64,000 nucleotides of DNA. Source: Ctena decussata (Eukaryota; Mollusca; Bivalvia; Lucinida; Lucinidae). Positions within the stretch are counted from its first letter, which is position 1, and each line of letters starts with the position of its first letter. The stretch spans positions 79,783,903-79,847,902 of the forward strand of contig OZ022499.1 in assembly GCA_963989385.1 (NCBI GenBank), in the 5' to 3' direction. The notes under the pieces are model-generated. The model had not been told where the DNA came from. It worked only from the letters and a program-made list of their open reading frames with translations, and did not search any database. Shown here piece after piece: positions 1-64,000 of this stretch. A program made the position numbers and the translations under genes.

Positions 1-36
1 TAATTATACTTGTGCATTATTTATCACTTTTGCCAG

Positions 37-153
37 GCTCTGTCGCTGATCAAGCAGCTTAATTTACGACCAAGAAGAACTTTAAGACTGGTAATGTGGA
101 CGGCAGAGGAGTTTGGTGGTGTGGGAGCCCAGGCGTACTATGACAAACATAAG
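37..153 (+). CDS. CPQ: CPQ exon (carboxypeptidase Q), internal
   Basis: This 39-codon exon follows an acceptor (TGCCAG) and ends at a GTAAAG donor, in phase 0 at both ends. The translation runs from A-L-S-L-I-K through W-T-A-E-E-F-G-G-V-G-A to D-K-H-K. The W-T-A-E-E motif is the M28-family catalytic site: in human CPQ the first Glu is the general base (E336) and the second a zinc ligand (E337). CPQ is a secreted/lysosomal dizinc exopeptidase that cleaves dipeptides. Earlier exons (signal peptide, propeptide, first zinc ligands) lie before the window. Later exons are at 4324-4399 or 4547-4622, 11232-11411 and 12548-12657. Residue numbers for the human protein are from knowledge of the family; the identity is firm, the exon edges are read from splice consensus only. 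Confidence 0.9.
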
Positions 154-1452
154 GTAAAGTAAATAAGAAAGCAATGATTAGGAACGTTTACAAGTACAAT
201 ATCCTGCCTTAAACGCCAACTTGGAAAGGAAGAAGTAAAGACTATGATTAAAAAGAAATCGGCGATTTAAGAAAGTCGCTTGCAGCTTCCGTCGGATTGA
301 CGTCGCGTGTAAATTAGCGATACTCCAGCTCAAAAAAGACATCAAAGGGTGACGTCATTGCTTGATTTGGCGTGATTAGGTCCGTAACATAGTGTCAGAA
401 AGAACGCTACATTTCAGACCTTTTCGGAAGGAAATCAAGCCCAATATTGTCAGAAACAGCCGCGGTTTGCTACAGTGAAAAACTATAAATCGTATCAGTC
501 ACTAGAGAATTGATACGATATTTTTTTCACTGTAGACATGTTCTAGATATGAATTGAATTCACTGCTAAATTTAAAATAAAATCGGAATATTGATTTAAA
601 TAGAATACTTTGATTATAGGAGATAACGGGAATCCCCGGAGTGACGTCATCGGATGATCACGTGGGTAGATTGGTTGGCAAAAAGATAGCGACAGACAGT
701 GGTCTTCTATGGGATTTTGCTGAAAATTAATCTCTGAAATGCGTAAAATATAGTTTAGAAAGCTGCGAATAAATAGAAACCGGTAAAACTAGTGCAAATA
801 TTGTTTTAATCGCTTGTCGCGCGAAAAAAGAGGGTTATTTAATATTATTTTAAGTTTTTTAATTACTCGACATACATTGACTCGCTTCGGAACAGGACTT
901 TTTCTCTTAATAACTTTGACTTAAAAAGAAAAATAAATAAATGAAATAAAAATACAATAAATCGGAGGCACTGAAGATCAGTATTACAACCTTTAAACCT
1001 TTTCGACAATCAAGGTGATTAGTAAATATAACACGGTTGATAGAAAACGCAAGACAATAAAATATAGAAACTTGTATCCAACGAGAAGTAATGCAAAATT
1101 AATAAAACATATTGATCTGATTTAGGGATAAGAAAATGTAAAAAAACAAATAAGTAAATGAATTTATATTCGACTGCGATTCGAGAGAAATTTATAAAAC
1201 TGCAAAGGATAATATACACGTATAAGCAGAGAACCTTCTGTTTTGAAATTACGATCAATAATTACAACATTATTTAGAGCTCATGACATCTGAACAACAA
1301 ACTGACTCTGTCTGTTTCTCTCTCTGTCTCCCTCTCTCTCTAATGGTTTGATAAAACGGTAAAGGATAATATATAAACAGAGAATCTTCTCTGTTTTTGA
1401 AATGCAGTAATTACCATAGTATTTAGTCCGAGCTCATGGCATCTAAGCAATA

Positions 1453-1496
<44 letters not shown>

Positions 1497-1788
1497 GTTT
1501 GTTCATTACATTTTATTAGCGGACAAGCATATTAATATTAAAATATCATGGATTATAATAATCGAGTTTTATTTGATATTTAAATTAGCCACACCGCCAA
1601 AAACAGTTTTGGTTATATTATACAAGTTAATATGACATTGTCACTATAGGAAACCCGCGGCGTTCTTTGAAATATGATAATTAAAGACATTCCTTATCAA
1701 AAGACCCGCTGAATACCGGATACATTCATTATAAACAATAAACAACCGGTTTAATTTCAAAATGTACACCAGATACATACACATTTTC
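154..1788. other. CPQ intron, mostly unassigned AT-rich DNA
   Basis: No gene is visible. A diverged tandem duplication of about 155 bp can be seen: 1197-1340 and 1352-1500 share AAAGGATAATATA, GAGCTCATG and a trailing CT-rich run. The rest shows no structure I can name. Confidence 0.6.
1455..1493. repeat. (CT)n microsatellite
   Basis: An uninterrupted TC/CT dinucleotide run, at the end of the second copy of the diverged 155-bp duplication. Confidence 0.95.
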
Positions 1789-3501
1789 AGCTCACCTGAG
1801 CCAGAGGCTCCGGGGGAGCTTATAGTATGGTCAGGCTCCGTCGTCCGTCGTCCGTCCGTCGTCCGTCCGTCGTCCGTCCGTCCGTCCACAATTTCAAACG
1901 ACTTCTCCTCTGAAACCGCTGGGCCGATTGTAACCAAATTTCATATAGAGCCTCCTTGGACCTTAGGAACAAAAAGTTGTTCAAACGGTCTTGGTCACAT
2001 GACCAATATGGCCGCCATGCCCATATATGGTAAAAACCTAAAAAAATCTTCTTCTCCAGAACCAGTAGGTCGATGGCCTTGAAACTTGGTATGTAGCATC
2101 GGGTACGGGAGTACTACCAAGATTGTTCAAATTATGACCTTGGGTTGACCTTGACCTTTTTTATGGTAAGGTCAAATTTGCTTCCTTGTGGTTTTATATG
2201 GCAAAATGCTAGAACATAAGATATCTTGGAAACTGTTGAAGAGTTTGGGATAAAAATTGGTATCTACAGTCATCTTAATGAGTACATGAAGATTTATGAG
2301 TACAAGAGGTCAAGGTCATTCTTTGACCTTTGACCCAGAACTGTCATATTTTGACAATTCCAAACAATCTCCTCAAAAGCCCCTGGGCCAATTGAAACCA
2401 AATTTCATATCGAGCCTCCAGGAGTTGAGGGAACAAAAACTTATTCATACGGTCCAGGTCACATGACCAACATGGCCGCCACGCCCATATATGGTAAAAA
2501 CCTTTAAAAATCTTCTTCTCAAGAACCAATTGACCGATGGCCTTGAAACTTGGTATGTAGCTTTGGGTACTCGAGTACTGTCAAGATTGTTCAAATTATG
2601 ACCATGGGTTGACCTTGACCTTTTTTACGGCAAGGTCAAATATGGGAAAATGCTAGAACATAAGATTTCATGGAAAGTTTTGAAGAGATATGCCTAAGAA
2701 TTGGTATATACAGTTATCTTAATGAGTACATGAAGATTTGTGAGTACAAGAGGTCAAGGTCATTCTTTGAACTTTGACCCAGAACTCTCATATTTTTACA
2801 ATATCAAACAATTCCCTAAAAAAACTGGGCCAGTTGTAACGAAATTTCATATAAAGCCTCCAGGGATTGAGGGAATGAAAATTTGTTCAAACAGTCCAGG
2901 TCACATGACCAACATGGCGGCCAGGACCATATATGGTTAAAACCTTTAAAAATCTTCTTCTCCAGAACCAATCGACCGATGGCTTTGAAGCTTGGTATGT
3001 AGCATTGGGAATTCCAGTACTATGAAGATTGTTCAAAATAATGACCTTGGGTTAACCTTGACTATTTTACTGCAAGGTCAAATGTGGGAAAATGCTAGAA
3101 CATAAGATTTCATGGAAAGTTTTGAAGATATATGCCTAAAAATCGGTATATACAGTCATGTTAATGAGTACATGAAGATTCATGAGTACAAGATATCAAG
3201 GTCATTCTTTGACTTTTGACCCAGAACTCTGTCATTTTGACAATATCAAACCATCTCCTCAAAAGCCCCTGGGCCAATTTTGAAACCAAATTTCATATAG
3301 AGCCTCCAGGGGTTAAGGGAATGAATTTTTTTTTCAAACGTCCAGGTCACATGACCAACATGTCCTCCATGCCCATATATGGTTAAAACCTTTAAAAATC
3401 TTTTTCACCAAAACCAATTGACTGATGGCCTTAGAGTAACTTACCCTAGAGTACTGAGGCTGAATGGACCCAGGTGAGCTACAGGACCAATGGTCCTCTT
3501 G
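1789..3501 (+). mobile_element. Tandem-core element, AGCTCACC family
   Basis: It starts AGCTCACCTGAGCC...GGGGGAGCTT, then a (CGTC)n/GTCC microsatellite at about 1838-1889, then about four copies of a ~455-bp unit (starting near 1890, 2352, 2800 and 3240) with motifs such as CTGGGCC and CCAAATTTCATAT. It ends GGTGAGCT...GGTCCTCTTG. The first and last bases form short inverted ends (AGCTCACC/GGTGAGCT). A second member is at 20078-21194. The plan (short inverted ends, GTCC-type microsatellite, tandem core) resembles the bivalve 'pearl'/Helentron-type non-autonomous elements. No transposase is encoded; the ORFs here are chance. Confidence 0.7.
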
Positions 3502-3853
3502 TTAAAGTACCCATGCTAAAACGTACATCTAAAAGCACTTCATGGGGAACCAGATTAGGAAAGAGAATAGAACAATATTTCACACTAAAATACCAACATT
3601 TCTCAGCGTTATCATTTATATAAAAATATGGACCATAATGCGCAAAATACACGGCATGATTAATTACATAGTTAAACATCACCCAATAAACGTTCAATAT
3701 AGCGTGATTGATTATCGACTTTTTGCCAACCAGTGTGGGGAATACCTTAGAAATCCTTATCGATGACGTCACCGCGTTTTCTCCTATAACATCAACAGTT
3801 TCTGGAAACGCTTCATATTTTGAAATCTTTCTGTTTTAGATATTTATCTTTAA

Positions 3854-4108
3854 TGAGGTCGAGTGGTTAGAGACGCTTGATTATGGTGCAGAAGGTCGCC
3901 AGTTCGAATCGCCGTTCAGCCAGCCGGCGACTTGCAAACTCTGTCAACCCAGCAGTAAATGGGTAAATTTTGCGGGATAAGGCCGCGATAGTTGTGGGAT
4001 GTGCTCCGCCTTTCATTGATGTACCCAAGATACGTTGGGCCTCTAACCCCCCACTTCCCCAACAGCCACTAGACTACGGGAACATTTACCCTTTACCTTT
4101 ATTCTTGA
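3854..4108 (+). mobile_element. tRNA-derived SINE
   Basis: An A-box-like GTGGTTAGAGAC near 3862 and a B-box-like AGTTCGAATC near 3901 stand at the correct spacing for a tRNA-derived pol III promoter. A ~190-bp unrelated body follows. No clear target duplication was found. Confidence 0.65.
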
Positions 4109-4123
4109 CTTTTTATTGTTACT

Positions 4124-4308
4124 GCAGATAAGGAGGGGTATTGAGGATAATTCGAAGATTTCTTTTATTTCTCAAAGAAAACCGATGTCGTGATCCCTCA
4201 TTAGAACCGTCTCACCGAGACGGTTCTAATGAGGAGTCACAACATACGTGTATGGTTTTTCTCGAGAAATATAGAAAATTATTCCTGTTACCCCTTCTAA
4301 TCTGGAGC
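4124..4308. mobile_element. Fold-back MITE next to CPQ alternative exon A
   Basis: A perfect hairpin core at 4196-4234 (CCTCATTAGAACCGTCTC and its complement) sits inside weaker inverted flanks (CAGATAAGGAGGGGTA on the left, TACCCCTTCTAATCTG on the right). Its right edge is only ~15 bp before the exon at 4324, so it supplies most of the sequence where the branch point and polypyrimidine tract of that exon would lie. Confidence 0.6.
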
Positions 4309-4323
4309 ATTGTTATCGTTTAG

Positions 4324-4399
4324 GGTGAGGCAGGTAACTTTGATTTGGTCATGGAATCAGACATTGGAACATTCACTCCTTTGGGACTTGACTTTCAAG
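4324..4399 (+). CDS. CPQ: CPQ alternative exon A (zinc-ligand Asp)
   Basis: A 76-bp exon preceded by TCGTTTAG and followed by GTATATC. It is read in phase 0 from the exon at 37-153 and leaves one base for the next exon. It encodes G-E-A-G-N-F-D-L-V-M-E-S-D-I-G-T-F-T-P-L-G-L-D-F-Q. The Asp of M-E-S-D aligns with human CPQ zinc ligand D364 (counting from E337 gives exactly this residue). A second exon of the same length and phase and 16/25 identical residues lies 147 bp downstream. Joining both would shift the frame (76 is not a multiple of 3), so they should be mutually exclusive. Which form is dominant cannot be told from the sequence. Confidence 0.85.
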
Positions 4400-4546
4400 G
4401 TATATCAGATGTTATTTTTTCTTTTCTTTTAAATGTACAGGAGCAACCATCTTTTGAGATTTTCTACAGAGCCAAATTCACCTATCAACAAATAAAATAA
4501 AACATGCTTTGGTTGATCTTTTTAAATGATGATTTTTCTCCTGTAG

Positions 4547-4622
4547 GCTGATGTAGCAAATTTTGACTTCGTAATGGAATCAGATGAAGGCACATTTACA
4601 CCAAGTGGCTTGCAGTTTTCAG
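4547..4622 (+). CDS. CPQ: CPQ alternative exon B (zinc-ligand Asp)
   Basis: A 76-bp exon after acceptor TCTCCTGTAG and before donor GTAACA, again phase 0 in and one base out. It encodes A-D-V-A-N-F-D-F-V-M-E-S-D-E-G-T-F-T-P-S-G-L-Q-F-S. It keeps the same zinc-ligand Asp as exon A but differs at the residue right after it (Glu instead of Ile) and at the ends. The G-L-Q-F ending is closer to the vertebrate protein than exon A's G-L-D-F, which suggests B is the ancestral form (inference). The 3' end joins to 11232. Confidence 0.88.
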
Positions 4623-6041
4623 GTAACACAGTGCCAACAGATATATAAACTGCAAGTATTGCGAGTATTTAACATGCTTTCCTAACACTGCTATTCTGAG
4701 TGTCCATTAATTTACGCTGCATGGCATGCCATGGTGAATGATGCAAATACTAATTTACCTCAGGGCGATTCATTTGGTTGAGATTCAGTGGTATTTGGAA
4801 TAATCATATTAATCCTATTGGTTGCCGTTGACAATAATAGTGCTTCCCGTTACAGCATGCGTTTACTAGACTCTGTATCCTCAATAAACATCGACAGAGC
4901 TTGCACAACAAACTCTTCTGACAAAATCTGGCATTTCTTTTATTCAGAAAGTTAATCACACAGACGATTGTTTTTATTTTTGAAACAATATACAAGTACC
5001 TATACCAAATTAAGTGTGACAGATGGGCATTTCTGTATTTAAGGCTAAACCCCAAAGGTTTGGAAACAAAAAATAGATGAGGCGTTTTACTTGAACCTTA
5101 AATTGATTCTAAGTCTAGCTATTGTAATTCTTTATATGTATGAAATAATTTCTTTAGATTTTGCTACTGAAAACCTCTTTTCATGCTCCACAGCAAACAT
5201 TATCGCGAATCATAAAGTATCAGACTGATACCAAGCAAACACATTGAATTGGTTTTCGCTATTTTTTGCAACTACATGTATGTTTTGAAATTATTTCAAA
5301 TGATTATTGCAAAACAAAGCGAAATCCTCCAACCCACCCAATACCTCCTCCCCGAACCCCTTCCCCCACCACCAGAAAAAAATCCAAAAAAAACTAAAAC
5401 AGAACAAACCGGCAAGCAACATGAAGCATTCGTATGGTGCCCGGACCGATTCTGATAGCTTATCTGTGGGTTCGGGCTAATCGTACTAAACTAATGATAT
5501 TAGGATGTTTGCTTAACCCCGCTGCTCGTCATTAGCGAAAATAAAAGTGTTAAAACTAACTCATACATGTATATATGAGCTTGAACGATTAGCCCGTACC
5601 TACAGGAAAATAAATTTAAGGTGGTTGTTCTAAGCAAACTACAACGTTTGCGTTTCATATGCACGATGAAAGGCTCTCTTTGACAAGCAGAAATCATGCA
5701 CACAGAGGCAACAGAAAGTAGACATTTTCAAATGCCCGTTTTTTTTTTATTATGCACCGTCAAGATCCGAAATACTGCATGATGTATCTTTCCTCAAAGT
5801 ACAACATTGTTGTGTAGTAAATTACTAAAAGACTTGTTTGACTAGCGACACTATACGTACATGATGGTTTTGCCCTTTTTGCAAGTGCATCATATTAAGG
5901 TGGTGATAATCACTGATTTGGGGCAAAGACAAAAATGTGCATAAAACGCTGAAAATACAACTGATCTTCCCAAAACTTAGCAGATGCTTTTTTGTGTTGT
6001 TTCTCATAATTCAGAATCCCAAAATGCAGAATTTGTTGTTG

Positions 6042-6620
6042 TTAAAAAGTGGTTTTACAGGAAAAGATCAAAGGGTAATTTTCTGGGCAGAAATCGAAAA
6101 AAAATAATATCGTTATTGAAAATATAATTAGTGCTAAGGTTTCCCTGTTGCATTCCGGAGAGCGTCCAAGCAATTATTTTTCCAACTCTTTCACACATTA
6201 TCAGGCTGAGCAGATAAAAAAAGACGTAGTTTGTGTCAAAATAATTTGTCAAAACACACAGATGAGACTATTTTAACAAGGTTGAACAATTTCATTTACA
6301 CGCCTGTCATTGTGTCAGTAATGTATTATTTATATTGTCGGTGTTATATAAGTATACTTGGCTACCCTATATTTAATGAATGCGTCCAGTGTATATTTAC
6401 CTTGTACATGGTTGAACATTTGAGAAAAGCTACTGTTTTCATCTGGTCTACATTACGATTTGAGAAAGAGTTGGAACAAGTAATTTCTAGGACGCTCTTC
6501 ATTATGCAATAACATACCTTCAGAGCTAGGTAAATTTTCAATAATGATGTTATTTTTTTAGATTTCTGCCCAGAAAACTACCCTTTTGTCTTTCCTCATA
6601 AAAACACTTTTTAAGCAGCA
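6042..6620. repeat. Inverted repeat, ~90-bp arms
   Basis: The left arm 6042-6130 (TTTTCTGGGCAGAAATC inside) matches the complement of the right arm 6528-6620 (GATTTCTGCCCAGAAAA). The centre is ~400 bp of unrelated AT-rich DNA. It is probably an old MITE; no target duplication is visible. Confidence 0.65.
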
Positions 6621-7014
6621 TGTACCTCTATTTTGTATTCTAAACTGTAGAGAACAAAAAAAAGAGGAAGTCTGCAAACTTTCAGGGAGATATGTTATTT
6701 TTTTATGGTTTTATGCAGATATTTGCATTTACCATAAATCACCAACTTAAACAATATGATTTTGCTGTAACACCAGTTATTAAATTTTTACATGACGATA
6801 ATGCTCGTAGTGCAGACGGAAGTCGTTACAGACTGATAACTTTACAAGTTTACAAGTTTTACAACTCATAGCAGGTCGTGACTGCCCTAATAAAATATAA
6901 TAGAGTCACGACTGATTGGCATGAAGTGTACACTTTCTATTAGCCTCTGACAACTTTTTCCTCTGTTTGTATGGTTTCTTCATAAAGTCTAAAGTCGGTA
7001 AATAGCTATTCATA

Positions 7015-7072
7015 GCTAATGTTTTATATGTTGTAACCCTCCGACTTTAAATAAAGTTTGTATTGTATTGTA
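7015..7072 (+). mobile_element. LINE 3' tail remnant
   Basis: TAAATAAAG followed by a short ATTGT repeat (TTGTATTGTATTGTATT) is the form of a 3' end of a non-LTR retrotransposon. No reverse-transcriptase sequence remains upstream, consistent with 5' truncation. Confidence 0.4.
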
Positions 7073-7620
7073 TTTGTTCTGCCACAAAGAGCCTTGCCAT
7101 CGTGGACGTGGAACACAAATGCCGTGCTTTGTTTTAAATAACAACCGAAATTTCATATACAAATTTGCAGCAAGCTCGTATCGTCTATATTGCTGCACGT
7201 GCAAAACTGGCATTTACGTTCAGTGCCGTTAGTCAAGTGTGTCCATAAGTAATTTTACTAGATACCACTTCGATGTACCTTGAGTGAACCCATGCCAGAT
7301 TTTTAACCTGAGCCATGAGAATTGAGTAAAATATAGACATTCTATATGTGTGTACTTTCTTTTGCCTGTCAGTATATATTCTACAAGAATTATATAAGTT
7401 CAATTTAGCTGTCTTAGGTGCTAGTAATGCCTTTTTCAATGAGGTTATAGTGGCACAAAACTTTTTTCAGGGGCCATTAAAATCATCCTCTAATAGTATC
7501 TATTCATTATCAAGGTAAAAGAAGTTAAGTAGTCACATAAAATATCCACTTTGCACTTCATTGCTCTGACAGCGTCAAATTACATGCATGTAGGATTTCT
7601 GTTTGGTATGCAATAAATTA

Positions 7621-7763
7621 GGGGATAACTGTAGTCAAAATTGTCATTTGGGCAGGTAAGTCGTCGGTTTATGGCCGGAAATTTCGTTTCGTAAAACGCA
7701 ATTTGCGACCATAAAACCGACGATTTGCCCCCCCCAAATGACAGTTTTTAATACAGTTATCCC
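7621..7763. mobile_element. Fold-back repeat
   Basis: The left arm (GGGATAACTG...TCATTTGGGC...CGTCGGTTTATGG) pairs with the right arm (CCATAAAACCGACG...CAAATGACAG...CAGTTATCCC). The arms are ~55 bp around a ~35-bp loop. Confidence 0.75.
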
Positions 7764-7765
7764 GA

Positions 7766-7992
7766 TTCTAATGCACTCTTTACATTAAAATGTTTAAAAG
7801 TGTGCTACTTTGCACCCATAGCAACTTAGCAAGCGCTTTCATCTGCGTAAAACCATACGTCAGCCAATGAAAAGCGACGTTTCTTAATGACGTATGGTTT
7901 GCGACAGTTTATCGCAGAATTTACTGCCGCAAATTTTTGACGATATCCAATCAGACGTCGTGTTATATTTGTAAGTGCATTAGAATTGCACT
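7766..7992. mobile_element. Short non-autonomous element, relative at 34.9 kb
   Basis: It carries CCAATCAGACGTCGTG, GCATTAGAATTGCA and GCGACAGTTTATCGC. The complement of its right half matches 34879-35030 (CTAATGCACTT, CGACGTCTGATTGGAT, AAAAATTTGCG). Recurrence at two unrelated sites supports a dispersed repeat. Its limits are approximate. Confidence 0.5.
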
Positions 7993-8288
7993 TTGTTCCT
8001 AGTAAGGTCTGAATATAATTTATACATTATCAATATTAACAAAACAATTGAAAACAAAACCATGGCTATGCAACTTAAATTGAAAAATAAGTAAAATATG
8101 GACATCCTTCAGATATAGTTCCTTTAAGAGATCTTGGGTCTTGACTCCTTCAAACTGGAAGTGAGCAAGAAAGAAAATAAGATATGTTTTATCCTGCATT
8201 TATCTTATTACTCAATTAACATTATGAACACTTTTATCTTGTTTTCTAATCTCACTCTCATACTTTCAAATCTCACTTTGACTTTTTG

Positions 8289-10213
8289 TGTCGCCTGTGA
8301 AGCAGAAGCGAGACATATGTATTGCTTTTCCGGTGTCGGCGTCATCGGCGTTGGCGGCGTAATCTTTTGTCAAGTTCTGCGCTTAGGTCAGTTTCTCAAG
8401 AACTATAAGGGCTAGAGCCACGAAACTTGGGTCATACCCACATCTGAAAGAGTAAAGCTTAAAGCTATCATAAAACATGAGTCTTTTTTTATGCCCCCGC
8501 CACGAAGTGGGGAGGGGCATATAGTTTTGCCCTTGTCCGTCCGTGCATACGTACGTACGTCCGTCCGTCACACTTTGTAGTACTGTTCTTGTCTCCGCAA
8601 CTCCTCCTACAGTATTCTATGTAGGGATTTGAAACCTGCAACACAGTTCAGACATGCATTGAACATGTGCATAAAGGAAATGGAACTTTGATTAAGATCT
8701 TGATTGCAGAATTATGTCCCATTGAATAATATACGTATTTTGACCATATTTCACACTTTGTACTACTGTTCTTGTCTCTGCAACTCCTCCAATAGTATTT
8801 GATGTAGGGATTTGAAACTTGCAACACAGTTCAGACATGCATTGAACATGTGCATAAAGGAAACAGAACTCTTTGTTAGGTCTATAGTGCAGAATTATGT
8901 CCCATTGAATAACATACATATTTTGACCATATTTCCACAGCTTAAATACAATCTCACCTTTTATCGTCGCTCTAGCGGCCTCATTTATTAACTGATTTTG
9001 GTATTACATCACAGCTTTATTGGGTATGACAGTACCTCGAACAACTTTGCGTTTCAGGTTGGTAGGATGAAGGTCAAGGTCACAGTTGCTATTTTCAGAA
9101 AAAACTAGGGCATTGCTCCAGCACTTTCATTTATAGATCGATTTTGATGTAACTTCACATAAATGTTAAATATAACAATATCTTGAATAAATTACCGTTT
9201 CAGCACCGCAGGTCCAAGGTCAATGTCACAGTTGCTATTTTTAGAAAAAACTTTATCATTCCTCTACTCCTCTATTCATTGACAATTTTGATGTAACTTC
9301 ACTCAAATGTTTAGTGTGACAATATATTGGACAAGTTCGTGATCCAGAATTTCAGGGTAAAGGTCAAGGTCACATTTGCTATTTTTAGAAAACACGCTGT
9401 CATCCCTCTGGAATGATTTTGGCATAACTTGACACAAATATTTAGCTTGATAATATCTGGGACAAATTTACGTTTCAGCATTGTAGGTCCAAGGTCAAGG
9501 TCACAGATGCTATTATAGGTACATGTAAATCTTTGTCATGGTTCTAGCGCATTTATTTATTAACTGATTTTGATAGAACTTCACACAAATATTAAGTATG
9601 ACAATATCTTGGACAAGTTAACCCTTCAGGGTTGTAGTTCCAAGGTCAAGGTCACAGTTGTTATTTTTAAGAAAAACTCAGTCATCCCTCAAGCACCTTT
9701 ATTTATTGACAGATTTTGATGTAACGTAACACAAATATGTTTTAACACATTACTCATCTAGGGAGGCATATGGCGGGGGCATTCATCACCTTTAGTGATT
9801 GTCTAGTTTTAGTCTTGACTTACTTTTTATGCTTCACCGACTTTGCAATTTTGCGTCCGGTTTTCGTGTTTAGATCCATTTCTCAATAACTATAAGGGCT
9901 AGAGCCATGAAACTTGGACCATTCATATATCTGGAAGAGTAAAGCTCAAAGCTACTATCAATACCGAGTCTTGACCTTCTTTTTACGCTTCAATTACTTT
10001 GCAATTTTTGTCAGGTTTTTGCGTTAAGCTCTGTTTCTCAGGAACTATAAGGGCTAGAGCCATGACACTTGGGTCATGCATACATCTGGAAGAGTAAAGC
10101 TCGAAGCCACCATCGATATTGCATATTGGTATTACTTTTAAGGTGGCATCAGTGGTGTAATTTTTTTGTCAGGTTTAGCTCTATTTTGTAACGAAGCGCG
10201 GGCAGGCGAGACA
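8289..10213 (+). mobile_element. Tandem-core element split by a younger insertion
   Basis: It starts TGTCGCCTG and ends CAGGCGAGACA, near-inverted termini. The core unit contains AACTATAAGGGCTAGAGCC and recurs near 8400, 9885 and 10040. A GGCGTCGGCG-like run follows the 5' end. The unit is interrupted at 8493-9806 by a different element, so this one is older. No protein is encoded. Confidence 0.65.
8493..9806 (+). mobile_element. GCCCCCGCC...CTAG tandem-core element, copy 1
   Basis: It starts GCCCCCGCCACGAAGTGG, then a GTCCGTCC microsatellite near 8535-8570, then two ~160-bp units with CAACTCCTCC and ACATGCATTGAACATGTG, then ~150-bp units with AAGGTCAAGGTCACAG, and ends GTGATTGTCTAG. An inverted copy at 32161-33620 has the same ends, which fixes the termini. 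It is inserted in the element at 8289-10213. Confidence 0.8.
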
Positions 10214-11231
10214 CCGCAGTCTATGAAATTCTTGTTACTTTATTCTTACTACTCTGCGCATAACAATCAGTGAGAGGGTGACGCAATATATAGGTAGATA
10301 GACAGGCATTCAAAATTGTATACTTTCTTTTGTATATATGAGCATGTGCTGTTTCATTGCAGATCGAATTACATCATCAGTTTTATTGTTTTCATATTAC
10401 AGCACAGTCATCTAAGATAATATTCACTTATTGATATCTCGTTAATATTACATGTACCGTACTTATTCGACTATAAGACGGGGTTTTCCCTCTTCAGAAA
10501 GTACCCAAACTATGTAAATCAGTCGTGTGTAATTTGGCTATTAGATAGGTTTTTCTGTTCCAAAACAATCCCAAAATTCTAGATCCGTCGTGTAAAACGG
10601 ATCTAGATTTTTGGGATTGTTTTGGAATGAGAAAAATCTTCGTTTTATAAATATGGTTAAGGTAACTGAAGCCTTTATTTAGTATCGTTTTCTCCGTTTT
10701 ATGCAGTAACTGCTGTTATTTAGTAGAGAGGCTGCTACGTTTGTGGGAGAATGTGAATTCAATCCCGCAGATTATGAAAGCCATACTCATACATATGAAA
10801 AAAGGTACTTTTAACGGTACTAGCTGCTCTTTTGTTTTGCTCTGTTGGACTGGTCAGCAATATCATGTTAATGACCGTTCAATAGGGCAGCACTGAAAAA
10901 TTAGCGCTTAACTCACTGCGAACAGAGGCAACGTCGATAGTGACGTTAAGGTGAATGAGAACACTTTCAGGGGAAGCAATTCTGTCATTTTCCAATTTGT
11001 GTCCCTCTCTTTTCAATGAAAGCAAACTCTTCAAGGTAAGAGGAGCATTTTTCTTCGAAGAGTATACCCATTTTGAAAGGGTTTTGTCACCAAGGGAAAC
11101 ATACAGGAAGTCTTAAATGTTGCCCCCCACCCCCACCCCTTTGTGAAAATGGCGGAGAAACATAAAGGAGTGCCCTTAGAGCTTAAACCCTGCCCACCCT
11201 TGTTCTATAATATTTTTGTTATATTCCCCAG
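10214..11231. other. CPQ intron, one palindrome, otherwise unassigned
   Basis: A fold-back at 10550-10637 has ~38-bp arms (CCAAAACAATCCCAAAA and complement) around a short loop. Nothing else is recognisable before the acceptor at 11231. Confidence 0.6.
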
Positions 11232-11411
11232 GCAGTAACAGCGCCACAGCAATAATGGCAGAAATAATGAAACTATTACAACCAATCAATGCTACTATAT
11301 TAGAGAAGGGTGGAGGTGGTACAGATATATCACCATGGATGCAAGCGGGAGTTCCTGGAGCCAGTTTGAAAAATGCAAATCAGGACTACTTTTATTATCA
11401 CCATAGTAATG
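11232..11411 (+). CDS. CPQ: CPQ exon with C-terminal zinc-ligand His
   Basis: A 180-bp exon after acceptor TTCCCCAG and before donor GTAAGT. It accepts the single base left by exon A or B (giving Gly) and again leaves one base. It encodes G-S-N-S-A-T-A-I-M-A-E through G-G-G-T-D-I-S-P-W-M-Q-A-G-V-P-G-A-S-L to Y-Y-H-H-S-N-G. The G-T-D-I and A-G-V-P-G-A-S motifs and the H-H-S pair are conserved in CPQ; human H434, the last zinc ligand, lies in the equivalent F-H-H-S segment. The reading frame continues past the donor for some codons before stopping, so retention would give a truncated protein. Confidence 0.92.
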
Positions 11412-11533
11412 GTAAGTATATACTTAGGACTGTTATAAATTATTTCTCTACCAAGGGATAATTAAGGTATAACAATATATTTATCAAGCGCGTGAGCTGG
11501 AAATCATAGGTATAGTGATCTGATTGGCTGACT

Positions 11534-11536
11534 AGA

Positions 11537-11598
<62 letters not shown>
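11534..11598. repeat. (GA)n microsatellite in CPQ intron
   Basis: A GA run with one CAGAGA interruption, ~120 bp after the donor at 11412. Confidence 0.95.
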
Positions 11599-11599
<1 letters not shown>

Positions 11600-11601
<2 letters not shown>

Positions 11602-12206
11602 GAATCAGGATAGAAAGAAAGACATAATTATATCCAACTTATCCGACCCTTCATCAAAGGCAGCCAAGACTCGAAAACCTCTGTTACGACCAGCAATGCC
11701 TAAATTAGAACGGCAAAGCTCCACCAACCTACCGCCGAGGCTGTCTCTTTCCGGAAACTCACATACTAGAGAGAGCAAGAGACGAAGTTATACTGCTTTA
11801 GTCTTTAACATAGTCCCCAGCCAGCTCCACACACTTGTTCCATCTAGTTTGCCAGTCATTGATACCCGATCGGTAAAACTCAACATTTTGGTCCCCTGAA
11901 GAGCTCTTCAAATGCAGTAGCAGTCAGCTCGAAAATCATCATAAAGTCTCCGGCCTCGAAGGTGTTTTTAGGCCTGGGAAAAGGTGGAAGTCTTTGGGGG
12001 CTAGGTTTTGAGAATACGGTGGGTGAGGTAGGAGCTTGTAGCCTCACTCTCGCAAAGCGTCCATCACAACCCGGCTGGTGTGGACTGGTGCGTTTCCCTG
12101 GTAAAACAGAATCTCACTGGCAGGGGGATATGTCTCTTCCAAAAATTGTTGTGACTAAACAGTTGCAGCCAGCAATATCTTACATGGGCTCAGTGGCTAA
12201 GACATA
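11600..12206. other. CPQ intron, unassigned
   Basis: Short open frames occur in both directions but none resembles a known protein. No repeat structure is seen. Confidence 0.5.
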
Positions 12207-12437
12207 GATGTAGGGGGGAGTCGGGTAACTTCGGACAGCGGGTAAATTCGGACAGTGACACTGTTTCCTTTATATGTGAGTTGTTTGGAACTAAAACAAA
12301 AATAACTGGCCAAACAGTGAAATTCCTGATGAGACGGCTCATTATGATGAGCCGTCTCATCAGGATTTTCACTGTTTGCAATGGTATATCCGAAAATTTA
12401 CCCTCCTGTCAGAAGTTACCCAAATCTATCCTACATC
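12207..12437. mobile_element. MITE with ~45-bp inverted ends and hairpin core
   Basis: The left end (GATGTAGG...GGGTAACTTC...GGGTAAATTCGG) pairs with the right end (CCGAAAATTTACCC...GAAGTTACCC...CCTACATC). Inside is a perfect hairpin, CCTGATGAGACGGCTCAT and its complement, at 12325-12365. Confidence 0.75.
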
Positions 12438-12547
12438 AGGTGTGATGCACTGTACTATCCAAATGGAAAAATGTGCGAGGCTCAAAACTTCCCTTGTTGG
12501 TCATTACACATTATGATTGCAAAAATCCTTTTGTTATTCCTTCCCAG

Positions 12548-12657
12548 GTGACACCATGACAGTACAGGATCCAGTAGCCATGAACCTTTGTTCTGCTTTG
12601 TGGGCTGTGGTTTGTTACACCGTGGCAGACCTCCCAGACATGCTACCAAGACATTAG
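12548..12657 (+). CDS. CPQ: CPQ terminal coding exon
   Basis: The exon follows acceptor CCTTCCCAG and runs to a TAG stop at 12655-12657. It encodes G-D-T-M-T-V-Q-D-P, then W-A-V-V-C-Y-T-V-A-D-L-P-D-M-L-P-R-H. G-D-T-M-T-V-x-D-P and A-V-W-A-V-V-type helices are the normal CPQ C-terminus. The phase fits the one base left by the exon at 11232-11411. The reading is intact, so the gene appears functional at this end. Confidence 0.92.
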
Positions 12658-12695
12658 TATCAGTGCAATCAGTCCATTTTACAATATGCCACGAT

Positions 12696-12701
12696 AATAA
12701 A
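12696..12701 (+). terminator. CPQ polyadenylation signal
   Basis: AATAAA lies 39 bp after the CPQ stop codon. It gives a very short 3' UTR if used. Confidence 0.6.
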
Positions 12702-12885
12702 TACCGCTGCCAATTCTCTTTTTAGAATCGGCAGGAGCGGTACTAGTATGACATAGTAGTACCTCCCAAGGCAATCTTATATTTGAATTTGTAGGGGCGG
12801 TAGTAGTATTCCATAATGGTACCTCCCCCTGCCAATTCTATTGTAGAATTGGCAGGGGGAGGTATTATTATTGCATATTGTAAAA
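12700..12885. repeat. GGCAGGGGCGGTA inverted-repeat cluster
   Basis: Several copies of CCAATTCT...AGAATTGGCAGG and GGTACCTCC/GGAGGTA alternate in orientation, with one tight palindrome at 12828-12866 (CCTGCCAATTCTA and complement). It is immediately downstream of the CPQ poly(A) signal. Confidence 0.55.
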
Positions 12886-12895
12886 CTGGATCGGC

Positions 12896-13756
12896 AGTTA
12901 TAAATCTTGAGTACAATCTCAAACTCAAAATAAAGCACACTAATTGGCTGCTTCCGAGCACATGCTCGGAAGCAACCAATCTTTTTCTTTATTATGCCCC
13001 TGTGACGATAGTCAGGAGGGCATTAAGATTTGCCTCAGTCTGTCCGTCTCTCTGTTCGTCACGCTTTATGGTATAGAAATTGTGTAATCAACTCCTCCCA
13101 AAGTTTTCAATGAACCTTTTTCAAACTTTGCATACATGTTGGGGACATATTGAAGATGTGCATGTGGGCTTTTGTTGGACCTAGACTTAATTTTGACAGA
13201 ATTACGGCCTTTTGAACGTAGTCAATTTAGGCAAATTTTTGCATTGTCTTTGCATTGTAAGGTATAGAGATTGTGTAATCAACTCATCTCACAGTTTTCA
13301 ATGGATCTTTGTCAAACCTTGCATACATGCTGTGAATGTATTGAAAATGTGCATGTAAGTTTTTAGTGGACCTAGAGTTAATTTTGACAGAATTACGGCC
13401 TTTTGGACTTAGTCATTCTAGGAATTTTTGCATTGTAGGATATAGAGTTTGTGTTATCAACTTGCTCCACAGTTTTCAATGGATCTTCAAACCTTGTCTA
13501 TATTATATTGTGGACATATTTGAAGATACGCATGAGGCATTTTGATAGATCTAGAATTGATTTTGACAGAATTACAGCCTTTTTAACTTAGTCATTTTGG
13601 GCATTTTTTTCATGGTAGGGTATGTTTTCAATGGATTCTTTGTAGGGGCTTTATGGATATACACGTCATGTGACAGGCGCTGCACGGGGGCATCATTAGT
13701 GTCTTACAGACACAATTTTCTAGTTTTGAGTTTGAGATTATTCTCAAGTTTTATAA
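12896..13756. mobile_element. Fold-back MITE (TTATAAAACTTGAG type), interrupted
   Basis: The left part 12896-12990 (CTTGAGTACAATCTCAAACTC, AAAGCACACTAATTGGCTGC, palindrome GAGCACATGCTC) and the right part 13724-13756 (TTTTGAGTTTGAGATTATTC, TTTTATAAC) together match the uninterrupted copy at 31655-31835. The gap is the insertion at 12996-13723. Confidence 0.75.
12996..13723 (+). mobile_element. GCCCCTGTG...CTAG tandem-core element
   Basis: It starts GCCCCTGTGACGATAGTC, then a short GTCCGTC tract, then three ~170-bp units with TTGTGTAATCAACTC and TTTTGACAGAATTACGGCC, and ends GACACAATTTTCTAG. It shares the plan and terminal CTAG of the element at 8493-9806 but not its core. It is inserted inside a fold-back MITE. 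Confidence 0.7.
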
Positions 13757-14811
13757 CCTTTGGCTATGGGCTAACCCTATAACTTAGTGAATCAAATGAA
13801 ATCAAATGAAAACTAAAGCTGCGTTTGCTGTTCCATGGCTGAAAAAAGGTTAAGTCTGAAGTGTTTATAAAACAGTTTATATGAAAGTGGCACTAACTGA
13901 AATGAAACACCTGAATGCAATATTAACAGAAGTAGAAATAAAACCAAGACAATTACTTGAAGCTTGCAAATTTTAGCAGGAAAATGATACAGTATAGTGT
14001 TTCTTGTAATCAGTAGACTTACATGTAACTGTTTGTTACCTTTTATTGGCCAAAACAACAGTCCCGGCGGAAATTTATATGGATCGGCTAGGAAACAGCA
14101 TATACAGCAGTTTTAGCCTATATGTAATCGTTTTAACCAAATAATAAACCATTCAGATAATAGTTAAAAGGCTTTACTCACAGATTATGGGGACTCCCAG
14201 GCATGGAAGTCCTAGAGTAGCAATTGTACTACGTCATTAGAACAGCTATTACCGACATAGGCGAAGACCAGCATGCACACACCAACAATCTGGTTAGATA
14301 TGTGCAGTGTGTCGGTACACCCATGGGTACACCCATGGTATCCCGCCATTCTTTTAAACAGAGATATTTTTGTTGACTTCCTGTTTGCTTTCATGGACTA
14401 CGAAGAGAATCCGAAAAGGGGTCTACTCTTAAAGGAAAGAGTTTTCCTTTCTTTAAGAGCTTACCAGCCATGAGAAGAGAACCAAATATAAAAATTGTGG
14501 AGTTGCAGCCCTTGAAAAATGCCCATTCACCCTAATTTGAATGGATACACCTCAATGATATTCCGCCAGTTTACAATGGGAAACAACTTTTATGACTTCC
14601 TGTTTGCTTCCATGGACAAAGAAGCCATTACAGAATAGGGTCAAGAAGTAATTTGTAGGAAACAATTCTTTCCTATCAACATAGAGGAAAAACGAAAATG
14701 GTAGAGTTGCTTCCCGTTGCAACCCCAATTATTTGTCGTCCCAATATATGAATAATTATTGGTGGGCGAGAGCGGCTGAAAGTTCTAAATGACTTACCGT
14801 CATAAACAAAC
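13757..14811. other. Unassigned, with one diverged duplication
   Basis: 14340-14460 and 14560-14690 are related (GACTTCCTGTTTGCTT, CATGGAC, AAAGGAAAGA-type stretches). A GGGTACACCCATGG direct repeat lies near 14320. No gene is seen. Confidence 0.5.
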
Positions 14812-15047
14812 GAGCCGCGACACGACAAAACCAACAATGTGGTTGTGCGCCCAGCGCAGACTCAGATCAGCCTGGGCATCCGCCCAGTCTGATCAGATTC
14901 TTCGCTGTCCGCATGGAGGTAGCTTAGACTCTTAGCTACCCTGTAAGCGCTTAGCAAAGAGTCTGATCGGACTGTGCGCATACCCAGACTGATCTGAGTC
15001 TGGGCTGGGCGCACAACCACATTGTTGGTTTTCTCGTGTCGCGGCTC
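14812..15047. mobile_element. GAGCCGCG fold-back MITE, copy a
   Basis: ~236 bp, almost one long hairpin. Ends are GAGCCGCGACACGACAAAAC and its complement; the arms contain TGTGCGCCCAGCGCAGACTC and CATCCGCCCAGTCTGATCAG. Other near-complete copies are at 16044, 21951, 30167, 42721 and 44749, with partial ones at 35044 and 37928. Confidence 0.9.
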
Positions 15048-15440
15048 AAATTAGTAAACCTGTCTTAACCCATTTATGTCTAGTGGACTCTCCTGTCGTT
15101 ATAAATTGGATGTGTCTATTTGTCAGTAAGGGGTGTCTGGTTTAGTTTATTTTTATTTCTTTTATTTTGTTTTATGACGAAATAGCCATGTCCCATTCAA
15201 ATAGTTTAAACCCTGATCAGACGATGCGTTTTGTGGCGTCTGATCTGGGTCTACACTGTGTGCCAGTGTCCTATCATGGGATACTAAGCACAAAAGGGTT
15301 GGTTACCATTAAGCAGCCTACGGAAAGTCCAAAACCGCTTATTTAAGACAGATTTGTGCTTTATAGAGTTTGTCTTTCTCATGATGACCACTTGTCAACC
15401 CTTTTCTTACAAGGGTAGCCTTGATCGATAAGCTTTATTC
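15048..15440. other. Unassigned
   Basis: 15200-15260 has a weak match to GAGCCGCG-MITE arm motifs (GTCTGATCTGGGTCT); otherwise nothing is recognised. Confidence 0.4.
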
Positions 15441-15452
15441 TTGACTTAATTT

Positions 15453-15723
15453 CGCCATCGGTAGGATACCTGAAGCATAAGTCAGAGGTTCTGGGTTCGA
15501 TATCCGGTCTGGCTACATACTTTCGTTTCTCCTTCCGCTCATTCAAGAAAGGCAGGTGTCAGTTACTGGCGAAAGTATGTGCACTTAGTACTGGTTAACT
15601 GCTTAGGAGGTCTAGGCCTGCCCAGGAATAGTATGGTTAGGTTCACTGACCGTCCCGACATGACCATAGCTGTTAACCATGGACGTTAAGCAACAAATCA
15701 CTCAATCAATCAATCAATCAATC
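15453..15723 (+). mobile_element. tRNA-derived SINE with (AATC)n tail
   Basis: The head has a B box (GGTTCGATATCC near 15495), the body contains TTCAAGAAAGGCAGGTGTCAG and CTGGTTAACTGCTTAGGAGG, and the 3' end is GGACGTTAAGCAACAAATCA followed by an AATC repeat. A perfect 12-bp target duplication, TTGACTTAATTT, flanks it at 15441-15452 and 15724-15735. Same family as 39407-39714 and 59078-59201. It resembles the widespread bivalve tRNA SINEs. Confidence 0.9.
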
Positions 15724-16043
15724 TTGACTTAATTTTCAAACAAAATGTTTTACCACAGTTCATTAGACATTATATTATTATATCTTAATCTTGTGTGAAA
15801 ACTTATAAAGTATATTTTGAATTAAGATATTTATGAATTAAAAAGATAAGTGCAAAACATATATGCAAATTAGCAAAATCGTGAGCCAGTTAGAAAATCA
15901 GTATTAATTCTTCCGATCACGTGATGGTACCCAGGTAATATATTTTTAATTACGCACTTGATTGATACGTCAATACCAATTACACAATTTCTATCAGGGT
16001 CCCGATTCATCCAGATTTATTATACTTCCTGCTTTACATAATT

Positions 16044-16279
16044 GAGCCGCGACACGAGAAAACCAACAAAGTGATTCTGCGCCCAGCACAGACTCATATC
16101 AGCCTGGGTAGCGGCCCAATCTGATCAGAGTCTTCTCTTGCGCTTAAAGGGTAGTTAAGGGTCAATACTAGCCCCTCGCGGACAGCGAAAGACTTAGATC
16201 AGACTGGGCGGATGCCCAGGCTGGTGTAAGTCAGCGCTAGGCGCACATCCACTTTGTTGGTTTTCTTGTATCGCGGCTC
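16044..16279. mobile_element. GAGCCGCG fold-back MITE, copy b
   Basis: Ends GAGCCGCGACACGAG and the near-complement TATCGCGGCTC; the arms have the same CCCAGCACAGACTCATATCAG and GACTGGGCGGATGCCCAGG motifs as the other copies. Confidence 0.88.
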
Positions 16280-16469
16280 AAATATTTTACCGAAATGTGA
16301 TACCTGAAACCAGTTTGGGCTATTGGATATACGACACTTCGTCGAACGACACTTTGTCTCTGAACCATTTCGTCGAAAAACCTTTTTGTCGAAGGGTCAT
16401 TTGTCGAATAGCCACTTCGGCGAAAACATGTTTCGTCGAATACTTTCGACGAAATATTTAACGCTAATT

Positions 16470-17225
16470 CGGCCGCCATTTTGTATCTGTTGATCATGTG
16501 ACTACGGATCATATGACTTTGATGCTACGGACACTGGCGGAAATTACCGAATCTGAATCTGAATAAGGGTGCTCGTGAATGAGACGAGAAAATAAAACAA
16601 TGATTTATTGAAATTAATAACCGATATGTACACATTTTATGAAAGACAAGTTGGTGTATTTAAAGTATCTAGCACATGTCATCACTGAACAGACTGCATT
16701 GACAAAATCGTAGGTTCTTTTTTCCGCCCTCTGATAATGTACTTAGTATTGCAAATTCAGCGCTATTCCGCGCAAATATTCCAAGGTCGGACGGTTTTCA
16801 TAGTCCTGCACAATACTATTTATCCTGGCAGTTACACATTTAACTTTTCTTGATTGACTTTTAGGGGCTTGTCCAGCAATTAATTGCTCGACGCAAGTGT
16901 CAGTATGGGCTTGCTCACTCTTTTGTTTGTGATAGCCCGACCCCTGCAAGACCGATCTTCATATTTCCAGTACTCCCTGTCACCATTGACTCTATCACGG
17001 TGATATCTGTAACCCCGATACTTAATTAATCCTTCTGTTTTGTGCTTTTATAAAATTCTGGAGTCGAATATTCATCCATTTTAATTTAACATGCACAATG
17101 AACATAAGACAACAACACAGTGAAAGACATATTTTATTTGGTAAATAATCATGATGAGTGAACGATCTGAGTAGATTTCAACGGTAATTATTAGCGTTTG
17201 GCGGAAATTAACGAGTTCAAACGGC
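16470..17225. other. Interior of the iteron element, unassigned
   Basis: No recognisable coding sequence or repeat. Confidence 0.4.
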
Positions 17226-17403
17226 TTAAGGTGAGGTGGGAGTAATTCAGCGCCGCCGTGCGGCAGTTTCTGTTGCAACGTTACGTAATGACGTCAAACG
17301 TTCCGTTTGATAAAAACAAGATGGCGTCAACGTTAGTCGCTTCTGTGATCACACAGGTCTGCTCACAAAATGCAAGGAGGCTGAACGCTGGGTGAAATTT
17401 AAA

Positions 17404-17720
17404 GGAAGTAGAAAGTGCCGTGGAGAAGAAACTGAAAAAATTAAAGTTAGTTTTCCGTGCGGAAGACTACTTGTGGGATAGCTGACAGTTTCTTATCGGT
17501 TTATAAGACGGAGTTCGCAGCAATTGAGTTGCAATAATTTTATTATAAATTTCATACGAATAGAAAGTGTTGTAGAGAAGAAACTAAAAAAAAATGTATG
17601 ACTAGTTTTCCGTGGGGAGGAAGCTGTTTTGCGACAGTTTCTCATCATTTTGTTAGACTGAGTTTGCAGCTGTTTAGTTGCTATTATTCTATTACAAATT
17701 TTCAAACGGCAACAAAGCCT
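17404..17720. repeat. Diverged ~155-bp tandem duplication
   Basis: Two units share AGAAGAAACT-AAAAA, TTTTCCGTG, GACAGTTTCT and GAGTTTGCAGC/GAGTTCGCAGC. Confidence 0.6.
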
Positions 17721-18106
17721 CGTGAAATTGAATCCAGAATCGAACAATGAGTAGTCAGATCACTGTCTACACTTCGACCACGTACTTTACAGTTAACATG
17801 GTAGCAGCCATAGACAGTCGTTTTCATACCACCCACACTTAAAATACTAATCAGCAAAAGTTATGCCAAATTTCAGTTATATTAAACGTTCTTAGACTGT
17901 CCCTAGCTTTGAACAACCCCAGACAGTCGTATCAACGCCGATGCAATGTCGTCAGAATCTTTTATCGACGTTTATACGATAATTCAACGATCTGTTCTGT
18001 TAATAAGCTAAAGACAATGTGGCGTTTCTTTTTCCTTGTCTTTCTTTCACTTCTCTGTCTTTCACTTCTTCTTTCTGTTTCAAGTGTATATAAAAGAGTC
18101 GTTTTT

Positions 18107-19267
18107 AGCTCGCCTGAACGAAAGTTCAGGAAGAGCTATTGTTGTCACCCTGGCGTCGGCGTCCGCGTCCGCGTCAGCGTCCGCGTCGGCGTCCGGGTTG
18201 GATGTTTTGGTTAAAGTTTTTTAAAGACCTTTATCTCCTTAACCCATGGATGGACTCATTTGATACTTGCACTGCAGTTAGATATTGGTCCAAAGTTTAA
18301 CAGGGTACCAGCCCCACCCCTGTTTGTGACCTTGATGTCAAGGTCATGGACTTAGAAAATTGGGAGTTTTTTGAACTGGATGTTTTGGTTAAAGTTTTAT
18401 AAAGCCTAATATCTCCTTAACCCATGGATGGATTCCTTTGATACTTACACTGTAGTTAGATATTGGTCCAACGTTTTTTCCAGGTACTACCCCCACCCCC
18501 CTCAGTGACCTTGATGTCAAGGTCATGGACTTAGAAAATTGTCTTTTTATTGATTGGATGTTTTGGTCAAAGTTTTTTAAAGACACATATCTCCTGAATC
18601 CATAGATGAATTCTTTTTATATTTGCACTGTAGTTAGATATTAGCCCAAAGTTTAACAGCGTACTACCCCAGCGCTGCTCAGTGACCTTGATGTCAAGGT
18701 CAGGGACTTAGGAAATTTGGTCTTTATTAAAGTTTTCTAATAGCATACCGATTCATAATGCTTGGCAGAGATTTAGTTTGCACTTGAACTGGTGTTAGAA
18801 CCTTTTTTGAGTCTTTACAAAACACTTTATACTTACCCCACTACCCTACTGGATGACATTGACTTTGAATTTTGGTTAAAGTTTTATATTTATGAAGATA
18901 TAATTTCACAGTGCCACGATGGACTCAGTATTTCACAGTGCCACGATGGACTCAGTTGATACTTAAACTTGGACTGATGTAAGATAATGGTTCAAGGTTT
19001 GATACATCCTAGCCCCCCCACCCCCCACTCCTCCCCCTACACCCTTAGTTCTTTGATATAAGCCCATGGACTTTGAAATTTCATGTGTATTTTTTTATTT
19101 TAATTTTATTTTAAGACTTATTTCTGAGATAGCTTTTGTTTATAAATGTGTTGTCATTGTGGACATGATTGCCTGAAGTTTTATGCATAGAGTCCACACC
19201 ACCGTAGCGACTGTGTGATGGGCAAGCACCTATTCAGGCGAGCTATGCTGTCAGGCGACAGCTCTTG
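18107..19267 (+). mobile_element. Tandem-core element, AGCTCGCCTGAA family
   Basis: It starts AGCTCGCCTGAACGAAAG, then a GCGTCC/GCGTCGGCGTCC run at 18151-18196, then ~178-bp units (near 18198, 18379 and 18555) with GGATGTTTTGGTTAAAG and GACCTTGATGTCAAGGTCA, and ends TTCAGGCGAGCT...CGACAGCTCTTG. Terminal AGCTCGCCTGAA/TTCAGGCGAGCT is inverted. No protein. Confidence 0.75.
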
Positions 19268-20077
19268 TATTGTTTCTCCTAGACGCTAAAGTGAATCCAA
19301 GCTGCCTATTATTTTTACAGAGAGAAAGTCGCCAAAGTCCAGTCGTTGGAACGCTGCAAAATATAATAGGTCCTTTCTTGGGTCGGGTCAGGAACCGGAA
19401 AACTTGACTCGCTTACACTGTACAAACGACAAGTGGACAAGGGAATTGTTCAAATGTCACAACACGCGGAGGCCTGTCCTAAAGCCGTCGTTTCTAAGAG
19501 TTTGTCAACTCGGGTGCGCGTCAGCTGTATGGGAGGGCATAATGGCAATGTTTTCGTTTTTTAAATGAAAAAAATAGTTGGTTAAGACAGCTTATGCAGA
19601 GATTGCGAGAAAAGTATTACATCTGCCTTCATCTTGCACTTTCCCGACGATGACAATCATAAGTGATGAAAGTCCCAGACAAATTTGCCGACAGCCTACA
19701 AAAAGCGATAGTTGATATGTGGCGCGAAAAGTTAAGTTACGTTACAACTAACGTCACCATGCGCAACGTTAAGATTTCAGTCTAAAGAGACGGCAAGCCG
19801 GGCATTTTATGCACATTAGCTCGAAAGTTAAGTCGGCGACCTACTGTTTTTATTGTTTTAATGTAAACTTACATCATTGGGCCATACTGTGTTAGTTTTT
19901 GAAGACAAAAATGTGTTTTGTTTTCTCAGAATGCAGGTTTTTAGCCAAGAGTGACGAGCAAAAAAGTGCGTTTTCCATAGAACGCCATTATAACGTCGGC
20001 TCGACAAAGTGGAAAATTTGACGTCTTCGAGGTCAGATATCTTGAAAACGATATCGGCGACCCCCCCCCTTTTTATT
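19268..20077. other. Interior of the TTAA element, unassigned
   Basis: Neither strand shows a recognisable protein; no internal repeat. Confidence 0.4.
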
Positions 20078-21194
20078 AGCTCACCAGAGCCGAAGGCTCC
20101 GGGGGAGCTTATAGGATAGGCAGTGTCCGTCGTCGTCGTCGTCGTCGTCGTCGTCCGTCGTCGTATGTCCGTCAACACTTTTAAACAACATCTCCTCTGA
20201 AGCCACTGGGCCGATTGGGCCCAAATTTCATCTGTAGCATCCTTGGGCTGGGGGATTGAAAGTTTGTGTTTTTTATGAAAATCTGCCCTTCAGTTTGGTT
20301 GCTATGGCAACTTAGAGTTCCCATAGACTTATAATGGGGAAAATTGAAAAATGACATTTTCTGACAGGCCATTGCAGATATGTTGACAAAACTTTTATAG
20401 AAATGTTCCTTGAGAAGTCTACTATCAGCTGTATGTTTTTTGGCCCAGTGCCCCTTTTATTGGTTGCCATGGAAACCAAAATGAAAAAAAAAAATGGAAA
20501 AAATACTTAAAAATTATCTCCTCTGTAACCACTGGGCCAATAAGGCCCAGATTTCATCTGTAGTATCCTTAGGCTGGGGTATTGAAAGTTTGTGTTTTTT
20601 ATGAAAATCTGCCCTTTAGTTTGGTTGCTATGGCAACTTAGAGTTCCCATAGACTTATAATGGGGAAAATTGAATAATGGCATTTAATGCCTAGCCATTG
20701 CAGGTATGTTGACATAACTTTTATAGAAATGTTCCTTTAAGAAGTCTTCTATTAGCTTTATTGTTTTTGGACCCACTGCTCCTTTTACTGGTTGTCATGG
20801 AAACCAAAATGCAAAAATAATGGAAAAAAAACTTACAAAATTATCTCCTCAGAAGCCACTGGGCCAATAAGGCCCAGATTTCATCTTAAGTATCCTTAGG
20901 CGGGTGGGGGGGGGGGGGGGGGGGGTTTGAAAGTTTGTGTTTTTGATGAAAATCGGCTCTATTGTTTGGTTGCTATGGCAACTTAGAGTTGCATTGACTT
21001 ATAATGGGGAAAAATGGCATTTACTGCAATCAAAATATGGAAAATAGTTATATATTTTGTTATCAACTCAACAGACTTTCAGACTGAGACTTTGTAGTTG
21101 TATATTTTGTATTAGGCTGTACAAATGTGACAGTAATTTTGATAGCAATTTTGAGCTAGAGATCTAGTGAGCTTTGTGGCCCGTGGGCCTCTTG
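20078..21194 (+). mobile_element. Tandem-core element, AGCTCACC family, copy 2
   Basis: It starts AGCTCACCAGAGCC...GGGGGAGCTT, then a (CGT)n run at 20127-20163, then three ~330-bp units with ATCTCCTCTG and CACTGGGCC, and ends TGGGCCTCTTG. Same termini as 1789-3501. It contains a pure G run at 20906-20925. Confidence 0.75.
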
Positions 21195-21589
21195 TTACAT
21201 TTTCTGAAAGAGGACTCAAAATGTACAATATAAGGAAGTATAAACAAAATCATGTGTTTTATCAATTACTCCCACCTCACCTTAAAACTAGAAGTGTCCG
21301 ATATCACGTGACGGATACAGAATCAAAATACCCAACATCCTGTTATCAGGGTGCGCCGATAGGTCAACGACGGAACTCTTACGAACGAACGAACATGGCG
21401 TCTACGTGTACGAGATATTTTGGCCCTCTGAGCTCGGGAAAAAATTCGACCAAGTGTCATAGTCGACGAAAATACATTCGACGAAGTGACTTTTCGACGA
21501 ACTGGTAATTCGACAAAAACTTTCGACGAAGTGTCGTAGTAGACGAAGTGTCGTTCGACGAAGTGTCGCGCACCGGGGCTATTTGATAT

Positions 21590-21950
21590 TTCTTAAAAGT
21601 GATTTTTTGTAGTTTAGAACGGGGGAATATCTTTAATTGCAGAAATTATAGATAAACTTCGGAGGTTTGAAGTAGGGGACTTAACTTGACCACTGATGAC
21701 CAAAGAAGTATTGTCTTCTGCAGTTTTGTGATCATTAATAGTAAATATTTGTTGAACAAAACCAGTATATGCTTATATATGCATAAGATTTAGGCAACTT
21801 TTAAAATATTGTTTATTGTTTTTGTAATGAAGACTGTCGTATTAAATTTTTTTGTCATTGTAAAGCTTGTTGTAAATCATGCCTCTGTGTTACGAAACTG
21901 CTGATGGGGATTTTATCAGACCACACACGACAGGCCCAGCAGGCACATAT
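21590..21950. other. Unassigned
   Basis: No gene or repeat structure was recognised. Confidence 0.4.
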
Positions 21951-22184
21951 GATCCGCGACACGAGAAAACAACCAAAGTGGTTGTGCGCCCAGCGCAGAC
22001 TCAGATCAGCCTAGGCATCCGCCCAGTGAGGTCAGACTCTTCGCTTAGCGCTTACAGGGTAGCTAAGGGTCTAAGCTACCTCCATGCGGACAGAGAAGAT
22101 TCTGATTAGACTGGGCGGATGCCCAGGCTGATCTGAGTCTGCGCTGGGCGCACAACCGCTTTGTTGGTTTTATCATGTCGCAGG
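21951..22184. mobile_element. GAGCCGCG fold-back MITE, copy c
   Basis: Arms with GCGCCCAGCGCAGACTCAG and complement; the terminal bases are degraded (GATCCGCG). The 12-mer GCAGGCACATAT occurs on both sides (21939-21950 and after 22180), overlapping the right end. Confidence 0.8.
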
Positions 22185-22282
22185 CACATATCTTTAAAAC
22201 AACGGGGTATGGACGTCGGTGCAACGTCATAAATACATTGTGGGAAGAAATAGTTTGTGCAGTTGAGATATCAAGTAACCCA

Positions 22283-22425
22283 TTGGGCACACAAGGTTGA
22301 ATCAATATTGAATCAACCTTGATCAACGTCGGTACGGTGAATCAAGGTTGAATCAATGTTGATTCAACGACGTTGAATCAAGGTTGATTCAATGTTGATT
22401 CAACCTTGTGTGCCTGTTGGGAAGA
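22283..22425. repeat. GTTGATTCAA repeat and fold-back
   Basis: Alternating GGTTGAATCAA and TTGATTCAACC words form several nested hairpins, bounded by GGCACACAAGGTTG and CAACCTTGTGTGCC. It looks like a ~130-bp palindromic element. Confidence 0.7.
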
Positions 22426-23077
22426 TTCAAAAGCATCAATCTTCGCCATTCAATGTTGAAAGGTCAATGTTTAGTCAATATTGAATCAGTCTTGAAATTT
22501 CAATGTTGACCTGTCAAAGCAAAACTTCTCAAACAAGGCTATAGGCACCATAATTTCCGTAAAACGTTTTCAAAATTTTATCGGCGGCGTTTCGACTTAG
22601 TGTCTAAATGTAATGTCGGATTGAAAGTCCGTCTTCAACAAGGTATTTCGGAACCTGAATTCTATGGCGAGTTGGTCAATAAATTCAGGAAAATAATCGG
22701 TAACATGACTTTCCTTATCATTTTAAGAAGATAATAATTCGGTATAAAAAGATTGCTTACACATGTAATATGGATTGTTTGCGACAAACTGCATGCTTGT
22801 TGGTAAATCCAATTAATGTTAACAACTTTGCTTACCTCTTTGATTGCACGACGGTGGGTCGGGCCTCAGACTTTATGAAGGCGCCAACCTAAACACAGAC
22901 GGCTGGCGCCTGACACCTTTCCAGGACGTCTTGGGTCGGTCCCACCGTGGTTTGATTGGTAGGTTTATTCTGCCCCAGAGTTTTAGTGTTGCTATTTCTG
23001 CGAATCCTCATGTTTGTTTTGTTTTTGATCTCTATGTTCCTGAGATATTACGATTATGAGTTAGGAATCTTCCACGC
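22426..23077. other. Unassigned
   Basis: No protein match. 22844-22945 has GGCGCCAACC/GGCTGGCGCC, a local inverted pair. Confidence 0.4.
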
Positions 23078-23262
23078 AAACCGAACAACTGAGTGTCTGA
23101 TGAACCAAAGCAGGATCAAGGGCTCACCCGCAAACCGGTTGAGCGCCCCCCCCCCCCCCCCCCCCCCTGTAATTTCATTGCTGGCCATCGCAAGTAGGTA
23201 CTTCTTTTTGGTTCTTCGTCTTTGTTTTATGTGTTGTGTGTCGCTTTTACTGTTTTGATATA
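23078..23262 (+). repeat. ~180-bp dispersed repeat, copy 1
   Basis: Shares GAACAACT, GATGAACCA, CAAACCGG, TAATTTCATT and CTGGCC with 27384-27562 in the same orientation. It contains a C run at 23146-23167. Possibly the end of a retroelement; no coding evidence. Confidence 0.6.
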
Positions 23263-23273
23263 TGGTTTGTTAT

Positions 23274-25110
23274 TATACCCACGCTATGAAAAAGTCGGGG
23301 TATACTGGTTTACATCTGTCCGTCCGTCTGTCCGTCCGTCAGTCCTTCCGTCCGTCCTTCCGTCCGTTCCCTTTTAATAAAAGTTTTCGTCAAAGATTTC
23401 TCCACAACCATACAAGCTAGAATGGTCATGTTTGGCATACAGGTTGATGATGGTGTGTTGTATCGTTGGATTGAGAATCAGCCTTCTGCTTTTTCTTCCT
23501 TTTATTTGTCCGATTTTCTTTCTTTCCATACTTTGCATAGTGAAATGTTTCGTCAAAGATTTCTCCACAACCTTGCAAGCTGGAGTAGTCATATTTGGTA
23601 TGAAGGTTGATGACGATGTGTTGTATCGTGGGATTGAGAACCAGCTTTCTCCTGCTTATTCTTGCCTGTATTCGATTTTCTTTCTTTCCATACTTTGAAT
23701 AGTTAAATTTTTCGTCAAATATTTCTCCACAACCGTTCAAGCTAGAATGATCATATTCAGCATGCTGGCTGATGACGGAGTGCTGTATCATGGGATTGAC
23801 AACCAGTCTTCTCCTGCATATTCTACCCTTCATTTATCCGACTTTCTTTCTTTCCATACTTTGAACAGTGAATTCTTTTGTCAAAGATTTCTCCACAACT
23901 GTGGAAGCTCGAGTAGTCATATTTGGTATGAGGTTAATGACGACGTGTTGTATAGTGGGATCGAGAACCAGCCTTCTCCTGCTTATTCTTCCCTGTATTT
24001 GTCCGATTTTCTTTCTTTCCATTCTTTAAAAAATGCAGGTTTCTGTGCAACCGTGCAAGCTAGAGTAGTCAATTTAGTATGCAGGTTTAAATGACAACTT
24101 GTTGTTGTAACGTAGGAATGAGAGCCCGGCCTTCTCCATCTTATTCTTCCCAGTATTTGTCTAATATTCTGTCTCTCTTTACTTCGAATAATGCAATTTT
24201 TCGTAACAGATTACACAACAACCCTTCAAGATGGAATGTTCATATTTGGTACAGGTTGATACCGACTTATTTTATTGTGGAATTGCAAACCAGCTGTATT
24301 TGGCATATTCTTCCCTGTATTTACTTTCCATACTTTGAATAGTTAAATTTTTCGTCAAAGATTTCTCCACACTCTTGCAAGCTAGAGTAGTCATATTTGG
24401 TATGATGGTTGATGACGATGTGTTGTATCGTGGGATTTAAAACCAGCCTTCTTCTACTTATTCTTGCCTGTATTTGTTCGATTTTCTTTCTTTTCATACT
24501 TTGAATAATGAAATTTTTCGTCAAAGATTTCTCCACAACCGTGCAAGCTCGAGTAGTCATATTTGGTATGAAGGTTGATGACGACATGTTGTATTGCGGG
24601 ATTGAGAACCAGCCTTCTCCTACTTATTCTTCCCTGAATTTTTCCGACTTTCTTTCTTTCCATTCTTTAAATATTGAAGGTTTCTGTGCAACCGTGCAAG
24701 CTAGAGTGGTCATATTTAGTATGCAGGTTTAAATGACAACTTATTGTTGTAACGTGGGAATGAGAACCCGGCCTTCTCCATCTTATTCTTCCCAGTATTT
24801 GTCTAATATTCTGTCTCTCTTTACTTCGAATAAGGCCATTTTTCGTACCCTGTAGCCCTTCAAGATAGAATGTTCATATTTGGTACTGATAGATAACGTC
24901 TTATTGTATTGTGGAATTGCAAACCAGCTGTATCTGGCATATTCTTCCCTGTATTTGTCCAATTTTCTTTCTCTCCATGCTTTGAATGGTGAAAGGTTTT
25001 GTCAAAGATTTCTACATAGCCATTGCAAGTTAGAGTTAGCGATATTTTGTATGCAAAACTAGTTGTATTGTGGGATCAAGAACCAGCCTTCTCCTGCGTA
25101 TTCTTCCCTT
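23274..25110 (+). mobile_element. Tandem-core element with ~162-bp units
   Basis: It starts TATACCCACGCTATGAAAAA, then a GTCCGTCC tract at 23318-23370, then about ten ~162-167 bp units containing TTTCTCCACAACC, AGCTAGAGTAGTCATATTTGG and ATTCTTCCCTG. The several long open frames here on both strands arise because the unit length keeps frames open; they are not genes. The right end is obscured by the next element. Confidence 0.75.
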
Positions 25111-25114
25111 TATT

Positions 25115-26015
25115 ATACCCCCCGCAAACTTGTTTGAGGGGGGTATAATGTTTTCACGTTGTCCTTCCGTCCGTCTGTCCGTCCGTCCGTCCGCAACATT
25201 TGCTCCGATTTGTTTCAAATTTTGTCCATGGTTGGAACATGTGAAAAGAGTTGATACGTATTTTTCAGTTTTTCCCGGAAGTGTTTTCCTGCTGAGTTTT
25301 GCCCCTTTATATTTTTCGTAAAAAAAGTTGTTATCGCAACTCCTCATAGACTGCTTGACCGATTTTCGTAAAATTAAGTATGTGAACACATATTGGTATT
25401 AAGATGTGCATTAAGGTTTCCATTTTTAAATTTGACCCCTATTTCCTGAGTTATGCCCGTTTTTTTTTTATATTTTTGTCCCTAATTTTTGGGTTTTTTT
25501 AGTCGTTTTTGCTTTGATTTTATTCAAATTTGGTTCATAGATGCATCATAAGAAAATAGTTGACATGTGTTTTCCATTTGTTCCCGGAAGTGTTTTCCTG
25601 CTGAGTCATGCCCCTTTATATTTTACGTAAAAAAAGTTTGTTGTCGCAACTCCTCCTAGACAGCTTGACCTATTTTCTTGAAATTAAGTATGTGAACACA
25701 TATTGGTATGAAGATGTGCATTGAGGTTTCCACTTTGAAATCTGACCCCTCTTTTTTGAGTAATGCCCCTTTTTGATATTTTTTATCTATTTTTTTTTTT
25801 TTTTTTTTTTTTGGGGGGGGAGGGTGGGGGGGGTGTAGTCAATCTTGCTTTGATTGTATTCAAATTTGGTTCCAAAAATGTTGACCCGTGTTTTCAATTT
25901 TTCCCAGTAGTGTTTGCCTGCTGAGTAATTCCCCTTTGTAATTTTTGTAATAAAAGTTTGTTATCGCTACTCCTTCTAGACTGCTTGACCGATTTTCTTG
26001 ATTTTTACAACATGT
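25115..26015 (+). mobile_element. Tandem-core element, ATACCCCCCGCAAAC start
   Basis: It begins with the hairpin ATACCCCCCGCAAAC...GAGGGGGGTAT, then a GTCCGTCC tract at 25160-25194, then ~300-bp units (near 25200, 25500 and 25860) with GGAAGTGTTTTCCTGCTGAG and CTGCTTGACCGATTTTC. The right terminus is not clear. Confidence 0.6.
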
Positions 26016-26299
26016 TTTTTTTTCAGATTTGCTCTCTGGAGCCAATATTAGATAAAAGTAGACATGTTCAGTTACCTTGATAGGATTATAGGATGAGCTA
26101 TAGGATGAGCTATATTTGTTTGTAGTTGTCATAACATGTATGCTTTGTATAACTTTGTAAAACTTAGATGACGAAGGTCCATGCGTAACTGTTAAGTGCG
26201 GGGGTTATTTAGTAAGCCATGCTACTTGAAAATAGGTAATAATAGATGTTTAATGTCTTTCGTATAATTTGTTCTTATTATCAGGGTTGGTGCTTTTTA

Positions 26300-27367
26300 T
26301 ACGCCCGTTTTGAAAAAACGGACGTATTATGTCCGTCCGTCCGTCCGTCTGTCCGTCCGTCTGTCCGTAAACATTCTTGTGCGCGCCATAACTCAGTAAC
26401 CATTTGGGATATCTTCATGAAATTTTGTATTAGGTAGGGGGAACGTGTCGCGTACAAGAATGGTTGCTCCCCCTTCCTTGGTTTCAAAGTTATGCCCCTT
26501 TGATTGTTTTTTACCCTACAGGTTTTGTGCGTGCCAGAACTAGATAATTGTTTGGGATATCTTCATGACACTTCATAGCAATGTGTATGAAGTCCCAACG
26601 ATGTGTCGCGTACAACAATGGTTGCTCTCCCTTTCTTCGTTTCTGAGTTACATCCCTTTTATTAGTTCTTTTTGGCTATTTTAGTGTATACTTATGTTGT
26701 GCATACATTAACTCGGTAATTGTTTGGAATATCATGATGAAACTTTATAGCAATGTGCATGATCACAAGATGATGTGTCACATATAAGAATGGTTGCCCC
26801 CCCCCCTTTCTTAATTTTAGAGTAACCTCTCTTTGATCATTATTTTTAGGCATTTTCATTCACTCCATATCTCCTTAACCCTTTGAAATATTAGAATGAA
26901 ACTTTGTAGGAATGTGTGTAATAATGGGGCAATGTATCCTGAGCAAGAACCACGACTCTGGCTTACTTACTGGATTATATGCCCATGCATAAATTTCCTG
27001 TTTACTCTGTAATTCCTTAACCGTTTAGAATATTTTAACACAACTTTATGGAGATGTGTATATGTTCAAGGGAATGTATTAGAACCAAGAATGGTATATC
27101 TAGTATACATTTATTTAGTTTATGAATTGTCTTCCTTTTTGACTTTGGCATTACTCAACTTAGGAGCCACTTCACCTTCGGAGCTGAGTTTTGGTATACT
27201 AATAGTATTTGATGTGTTAAATATTTAAATAATGTTGCCGTCATTAATTAATGTGTGGATTCCCCTACTTGTCTGCCTGTCTTTCCTTACGTAAACAATC
27301 TTGTTCATTCTATTATTCCTTTATGACATTACAACGGGCGTATTATGCGCCGCTTGCGAAGCCCTTG
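26300..27367 (+). mobile_element. Tandem-core element, ATACGCCCG start
   Basis: It begins ATACGCCCGTTTTGAAAAAA, then a GTCCGTCC tract at 26331-26369, then ~160-175 bp units with GGGATATCTTCATGA and GAATGGTTGCTCCCC. It ends ACGGGCGTATTATGCG...GCCCTTG, inverted with respect to the start. Confidence 0.7.
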
Positions 27368-27383
27368 TTGTATTTTGTTGGGT

Positions 27384-27562
27384 TGAACAACTAAGTATCC
27401 GATGAACCAGGGCAGAATAAAGGGCGAGGGTTGGTCTACCCCAAACCGGCTAGCCCCCCTCTCCCCCCTCCCCCAAGTAATTTCATTACTGGCCGTCCCA
27501 AGGCGGCACTTCTGTTTTTGTTCTTGTTTCTTCTTGGTTGTTATATGTGTTGTAATTGCTAC
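27384..27562 (+). repeat. ~180-bp dispersed repeat, copy 2
   Basis: Direct copy of the repeat at 23078-23262 (GAACAACTAAGTATCCGATG, CAAACCGGCTAG, TAATTTCATTACTGGCC). The two copies bracket the three tandem-core elements at 23.3-27.4 kb. Confidence 0.6.
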
Positions 27563-27571
27563 GTCTGTTAT

Positions 27572-28016
27572 CAGTCAGGTACATAACCTTTAAAAGTTAA
27601 AAAATATATAACTTGAAGCAGTTATAATTTTTTGTGACTATAGCAAAAGTAACCTGTTTAAGTTAAAGTGTCTTTTTTCACCTTCATATTCTGGAGATAC
27701 AGCAATTTTTATGGACAGTTGGGTAATTTTCCCTGAAAGATCTCTTACATAACTTTATGATTAAGCAATAAAATTCTGTACGCATCGTCTAGAAATTGGT
27801 AAGCAAGGCCCTTGAAGATCAGGAAATTAGCTACTTTTTAACTTACAACAGTTATTTATTTGGAGATTGCAAATCTGACCTTGGCCTAAATAATTTCAGA
27901 CATAACCTAAATAAGTTATTTTCTGCAGCCTCACTTTGAAATTAGTGGTAAATAGGATAATTCTAACTGCTTCAAGTTATATTTTTATTAACTTTTAAAG
28001 GTTATGTACCTGACTG
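27572..28016. mobile_element. 445-bp MITE with ~60-bp inverted ends
   Basis: The left end (AGTCAGGTACATAACCTTTA, then ATAACTTGAAGCAGTTA) is matched by the complementary right end (TAACTGCTTCAAGTTAT, then TAAAGGTTATGTACCTGACT). The interior is AT-rich with no ORF. Confidence 0.85.
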
Positions 28017-28439
28017 GTTATTGATATATTGTTTGTGATGTGCAGGCTAGCCCATTGACCACCTACGTGGGAAATGGCTGTTCACATTGCTACCGCTGGT
28101 GTTGACTTTGATGGAGACTAATTTTGTGTTGTCTACCGTATCTAAACTCAGTACTTGTGGATTTGTTTATAAATTGGCTTCTCTGAACTTGTCTTGAAAA
28201 TGCATGATTTGGGATGCAGATTTTTATTATCGGCGAGTCCATGAAAGGATGCACAACCTTGAGCTTGGGATGCAAAATTTTCTGGCCTAGTGGGTCCCGG
28301 GACGCAAAGAAGCAAATTTGTAAAACTTATCAACGCACATGGTGTCTTGGGTTGGATCTGGGATGGAATTGCAGTTCCTGAGAATTTTCATTCCTACTTT
28401 CGAATATCACACCCCCTCCCAATTCCACTCATGAATGAC
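28017..28439. other. Unassigned
   Basis: Nothing recognisable. Confidence 0.4.
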
Positions 28440-28860
28440 ATAAACGTAAGCCAGTAAGCTATATGGCTATGGTATTGGTGGGATTTGAAATGGAACACAT
28501 ATGTCAGCAATAGTTGCACAAAGGCCAATAGGACCCCTGGCTTTCTTACACGTAACTTGTCGGCGTGTAATCAGGACGTTAAAGAGTCAGCTTGCAAGGG
28601 ACTTGTGGTAGTTCATTTTGAAACTCCCAAAGTATACTTCTTCAAGATAAACTTGAGAAGGTGCAGAAAAGGGCAGCTAGAGTTATAACAGTCAATTCAA
28701 CTCCTATTAAAAATTGGAACTCCTTGGCAGTATCCCCTTACCTCTGCTGCTGACTGTGCAGAGGCTTCAGTTTACTTTTCTTGTAAGAGCTGGAGAGACT
28801 AGCTTCCCTGATCACAGGTCCTGGTGAATAATCTTTGGACGTATCACCAGTAAACAATTC
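28440..28860 (+). pseudogene. Non-LTR reverse transcriptase remnant (C-terminal part)
   Basis: In the frame from 28485 the translation has W-N-T-Y-V-S-N, T-K-A-N-R-T-P-G-F-L, R-N-L-S-A-C and D-V-K-E-S-A-C-K-G-L-V. This is the thumb segment of jockey/CR1-type reverse transcriptases (normally T-K-A-N-R-T-L-G-F-L-R-R-N-L). The frame is then lost; K-V-Q-K-R-A-A-R-V-like codons appear in another frame near 28650. No catalytic box remains. Dead 5'-truncated copy. Confidence 0.75.
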
Positions 28861-29051
28861 TGATTCTGATTGAAAACAACAGCAACAACAAAAAAAACCC
28901 CTCAAACTTGCCTAGAAAATCATATATAGCGTCAGTCATAGTAAATTGTGTATCTTGACGCCATTCCGCAAGGAACGGAATGTTCTAAGCCAAACAAATC
29001 TGGAGAGTGGGTGTGCGGGAGGAGGTGGATACATTACCGGGTAGATATATA

Positions 29052-29975
29052 CTGAACAAAAATAAAAACTTGACGGTTTTTATTTCTTAATTCGGACCAA
29101 GCTAGCAAATTTATAATGTATATATGGATTTTTTCGAGTTTGGTAGACGTCTGATTACTTAAGTCATTAAAAATTATTGGTAAATTTTTGTCCTGCCCGC
29201 AGTTATCTAACTTAATCCTAATTTAATAATTTAGAACAGAACTTTAATTTGCGCATGCGCAGATGGCAGTTATCTTGTACGCAATAAACAATAGTTCCAG
29301 TACGCACAGAAAACACTTTAAATGCTTATGACCATTGTAATCACAACCTGAAAATAACGTTTAAAGTTTCAAAACTTTCAGATTATCTCCCTTTGAATTA
29401 AACATATAGAGATTTTTGAGATGCCATATCTTCCATACCAATGCGTCTTTCTTGTTATTTTCTTCGAGATTTGTTTGACTGTCTTACAAACTAAATGTCT
29501 TTATTACTGAATTTATTTGAAAGCCATTTCTTAAACTGCCATAAAGACTTTAATGTGTAATGGGAATTCCATTGTAACTGAATTTCTGACATCATAATGG
29601 TTTAGACTGGGGTTTTTCGTCTGGTCCTCGCGGTCTCGTACTCGACCGTACATCGGCATAATTTTAGCTTATGAGTCCATACAGATTGGATTTAATAATG
29701 GAAAGGCATTGCCAACAGAATTGTTATCAGTGAAGCAGACTTTGACAATTTTAAATTCGGTAATTTTTTGGTTTTGAGCATAGAAAACAGAAAAGTACCC
29801 CTGTGACGGTTACAATAGCCTCAATTTTGCTGTATCTAAAGAATCTTGAATTTTGTGTGACTATGATATTACAGAATGATTCCTTTTTTTTAAATTAAAA
29901 GAATTTTCATATTTTACTTTTCCCGACTACCGCAGGATGCAAAATAGCGACTGTCAAGTTTTTATTTTTGCTAAG
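29052..29975. mobile_element. Mariner/Tc1-like non-autonomous element
   Basis: It is flanked by TA (29050-29051 and 29976-29977). The left end CTGAACAAAAATAAAAACTT and right end AAGTTTTTATTTTTGCTAAG are inverted, sharing CAAAAATAAAAACTTGAC. A TA duplication fits Tc1/mariner. The 924-bp interior has no transposase. Confidence 0.7.
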
Positions 29976-30166
29976 TATAGTATATTGCCATGAAATCGTA
30001 TAGCGATCAGCCATGCTTGTTTTTCGTTCCTTAACATTCGCCGAATCACTAGAAAGTGATTGAACTCTCAGACACCCAGCATGCTTGTGTTCAAACCAAA
30101 ATCCACGTCGAACCATGGTTAATACGTCAGGTTGTTCCATGTAATTAAACAAGTCACATAATACAT

Positions 30167-30403
30167 GAGCCGCGACGCGAGAAAACCAACAATGTGGTTG
30201 TGCGCCCATCGTAAGACTCAGATCAGCCTGGGGATCCGCCAACTCCGATCAGACTCTTCACTTGGCGCTTTAAGAGTAGCTAAGGTTCACAGATTCCTCC
30301 ATGTGGACAGCGAAGACTTTGATCAGACTGGGCGGATGCCCAAGCTGATCTGAGTCTGCACTGGCCGCACAACCACTTTGTTTGTTTTCTCGTGTCGCGG
30401 CTC
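30167..30403. mobile_element. GAGCCGCG fold-back MITE, copy d
   Basis: Complete, ends GAGCCGCGACGCGAG and CGTGTCGCGGCTC. ACAT on both sides (30163-30166 and 30404-30407) may be a 4-bp target duplication. Confidence 0.9.
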
Positions 30404-30780
30404 ACATGATCTACAAAATGGCACGACCTGATGTTTTCGCATTGATTACGAAGATAATACAAATTTCCCTATCTGTGCTGTCGGCCGAGCCAGTCAATTA
30501 GCAGTGGCTGCCGACCTATCTATCTATCTCGCGATACTGAGACGATCATTTTCTGATCATTACCTCAGGGGTGGTGGGTGGCTAAATTTAGAATTTAGCT
30601 CAAAGGGATAACGAACTTTCGGGGTGGGCCATTAGAACTATTTACAAGAAGCAGATCAGAGGCATGCTAAAACACATGCCTCTGGACCAATAAGGGCCTT
30701 TAACTCCTCAGGGGAGACTATTCCACGTAGGAATAATCCTAGGGACGAATGAATTTTTCATGCCATCACCATATGCAAGC
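30404..30780. other. Unassigned
   Basis: A short inverted pair (AGAGGCATG and CATGCCTCT near 30658-30682) and a TCTA repeat near 30517 are all that is visible. Confidence 0.4.
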
Positions 30781-31392
30781 TATCTAGTGTAGTGTGAATC
30801 ATGGGATGCCCTAGTTCTTCTGGACTTTGGTGCTGGGGTCAAGTACTCATCTTTCTCAAGGGACACTGTATCGGAGTGAATCTTGTAAAAGAAGGTTAAG
30901 GAGGACTGCTCCAGGCGGGCCTCCAGGGGTGGCCACTCAAGCTCATCAAGCATATCGCCGACACTACTTGTGTTCCGCCATCGCCTGCAGGTCCACATGG
31001 CAGCTGTTTTCTGCACCCTCTCAAACTGCAGAATCTGAGTTTTGTGATAGGGATGCCAAATAGGTACTGCATACTCCAGTTGAGGGCGAACCAATGTTTT
31101 GTATGGAGCTTCCTTGGTTTGCCGAGGTGTCAGTGCCAAATTGCGCCGAAGAACACCCATTGTCTTAGTTGCCTTACTTGATATTCCTGAAATATGTTGA
31201 CCCCTATCCAAATTGTCTATCATTGTTATTTCAAGATATTTGGCGGACTTAATCTGTTCCAATCTTTGCTGGTGGAGAGGGTAATCATAGTGTATTGCTT
31301 GCCACGGAGGTGCCGAGTCACCCTCATAGAATGACATTTGGCAAAATTAAATTTCATTTGCCAATCGGTCTTCCTTTGTGCGAGGTTGTTCA
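30780..31392 (-). pseudogene. Non-LTR reverse transcriptase, C-terminal part
   Basis: Minus-strand frame of 185 codons with K-Y-L-E-I-T, S-S-K-A-T-K-T-M-G-V-L-R-R-N-L, Y-K-T-L-V-R-P-Q-L-E-Y-A-V-P-I-W and F-E-R-V-Q-K-T-A-A: the thumb region of jockey/CR1-like non-LTR elements. Reading upstream on the minus strand continues (N-N-L-A-Q-R-K-T-D-W-Q-M-K-F-N) until a MITE pair interrupts at 31393. It is one piece of a single broken ORF whose other pieces are at 31843-32153 and 33628-33690. Confidence 0.85.
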
Positions 31393-31634
31393 GGCCCCGA
31401 GGTTATAAAACTATTTTCATGCTCAACTCAGCTGAGCATGAAATTTTCTTCGCTGATATATATGAAAATGCCAACTAATGTTTGCATTTTCATATTCATA
31501 AGCAGAGAAAATTTCACACTTAGCTAAACTGAGCATGAAAATAACTGTATTTATCAGTAATTTGCTATTTATAAGCAGGTAAAATTTCATGCTCAGCTGA
31601 GTTGAGCATGAAAAAGTTTTATAACCTCGGGGCC
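31393..31634. mobile_element. GGCCCCGAGGTTATAAAAC fold-back MITE
   Basis: Ends GGCCCCGAGGTTATAAAACT and the complement; the arms have CATGCTCAACTCAGCTGAGC and its complement. A degraded second copy is at 41824-41982. It is inserted in the reverse transcriptase pseudogene. Confidence 0.8.
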
Positions 31635-31654
31635 GGGTCATCTTGCAAGATCTG

Positions 31655-31835
31655 GCCCCGAGGTTATAAAACTTGAGTACATTCTCAAACTCAAAATAAA
31701 GCACACTGATTGGCTGCTTCCGAGCATGAACTCAAAATAAAGCACACTGATTGGCTTCTTCCGAGCACATGCTCGGAAGCAGCCAATCAGTGTGCTTTAT
31801 TTTGAGTTTGAGATTATTCTCCAGTTTTATAACTT
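31655..31835. mobile_element. TTATAAAACTTGAG fold-back MITE, full copy
   Basis: Ends CCCCGAGGTTATAAAACTTG and CAGTTTTATAACTTCG; palindromic centre GAGCACATGCTC. It has a 45-bp internal duplication (AACTCAAAATAAAGCACACT twice). It shares its terminal ~20 bp with the neighbouring MITE at 31393. TCAGG at 31389 and 31841 may be the target duplication of the combined insertion. Confidence 0.8.
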
Positions 31836-31842
31836 CGAACTC

Positions 31843-32153
31843 AGGCAATCCATGGGGGAGAAGATATTCCTATTCAAAACACAATCATCAGCAAATAGAC
31901 GAACAGATGACCTGATGTTATCTGGAAGATCATTAATGAAAATATGAAAAAGGACCGGTCCTAACCGATCCTTGAGGGACACCAGATAGAACCCGGACTG
32001 GATCTGAGGCTTGGCCATCTAAAACCACTTTTTGAGAGCGCTCAGAGAGCCATGAGTTGATCCACTTATGAGTAGATCCTCTAATCCCGTGATAGTCTAG
32101 TTTGTACAATAGCCTCCTGTGTGGTACCTTGTTAAAAGCCTTTTGCGAAACCC
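31843..32153 (-). pseudogene. Non-LTR reverse transcriptase, catalytic core
   Basis: On the minus strand: K-V-P-H-R-R-L-L-Y-K-L-D, W-I-N-S-W-L-S-E-R-S-Q, a degraded G-V-P-Q-G-S box, then H-I-F-I-N-D-L-P-D-N-I and the catalytic F-A-D-D at about 31884-31897. Frameshifts near the G-V-P-Q-G box and near 32125 break it. Jockey/CR1-like by these motifs. The upstream part is cut off by the element at 32161. Confidence 0.85.
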
Positions 32154-32160
32154 ATAATAA

Positions 32161-33620
32161 CTAGACAATCACTAAAGGTGATGAATGCCCCCGCCATATA
32201 CCTCACTAGATGAGTAATGTATTAAGAGGTATTTTAGTGAAATTATATCAAAATCTGTCAATAATAGAGATGCTCGAGGGATGACAAATTTTTTTATAAA
32301 AAAAAGCATCTGTGACCTTGACCTTGGCTCTACAACCCTGAAAGGTGAACTTGTCTAAGATATGGTCATACTTAATATTTGTGTGAAGTTATATCAAAAT
32401 CAGTTGACAAATAAAGGTACTAGAACCTTGACAAAGTTTTACATGTACCTATAATAGCATCTGTGACCTTGACCTTGGACTGACAATGCTGAAAAGTAAA
32501 TTTGTCCCAGATATTGCCATACTAAATATTTGTGTAAAGTTATGTCAAAATCATTCCAGAGGGATGACAAGGTATTTTCTAAAAATAGCAACTGTGACTT
32601 GACCTTGACCCTAAAATTCTGGATCGCAAAATTTTCCAAGATATTGTCACACTAAACATTAGGGTGACGTTACATCAAAATCTGTCAATGAATAAAGGGG
32701 GAAGAGGGATGATAAAGATTTTTCTAAAAATAGCGACTGTGACCTTGACCTTGAACCTGCAGTGCTGAAATGGCAATTTATTCAAGATATTGTCATACTT
32801 AACATTTGTGTGAAGTTATATCAAAATAACAGCTCCAAAGCAATGCCCAAGTTTTTCGGAAAATAGCAACTGTGACCTTAACCTTGATTCTTCCAACCTG
32901 AAACGCAAACTTGTTCGAGGTACTGTCATGCTCAATATAGCTGTGACCTTATATCAAAATCAGTTCATAAATGAGGCCGCTAGAGCCAAAACAAAAGGTG
33001 AGCTTGTATATAAGCCACTGAAATATAGTCAAAATACGTATGTCATTCAAAGGGACATAATTCTGCAATAAAGACCTGAATCAAAGTTCTGTTTCCTTTA
33101 TGCACACGTTCAATGCATGTCTGAACTGTGCTGCAAGTTTCAACTCCCTGCATTTAATACTGTAGGAGGAGTTGCGGAGACAAGAACAGTACCACAAGTG
33201 TAAAATATGGTCAAAATATTATGTTATTCAAGGGGACATAATTCTGCAATAAAGACCTGAATCAAAGTTCTGTTTCCTTTATGCACATGTTCAATGCATG
33301 TCTGAACTGTGTTGCAAGTTTCAACTCCCTGCATCAAATACTGTAGAAGGAGTTGGGGAGACATAGTGTGAAATATGGTCAAAATATGTATGTAATTGAA
33401 GGGGACATAATTCTGCAATTAAGACCTAAATCAAAGTTCTGTTTCCTTTATGCACATGTTCAATGCAAGTCTGAACTGTGTTGCACGTTCAACTCCTTGC
33501 ATCAAATATTGTAGGAGTAGTTGCGGAGACAAGAACAGTACTACAAAGTGTGACGGACATACGTACGTACGGACGGACAAGGACAAAACTATATGCCCCT
33601 CCCCACTTCGTGGCGGGGGC
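32161..33620 (-). mobile_element. GCCCCCGCC...CTAG tandem-core element, copy 2
   Basis: Inverted relative of 8493-9806: + strand start CTAGACAATCACTAAAGGTG, ~150-bp units with CTGTGACCTTGACCTTG, ~160-bp units with CAATGCATGTCTGAACTGTG, a GGACGGAC tract near 33560, end CCACTTCGTGGCGGGGGC. It is flanked by a perfect 7-bp duplication ATAATAA (32154-32160 and 33621-33627) and splits the reverse transcriptase between the codons of Q-T-D-V-I and M-G-F-A-K. Confidence 0.9.
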
Positions 33621-33627
33621 ATAATAA

Positions 33628-33690
33628 CATCAGTCTGCTTGTGTCCACGATTTAGGGCAATACACGATTTAGACAAGGGCAATCGAATCA
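33628..33690 (-). pseudogene. Non-LTR reverse transcriptase, upstream fragment
   Basis: Minus-strand codons A-L-N-R-G-H-K-Q-T-D-V-I directly precede the finger motif found on the other side of the insertion, M-G-F-A-K. The pre-insertion order is therefore plain. The match fades beyond ~33690. Confidence 0.65.
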
Positions 33691-34410
33691 GCTTCTAATA
33701 CTGGTTATTGCTAAGTCAATTTTCACAGGATCGGTCGCAATGCGGTTACTTTTTCTACTAGTTAGTTCCCTTACATATTTATAGCACATGTATTTTTTTA
33801 TGTATCTCTGTATCTGTCTTGGCAAATTAAGCAGATGCAGCCAAATTATATTAAATTTATTTTTTTTTTCCACTAAAGTATTCATCAAAGGATCAGGTCA
33901 TGCCTATTTATCATAAAAAGATCCACTTAAACGTTTATGCAAACTAGCATGCCGAATTAGCTTTATCCAATGAAATGCTATGTATATATTGATATCGATT
34001 TCTCAACATAATCGGAGGTCCGCTGTTAGCAGTGTATCACTTGAATTTAGACTGCGGTCAAAACTTATCAATGGTAAAGAATATGGTATAGAGAAACATT
34101 TATCGCTGCGGGCATCACTTGACCTCCACTTTTGCTTCCAAAACTAACAAATCTGTTTATCCACGATGACCAGGTCGTTCTTTTTCGTTGGGTAACATCT
34201 GTTTCTCGTTTGCCATTGAAATATGTCCAAAAAGAAACGAATAGAATCCCCGTCCTGTATATATATATGCCAAGTAAAATGACCCATATCATATTTTAAC
34301 ATTTTCTCATGCCGTTAGGGGTGGTCGGATGGTGCATAATAACTTCCAGTGCTGGGGCGTCCTACTGAGTTGGATCATTGAAATGTGCTATTGCTTTGTA
34401 CATTAAACCT
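33691..34410. other. Unassigned
   Basis: No recognised protein or repeat. Confidence 0.4.
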
Positions 34411-34530
34411 AATGTGAGGTGGGAGCAATTCAGCGCCGCCGAACGGCAGTTTTTGTACGCGGCTACGTAACGTAAACACGTCAAACGTTCCGTTGCGAAA
34501 AACAAGAAGACGTCAACGTCATCTGCTGTA
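34411..34530 (+). mobile_element. End fragment related to the 4-kb TTAA element
   Basis: GTGAGGTGGGAGCAATTCAG followed by CGCCGCC, GGCAGTTT, GTCAAACGTTCCGTT and AAAACAAGA matches 17230-17340 closely. No matching right end is visible in the window. Confidence 0.75.
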
Positions 34531-34717
34531 GATTACTACATGGTCAAGATGGCCGCAATTTTGGCCGTTTATGTAGCTGCAAGAAGATGAATCCAACGTA
34601 TGGAAGCGAAAAGCGTTATGAAAGAAAGTGACGAGCCTGCCTACATGCATGGTTTAACCTAAACTCAGTCTGCTGACATTTTCAACATGTTCAAGCGGTC
34701 CTAATTCGTTTATATTC

Positions 34718-34886
34718 TGCAGCCGGTAACTTAGCCGGCTATGCGCTGACCTGCTAAGCTTAGGGTCCAGGCGCGAATACCGCTGGAAGTGGAATGCTCT
34801 AAAACCATAAACAAGGTTCCATTGCACTAAGCCTTTTATTATTATCCCGCTTTCGGATGAATATGACTGAAATTCTATCGAGAGGG
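34718..34886 (+). mobile_element. Degenerate SINE
   Basis: The body (TTCCATTGCACTAAGCCTTT, TTATTATCC, ATATGACTGAAATTCTAT) matches the SINE at 35633-35827; the tRNA-like head is decayed. Confidence 0.65.
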
Positions 34887-35035
34887 CCGTGAAACGGCAA
34901 TTCTAATGCACTTGCGTTTGTAATGCGACGTCTGATTGGATAACATTAAAAATTTGCGACAGTATATCCTGCTATATACTGTCGGAAACCCGGCGTATTT
35001 TCGTAACGTCGCTTTGTCTTATCCGATTCTTCCCT
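34879..35035. mobile_element. Short element related to 7766-7992
   Basis: Shares TTCTAATGCACTT, CGACGTCTGATTGGAT, AAAAATTTGCGACAGTA and AACGTCGCTTT with the complement of 7830-7990. Confidence 0.6.
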
Positions 35036-35043
35036 GTGTGCTT

Positions 35044-35159
35044 AAAGCTAGCTCCATGCGGAAAGCGAAGACTCTGGTCAGAATGGGCGGATGCCCAGGC
35101 TGTTCTGAGTCTTGGCTGGGCGCACATGCCACTTTGTTGGTTTTGTCGTATCGCGGCTC
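35044..35159. mobile_element. GAGCCGCG fold-back MITE, half copy
   Basis: Only the right arm is present (TCCATGCGGAAAGCGAAGAC, GGGCGGATGCCCAGGCTG, TATCGCGGCTC). Confidence 0.8.
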
Positions 35160-35196
35160 TATTATATTTTCAAAATAATTACCCAGTGCACCTAAC

Positions 35197-35202
<6 letters not shown>

Positions 35203-35239
<37 letters not shown>
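35203..35239. repeat. (CT)n microsatellite
   Basis: Uninterrupted CT/TC run. Confidence 0.95.
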
Positions 35240-35240
<1 letters not shown>

Positions 35241-35620
35241 ACACTCAATATATCTGCACAGATGAATTAACTTCCGTATTTAGGCATCACCGATAGTTGG
35301 AGCTTCGAGAAAATCTTTATTCGAAAAACGACGAAATAGTATAATAAGGACTTAAAACCGACAGAAAGAAAAAAATCTACGATAATGGCCTAATAGTTTC
35401 GCAAAAATTAAAATCGAAAAAAAAAAAACAGTTTTAAATAGGCCAGTCCTTATATTTTGAAGAACTGTTTTTGTATTTTTGAGGCTCAATTTTCACCACA
35501 AACTACCCTAGAAATGGCAAAACAGCGAAAATTCACAAAGTGTGGAACTTCCAACATCAGTGATTAGTACCAGCGAAGGCATGATCCAACTTAAAATTTT
35601 GACAAAACGTGTCTTATACA
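35240..35620. other. Unassigned AT-rich DNA
   Basis: No gene or repeat recognised. Confidence 0.4.
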
Positions 35621-35632
35621 TCTACTGTGAAA

Positions 35633-35827
35633 GATGCCCCGGTAGCTCAGTGGGTTAAGCGCTGGCCTACTGATCTAGCGGTCGCGGGTTCGAGCCCCGC
35701 CAGAGGCGGAGTTCTTTCCATCGCCAACGGGATTCCATTGCACACAGCCTTTCATTATCACAAGCCCATCGTCCTGATATGACTGAAATACTGTTGAAAA
35801 GGACGTAAAATCGCAAGTCACCCACCC
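35633..35827 (+). mobile_element. tRNA-derived SINE with well-kept tRNA head
   Basis: The head GCCCCGGTAGCTCAGTGGGT carries an A box and GGTTCGAGCCCC a B box, close to a real tRNA. The 3' side does not pair with the 5' acceptor strand, so it is not a tRNA gene. The body has TGATATGACTGAAATACTGT. Perfect 12-bp target duplication TCTACTGTGAAA at 35621-35632 and 35828-35839. Related copies: 34718, 41131, 63700. Confidence 0.92.
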
Positions 35828-35839
35828 TCTACTGTGAAA

Positions 35840-36448
35840 ATATCTACTTGGATCACGCCTGTGCTGGATTTCACGGAAAAAAAAATCTTGAAATCGAAAG
35901 GCATGTGTATATATACAACGCACCGTCGGTGATCTACATTATGAAAAAAAAAAAAAAAAAAAAAAACCGAGTTGTGCGTCTTCCCTCAGGACGGTAGACA
36001 TATAGACAGACATATAGTAGACTGGTAACATGTACAAGACAACTCTTCACATCCTAATCCAGAAGGGTATAGCTCCAACTGCACTGCTTCATTGATTAAC
36101 AAAAAAAAAACCATCATACTTCACGTTGAATATTCCTGTTTTTGTGCCCCCCCCCCCCCCCCGCGACAATATTCAATGGGCTTTTTGTGTTACCCTTGTC
36201 CATCTGTCCGTCCGTCTGTCCATTCTTTCTAAAATGTTGGTATATTCAACGCCAACAGTTTCAAATAATCAATCTGAAACTTTTTAACTATTTTACAGAC
36301 ATATGAAGACATGTACTTGATCTGTATTTCTTTATGACGAGAAACTGTTGGGTGTGTAGCGATCGGGGGACGTGGTGGAGGAGGCCAGTGTTTGTGGGAC
36401 AGGCATGACACGGAGACAGTTACTGTGTCTCATAGATAAATAGAATCT
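35840..36448. other. Homopolymers and a solo microsatellite end
   Basis: A run at 35944-35966, C run at 36147-36162, then GTCCATCTGTCCGTCCGTC at 36199-36221, which looks like the remains of a tandem-core element. No gene. Confidence 0.5.
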
Positions 36449-36577
36449 ATCATTGGTCTCCGATGCGGACAGGGAAATCCCAACATGGGGTGTGTCGGAA
36501 AGGAGGCTTGCCGAGTTTCCGACACGCCCCTTGTGCAAGAGGGTTGGGATTTCCCTGTCCGCATCGAAGATCAATGA
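36449..36577. mobile_element. Fold-back repeat, ~36-bp arms
   Basis: TGCGGACAGGGAAATCCCAA and the complement TTGGGATTTCCCTGTCCGCA, with a second inner pair (GGGTGTGTCGGAAA and TTTCCGACACGCCC). The open frame across it is a by-product. Confidence 0.75.
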
Positions 36578-37149
36578 TTGATTATTTTTCTTACCTACGA
36601 TATATTTCAAATTGAACGGGGAGCTATAACACAGTGTCGGAGCGGAAATGTACAGTGTTTGAGATTGTATCGTCTCCTGTGATTCTGTACAGTGAGAATT
36701 CGACACTTGGTGTAAAGGATGTCAATATACACGGTAAATAATGTTGGCAATTTTCTCAATTTATGATTAAAAAGCCAGACTGTTTTGGTCCGTTTGACGC
36801 ATCAGTAAATTTGGAATACCTCAAGAAGGTAAATGTCATTTATAAAGTGTTCTTAGTGTAATGCATAAGTCTCAATCATCTTTGCATGCAAAAATATGCA
36901 TGATCGCATCAATGACGAAATGTGTATTTATCGCATTATCGAACGAAACACCGATTGTTTTCATAAGGACCACATTATAGAAACATATATTTGTGAAATA
37001 ACATCTTCGAAGAGGATCTGCACTGGAGATAAATCCTAAAAATTCTTCATTTTACAGGACACTGCATGTATCGATTGTTGTACAGTGACTTGGTATGCTG
37101 TCGTACAGACAACTGCGATTTTCAAGAATTTTTCTGTACAGTCACTTGT

Positions 37150-37927
37150 ATATAGTATCTGCTTCTTTTACCATGTTTACGATAAACCACAGCGCCAGCT
37201 GACCTTTAATCACATCGAAAGCAAATATTACCACCACTAGAGCTGTATTCGCCTCCTATCTGATGTAGACGACCCTTAATGGCGTATGTCAGCATCTGGT
37301 CCATTCCATATGCATGCGTTTAAACCAAGTTCTTCAAAAACTTTGTATCTCAGTAACCACTCAGCAAAAAAACATTCATACTTGGACCAAAGGTACCTTG
37401 GAGGGTCAGCTTTCATTTCATGACTCCTAGCCCCAGGGTCCTTGCCTGGGTGTGGCTAGCTATCAAAATCTTGGACACCTTAAAACGTTTTTTTTTTTCT
37501 GCTTATCTATTTCAAACACAACTTGCGCTTAATCTTGGTCCGTCATCAGTGAACCATGTGACATTGTCTTATGATATTATGACCTCAAGGCTGTGGTGAC
37601 CTACATTTCATGGTTAATTTGTCTGACATGTTATTTTTGTCTTGTTTTCCTGCACATAAAATGACCAAGAAAACTCCCCGTCACAAATTAATTCCATCTA
37701 TCATCACGGTGGTACTACCAATTTCCTGTGTACGGACCTGCATTTAACAAAGTTCAATCGGATATTGCGCATGTCACTGGCGTACAAAACGTAACCTCAA
37801 AATGTAACGTTTCGACGTCTTTGAGAATCAGTTTATGGCATATCTATGACTTTCAATAAGATAAACATTGAAAATTATCAAGCTTAAAATACTATTTCTG
37901 TAAAAAGAATCGCTGACAAAGATAAAT
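37150..37927. other. Interior of the 3.8-kb element, unassigned
   Basis: No coding sequence recognised in either direction. Confidence 0.4.
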
Positions 37928-38475
37928 GAGCCGAGGCACAATATTCCATACAGTTTCCCCAGTGCGCACCGTTAAGACTCAGACCAGCCTTTGCGTCTGC
38001 GCAGTCTGATCAGAGTCTTCGCTCGCCACTCCCAGAGAAGGATGATCAGACTGCGCAGAGTCTTCGCTGAGCGCACATGTGAAAATGTAGGAAATGATGT
38101 GCCCCGACTCAGAGCCGAGACTCGACATTTTCGTTTCGCTTTTGCTTAACGTTCCAGTAAACAATTTTTCAGTCAAGTCGGGACGGAGTCACCACTTCCT
38201 GGGTATCACCAGTATCTTTTGGGAGTATTTGTGCCTTGCTCAAGAACACAACATGGCGTCTCGAGTGAGGATCGAACCCCGACCTCTCGCTCCGGAGTTC
38301 GAGGCTCTACCACTAGGCCACAGCGCTCCCCAAGGCACGAAGTTAATCAGTTTTTGCTGGGCACTCATTGCATAACTACGGATCGAGGGGCTGCCATATG
38401 TAGCCAGCGAAGACTCTGATAAGACTGCACGAATGCACATACTGATCTGAGTCTTCGCTGAGCTACATGTGAAAT
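37928..38475. mobile_element. GAGCCGCG-related MITE, split and degraded
   Basis: GAGCCGAGGC, AAGACTCAGACCAGCC and GCGCAGTCTGATCAGAGTCT at 37928-38080 and GCGAAGACTCTGATAAGACT, TGATCTGAGTCTTCGCTGAG at 38406-38460 resemble the arms of the family. A SINE sits between. Confidence 0.55.
38126..38335 (-). mobile_element. tRNA-derived SINE (minus strand)
   Basis: On the minus strand the head reads GAGCGCTGTGGCCTAGTGGT (A box) and GGGGTTCGATCCTCAC (B box), then CTTGAGCAAGGCAC and a 3' end GGAACGTTAAGCAAAAGCG. A different tRNA head from the other SINEs. Confidence 0.75.
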
Positions 38476-38676
38476 TGAATGAATTATTGTGTGTCGTGCA
38501 TGTGTGTGTGTCTTCTGAGAAAGTACACAGTGATACAACGTTACTAGTATTGTAGAGCAAAAGCTATTTTGTCGATGCTTTTACTTGTAGATAGACATTT
38601 GACTTCGGCAATGTAATTGGTGCATGACTATTTTATCAACGCGTTATGTGCATATTTGTTTTTAATTTCCAAAGTA

Positions 38677-39285
38677 CATGCATTGTTGAGCCACAATATG
38701 CTACCATACACAAAACGCTACCGATATAGCATTTTGAGTATCCATGCCTACACAAAATGCTATCTCAAAATTTGGGAACATATTGTGAAGGTATCATATA
38801 TGCCCTACACAATATGCTCCATCTAACATGAAAATGAGGGACCAAAATTTTCCCGGCGTCCATTCCGTCCAGCTTCAGATCAGAGGGTTCCGACAAATTT
38901 TACCATAATGATTGCAAAACTCACTGTTGGAAAATGAGGGGGGGGGGGGGGGGGTTCTCAGCCCCGTCTCCCGCCCCTGTATCCGCGCATGGGTACGATA
39001 ATGTCAACTAAGACCGGGGTTGCCTTAAACATGTGTTTCTGAGTCCAAGTCATTTAGTCGAGCTTAAAAGTGATACTTTTTCCTGGTAGAGCATATTGTG
39101 TATCCTCGAACGACCAGTCAGATAACATATGTACCCTACCTACACAAAACGCTACCAGAAAGCATTTTGTGTACACTGCCTACACAATATGCTTTTTGGT
39201 AGCATTTTGTGTAGGCAGGGATACATAAAATGCTATCTCGGTAGCGTTTTGTGTATGGTAGCATATTGTGGCTCAACAATGCATG
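38677..39285. mobile_element. 609-bp element with ~95-bp inverted ends
   Basis: CATGCATTGTTGAGCCACAA at the left and its exact complement at the right; both arms contain ACACAAAACGCTACCGA-like and GCATTTTGTGTA words, which also repeat inside (39130-39200). Nested in the 3.8-kb element. It contains a G run at 38937-38953. Confidence 0.8.
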
Positions 39286-39406
39286 TATGTATGCTTTACG
39301 TTCATGGCATCAAAGGCGATAAACCAGTATCTCAAACTGCTCATCAAATGCTGCCATGAAATCTCATGAAATCGACAACTGAGGTTCTAAAAGTGTATTC
39401 TTTCTG

Positions 39407-39714
39407 TTGTTGTTGTTGTGTAGTTGCTTTACGTCCACGGTAAACAGCTATGGTCATGTCGGGACGGTCAGTTAACCTAACCACACTATTCCTGGGCAGG
39501 CTTAGACTTCCTAAGCGGTTAACCAGTACTAAGTGTCCATACTTTCACCAGTATCTGACAACTGCCCTTCTTGAATCAGTGGAAGGGGGAAAATGACCAT
39601 AGAAAAGATTTCATGATCAATTTCCACGAAAGTATGTGGCCGTACTGGTTATCCAACCCGGTACCTCTGGCTCTTCAGTCAGACGCGCTACCGACTGCGC
39701 TACGCGGCCCGGCG
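39407..39714 (-). mobile_element. tRNA-derived SINE (minus strand)
   Basis: On the minus strand: CGCGTAGCGCAGTCGGTAGC (A box), GGGTTGGATAACC (B box), TTCAAGAAGGGCAG body and an AAC repeat tail. Perfect 11-bp target duplication TATTCTTTCTG at 39396-39406 and 39715-39725. Same family as 15453-15723. Confidence 0.92.
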
Positions 39715-40451
39715 TATTCTTTCTGTCCGCGACAACTGTCTTATATGAGACAAAACTGTAGTGGTCAGTAGCTGAAAGAAACAAATGTTGGCGTACCACC
39801 AGTAAACTATTCGGGTCCAAACTTGATTAAAGGATTTATATTTTGAATTCTGAAAGTAAAAAATGTCGAAGGGTCGTCGCTGTCGAAATGAAATGCATTA
39901 ACTCAGCTTGATGAAAAACAACTCGATCCGAGTCACTGTACAAAGATAATAACGGGTCACTGTACAATTTCCAAGCTGTCTTCTGCAAGTGACTGTACGA
40001 ATATCAATCGATGAACAACTCAGCATTTCATCACTTTTATTCACCCCAAACATAAAAACCGAGGTACTACCGTTAACCTCTGATATTTTAAAGACCAATA
40101 CTCATTTGCTGATAAAATAACAGTTTATTTGTGCCTTGACACGGGAATATACGACCCTTCACACGGACGAAATCGTGTGCTGTTTTGCGTGTTCAAATGA
40201 TCAAGAACTTGTGTGTGCACAACCTGGGGAAAAACATAAAGCATTCATCCTCGGAAGTTCTTCGTATATTATAAGCAATCCATAGAAATCGCAAGAAGCA
40301 GGATAATAATGAAATTAAAGAAACCATCGTCATGTTTACTTACTCTCTCCGTGTATCGCTTTACACCAAGTGTCGGATTCTCACTGTACAGAATCACAGG
40401 AGACGATACAATCTCAAACACTGTACATTTCCGCTCCGACACTGTGTATAA

Positions 40452-41123
40452 TTTCATGCGAACGTGTAAAAGCGTAAGAAGTATTATGACGTAACGTCAA
40501 CGTTATTTCAAACGTCAGTTGATAACGTCTTCAAAATGGCAGCACCCTCGACAGCGTTTGTGTGAAGCAATGACTATTACGGAGTTTTCTCCGATTTTAA
40601 GACATAGAAACAGATAATGATGGACTTATAAAGAATGAATTTCTTTAAGGAAACTTATTGCTATAGAAAAATAATGCATACAGTATAGAATCGCTGAGTC
40701 GGGCTTATCGCATTTTATCTAGCGAGTAGTGATACACAGAATTCAAGCTCGTGTGAGCTGCCCCAGCCCATGGGCAAGACAGAATTTTCCAGCACCACTA
40801 AAAATAGAACAAACTCTGCCTCGTAGGTAAGAAATAATTATCTATTTTTTTTATATATTTTCAGTATGTGGGCGTTGATGTCGGCCCACATACAATACCT
40901 CTTTCATACAAGCAAGTCGGAATAAAGAGAGGGCGTGGAGGTTGAGGGATGGAAAGCGTAGGTGGGGGTCAAAGTGCGTCTTAAGAAAATGTAAGTTGTC
41001 TGGTCTAGGCCGATTTTGTATATAGAAGGCTGTCTTAAAACGTGACACTTTTTCCTGATAAAAAATATAGTGAATAAGCATGATTACAGATTTTTTTTAG
41101 ATTATTTTTGCGAAACGCCAATT
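40452..41123. other. Unassigned
   Basis: No recognisable coding sequence. Confidence 0.4.
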
Positions 41124-41130
41124 TCTCAAC

Positions 41131-41299
41131 CCAGCGGATGACTTGCAATTTCATGTCTTTTCTGACAGTATTTCAATTATACCAGGATGGTGGGAGGGTG
41201 ATAATGAACGGCTGTGTGAAAGCGAACTCTGTTTTGCAAAGAGTTCTTCCTCAAGCGGGAATCAAACCCAGGGTTAACCAGCAGAGCTATCGGGGCTCC
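41131..41299 (-). mobile_element. SINE (minus strand), same family as 35633
   Basis: On the minus strand: GAGCCCCGATAGCTCTGCTG head, GGGTTTGATTCCC B box, GTATAATTGAAATACTGTCA body. 7-bp flanking repeat TCTCAAC at 41124-41130 and 41300-41306. Confidence 0.8.
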
Positions 41300-41306
41300 T
41301 CTCAAC

Positions 41307-41823
41307 TCAATGGAGCCATTTAACAAAGTTCTTAACAAATGCTCAGGAACCCTTTAATTTGTCGAAGTGATTTTGTTCTTCCATTATCTTCTGAGTAGCA
41401 ATATCTTACGTCATTCTAAGCCGTTTGCAAAACGAAGCATCGATAAACATAAAAACTGTGAATAAAAGTAAAACATAAAAGTAGTCCTATGCGACCTTAA
41501 TATGGTTTTATCATACGACGTCGCTGTTATTCAGTGAAAACCTCGTGTCATAAAGATCAAATGACCACACGTGTAATAACACTTTGGCGCGTACACATAT
41601 TACACGTCATCGACAACGTCCATGTCAACAATGCTTATATTCAGTTTGAAGGAGTTAAAAATTCATTTTAAAGGGTCATCTTACACTCGTTTCATTTCAA
41701 ATGAAATTTATGAAACGAGCCTTCACTCGTGTAAGATCCTGTATATCCCCATGGGGATTAACAATGAGCCGCGTCGTGAGAAAATATATCTGCGGATATA
41801 TGCTAACTGCCAATGGCCAGACC
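41307..41823. other. Unassigned with one palindrome
   Basis: 41663-41732 folds back (TCTTACACTCGTTTCAT and ATGAAACGAG...ACTCGTGTAAGA). Otherwise nothing is recognised. Confidence 0.5.
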
Positions 41824-41982
41824 AGGCTCCGAGGTTATATAACTTTTTCATGCTCAAGTCAGCTGAGCATTATACCTGCTTACAAATAGCAAATTATTGA
41901 TAAGTACAGTTGTTTCCTTGCTCAGTTGAGCTGAATATGAAATTTTCTCTGCTTATGACCTCTGTTTTATAACCTCTGGGCC
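41824..41982. mobile_element. Degraded GGCCCCGAGGTTATAA fold-back MITE
   Basis: CTCCGAGGTTATATAACTTT, TCATGCTCAAGTCAGCTGAG and TTTTATAACCTCTGGGCC match 31393-31634. Confidence 0.65.
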
Positions 41983-42189
41983 TGACTGCACTCACGCGAC
42001 GCTATGGTCAGAGTCTTATAATACTCGACTTCCTTGAAAGGAATACGCGTATTTATAATATTCCAATCCACCTGAGCACGTGTGCTTCACTGATCAGTTA
42101 TAACATTATACAGGCTGCCAAGGATGCAATAAGATTGCCAAGGATGCAATAATATGGTGTTTGCAGAAAGTGAAGATTGAGCAGACTTG

Positions 42190-42590
42190 GCCGATATCGT
42201 ATATATCATATAATATATCTAACATATCAAATCAGATATCTTATTTTCATTTTTCGTTAAAATAGAAACCTTATAAATTATATTAGATATTTGATATAGG
42301 ATACAAGATATCTTATATATATGTAAAAATGTCTCTTATAAACTAAATGACATGTCTTATATCTCACATAAGATATCCCATATCCTGTCAGATATATAAG
42401 AGATATCCTAAATTTCCACATATAAGTATGTTATCTAGAATATGAGGTATCTATTTTGATCTGCAATGAGATATCATGCGTTAGCTATCATGTTTAATAT
42501 ATATGATATCATATGAAGGATATAAGATAAATTGTATCTGAATTACATAAGATATCCTATTGCTCACATTAGGTATCTTATATCCTACGA
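42190..42590. repeat. ATATC/GATAT-rich low-complexity region
   Basis: More than twenty GATATC-like words in both orientations (TAAGATATC, ATATCTTAT, GATATCCTA), irregularly spaced. Two copies of TGCCAAGGATGCAATAA lie just upstream at about 42116 and 42135. Confidence 0.7.
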
Positions 42591-42720
42591 CAGCAATCTT
42601 ACATTTTATGAGGCATAGTCACGTCTATAATAAATTTGAGCGGATTGGACTTAAAAGCTAGGAAGGATGTGATTTTGAACATAAAATTCCAGAGTAAACA
42701 GAACATAAAATACAGGAAAT

Positions 42721-42957
42721 GAGCCGCAACACGACAAAACCAACAAAGTGGCATATGCGCCCAGCGAAGGCTCAGATAGGCCTTGGCATCCATCCAGTAT
42801 GATCTGAGTCTTTGCTTGCGCTTTAAAGGTAGCTAAGGGTCTAAGCTAGCTATAAGCGGACTGCGAAGAATCTGATCAGACTGGGCGGATGCCCAGGCTG
42901 ATCTGAGTCTTAGCTGGGCACACATACCACTTTGTTGGTTTTGTCGTGTCGCGGCTC
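42721..42957. mobile_element. GAGCCGCG fold-back MITE, copy e
   Basis: Ends GAGCCGCAACACGAC and GTCGTGTCGCGGCTC. AAAT flanks both sides (42717-42720 and 42958-42961), consistent with a 4-bp target duplication. Confidence 0.9.
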
Positions 42958-42961
42958 AAAT

Positions 42962-44748
42962 ATCGATTGGAGGTATAATACAATCTAACAATCCATAATA
43001 CCAGTTTAAAAACAAATTTTATGACATGTTTGAATATTGAAGGTGGTTCAGTTAGTCAGAAATGGATTTAAATACTAAGGTTCATGCAACTGTGCATGCC
43101 AGGTTGACGCAAAACTTTCCTGAGTCAACTGATCGTAAAATTAAGGTCAAGCTACGAACAATAACAGCATGTTTGGTATTTCTGGTTCACTTATTGGTTG
43201 AATAAATTTTCACACCTTTACCTGTACAGGTAAGATAGCTTTGTACTGGGAACCAGACCCCGACAGAGAAGTCCTGTCTTTAAAGAGATAATTGTCTGGC
43301 CTGTAAGAGAATTACCTTTTTTTCACACTCTGCCGACTTAGTAAAACTGTGTAGTGAATGACGCGCTAAACAACCAATCCAGGGGTCGCCGATTTGATTC
43401 TCTGTTTCTCCGTTACATGTATTTCGAGCAAAACTTTAAACCGAGGTCCATTCTCCGTATGACCTATGTGTCGATGGGACGTCAAACCCGAGTTAACTCA
43501 CTCGAACATGAAAGAAGCCTGTGCTCTGGCATGTGCAGTATGTGTTCGCAGACCTGTAGAAATTTGAACTAGGTCATGTGATTTCCAACAATGTGGCATT
43601 GGTGACAAGCAAAGGCTCTGATCAGAGCCTTTGCTAGTCATATCAGCCATCTATGGAAGTGATCCAAGCCATAGAGCCCAAAGTGAGGTCTCTGATTACC
43701 CTGTATAAATGAGACGGATGATTTGAATACATGTTTCACATGATAAAATTGCCACACAGTTGGAACGCAAACCCTCGAAAAGCGATGATTGTATTTACAA
43801 CGATGGATCCTTCCACACAAAAAATAGGCCCCAAAAATGGCGAACTTGGTTCTTGACGAAATTTCCCATTATTCTCAAATGTATATAGAGGCATTGATTA
43901 TATTAAAATGATTAAACACATAAAAATGTTTTGCTAACTAGTATTAAGCAGGCTTTCTCAACAAAATTCAGGGCCAAAATTGCTCGAAATGCTAAAATAT
44001 TCATCGTCAAAGGACAATACTCTATCTTGATTCTACCGAAAACTTGCATCAACATAAAACATAATTAACAGAAAGCTGAGACTTTCTCCAATGCGCATAC
44101 CCATGCCATCGAAAACTTTATTATTTCTTCTTTCTTCATGTGAAATTTCAAGCAATATTGTTTTGGAACATTTTTAAATTCCAAAATAAAAGACGGCATC
44201 TGTAGTTTTAACGCTCAGGAAACGGTCTTGCACGTGATATGAGCACCAGCAATACTTGCCGGACAGCCACAATTTAGACAGAAAATTGAGGTCGACAGCT
44301 TGTCAAACATTAGCTCAGATTGCTAAATACTTGAATAGGAGAAAAATTACGGAGTTTAGTTAGCTAAAATGGACTACAAACTGGTAGAACGTACTGACTC
44401 CTAAACTGATGCAAAATAAAAGACTGATTGGCATTGTACAAATCTGACGTTCTGCCACTCGAATTTGTGGAAATAATATCCTTTTCTAATATTATTTATA
44501 TTTCAAACAGTCATCTGTTTTCTGTCAAATAAGTTATTAGGTCACTGTTGTGACGTAATAAAAGAAAATGACGTATATAGCCTCGAGCTAGATTGCAAGT
44601 CCGCATGCCATGTAAACGGATAAATACGTCGAACAAGAAATGCACCAGTACGAAGTAAAGGGTTTCTTTCTTGTCGTTTTGTTTGTCTAGTTTTCGAAAA
44701 ATTTACGATCTGATTTTATAATTTGCTCAACATTTACAGAGATCATAT
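42962..44748. other. Longest stretch without recognisable repeats
   Basis: One palindrome (AGCAAAGGCTCTGATCAGAG at 43608-43633). No convincing coding sequence; a weak tRNA-like GCCGATTTGATTC at 43388 could be an old SINE head. Confidence 0.4.
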
Positions 44749-44980
44749 AAGCCGCGACACGAGAAAAACATCATAGTTGTTGTGCGTCCAGCGCAGACTC
44801 AGATCAGCCTCGGCATCCGCCTAGTCTGCGCAGTCTTCCCTAAGCGCTTTAAGGGTAGCTAAGGGTCTAAGCTACCTTCATGCGGACAGCGAAGACTAAT
44901 CAGACTGGGCGGATGCCCAGAATTATATTAGTCTGCGTTGGGCGCACAACCACATTGTTGGTTTTCTCGCCTCGCGGCTC
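44749..44980. mobile_element. GAGCCGCG fold-back MITE, copy f
   Basis: Arms GCCGCGACACGAGAAAAAC, TCCAGCGCAGACTCAGATCA and their near-complements. Confidence 0.9.
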
Positions 44981-46056
44981 ATGTTACTTAGAAAGAAACA
45001 AGCCAGGTGGGGATGGAAGGAGGCGGTTGGTGACGAGGGTGGGGGTAGGTCGGGGCCAGGGAAGTTGACTGATGCCTGGAGTGATGTATAGGTCCCAAAC
45101 ATGACTTGAGCAGTCGTTGCTGTGACAGAGTACGCTCTCTCTCTCTCTCTCTCTCTCTCTGCCCGATTTGGCTTCATTGTTGTTACACACACATAGACTT
45201 ATTACAATCATTTGAATCTTACCCACAGTTGAGCCGCAACAGGGAAAGAGGAATCTTGTTGGATATGATAAAAGCAAAATCTGTTTAGTCTAACAAGACT
45301 GCTTCAAGATACAAAGCTGTATACCGTATATAAGCGAATAGCAAAACCCTGATTGGCTTGCAAGCAAACACTCCCCGTTCTGAATTAAGTTACGAAGAAC
45401 ATTTCGTGTGTTCGATGATGAGCCTGAAAATGTGTCTGGGTGTGCGGATGTGGGAGGTGTGGGGAAAATTTGGAGGCTTGCTACGTGCCATCCGAAGTTT
45501 GGCACGTGGCACAAAAACAGCCATTTATTCCGTGGCAGCAAAGTACTGTACATGAACTTAAACTGTATACGAATCGCTCCACTTTGGCAAATTCCACATC
45601 CCAAATAAGCGTACAGACCATTGACAGTATACTTAAACAATCTGCTTGAAAGTTGAAAATAGCGGGCGTGTGAGGATCTGTTGAAATACGCATGAACTTT
45701 GTATACTTATTCATGCAACCCATCATTGCCTTCATTTAGCAAAATGTGCATGAACAAAAAAGCTACCAGCCAATATCCATAATAGAATGCACACATGCAA
45801 GCTGTTCATCTTAACTTTTATAGCATTCGTAGTGCAGGCTATCTTAGTCTTTGCTTGTTTCATGTCACCCGTGTACTTACTGACCCTCAGAAAATACTAC
45901 AGTAAGGGAAAAGGTGAAAACCTTCCCGCACGTCACCACATTTGGTAGCTTAGAGTGTTCAGATGAGAATCGGAAGGCAGCTAGCTCAATTACTATCATT
46001 GCCTAATGAATGTATTTCGACTGTTGGCCTATTCAATTCGGAAATCGACTGCCCAA
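44981..46056. other. Unassigned, with a (CT)n run
   Basis: CT microsatellite at 45134-45161. 45290-45650 is open in several frames on both strands but none resembles a known protein. No host gene supported. Confidence 0.4.
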
Positions 46057-46165
46057 TAGTAGTAAGGACAGACACTTTGGCCCCGTTTTTTTCCCATGTA
46101 TTTTTACATAGACTTTTGGCCTGAAAAAAAAAACTAAGTCTGCAGGGTCGCCTAGTGTAAAAATA

Positions 46166-47752
46166 GCAATCAGAGGAGATGGCAAATCCCCCGACCGAAG
46201 ACCCCCATGGGCCTTGGTAAAAAGGGTGCACTTCAAAACACATATTAGTAATATATTGTCGTTCTTTTATGCTTCTGATTGACATTAACTGTTAACAAAC
46301 GCATGATTATCTAACACTCAGACTAAAACAGTATGCTTGACTGCTAAAAAGAGGTAATATCTCAAACAGCCACCATATACACAAATGTATAGCATACGAT
46401 ACATTCAACTTTCAAAATGTGTGAATAACTTCTAAAGTACAAGCCCTACAAACCTAATTTTGAGCTCTCTAGTAATGAATTTGGACAAAGAATCCAAATC
46501 TGGAAAAAAAAATATTTTTTTTTTTTTTTTTTTTTTTGGGGGGGGGGGGGGAGGGGGGGGTGCGGGTGGGGCACGGGAATGTGGAGGGGTAAGAGAGAGT
46601 TAGGAACACTGATAAGATATCACAGCATGATCATCAATATTCTAAAAGGTTCACGGTTATTCAAATTCTGGAGCTGGCCAGGGTTATACAGTTATGGAGC
46701 AGAGACTCAAACTGCAGCTCAAACTACCAAAGGGAAATAATTCACTAGGTCTAAAAGCAAGAGTTATCATTCATGCATGAGACAAATTGTCATGACCTGT
46801 TCTGCATATCAGTAAAGTATCATGAAAATATTTCAAAAGGTATTCAAGCTATGTATGGAATAGACACTTAAAATCATCAAAGGAAAAATAACTCCAAAAG
46901 TAAGAAAGCAAGAGTTGTCATTCTTGTTTGCGACACATCATCATGACCTGTTCTACATATCTGTGAAGTATCATGAAAATATTCCAAAAGATATTCAAGT
47001 TATAGAGCGGACACGAAATCACATCTAAAACCATCAAGGGGTAATAACTCAAAAAGTAAGAAAGCAGGAATTGTCTTTCTTGTTCGCGACACATCGTCAT
47101 GACCTGTTCTATATATCTGTGAAGTATCATGAAAATATTCCAAAAGGTATTCAAGTTATAGAGCGGGCACGAAATCATACCTAAAATGATCAAGGGGAAA
47201 TAACTCAAAAAGTAAGAAAGCAAGAGTTGTCATTATTGTTCGCGACACACCGTCATGACCTGTTCTACATATCTGTGAAGTATCATGAGAATATTCCAAA
47301 GGGTATTCTAGTTATAGAGCGGACACGAATCTGCCAAAAAATCACACCTAAAACTATCAAGGGGAAATAACTCAAAAAGTAAGAAACCAAGAGTTGTCAT
47401 TCTTGTTCGCGACACATCGTCATGACCTGTTCTACACTTCTGTGAAGTATCATGAAAATATTCCAAAGGGTATTCAAGTTACAGAGCGGACACGAATCTG
47501 CCAAAAAATCACCAAAGGGGAAATAATTCAAGAAGTACAATAGCAAGAGTTACCATTCTTGTACGCGACACATCGTCATGACCTGTTCTACATAACTGTG
47601 AAGTATCATGAAAATATTCAAAAGGGTATTCAAGATATAGAGCGGACAAGAAAGTGTTTACGGACGGACGGACGGACAGACGGACGGACGGACGGACGGA
47701 CGAACGGACGCCAGGCTCATCGCTATATCCCCCGAACCTTTCGGTCGGGGGA
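46166..47752 (+). mobile_element. Tandem-core element inserted in the left arm
   Basis: Flanked by perfect 8-bp duplications TAAAAATA (46158-46165 and 47753-47760); removing it restores the arm sequence seen uninterrupted at 61140-61200. Six ~155-165 bp units with CATGACCTGTTCTACATATC and AATAACTCAAAAAGTAAGAA, an ACGG microsatellite at 47660-47709, and a 13-bp subterminal inverted pair TCCCCCGACCGAA (46187) and TTCGGTCGGGGGA (47740). T/G homopolymers at 46515-46551. No protein. Confidence 0.9.
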
Positions 47753-47985
47753 TAAAAATACATGGCCGGGCCAAAGATGTCAATCCATGAGTTAACTTCC
47801 TCAGGCTAGGAAGTCTCTGTTAGGCCCTTTTAAAGCCGTAGAAGTCAAGTTCCTAGGCATTCAGAGCTGTTCTTAGGACGATTCAGCGCCATTTTCCCAC
47901 AAGAAATAGCCGTGGGATCATGCACGCAACTTTGCGGGACGTTGTAGGAAGTTTGTAGGATCTGTAGGAGCACACAAGAAAACTT

Positions 47986-48110
47986 GCGGGATCACGCGAC
48001 GTCTTTGGCCAGTTGTGACGTTATGTTATAGGAAGTCTGTAGGAACTGTAGGATCCCTCAAGAATTCTTTGCGGGATCACGCGACGTCTTTGGCCAGTTG
48101 TGACGTTAGG
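47986..48110. repeat. Direct repeat inside the left arm
   Basis: GCGGGATCACGCGACGTCTT and GGCCAGTTGTGACGTTA occur twice, ~86 bp apart, and are mirrored in the right arm at 60790-60945. Confidence 0.85.
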
Positions 48111-48224
48111 TTTGTACGTTTATGACGTCAGTTATTTCTAGCCGAAGTATACAAGACGTTGGCCTCCATAGAAGCTGCGCTTATCATATTTTTAAGGGAA
48201 AATAGCAACATCCACACATCCACA

Positions 48225-48510
48225 CTGAAATTCTGGAGTTAATGTGGATGATGTGGATTTGATGTTGATGTTTTGTGGCTGATGTGGATCCACAATGTGG
48301 AGTTTCCACACGTCCACATCTACACATTTGACAGTGTGGATGATGTGGATTTGATGTGGATGTTTTGTGGATGTTGTGTGGAGTTTATGTGGATGATGTG
48401 GGTGTTTTGTGGATGTTGTGTGGAGCTTATGTGGATGATGTGGATTTGATGTGGATGTTTTGTGGCTGATGTGGATCCACAATGTGGATATTTCCACATG
48501 TCCACATCTA
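48225..48510. repeat. GTGGATG minisatellite, left arm
   Basis: Irregular units built from GTGGATGTTTTGTGGATG, TTTGATGTGGATG and GTGTGGAGTTTATGTGGATG, ending at CCACAATGTGGAT. The right arm has the same array at 52815-52980 and 60601-60705 with fewer units. The long minus-strand frame of His/Pro/Ser/Thr residues across it is a by-product. Confidence 0.85.
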
Positions 48511-48736
48511 CACATTCGACAAATTCGCTTAGTCTCTGCTGTCCCTTGTTCTAGCTTATTTCTCAAGTATGCTGACAGACTTCTGGAAATCTCTGTGAGA
48601 AACAGTGACCCAACGGCTTTCTCATTATGCCCTAAACAGTAGCATGCCCCTCAGAGGCATGGCCATGCAGTGTTCTTATACTGTACAGTAACAGGTGAAG
48701 ATAAAGAAGCCTGTCTACAGGGTTCCTAAATATTTG

Positions 48737-48744
48737 TATAAATA
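48737..48744 (+). promoter_or_regulatory. TATA box of the capsid-like gene
   Basis: TATAAATA, 81 bp before the start codon. The same box is kept in the inverted arm at 52580-52587. Confidence 0.6.
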
Positions 48745-48824
48745 GCAGGTCTTTGACAGGATCGTGTATAGTTATTCAGAACTTGACTGAGATTCTTGAG
48801 AGACAGTGGATTAATTAATTAAGT

Positions 48825-49667
48825 ATGAAGGACTTCTATCTGACTCTTCTTAGTGACAGTTCGATGAATACTTTTCCAAAGAACACACAGAGTTCTTTTA
48901 CTGTCAGACTAGATCATCCCATCAAGATGGATAAGGACAACTGGGAAGTTGCTTTAGTGGAAATGATTACGCCATCTGAAGTCATGAACATTTCAGAGAA
49001 CAATAACTTTTTCTTTTTAACATTTCTAGACCAGGCGACAGTTAATAATCTGGGAATACAGAGCGCGAATGAACTGTGTGCTGGCGGAGAAGGATGTTAT
49101 GAATATAAATTGTTTATCCCAGAAGGAAATTATAGCTCTCCTCAGCATTTGGTGGATGAGATCCAGTCTGTAATAGATACACAGCATGGACCTTTATTGA
49201 CCAAAATAAATGCTTCTATTCAAATTACTTATGTAAAAAGCAGCAAGCGTCTCAAAGTCATTGCGCAGAATTCAAAGCAGGTCAGGGTTCGTTTTCCAGC
49301 TTCTCTTGGGGAAGCTCTTGGAGTAAATCCGAGCATGTCAGAAAGACCTATTGCAAACGAAAGCCATGCTTTCAAATATCAAGTGGACTTGAATATGATG
49401 CACAGTCGGTTGTACGTGTACTCTGATGTTGCCAGTTACACTTACGTAGGAGACGTGACTGCGCCTATTTTGAGAGTCGTACCATTCGAAACGTCAAAAG
49501 CCTCACAACAGTCACACAAAGAATTCGTCAATATGCATTACGTTCCTGTAGCCAAATCCTTCATCGATCAAATTCATATCAGTATCAGAGGTGATACGGG
49601 AAAAGATATTCGTTTCAGCCATGGAAAGACTTTGATAAAGTTACATTTCAGACTGAGGGTTGTTTAA
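48825..49667 (+). CDS. Penton/minor-capsid-like protein of a Polinton-type element
   Basis: An intact 280-residue ORF from ATG at 48825 to TAA. The N-terminus has F-Y-L-T-L (4-8), S-S-M (12-14), a F-P-x-N turn and W-E-V-A-L-V-E-M (40-47); the C-terminus has H-Y-V-P-V, G-D-T-G-K-D-I (256-262), a G-K-T-L-I-K-L-H-F-R strand. This start (F-Y-V-T-L, Y/F-P-x-N-T, W-E-V-G-L-x-E-I) and end (D-T-G-x-x-I-x-F, G-K-x-x-x-x-L-H-F-R) are the pattern I know from penton-base-like proteins of Polinton/Maverick and adintovirus-like elements, which form capsid vertices. Own TATA box upstream. Residues 1-206 lie in the inverted arm and are present a second time at 51813-52499. No stop codons or frameshifts, so it is recent or under selection. 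Family assignment is by pattern, not search. Confidence 0.7.
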   Translation: MKDFYLTLLSDSSMNTFPKNTQSSFTVRLDHPIKMDKDNWEVALVEMITPSEVMNISENNNFFFLTFLDQATVNNLGIQSANELCAGGEGCYEYKLFIPEGNYSSPQHLVDEIQSVIDTQHGPLLTKINASIQITYVKSSKRLKVIAQNSKQVRVRFPASLGEALGVNPSMSERPIANESHAFKYQVDLNMMHSRLYVYSDVASYTYVGDVTAPILRVVPFETSKASQQSHKEFVNMHYVPVAKSFIDQIHISIRGDTGKDIRFSHGKTLIKLHFRLRVV

Positions 49668-49703
49668 TTTCTGACTAAATATCGGTATGAATATCGAAAT
49701 AAG

Positions 49704-49711
49704 TATAAATA
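49704..49711 (+). promoter_or_regulatory. TATA box of the small basic gene
   Basis: TATAAATA, 54 bp before the ATG at 49765 and 37 bp after the stop of the preceding gene. Confidence 0.55.
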
Positions 49712-49764
49712 CAAGATGATGCTACAAAATTCATCATTTTAAGTTAAGCTTGATAGAAGACAAA

Positions 49765-50151
49765 ATGAATTGTTCAAAGCAGACGAAAGAAGATTTAAAG
49801 AAGCCATCAGATTCATCAGGTGCGCCTGTCGTCCAGAAAAGAAGCTACCAGGCGAGCTACGGACAGATTCGATACCTCATGAAAAGACTTGCAACTGCTT
49901 TAGACAAAAGACTCAGAGAGGGTAGACCATCAAAGTAGTGTCGACTCTGCAAAGCTGAAATTCACTCCTTCTTACGTGAGGAGAAAGAAAAGCAACATAG
50001 ACGCAAGCTTAAAGAACAAAAGGAGGGTCGAGATATTAGACGTTCCCGCAGGTCTTTGACGAAAGCTAGAACTAAGAAAGTTCGTGCAGATGACAGTTCC
50101 GATGAATCTAAAGACTTCCGTAAACAAGTAGGATGCAAGCGAGAGAAATAA
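49765..50151 (+). pseudogene. Small basic protein gene broken by an amber codon
   Basis: An ATG at 49765 opens a frame of 57 codons ending at TAG (49936-49938). The same frame then stays open for 70 more codons to TAA at 50149-50151, so a single-base change probably created the stop. The first part is mixed, with Q-I-R-Y-L-M-K-R-L; the second begins C-R-L-C and is extremely rich in Lys, Arg and Glu, probably a long charged helix. I recognise no family; a nucleic-acid-binding core or packaging role is a guess from charge and position between two element genes. The stop could be a real inactivation, a sequencing error or a read-through site. It has its own TATA box. Confidence 0.5.
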
Positions 50152-50376
50152 AATGTAAGTTACTGCTATCAAGTAATTGATAAAAGGTCAGAAGATAATG
50201 TAACTTAATCATCATAACTGTTGGTGTAAGTGATAAATCATTTTATTCTCTTATCTATATATTTAAACTCACAAGTTTAAAATAACATTTTTTTTTGAGA
50301 ATTCTGTTTCTAATCTTGACATATGAACGTATATCACATGAACCCATTTACTGTATTTTTTTTGCAGGCAAAAACC

Positions 50377-50384
50377 TATAAAAG
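50377..50384 (+). promoter_or_regulatory. TATA box of the zinc-finger gene
   Basis: TATAAAAG, 43 bp before the ATG at 50428. It makes that ATG the likely start, rather than the in-frame ATG at 50323 that lies upstream of the box. Confidence 0.55.
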
Positions 50385-50427
50385 GAGTACTTCATATGCC
50401 ACTTGTTCATTCTTCAAGCAACATTCG

Positions 50428-51183
50428 ATGGGTCGATATCAGTGCCAGACGTGTTTTCGTGAATTTGCTCGATCGGACAGCTTAAGAAGACATATATCCA
50501 GTGGCGTTTGTAAAGGGAAGTCTGCAGTGTCTGACAGTGAAGAAAGTATTGTATCAGAGTCGTCTGACATACATACTGAGAATAAACATATGCAGGGTAT
50601 GAAAGGACATGATATCTTTGGAAAATATAATTATACTAAACCTTCACGAGACTCCGATACAGACGCAGCAGAGATGGACACGGACAATGAGTCTCCCGGC
50701 GATGAGGAGATGGGTAAAATCAAACCCAGAAAAACGTCAAAGAAAAGTCCTTGGGATAGACTCTTAAGACGAACCTACGAAGCCGTTCAAGATCAGTTTA
50801 ACGACACGGTGGAAAATACGTTGCAGGAAGAACCCGATGTGGACATAGAAGAAGCAGAAGAGATAGCATATGAAGAACTCAAACCAACATATAGATCATG
50901 CTTTATTTCTAAATATCAAGATCTTGTGAGACTCGGCTCTGCTTTGAGAAAAGATCCTATTCACAAGAAAGTATTATCTACTGCCCACAAACTAAAAGAA
51001 GATGAAGACTATGACGATGAAGAAGCAATGCAATATGCAGTTAAAAAGCGTCGTTATCTACTTGGGAGGAAACTTGACGAATATCAAAGACCAACTGCTA
51101 CTGTAGAAGAGGAACGTCAACATACACTGATACCTGTTAGATCGCAAACATTACAGATAAAAACTAATATGTCAAAGAAATGA
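50428..51183 (+). CDS. Zinc-finger protein of the virus-like element
   Basis: 251 residues if started at 50428 (286 from the upstream ATG at 50323, less likely given the TATA box between them). Residues 4-28 are a single classical-type finger with ligands C6, C9, H22 and C28 (C2HC rather than C2H2). An acidic stretch (D-S-D-T-D-A-A-E-M-D-T-D) and a basic patch (K-P-R-K-T-S-K-K) follow, then a helical C-terminal domain with E-E-A-E-E-I-A-Y-E-E-L, Y-R-x-x-F-I-S-K-Y, R-K-D-P-I-H-K-K and Y-A-V-K-K-R-R-Y-L-L. Proteins with one N-terminal finger and this kind of C-terminal domain are repeated in invertebrate genomes next to Polinton-like genes, in my recollection. It may bind element DNA or be a core protein; function unproven. 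Intact; poly(A) signal AATAAA at 51334-51339. Confidence 0.6.
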   Translation: MGRYQCQTCFREFARSDSLRRHISSGVCKGKSAVSDSEESIVSESSDIHTENKHMQGMKGHDIFGKYNYTKPSRDSDTDAAEMDTDNESPGDEEMGKIKPRKTSKKSPWDRLLRRTYEAVQDQFNDTVENTLQEEPDVDIEEAEEIAYEELKPTYRSCFISKYQDLVRLGSALRKDPIHKKVLSTAHKLKEDEDYDDEEAMQYAVKKRRYLLGRKLDEYQRPTATVEEERQHTLIPVRSQTLQIKTNMSKK

Positions 51184-51333
51184 GACTTTTGTAGCACAAT
51201 ACTTGAATCAGTAGTAGAACAGTATACAATTTCCTGTTTTCTTCGTTTGTTTTATTGTATTGATATGAATGTTGTAAACGAGGGCAGAGGGACGGTCCTA
51301 ATCCTCTGTTCATCGTCATCAGTTAGCGGGACA

Positions 51334-51339
51334 AATAAA
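51334..51339 (+). terminator. Polyadenylation signal after the zinc-finger gene
   Basis: AATAAA 151 bp after the stop codon. Confidence 0.5.
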
Positions 51340-51394
51340 GTTGTGTTGAGTTAAACAAGTTGTCTGTTCTTCTTTCGAAATGTAGTAGTAAGTT

Positions 51395-51790
51395 AACAAG
51401 GGCTAGTTGTCGGGCACTGTAGAGTCACGCCTCTGCTAGGGCAAGAGTCATACAACAGAGGCCTGTTGCTATACAGGGCCATATGCGGATGCTGTAGAGT
51501 CACGTCTCTGTTACGGTGAGGTCATATGAGACCGAGAGTCTGCTAACAGACACCTGCTACTGTACAGTATAAGGGCACTGCATGGCCATGCCTCTGAGGG
51601 GCATGCTACTGTGTAGAGCATATAAGAATACTGTAAAGTCACGTCTCTGGTACAGTGAGGTCTTATGAGGCCGAAAGTCTGATATCAGAAACCTGCTGCT
51701 ATACAGTATCAAGGCACTGCAGAGCTATATGCCTCAGTTAGACTAATAACAGGGGCAAGTAACTTTGTAGAGCATATAGTTTTGAGCCCC
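51395..51790. repeat. Diverged direct repeats between zinc-finger gene and inner terminus
   Basis: CTGTAGAGTCACGTCTCTG-like words at about 51417, 51490 and 51632; CCTGCTACTGTACAGTATAA-like words at about 51552 and 51697. Part (51552-51612: ACTGCATGGCCATGCCTCTG, GGGGCATGCTACTGT) matches the arm sequence just upstream of the capsid-like gene (complement of 48637-48700, same strand as 52622-52690). Confidence 0.7.
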
Positions 51791-51794
51791 GAGG

Positions 51795-51881
51795 CTCACT
51801 AGCCTGAGGAAGTTAAATCATGGATTGACATCTTTGGCCCCGGCCATGTATTTTTACACTAGGCGACCGGGCGGACACGTT
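51795..51881 (+). repeat. Extra copy of the element's right terminus
   Basis: ACTAGCCTGAGGAAGTTAA, CATGGATTGACATCTTTGG, GGCCATGTATTTTTACACTA and GGCGACC match 61109-61190 in the same orientation (and the complement of the left end at 47753-47815). It abuts the truncated gene copy directly, so it marks a rearrangement junction. Confidence 0.85.
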
Positions 51882-52499
51882 AGTGTAACTGGCAACATCA
51901 GAGTACACGTACAACCGACTGTGCATCATATTCAAGTCCACTTGATATTTGAAAGCATGGCTTTCGTTTGCAATAGGTCTTTCTGACATGCTCGGATTTA
52001 CTCCAAGAGCTTCCCCAAGAGAAGCTGGAAAACGAACCCTGACCTGCTTTGAATTCTGCGCAATGACTTTGAGACGCTTGCTGCTTTTTACATAAGTAAT
52101 TTGAATAGAAGCATTTATTTTGGTCAATAAAGGTCCATGCTGTGTATCTATTACCGACTGGATCTCATCCACCAAATGCTGAGGAGAGCTATAATTTCCT
52201 TCTGGGATAAACAATTTATATTCATAACATCCTTCTCCGCCAGCACACAGTTCATTCGCGCTCTGTATTCCCAGATTATTAACTGTCGCCTGGTCTAGAA
52301 ATGTTAAAAAGAAAAAGTTATTGTTCTCTGAAATGTTCATGACTTCAGATGGCGTAATCATTTCCACTAAAGCAACTTCCCAGTTGTCCTTATCCATCTT
52401 GATGGGATGATCTAGTCTGACAGTAAAAGAACTCTGTGTGTTCTTTGGAAAAGTATTCATCGAACTGTCTCTAAGAAGAGTCAGATAGAAGTCCTTCAT
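51813..52499 (-). pseudogene. Truncated inverted copy of the capsid-like gene
   Basis: Minus-strand ORF starting at 52499. Residues 1-206 equal the gene at 48825 except at one site I saw (Ser10 to Arg); at the DNA level at least two substitutions occur over ~615 bp. After the junction (~51882) the frame runs for 22 residues into the extra terminus copy and stops, so the last quarter, including the G-D-T-G-K-D-I motif, is missing. TATA box retained at 52580-52587. A translated product would lack a strand-rich end, so I treat it as non-functional. Confidence 0.8.
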
Positions 52500-53110
52500 A
52501 CTTAATTAATTAATCCACTGTCTCTCAAGAATCTCAGTCAAGTTCTGAATAACTATACACGATCCTGTCAAAGACCTGCTATTTATACAAATATTTAGGA
52601 ACCCTGTAGACAGGCTTCTTTATCTTCACCTGTTACTGTACAGTATAAGAACACTGCATGGTCATGCCTCTGAGGGGCATGCTACTGTTTAGGGCATAAT
52701 GAGAAAGCCGTTGGGTCACTGTTTCTCACAGAGATTTCCAGAAGTCTGTCAGCATACTTGAGAAATAAGCTAGAACAAGGGACAGCAGAGACTAAGCGAA
52801 TTTGTCGAATGTGTAGATGTGGACATGTGGAAATATCCACATTGTGGATCCACATCAGCCACAAAACATCCACATCAAATCCACATCATCCACATAAGCT
52901 CCACACAACATCCACAAAACATCCACACCATCCACATAAACTCCACACAACATCCACATCAAATCCACATCATCCATACTGTCAAATGTGTACACTGGCG
53001 CTCACGTATTTGTACACCAAAAACGCGTTTGTACCGCGTTGCATGCGCGTGCTGCGTGCGTATCACCTAGAACCGCGCATCAGACGCGTCTAGACGCGCC
53101 CTGACGCGTC

Positions 53111-53600
53111 TCGACGCGGGAGACGCAAACGATGATAACATGAATATTCATGACTTGTTCAATACGCGTACAACCGCAGATTGTACGTTGGCCTAATTAA
53201 AATAGTTTTAAGATAGCTTAAAACAATATAAGTTACTAATTTAATTAAATATTGTCTCGATCTCTCTACCGGGAATCTGACCGAATCGATGCGCAGAAGA
53301 CGGGAACCATAAAGTAGTCCCACATTATCTGGGTCAATTTTTACATAACAACTCGTAACGTCTCGATTTCTGAATTCAATGGGACTCATTAACTACTATT
53401 TAGACTAACTCTATAATAGAACTTCTAGGCTTAGAAACTATACACAACTTCTATTTTTCTTAACTTCTAAGCCCAGAAAACAAACAAACAAACAAAAAAG
53501 TCACAACTTATCTGGGCCAGAACACACACGGTAACAAACTGACCAGTGAAATTTGGACCCAGACTATTATATTGAGTTAAACAATACCACAGGGTATAAT
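53111..53600. other. Interior of the CACTG element, unassigned
   Basis: A pair AACTTCTAGGCTTAGAA and TTAACTTCTAAGCCCAGAA near 53421 and 53460. No gene. Confidence 0.4.
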
Positions 53601-53619
53601 CGATTCCTCTAATTTTCGC

Positions 53620-54030
53620 TTCCTGCAGAGACTGTACATCATATTTGGCTTCCGCCGAGACTGTCCGCGAGTTCTTGCTTCCTGCCGAGACTTCTGTACA
53701 TGATAAATAGCTTCCTGCAGAGACTGTCCGTGTGATTTTGCTTCCTGTCGAGCCTCTCGGCAGGAAGCAGAGTCACGTGGACAGTCTCGGCAGGAAGCCA
53801 ATTATCATGTACAGAAGTCTCTGCAGGAAGCAAGAACTCGCGGACAGTCTCGGCGGACTTCACATATTTGACTTCCGCCGAGACTGTCCGCGAGCTCTTG
53901 CTTCCTGCAGAGACTTCTGTCTTCGAAAATTGGCTTCCTACCGAGACTGTCCACGTGACTCTGCTTCCTGCCGAGATCCTCGGCAGGAAGCAGAATCACT
54001 CGGACAGTCTCTGCAGGAAGGTTGGTGGTA
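53620..54030. repeat. Two adjacent hairpins of GCTTCCTGCCGAGACTGTCC units
   Basis: Hairpin 1 has arms 53620-53754 and 53757-53862; hairpin 2 has arms 53864-53976 and 53980-54021. The ~30-45 bp unit alternates GCTTCCTGC and GACTGTCCGCGAG words; the complement GCAGGAAGC fills the right arms. Each hairpin centre is a CTCGGCAGGAAGC-type inversion point. Confidence 0.85.
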
Positions 54031-54617
54031 TTCTTCAGGTACTCCAGTTTTCTCCACAACCAAGGCCACAAATAAGCAATTATCCTTGCCTTTGAGACAA
54101 TGTAAAAACATTCGCATGCCTGAATTTTCTATACCTTCAATAATCCTGTTTAGAATAGAGTTTTAATCCGAAACGAATCAGAATTTGCTTTGAATTAACT
54201 GTTTAGACTAGCAAATCTTATTCGAATTAAAAACTAATTCGGAGTAATTAAACTAATCCTACAGAGTACCTTGGATCGAATCCGAATTAACTTTTACTTC
54301 GGATTAAAAGTCCTGTCTAAACAGCAAACCGAAGCAAAGCCGCATTAAAATTTATTTTTGAACTGACCTCGGGCATGTTTAGGTCATGTTAACATTTGAG
54401 CAGGCTGCATTTACTTTACTGCAAAGTAACTTGCACCCAATCAAAAACATTACCGGTATTTTACTACGAAGTAACTTGCATTAAATTGGAAATGGTATAG
54501 TCTGAACAGACAAGTGGGTTCTCTTCGGATTACCTTATTGCAGAGCAATCTGTGCCGAATCGAAACAGATATCCTCTACACAGAGTAAAAGTTAACAAAA
54601 TAAAGTTTAAGAATATT
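54031..54617. repeat. AATCCGAATTAA-rich degenerate repeat
   Basis: Scattered GAATTAA, TTCGGATTA and AAGTAACTTGCA words in both orientations. No ORF of interest. Confidence 0.45.
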
Positions 54618-55780
54618 TCATTTGTAGCATGTAGTTTTGGCTGAAGGCAGAATAGTAACGTACATTCCAAGATAAACCTCGATTTCCAGAAAGCAATTTA
54701 ATGCTGCAAAAATTTTCAGCATATGGGGCCAGAGATGAATGATCATCAAGGTGACTGAAAACCGAGAACCCCGGCAAGAAAAAACACCTGACTCTCTACA
54801 AGAAGAACTTGGTTTTCTAACCGAAGTTAGACCCAAGCTGTAACAAGCCCCCCCTGTCCTGGCTAGGTCCAAGGCAGTTCTATGGAGAAAAAAAGGGGGA
54901 GGAGGAGGGAACAAGGAGCAAATTCTTGGATGGGATGCAAATTCTTTAATGGGGAGGGGGGCGGGTGCAAAAGACTGCCCAGTTTCATGTGTTAGTGGGG
55001 TTGCACCGAAGTGGACCTGTGCTGGGTCCTGGGCAGGTGACGTCTCAGAAAAAGGGAGAAGCAAAATCTTTGGTGGGGTGCAAAAACTTCCAGAAACATT
55101 AAGTAGCAATGGATTAGAACCCAAATGGACTTGTGCACAGATCCACATAAATCACTTCCCATGCACTTAGCCCTCGCGACCCACTGTGGGTTGGCTTTAG
55201 CAATACAATACAGGGCTTCTGGAAACGCATGGCATGAGAGGTACACTTCAAGCCATAATGCATCTTCCTCGAACTGCTGGCCTCCATCAGACTTCACTTT
55301 GCTAGTTCTGCCGGAACAAGCCCCCTGTCCTGGCTGGGCCCAGGGCAGGTCTAGGGGGGAAATGGGGAGCAAATTCTTAGGTGGGGAGCAAATTCCCTTA
55401 TTAACTAATGCAATGGGCAGTGGGGGATAAGAGATTGAGGGTGATCTGGAATGCAGTTGTCTCATGTTTTTGTGGCCCTCATGAGTAATTGAGACTGCCT
55501 GGGTTACATCATGAATTGCGACCGTTGGTCTCAGAGAAGACCGTAGCTTAAATCTGTTGGGAGGGAGGTAGGTGGGGTAAAAATTCCTTTTGGGACCTAG
55601 GACTGTAGCATTTGTTATAAACCTTATCTTGGTTTAGTTGGTTCCAAAATATATTGCATATTTAAAGTTTTAGGGTCCTGTATTTTCATGGGAGTTTATT
55701 TTTAGTGTTCTAATATTTTGGGAAATGGAGAATATTATTAGTCAACAACAGGACTGTAGCTAATTTCTTATTGTGGATTG
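54618..55780. repeat. Diverged ~470-bp duplication
   Basis: 54844-54960 and 55312-55395 share ACAAGCCCCC, TGTCCTGGCT, GGCAG and GGAGCAAATTCTT. Long frames on both strands here are rich in low-complexity residues and match nothing known to me. Confidence 0.5.
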
Positions 55781-56710
55781 TTGGGAGGAGAGAGCAGTTT
55801 CTTTTTGCTGTTTCTAGGGAGCAAATGTGATGAACCTTATAATGATCCAGTTGCTTTCCAGGTAACTAAGCCTGGGTATGAGATTAAGGAGGTTGGATAC
55901 ACATTATTTTTTGAGGGGAAATGGAGAATATTATTAATAGACACGGGGACAGCAGCTTATTTCTTATTGCGGGTTGTTCAAAAAGGATGGCGGTTTCTTT
56001 TGGCTGTTTCTAGGGAGCAAATGAGTTGAACCTTATAATGGTTTATTTAGTTTCCAGGTAACTAAGCCTGGGTAGGAGATTAAGGAGGTTGGATACACAT
56101 TATTTTTTGGAGGGGAAATGAAAAATATGATTAATAGACACGGGGACAGTAGCTTATTTCTTATTGCGGGTTGTTCAAACAGGACGGCAGTTTCTTTTGG
56201 CTGTTTCTAGGGAGCAAATGAGTTGAACCTTATAATGGTTTATTTAGTTTCCAGGTAACTAGGCCTGGGTATGAGATTAAGGAGCTTTGATACACATTAT
56301 TTTTTGGAGGGGAAATGGAGAATATTATTAATAGACACGAGGACAGTAGCTTATTTCTTATTGCGGGTTGTTCAAACAGGACGGCAGTTTCTTTTGGCTG
56401 TTTCTAGGGAGCAAATGAGTTGAACCTTATAATGGTTTATTTAGTTTCCAGGTAACTAAGCCTGGGTGTGAGATTAAGGAGGTTGGATACACATTAATTT
56501 GGGGGTGGGGAAGAAATGGAGAGTATTATTAATGGACCAGAGGACTATAGCTTATTTCTTATTGCGGATTGACGGGAAAAGAGGGCAGTTGCTTTTGGCT
56601 GTTTCTAGGGAGCAAATGTGCTGAACCTTATTATGGTTCATTTAGTTTCCAGGTAACTTAGCCTGGGTGTGAGGTTAAGGAGGTTGGATACACATTAATT
56701 TTAGCCTTTA
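55725..56710. repeat. ~197-bp tandem repeat, five units
   Basis: GGCTGTTTCTAGGGAGCAAA recurs at about 55809, 56004, 56201, 56399 and 56598; each unit also has TTCCAGGTAACTAAGCCTGG and GGAGGTTGGATACACATTA. Confidence 0.9.
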
Positions 56711-56949
56711 TTGTCAATAGACAAAAGTCATTTATACGACCGTAGGGAAAGTCAGATTGAAGTCGTACAGATGGGTTCTGGGGCTTTTACTGGGTAATGG
56801 GAGTTTTTGTCATGAGCATTGCACTTGTTAGGGTATTAATGTGGATCCAGGGATTTTGGGAAATGGGTTTGATAGGTGGTTAGCAACAGGGGCTCGAATT
56901 AGAGAAAATTAGGGGGATTTTTTTCTTTATTGTATTGGAATCTATCTAT
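56711..56949. other. Unassigned, before the hAT-like element
   Basis: It may be the 3' non-coding end of the LINE whose coding part is at 58599-59985 (minus strand), because the hAT-like element is inserted between them. Confidence 0.4.
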
Positions 56950-58598
56950 CAGGGTGTCCACAACTTGAATAAAGCAAATTTCCCTGACTTTTCCCCGACT
57001 TTTCCCTGACTAAAATCAAATTTCCCTGACTAATGTTTTTGTATTTTGCACGTTAAGTTCTGACATCTGTTGGCCTCCTCCTTCCCTACAGCCAACCCTT
57101 TCCACCTTTTACTTTACCAAATGTAACTGTATTACTCTTTAATAGAGTCTTTATACATGTATTTTCAATTTGGCTTTTTTTTTGGTTTTTTTTTGAATTT
57201 ATTTTCTATTTTTCCTTTTCTACATACATACATTGTACGTGTATTTTCAGAAGTTATTTATACTGTTGGATGAGTGCTTAAAATTAAACTCATGTCATAG
57301 TACAGGGAAATCTGTTGGCATTCTCCTCCCCTACAGCCAACCCTTACCACCTTTTTACTACCAATTGTCATTGTAATACTCTTTGTATTTTTAATTTTGT
57401 TTTTTAATTGTTTTTCTTTGATTTTGTTTCCTATTTTTCTTTTTCTACATACATATATGTACATGTATTTACAAAAGTAACTTATACAGTTGGATGTGGT
57501 ACTTGAAATTAGATGCATGCCAAAATGGACAAAACTACAAGCTTACCAAATAAGATTTATACCTCTTCATAAGTATGCACTTCAAAATGAAATTGATATC
57601 AGTCTTTTTAGGCACTTCCGAAATTTAATGGTACAAGTCTTTTTAAAGCATTAAATTTTGAAGAGCCTAAAAAGACTTATATCAATTTCATTTTGAAGTA
57701 CACACTAATGAAGAGATATAAATCTTATTAGGTTAGCTTGTATTTTGTCCATTTTGGCATGCTAATCCACAATGTCCTTATCCACAGGGTAAACTGAGCT
57801 ACAAATCATAGAACAACTGGTCAATTATATAAAAGATAGAATGAAATTTAACTAATACAAACAAATAAGAATGTTTTTAGTTGCCACATATTAAAATATA
57901 CATGCATATGTTGTACAGTAAGTTTGCTTAACATATCTAAAATATTAAGCAATGCATATGATACTTTATTATATCAGTTAGAAATGTTGACTACTAATAA
58001 TCTGTAGACATTTAGTGAGTAGAGTCAAAGTGAAAGACTTAATAAACACGACAGAAGATGAAGTGTTACAATGCAAACAAGAAACCACAGCCAACAGTAT
58101 TGAAAATGAGAAAATAAGTCTATTTTCATAAGTGACTTGTAGCTCAAGCACTGGTAATACAACCACCACCATGGCCAATTCATATTGCATTAAGTGGTAT
58201 GTATGGTACAAAGTAGGGTATGTGGTATGGTACAAAATCTTGCACATACCACATACATGTACCATACCAGATGCACAAACTTGATAAAAGATACTCAGTT
58301 TCTTCTCAAAGAATAATTTGAAAATGTAATACTTGTTATCATTATTATTACTATTGTTATTAGTATTGTAATTATTATTATCATTATGATAATAGCAAAA
58401 CACAAAGAAACTGCCTTAGCCTTTATTCTTGATGTTTTCATCATTCATAGACTTGTAATTTCAAAATTCCCTGACTTTTCCCTGACTTTTTGCTTGAATT
58501 CCAAAATTCCCTGACAAATTTCAAAATTCCCTGACTATTCCCTGACCTTGAAAAAAATATGTTTTTCCCTCACTTTTTCCCTGACCGTGGACACCCTG
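56950..58598. mobile_element. hAT-like element with TCCCTGAC subterminal repeats
   Basis: Inverted ends CAGGGTGTCCAC and GTGGACACCCTG, flanked by TCTAT (56945-56949 and 58599-58603). Both ends carry clusters of AATTTCCCTGACTTTTCCCT on the left and AAATTCCCTGAC repeats on the right. The centre has a 246-bp fold-back at 57517-57762 (GCATGCCAAAATGGACAAAA and complement). No transposase. The CAGGG ends resemble hAT, but a 5-bp duplication is shorter than the usual 8. Confidence 0.75.
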
Positions 58599-59077
58599 TC
58601 TATATCCTGGCAATGATATTGGTTTTGTCTAGGTATTCAAAGACTGCCTTCTGTATTGTATTTGCATGTTTCTTTGGGGGAGACAGGAGCAGTCTCAGGT
58701 CTATTGTGTGATAGCCTAACTTGAATAAGGTGGATTCTATGGTCTCGCCGTTGATTGTTATGGGGCCACACAGTCAAAGAAGATATGGTTGAGATCTTCT
58801 GCATCATTGCAGTGGGGGCATAGGGCGGACTGGTAACTGTAGTGAAAGCAGCCCTGCCCGCAGTGTCCTAGCCTTAGTCCGGAATAGGCTATGTCGAAAC
58901 GTCTATTGAGACTATATACGTCACATTGAAGTTTAACCTTTGGTTTGACGAAATGGAAGGTGTGGCCCTTGTTGCAATTGGTCCATTGGGAATGCCATTT
59001 TTTGGTTACTGCTTCATTTATTAGGGGATAAACGTCCAGTTTTGAGGGTTTGGTATGGTTGTAAGTGCCGGTGGTCA
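58599..59077 (-). pseudogene. Non-LTR retrotransposon, C-terminal zinc-knuckle part
   Basis: Minus-strand frame with R-R-F-D-I-A-Y-S-G-L-R-L-G-H-C-G, then C-P-H-C-N-D-A-E-D-L-N-H-I-F-F-D-C, the C-x2-C-x7-H-x4-C end typical of I/jockey-type elements with RNase H-like tails. It is separated from its reverse transcriptase part by a SINE at 59078-59201 and cut 3' by the hAT-like element. Confidence 0.8.
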
Positions 59078-59201
59078 ATAATTGGCAACTGCCTTTCTTG
59101 AATCAGCGGAAGGAGAAACGAAGTATGTGACCCAACCGGGTTCTCGAACCCAAGACCTCTGGCATGAGTCAGGTGCCCTATCGATTGCGCTACGCAGCCC
59201 G
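59078..59201 (-). mobile_element. SINE head fragment (minus strand)
   Basis: On the minus strand: GCGTAGCGCAATCGATAGGG A box, GGGTTCGAGAACCC B box, CTTCCGCTGATTCAAGAAAG. Same family as 15453-15723; the 3' half is missing. Confidence 0.8.
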
Positions 59202-59985
59202 GCACCTTCAGCTGTAGGAGTTTAATTCCACATTCAACTTCTAAAGCATTAATAGGGGCGGAGTGGTATGCCCTCGTAGCAATACGGAGTGCTAAGTTGT
59301 TTTGGATGAGGTCTTGAGCTTTGAGAGTAGATGTTTGGGTGCCGAGTTATAAGCTTGGGCACCATAATTGACTTTTACTGAGGATTAGGGCCTTATATAA
59401 TGTCAATAGGATTTTTTTATCTGCTTCATAGGAGGTGCCTGAAACCATCCTCATGAGGTTTAGGTCTTTATTACATTTTTCAATCAGATCTTTAATATGC
59501 TGACCCCATATGTTAGTTTGCTATCTAGGATCATGCCCAGGAAGGTGATATGGTCACTAAATTCTATTTCTGTCCCAAAAAGGGAGAGTTTTTAAAGTGA
59601 TTCAATATTAAGTCTTTTTTTAAGGGAAAATTATAGCCTTTGACTTATTAGTGGGTATTTTGAAGCCCCAGAGCGTGGACCACATCTCGATTGTCTGGAG
59701 GGCTGACTGGAGTTTTACGAGAGCATGTTTGGGAGAGGAGTGGTAGGTCCAGATAGCACTGTCATCTGCAAACTGAGAAAGAGAGAGGTTTGCCCCCTCC
59801 CCCCCCCCGCCCCCAGGGCATCATCAAGGGTATTTATTATTACAATGAATAGGATAGTGCTGAGGACACTGCCCTGGAGACAACCGTTTCCAAGTCATGT
59901 TGATCAGAGCAGTGACCTACCACTCCTCTCCCAAACATGCTCTCGTAAAACTCCAATCAGCCCTCCAGGTCACTGCTATTTATAG
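59202..59985 (-). pseudogene. Non-LTR reverse transcriptase part, degraded
   Basis: Minus strand: a Q-G-S-V-L-S box near 59870, F-A-D-D-S-A-I-W at about 59750-59774, then W-S-T-L-W-G-F-K-I and T-N-K-S-K. Several stops and frameshifts. A 55-bp piece around 59695-59749 is repeated inverted at 59914-59968. It is a different LINE family from the one at 30.8-33.7 kb. Confidence 0.75.
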
Positions 59986-60310
59986 GTCACTGATCAGAGG
60001 TTTTTATCCCCCCCCCACCACCCTGACTTGAATTCTTTAAGATTCAAAGTGACTGCCGCCTGGCACTTATTTTCCATAAAGGCCATATTAATTTCAGAGT
60101 CCACGATTTTAATTTCTGATACGAAAGGAATTTATGGATGAAGTGTCATGGGACTGTCCCAGTCGCATTTAGTTTTGAGTTGCCGGTCGAGTTTCTAGGC
60201 TTCTTTTTTTCTTTCTTTCCCGTTATGGTTCAAGTAAGACCAAATGAGCATTCGACATCAAGCTTGATGTAGACTAATGGCTCTTTCTTTCACATGATTT
60301 ACTTAAAGTT
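59986..60310. other. Interior of the CACTG element, unassigned
   Basis: Nothing recognised. Confidence 0.4.
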
Positions 60311-61263
60311 GACCTCACTAAAATGCGCATTCAATACGCGATTTTGATTGGTTCCCGTACGCGCGCGTTGAAACGCAAAGGACTACGCCACTACCCGTAT
60401 CATGTGCGCAATTTTGATTGGGTCCATGAAATTTGCATAAAATGCGCGTTGCACGCGTCGCTTCGCGGTATACGCAAAACTGAGAACGAATTTTCATTGG
60501 CTACTAAAATATTCGCGTCCATAATTACCGCGTATTCCGCGCGCATCAACTGCGTCCCCGACGCGTTTTGAATGTGTACAAATACGTGAGCGCCAGTGTA
60601 GATGTGGACGTGTGGAAACTCCGCATTGTGGATCCACATCAGCCACAAAACATCCACATCAAATTCACATCATCGACATTAACTCCACAATTTCAGCGTG
60701 GATGGGTGGATGTGGCTATTTTCCCTTAAAAATATGATAAGCGCAGCTTCTATGGAGGCCAACGTCTTGTACACTTCGGCTAGAAATAACTGACGTCATA
60801 AACGTACAAACCTAACGTCACAACTGGCCAAAGACGTCGCGTGATCCCGCAAAGAACTCTTGTGGGATCCTAAAGTTCCTACAGACTTCCTATAACATAA
60901 CGTCACAACTGGCCAAAGACGTCGCGTGATCCCGCAAGTTTTCTTGTGTGCTCCTACAGATCCTACAAACTTCCTACAACGTCCCGCAAAGTTGCGTGCA
61001 TGATCCCACGGCTATTTCTTGTGGGAAAATGGCGCTGAATCGTCCTAAGAACAGCTCTGAGAGCCTAGGAACTTGACTTCTACGGCTTTAAAAGGGCCTA
61101 ACAGAGACTTACTAGCCTGAGGAAGTTAACTCATGGATTGACATCTTTGGCCCGGCCATGTATTTTTACACTAGGCGACCCTGCGGACTTAGTTTTTTTC
61201 AGGCCAAAAGTCTATGTAAAAATACATGGGAAAAAACGGGGCCAAAGTGTCTGTCCTTACATC

Positions 61264-61985
61264 TCCCAATTATTTCATTTCAAGACGAAGAGTATGAAGA
61301 ATAAGCCCAGAGTTGAGTATAAAGTGTACTGGATTGCCTTTACATGTGCCTTTGGGACGATTCGTAAATGCACAAATATCAAATCTTCTGGTAGCCTGCA
61401 AGATACCCGGGCCTGCTAGTCAACCGGACAATTGCAATGTTACAATTCTAGTCGGCATACAAATGAAGAATGAACATGTTAAGCATTTGAAGGAACTGAA
61501 AAGAAATTGAGTGTGTACATGTAAATGTGTGGGCCTAGGGCAACCGGGTACACTTTCAGGGGAAGCATCTCGGCAATCCTACCTTTCAAATGGGACTAAA
61601 CTCTTTAAGGAAAGCATTTGCTCCTTTGGGAGCAAAGTTGAAGAGTCTCCCAGTTCAGGAAAACTAACAGGAAATTAATAAAGTTGTGTATTGATAATAA
61701 GTCTACGATAATTTGTGCCAGTTATCCATGAAAACGTGTTGTGGCTGTATATAGAATCGCCAAGACTACTCTAATGTGAGGCAACATCAGTCATTTTAAT
61801 AGAGAAATAGGAAAACACCATCTGAATTATTAGTAAATGTTTTTGTTGTTTGTTTATATGTGACTGCATAACCGAAAGGGTCCGTAATTGGAGAAATAAA
61901 CGTTCTATTCTATCCTATTATTTTATGTAGATCTACCCGTGCACCTGCAGATTTAGATTTGTAAATGTTGCACCCCCTCCCCCCT
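61264..61985. other. Unassigned, possible LINE tail
   Basis: 61540-61680 shares ACACTTTCAGGGGAAGCA and a few other words with 10950-11100. GAAATAAACGTTCTATTCTATCCTATT at 61893-61920 (given as position, reads as a 3' tail) may be a LINE end. No gene. Confidence 0.4.
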
Positions 61986-61998
61986 AAACACACACAAC

Positions 61999-62043
<45 letters not shown>

Positions 62044-62054
62044 GCGCACACACA
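61986..62054. repeat. (CA)n(CG)n(CA)n microsatellite
   Basis: A CA run turns into CG at about 62030 and back to CA at 62047; alternating purine-pyrimidine throughout. Confidence 0.95.
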
Positions 62055-63699
62055 GATGCCTGACGAGTTTCTCAAACTTATACAGGCAATGCAAAAACAT
62101 CGCATGCATACAGTGCACTGCTTACCCTTCTCAAAGGCGTAACTGCCTTTACGCTAATACCCAGGTGTGTATTGTAATTTTGTCATAGACAAAATTTCAA
62201 CAGGTATCGCCATATTTGATGATGCTGGTATTTGTAGATTGAACAAGATTTCAATAGTAGCGGCAAGCAGACACGACTATATAAAGTATCTTTGGGGCCC
62301 TCCTCTTATTGTTGCTCTCAAAAGATAAACATAATTGTGCGTAACGTGTAATAACCCCTACACTCCTGCTTCTAACCGTCCCACGAGGGTGGGGGGGGGG
62401 GGGGGGGTGAGGGCATTTCTGATCCCTCCCAGGTTACTCACATACAACCTTTTATTTGACTTTTGAAATCAAGCGCGTGAACTGCTAATTAAAAAAGAAA
62501 TAACCGTAAAATTACCGTTCAATTATGAGGGGAAAGGCTAATCCTGAACGATAGCATGAACCGTACCTAAATGAACATCAATAGCTGATTAAGTCCGTCT
62601 TTTAAGCCATGATTATACAAACTTCTAATCGATTCAAAATCACGTCAGAAGCTTATGTTTACGATTTGCTAGAGCATAGAGGTGAGAGTTGACATTATTG
62701 TATCTGACAATAAAATATGAATAAAATGTATTTGCTTGACTGTTTTATTCGGTCTTGGTTGAAGATTAATCAGTGAGAGGTGTTACGTTTCTACAGACAG
62801 GTCGAATTGTAAGTTAGATCTAGTAATTTTGGCAGTGAACACTTATCGCGTAAGGATTTCGATGCCATTTTCGGTTTGTTTTCAAACCGGGTGGTCATAT
62901 GTTATTTTGCAATTTTAAAATGTTCCAAAACCAAATTTTCTGAAAATTCACATAATAGTAGAATATATATTAATATTTATCAAGGCATAAGTCTGCGCTT
63001 TGGAGAAAGTCGAATAAGCTGTAAATCGTAATTTTTTGTTGACATGTTTGACGCTGACGTAAAGGGCACTGTTTTGTCAATAATTACACAGGCGGAAAAG
63101 GATATCCTGGAATTATTTTAACAGAAATATTCAATAATGGAAGTCAGAAAGGTGCTTTTAAAATTTCAACCGGTGAGGCGATTTGATTAATGTGTATGGT
63201 GGCGTTAAAGTACTATGGGGTTCGTCGATAGCCATTTTGATGGCGACAATTTCGAACAATTCGTTGCTATGTGCTTGATTATATCCCTACTCCTTGGAGC
63301 TGCGTTCCAACTGACATTGTTGGAACTCAAATGACGTGGCTTATTTATCAGTAAGTAGTCCCTCAGATGCCGAGGAAACTCTCGGCATTGGGAAGTCCAA
63401 ATGACACTGGTCACAGGGCACACTATCAGTGGTACAAATTCATGAAATATTTTATGGTGAGGGATCACTGCAAGCTTCTCACATAAGTTTCGTAATTGTA
63501 AATGACCGTGATTAGCCAACATTAAATGAGATTCACATAAAAACGTTTTGAACAATGATTAAGGACTTCTTTTCGATATCATTAACATGGTAAAAATATC
63601 ATGTACAGGCTGGGTTCTTTGATAAAATATTTATGTTTTTACACCATTGATAGGGCATTCAAGCTTAAAAGTCCGAGAGATCGAAATGCGGTCCCTGGA
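62055..63699. other. Unassigned
   Basis: G run at 62391-62407. 63205-63555 is open on the minus strand for 116 codons without resemblance to a known family. Confidence 0.4.
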
Positions 63700-63835
63700 T
63701 TATACAGTAGTCTAGCGCTCCCGTGTTAGCAGTGGAACCCCGTTTGTAGTTGAAATGAATCCCCCCTCCTGCAAGATTTGAGCAAGGACCGCTAGCTTAG
63801 CAGGCCATTGCTTAACCAACTAAGGCATCGGGGCT
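63700..63835 (-). mobile_element. Degenerate SINE (minus strand)
   Basis: Minus strand GGAGCCCCGATGCCTTAGTT, GGTTAAGC and CTAGCGGTCC match the head of the SINE at 35633-35827; the body is decayed. Confidence 0.6.
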
Positions 63836-64000
63836 CCTATGAATAGTCAATATCACTGCGGGTTGAAGTTGAGAGCTTTACACATCTTTCAACAGTATTT
63901 CATTAATGTTGAGAAGTAGAACGATAATAATAATAGGCCGCGAGCAACGGAACACCGTTTACAGTGGGAAGAATTCTGCCCCCTTCAGTATTCGAACCCA
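63836..64000. other. Unassigned window end
   Basis: TTCAACAGTATTTCATTAATG and TATTCGAACCCA resemble pieces of the same SINE family on the minus strand, but too little is visible. Confidence 0.3.

What the first reader, a model, noticed from the sequence alone, without database searches (positions are those of the whole stretch)
48825..51339. Compact virus-like gene cassette: penton-like, small basic and zinc-finger proteins
Three same-strand genes within 2.5 kb, the outer two intact, inside long inverted arms. The first shows the start and end motifs I know from Polinton/adintovirus penton (minor capsid) proteins. A capsid-vertex gene carried without polymerase, integrase, ATPase or major capsid would be an unusual, possibly satellite-like or non-autonomous member that depends on another element.
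Basis: partly seen in the sequence, partly recalled or inferred. Interest (0 to 1): 0.88.

Follow-up and report, generated by a model that had tools for sequence, protein, structure and literature searches.

The report
Polinton satellite carrying its own penton
The cassette is one damaged copy of a small, many-copy mobile element in an animal (probably clam) genome that has the ends of a virus-like Polinton but carries a capsid-corner gene, a small basic gene and a zinc-finger gene instead of replication genes, so it most likely lives as a satellite of Polintons in the same genome and may put its own corner protein on their capsids.

Summary
The 280-aa protein has a penton fold. The window holds one damaged copy of a family of 4.7-5.9 kb elements with long inverted repeats, (AGT)2 termini and 6-bp target duplications (18 of 19 perfect): the Maverick/Polinton signature. 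All 20 copies fetched hold penton and zinc-finger genes; ORF lists of 19 show no polymerase, integrase or hexon. Subfamilies A (the window's) and B share their ends with two different, apparently intact Polintons in the same genome (11 of 11 and 10 of 10 copies). Satellite and helper pentons differ: the jelly-roll core groups with the helpers' (94/92), while the outer insertion domain ('crown', residues 61-160) separates satellites from helpers (70 sites to 0) and groups with other pentons. Zinc finger and penton show purifying selection. Best explanation: a satellite replicated, integrated and probably packaged by Polinton helpers, supplying its own vertex protein; dependence and packaging are inferred. 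Against: satellite B's core is no closer to its own helper than to the other, and the core tree does not reject an alternative (AU p 0.07). No paper seen describes a penton-carrying Polinton satellite.

The parts
46058..46165 (+). Left terminus and outer part of the left terminal inverted repeat
   Evidence: Exact terminus motif; 91.7% identical over 108 nt to the L009 terminus
46166..47752 (.). About 1.6 kb later insertion inside the left repeat, with a 156-bp tandem repeat, followed by a second copy of the direct repeat TAAAAATA
   Evidence: Splits a stretch that is continuous in L009 and L016; tandem repeat; flanks read
47753..48697 (+). Inner part of the left terminal inverted repeat
   Evidence: W -1072..-128 is 96.1% identical to the inverted right repeat of L009
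48825..49667 (+). Satellite penton, 280 aa, open
   Evidence: AF2 model pLDDT 91; penton matches
49005..49304 (+). Codons 61-160 of the penton: insertion ('crown') domain that separates satellites from helpers
49765..49938 (+). Small basic gene, broken in this copy by an in-frame TAG; the frame is open again to 50151
   Evidence: full-length (128, 136 or 139 aa) in 15 of 21 copies
50428..51183 (+). C2H2 zinc-finger protein with acidic linker and C-terminal helical domain, 251 aa, open
   Evidence: Pfam zf-C2H2 E 0.00094 but under the curated cut-off; 23 homologues; model
51272..51876 (+). Helper-A-like terminal region (right repeat, shortened)
   Evidence: 97.4% identical over 605 nt to L044 5852-6456
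51877..52992 (-). Truncated inverted second copy (inner left repeat plus the 5' three quarters of the penton gene)
   Evidence: 96.3% identical to L009 622..-489; minus-strand ORF 52499..51813

Best explanation
It is a copy of a satellite of Polinton/adintovirus-type elements. SHOWN: a compact element with Polinton ends and 6-bp target duplications; three genes (penton, small basic, zinc finger) and no ORF of the size and kind of a polymerase, integrase or hexon; two subfamilies, each sharing its ends with a different, apparently intact Polinton in the same genome; a penton whose crown differs consistently from the helpers'; purifying selection on penton and zinc finger. INFERRED: helper polymerase replicates the satellite from the shared ends, helper integrase inserts it, helper hexon shells package it, and the satellite penton, whose core is nearest to the helpers', occupies some or all vertices and so changes what the particle binds or favours satellite genomes. 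The zinc-finger protein is probably a DNA-binding regulator and the basic protein a DNA-condensing partner (weakest steps).
For: Penton fold; gene order around a distant relative. Structure of 20 copies; target duplication 18 of 19 perfect. Terminus motif 312+309 in the genome, 0+0 for the reversed pattern. Helper pieces L041-L044; in helper A Pfam rve, Chromo and Peptidase_C5; polB, 5.6-6.1 kb from the helper penton in the 11 cases measured. End match by subfamily 11 of 11 and 10 of 10. Satellite B (L022) shares 1.14 kb at 91.8% with the stretch upstream of helper B's polB. Crown sites 70:0, cross 1; crown tree rejects satellites+helpers, AU p 0.011; core tree unites them, 94/92. Penton dN/dS satA-satB 0.16; zinc finger pN/pS 0.11 and 0.105. 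A MAG labelled as a bacterial symbiont holds penton P0005 and basic P0154 with neighbouring locus tags.
Against: No expression, particle or transposition data. The 20 copies fetched are among the best penton scorers, so within-family penton pN/pS is biased low. The basic gene is weakly constrained (pN/pS 0.58 in A) and shortened or not found in 6 of 21 copies; the zinc finger is shortened or split in 3 of 21. A core closest to the satellite's own helper is seen in A only: satellite B's core is 75/70% identical to helper B and 77/77% to helper A. Residues 191-280 also lean to satellite-versus-helper (12 sites to 3), so part of the crown pattern could be faster evolution on one tree rather than exchange. 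The core tree does not reject satellites with the other crown lineages (AU p 0.07), and groups were named after the first trees were seen. Hexon is assigned by size, order and 26% identity to L039's ORF; no Pfam or PDB hit. Four kb of helper B's polB region and helper A outside C2:118003000-118009600 were not read, apart from the short polB loci that came; a packaging ATPase was not looked for.
Confidence: 0.82

Rival explanations
1. Interference: the satellite penton is a decoy that poisons or diverts helper capsid assembly, so the element acts as an anti-Polinton system kept by satellite or host.
For: Core near the helpers' with a different crown, which would suit mixed, defective vertices; satellites persist beside more than 100 helper-class penton matches.
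Against: The element multiplies with helper-type ends, which a pure inhibitor would not need; helper pentons remain numerous and many are 99-100% alike. Not excluded, and compatible with the satellite reading.
Confidence: 0.2
2. Ordinary deletion derivatives: internal deletions of Polintons whose leftover genes hitch-hike without function.
For: Non-autonomous derivatives are common among transposons (recalled); terminus pairs only 72 bp to 4.1 kb apart exist here too; several copies have a broken basic gene.
Against: The satellite penton is 61-68% identical to its own helper's while the ends are about 92-99%; zinc-finger and basic proteins gave no match below E 0.4 in the helper pieces read; the trio is kept in both subfamilies; dN/dS between them is 0.16; relatives occur in other assemblies.
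Confidence: 0.08
3. Second genome segment: satellite and helper are two parts of one bipartite virus that needs both.
For: Matching ends per subfamily and high copy numbers of both.
Against: The helpers seem to have their own open penton, integrase, hexon-like, protease and polB frames.
Confidence: 0.06
4. Host-domesticated capsid gene array rather than a mobile element.
For: Capsid genes have been domesticated in other cases (recalled).
Against: Copies dispersed over many chromosomes with target duplications and terminal repeats.
Confidence: 0.01

Closest known systems
Polinton/Maverick elements
   Same: 5'-(AGT)2//(ACT)2-3' ends and 6-bp target duplication (PMC8097293, passages seen); penton gene (PMC4028283, passages seen)
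   Different: About 5-6 kb instead of 16-20 kb; no polB, integrase or hexon ORF seen; own zinc finger; crown-divergent penton
Adintoviruses / MELD viruses
   Same: Helper A has an rve+chromo integrase, a Peptidase_C5 protein and polB; zinc-finger 'Ziftr' genes are reported in some adintoviruses and a clam adomavirus, and genomes with adenovirus-class virion genes but no recognisable PolB or integrase are mentioned (PMC11071296, sections 14 and 16 read)
   Different: The satellite has only the penton of that virion set; homology to Ziftr was not tested
Virophages (mavirus, Sputnik)
   Same: Penton of the same fold; dependent and able to integrate (recalled)
   Different: Virophages carry their own major capsid protein and depend on giant viruses (recalled); here the presumed helper is a Polinton and no hexon ORF was seen
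Capsid-remodelling phage satellites (P4, PICIs; recalled, my one paper search on them failed)
   Same: Small element that exploits a helper and encodes a protein directed at the helper's capsid
   Different: Animal genome, Polinton helper, a whole penton; packaging not shown
Non-autonomous DNA transposons (MITEs; recalled)
   Same: Mobilised in trans through shared ends
   Different: Keeps three genes, two of them under purifying selection

Membership tests
Polinton/Maverick (autonomous) | 6-bp target site duplication | tested here: met
   18 of 19 perfect, one with a single mismatch; a 20th copy has its left end masked
Polinton/Maverick (autonomous) | (AGT)2//(ACT)2 termini in inverted repeats | tested here: met
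   feature from PMC8097293
Polinton/Maverick (autonomous) | Protein-primed DNA polymerase B and rve integrase | tested here: not met
   No ORF of that size in the lists of 19 elements; no listed polB inside 18 short terminus pairs. The elements were not scanned with profiles
Polinton/Maverick (autonomous) | Major capsid protein | tested here: not met
   No hexon-sized ORF; the largest besides the penton is the zinc finger
Penton (single jelly-roll vertex protein) | Penton fold | tested here: met
Adintovirus-type Polinton (helper A) | polB; rve integrase with chromodomain; adenain-type protease | tested here: met
   PF03175 at C2:117999435; rve 48.1 bits, Chromo 28.0, Peptidase_C5 22.5 against cut-off 21.3
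Adintovirus-type Polinton (helper A) | Hexon recognisable as adintovirus hexon | tested here: inconclusive
   430-aa ORF in the right place, 26% to the L039 ORF; no Pfam or PDB hit
Adintovirus-type Polinton (helper A) | OTU-like domain at the polB N-terminus | not tested
   -
Virophage | Own major capsid protein | tested here: not met
   No hexon-sized ORF
Satellite virus | Multiplication depends on a helper | not testable with these tools
   Inferred from missing genes and shared ends
Capsid-remodelling satellite | Satellite protein built into the helper capsid | not testable with these tools
   Suggested by the core/crown pattern

The most novel reading that the evidence does not exclude
A satellite-helper virus system fixed in an animal genome: Polinton satellites make a chimeric penton with a helper-type core and a satellite-specific outer crown, replace helper vertices with it, and so travel in helper capsids with another receptor preference, in two co-evolving satellite-helper pairs.
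Probability: 0.42. Interest if true: 0.95.

Novelty: new variant of a known kind. Interest (0 to 1): 0.87.

Why it matters
Maverick particles had not been observed when PMC8097293 appeared in 2021 (start of its abstract). A parasite that keeps a penton under purifying selection, with a core near its helpers', is evolutionary evidence that Polinton capsids are built and matter. It would also extend capsid-directed satellites, known from phages and from protist virophages (recalled), to animal genomes, with helper and satellite side by side and in number, so that dependence and packaging become directly testable.

Tried and rejected
Host gene: rejected (dispersed copies with target duplications). 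The inverted arms as the element's own ends: rejected. Viral contig scans with the penton confirmed no relative; the GTDB scan gave two distant ones. Pfam and PHROGs name no penton family for the protein; PDB sequence searches gave nothing significant for it or for the hexon-like ORF. The zinc-finger protein's model has no PDB match at E 0.001.

Literature: searches (listings), passages, two sections. The phrases 'nonautonomous/non-autonomous Polinton' and '...Maverick' occur in no held paper (its 3 hits hold 'Polinton-derived'). PMC4028283 mentions and disputes an earlier suggestion that Tlr elements are non-autonomous Polinton derivatives, so the idea of such derivatives is not new; a penton-carrying satellite I did not see. 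Most subscription journals are not held, Repbase was not available, and I did not look for Starrett 2021 by name.

Full report
WHAT IS THERE. The window lies in an unnamed 1.66-Gb genome. The host is probably a bivalve (inference): the nearest named relative of the penton comes from a MAG labelled Candidatus Thiodiazotropha, recalled as a symbiont of lucinid clams and presumably holding some host DNA.

THE ELEMENT. In the same genome the search scored 138 of 641 penton candidates: 28 at 85% identity or more (group A, with the window copy; 5 have internal stops) and 110 at 77-78% (group B; 1 has a stop). I fetched 10 kb around 20 of these, ten per group, from the top rows plus one inverted pair. 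All 20 also match the zinc-finger protein, in two pieces in L025, L027 and L028. Among the 19 copies with both ends readable, group A measures 4.7-5.2 kb and group B 5.6-5.9 kb, apart from L028, an 8.5-kb inverted dimer. The longest aligned stretch between the two ends of one copy is 0.56-1.3 kb (more in L028). Ends read AGTAGTAA...TTACTACT and the 6-bp duplication is perfect in 18 of 19. In vertebrate Mavericks the commonest ends are (AGT)2//(ACT)2, with 6-bp duplications (PMC8097293, passages). In L016 the repeat reaches 162 nt into the penton gene, as end-to-end copying would give (inference).

WINDOW COPY. The left terminus is at 46058. A 1.6-kb insertion lies at 46166-47752. The right repeat is shortened and joined to a truncated inverted second copy; no right terminus was found. 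This copy is structurally broken.

HELPERS. The terminus pattern occurs 312 times forward and 309 reverse, 0 and 0 for the reversed pattern. I used 100 listed rows (C1 to part of C3). They give 40 convergent pairs, 20 rows staying single: 18 pairs of 4.6-6.5 kb, 13 of 15-20 kb, 9 others. Of the 18, 12 hold a listed satellite penton, 8 a listed zinc finger, 16 at least one, none a listed helper penton; of the 13, 12 hold a listed helper penton, 3 a listed polB, none a listed satellite gene; of the 9, 2 hold a satellite penton. The gene lists are capped, so absences are absences from the lists. PolB (PF03175) gives 160 matches, more than one per gene, many in open frames over 1,000 aa. Helper B (C16, about 18.6 kb between termini, AACTTT on both sides) has a 1368-aa polB frame and penton, pX-like, hexon-sized and integrase-sized ORFs. 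Helper A (C2, 16.4 kb between termini, 1321-aa polB frame) has an rve+chromo integrase, penton, pX-like ORF, hexon-like ORF (26% to L039's) and a Peptidase_C5 protein. A search with the helper B penton gives 125 rows at 81-100% identity (one place split in two rows; 4 rows with stops) and then a gap down to 14 satellites at 65-66% (138 of 623 candidates scored).

PAIRING. Group A copies (11 of 11, window included) match the helper A end at 91.6-97.4% (over 162 to 605 nt) and helper B ends only in stretches of 36-85 nt; group B copies (10 of 10) match helper B ends at 94.0-98.8% over about 500 nt and helper A's only in 84-108 nt. Satellite B also shares 1.14 kb at 91.8% (L022) or 90.9% (L024) with the stretch upstream of helper B's polB. 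Zinc-finger and basic proteins gave no match below E 0.4 in the helper pieces read.

MOSAIC PENTON. Identity in residues 1-60, 61-190, 191-280: satellite A to helper A 83, 51-52, 80%; satellite B to helper B 75, 49, 70% (to helper A 77, 46, 77%); satellite A to satellite B 78, 75, 81%; helper A to helper B 82, 85, 82%. Sites fixed within each satellite group: in residues 61-160, 70 separate satellites from helpers, none pairs each satellite with its own helper, one crosses; in 1-60 the counts are 4, 6, 0 and in 191-280 they are 12, 3, 2; core against 61-190, Fisher p 5.5e-4. In trees of 40 rows (homologues up to P0041 of at least 270 aa, with satellites and helpers; four rows dropped) the core places satellites with helpers A and B, P0007 and P0008 (94/92), while the crown places satellites with P0006, P0014, P0015, P0018, P0020 and others (96/91) and rejects satellites+helpers (AU p 0.011); the core does not reject satellites with those others (AU p 0.07). 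Groups were named after the first trees were seen, and the crown tree has long branches. Synonymous distance of satellite A to helper A in residues 1-60 is 0.31-0.41, against 1.02 to satellite B: a hint of core exchange, seen in A and not in B.

SELECTION. Penton pN/pS is 0.075 (A) and 0.154 (B), biased because copies were ranked by penton score; zinc finger 0.112 and 0.105 (10 of 11 and 7 of 10 copies used); basic 0.58 and 0.28 (8 of 11 and 6 of 10). Between satellites A and B the penton has dN 0.129 and dS 0.79.

OTHER HOSTS. In a 73-row tree satellite pentons form one clade (100/100) with P0001-P0005, P0009, P0011, P0025 and P0035; MAG proteins P0001, P0005 and P0042 fall in the satellite A, satellite B and helper parts. 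P0005 and the basic protein P0154 carry neighbouring locus tags and the same longest-contig length. So the satellite lineages probably predate this host (inference).

ZINC FINGER. One N-terminal C2H2 finger (Pfam under its cut-off), acidic disorder, and a confident helical part 108-217 without a PDB match at E 0.001 (model from 23 rows, 22 of the 23 homologues used). 'Ziftr' genes are reported in a clam adomavirus and some adintoviruses (PMC11071296, section 14); homology is untested.

VERDICT. A satellite of Polintons is well supported; vertex replacement is the best reading of the mosaic penton but unproven.

Noticed in passing
46166-47752: Insertion of about 1.6 kb in the left repeat with a 156-bp tandem repeat and an ACGG run; TAAAAATA stands on both sides.
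   Followed up: partly
61247-61264: A second terminus-like match on the minus strand with 2 mismatches.
   Followed up: no
55711-56713: Five tandem copies of a roughly 197-bp unit.
   Followed up: no
53641-54020 and 42720-42958: Close inverted repeats with arms of 112-155 nt, 80-90% complementary, possibly foldback elements.
   Followed up: no
L028 (G000:C8:21567000-21576999): Inverted dimer of a group B satellite with both ends and a target duplication.
   Followed up: partly
L039, L040: Penton relatives on contigs labelled Planctomycetota and Rhodospirillales MAGs; L039 looks like a misbinned Polinton-type virus.
   Followed up: partly
P0001, P0005, P0042, P0154: Probable animal DNA annotated as proteins of a bacterial symbiont MAG.
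   Followed up: no
G000:C1:86230479 and C3:19041420: Terminus pairs spanning only 72 and 78 bp: almost completely deleted elements.
   Followed up: no
P0008 / P0151: A helper-clade penton and a satellite-type basic protein share the longest-contig length 2,418, which may mean a satellite with a helper-type crown, or chance.
   Followed up: no
G000 genome: 160 polB matches (more than one per gene), mostly in open frames: a large set of apparently intact Polintons.
   Followed up: partly
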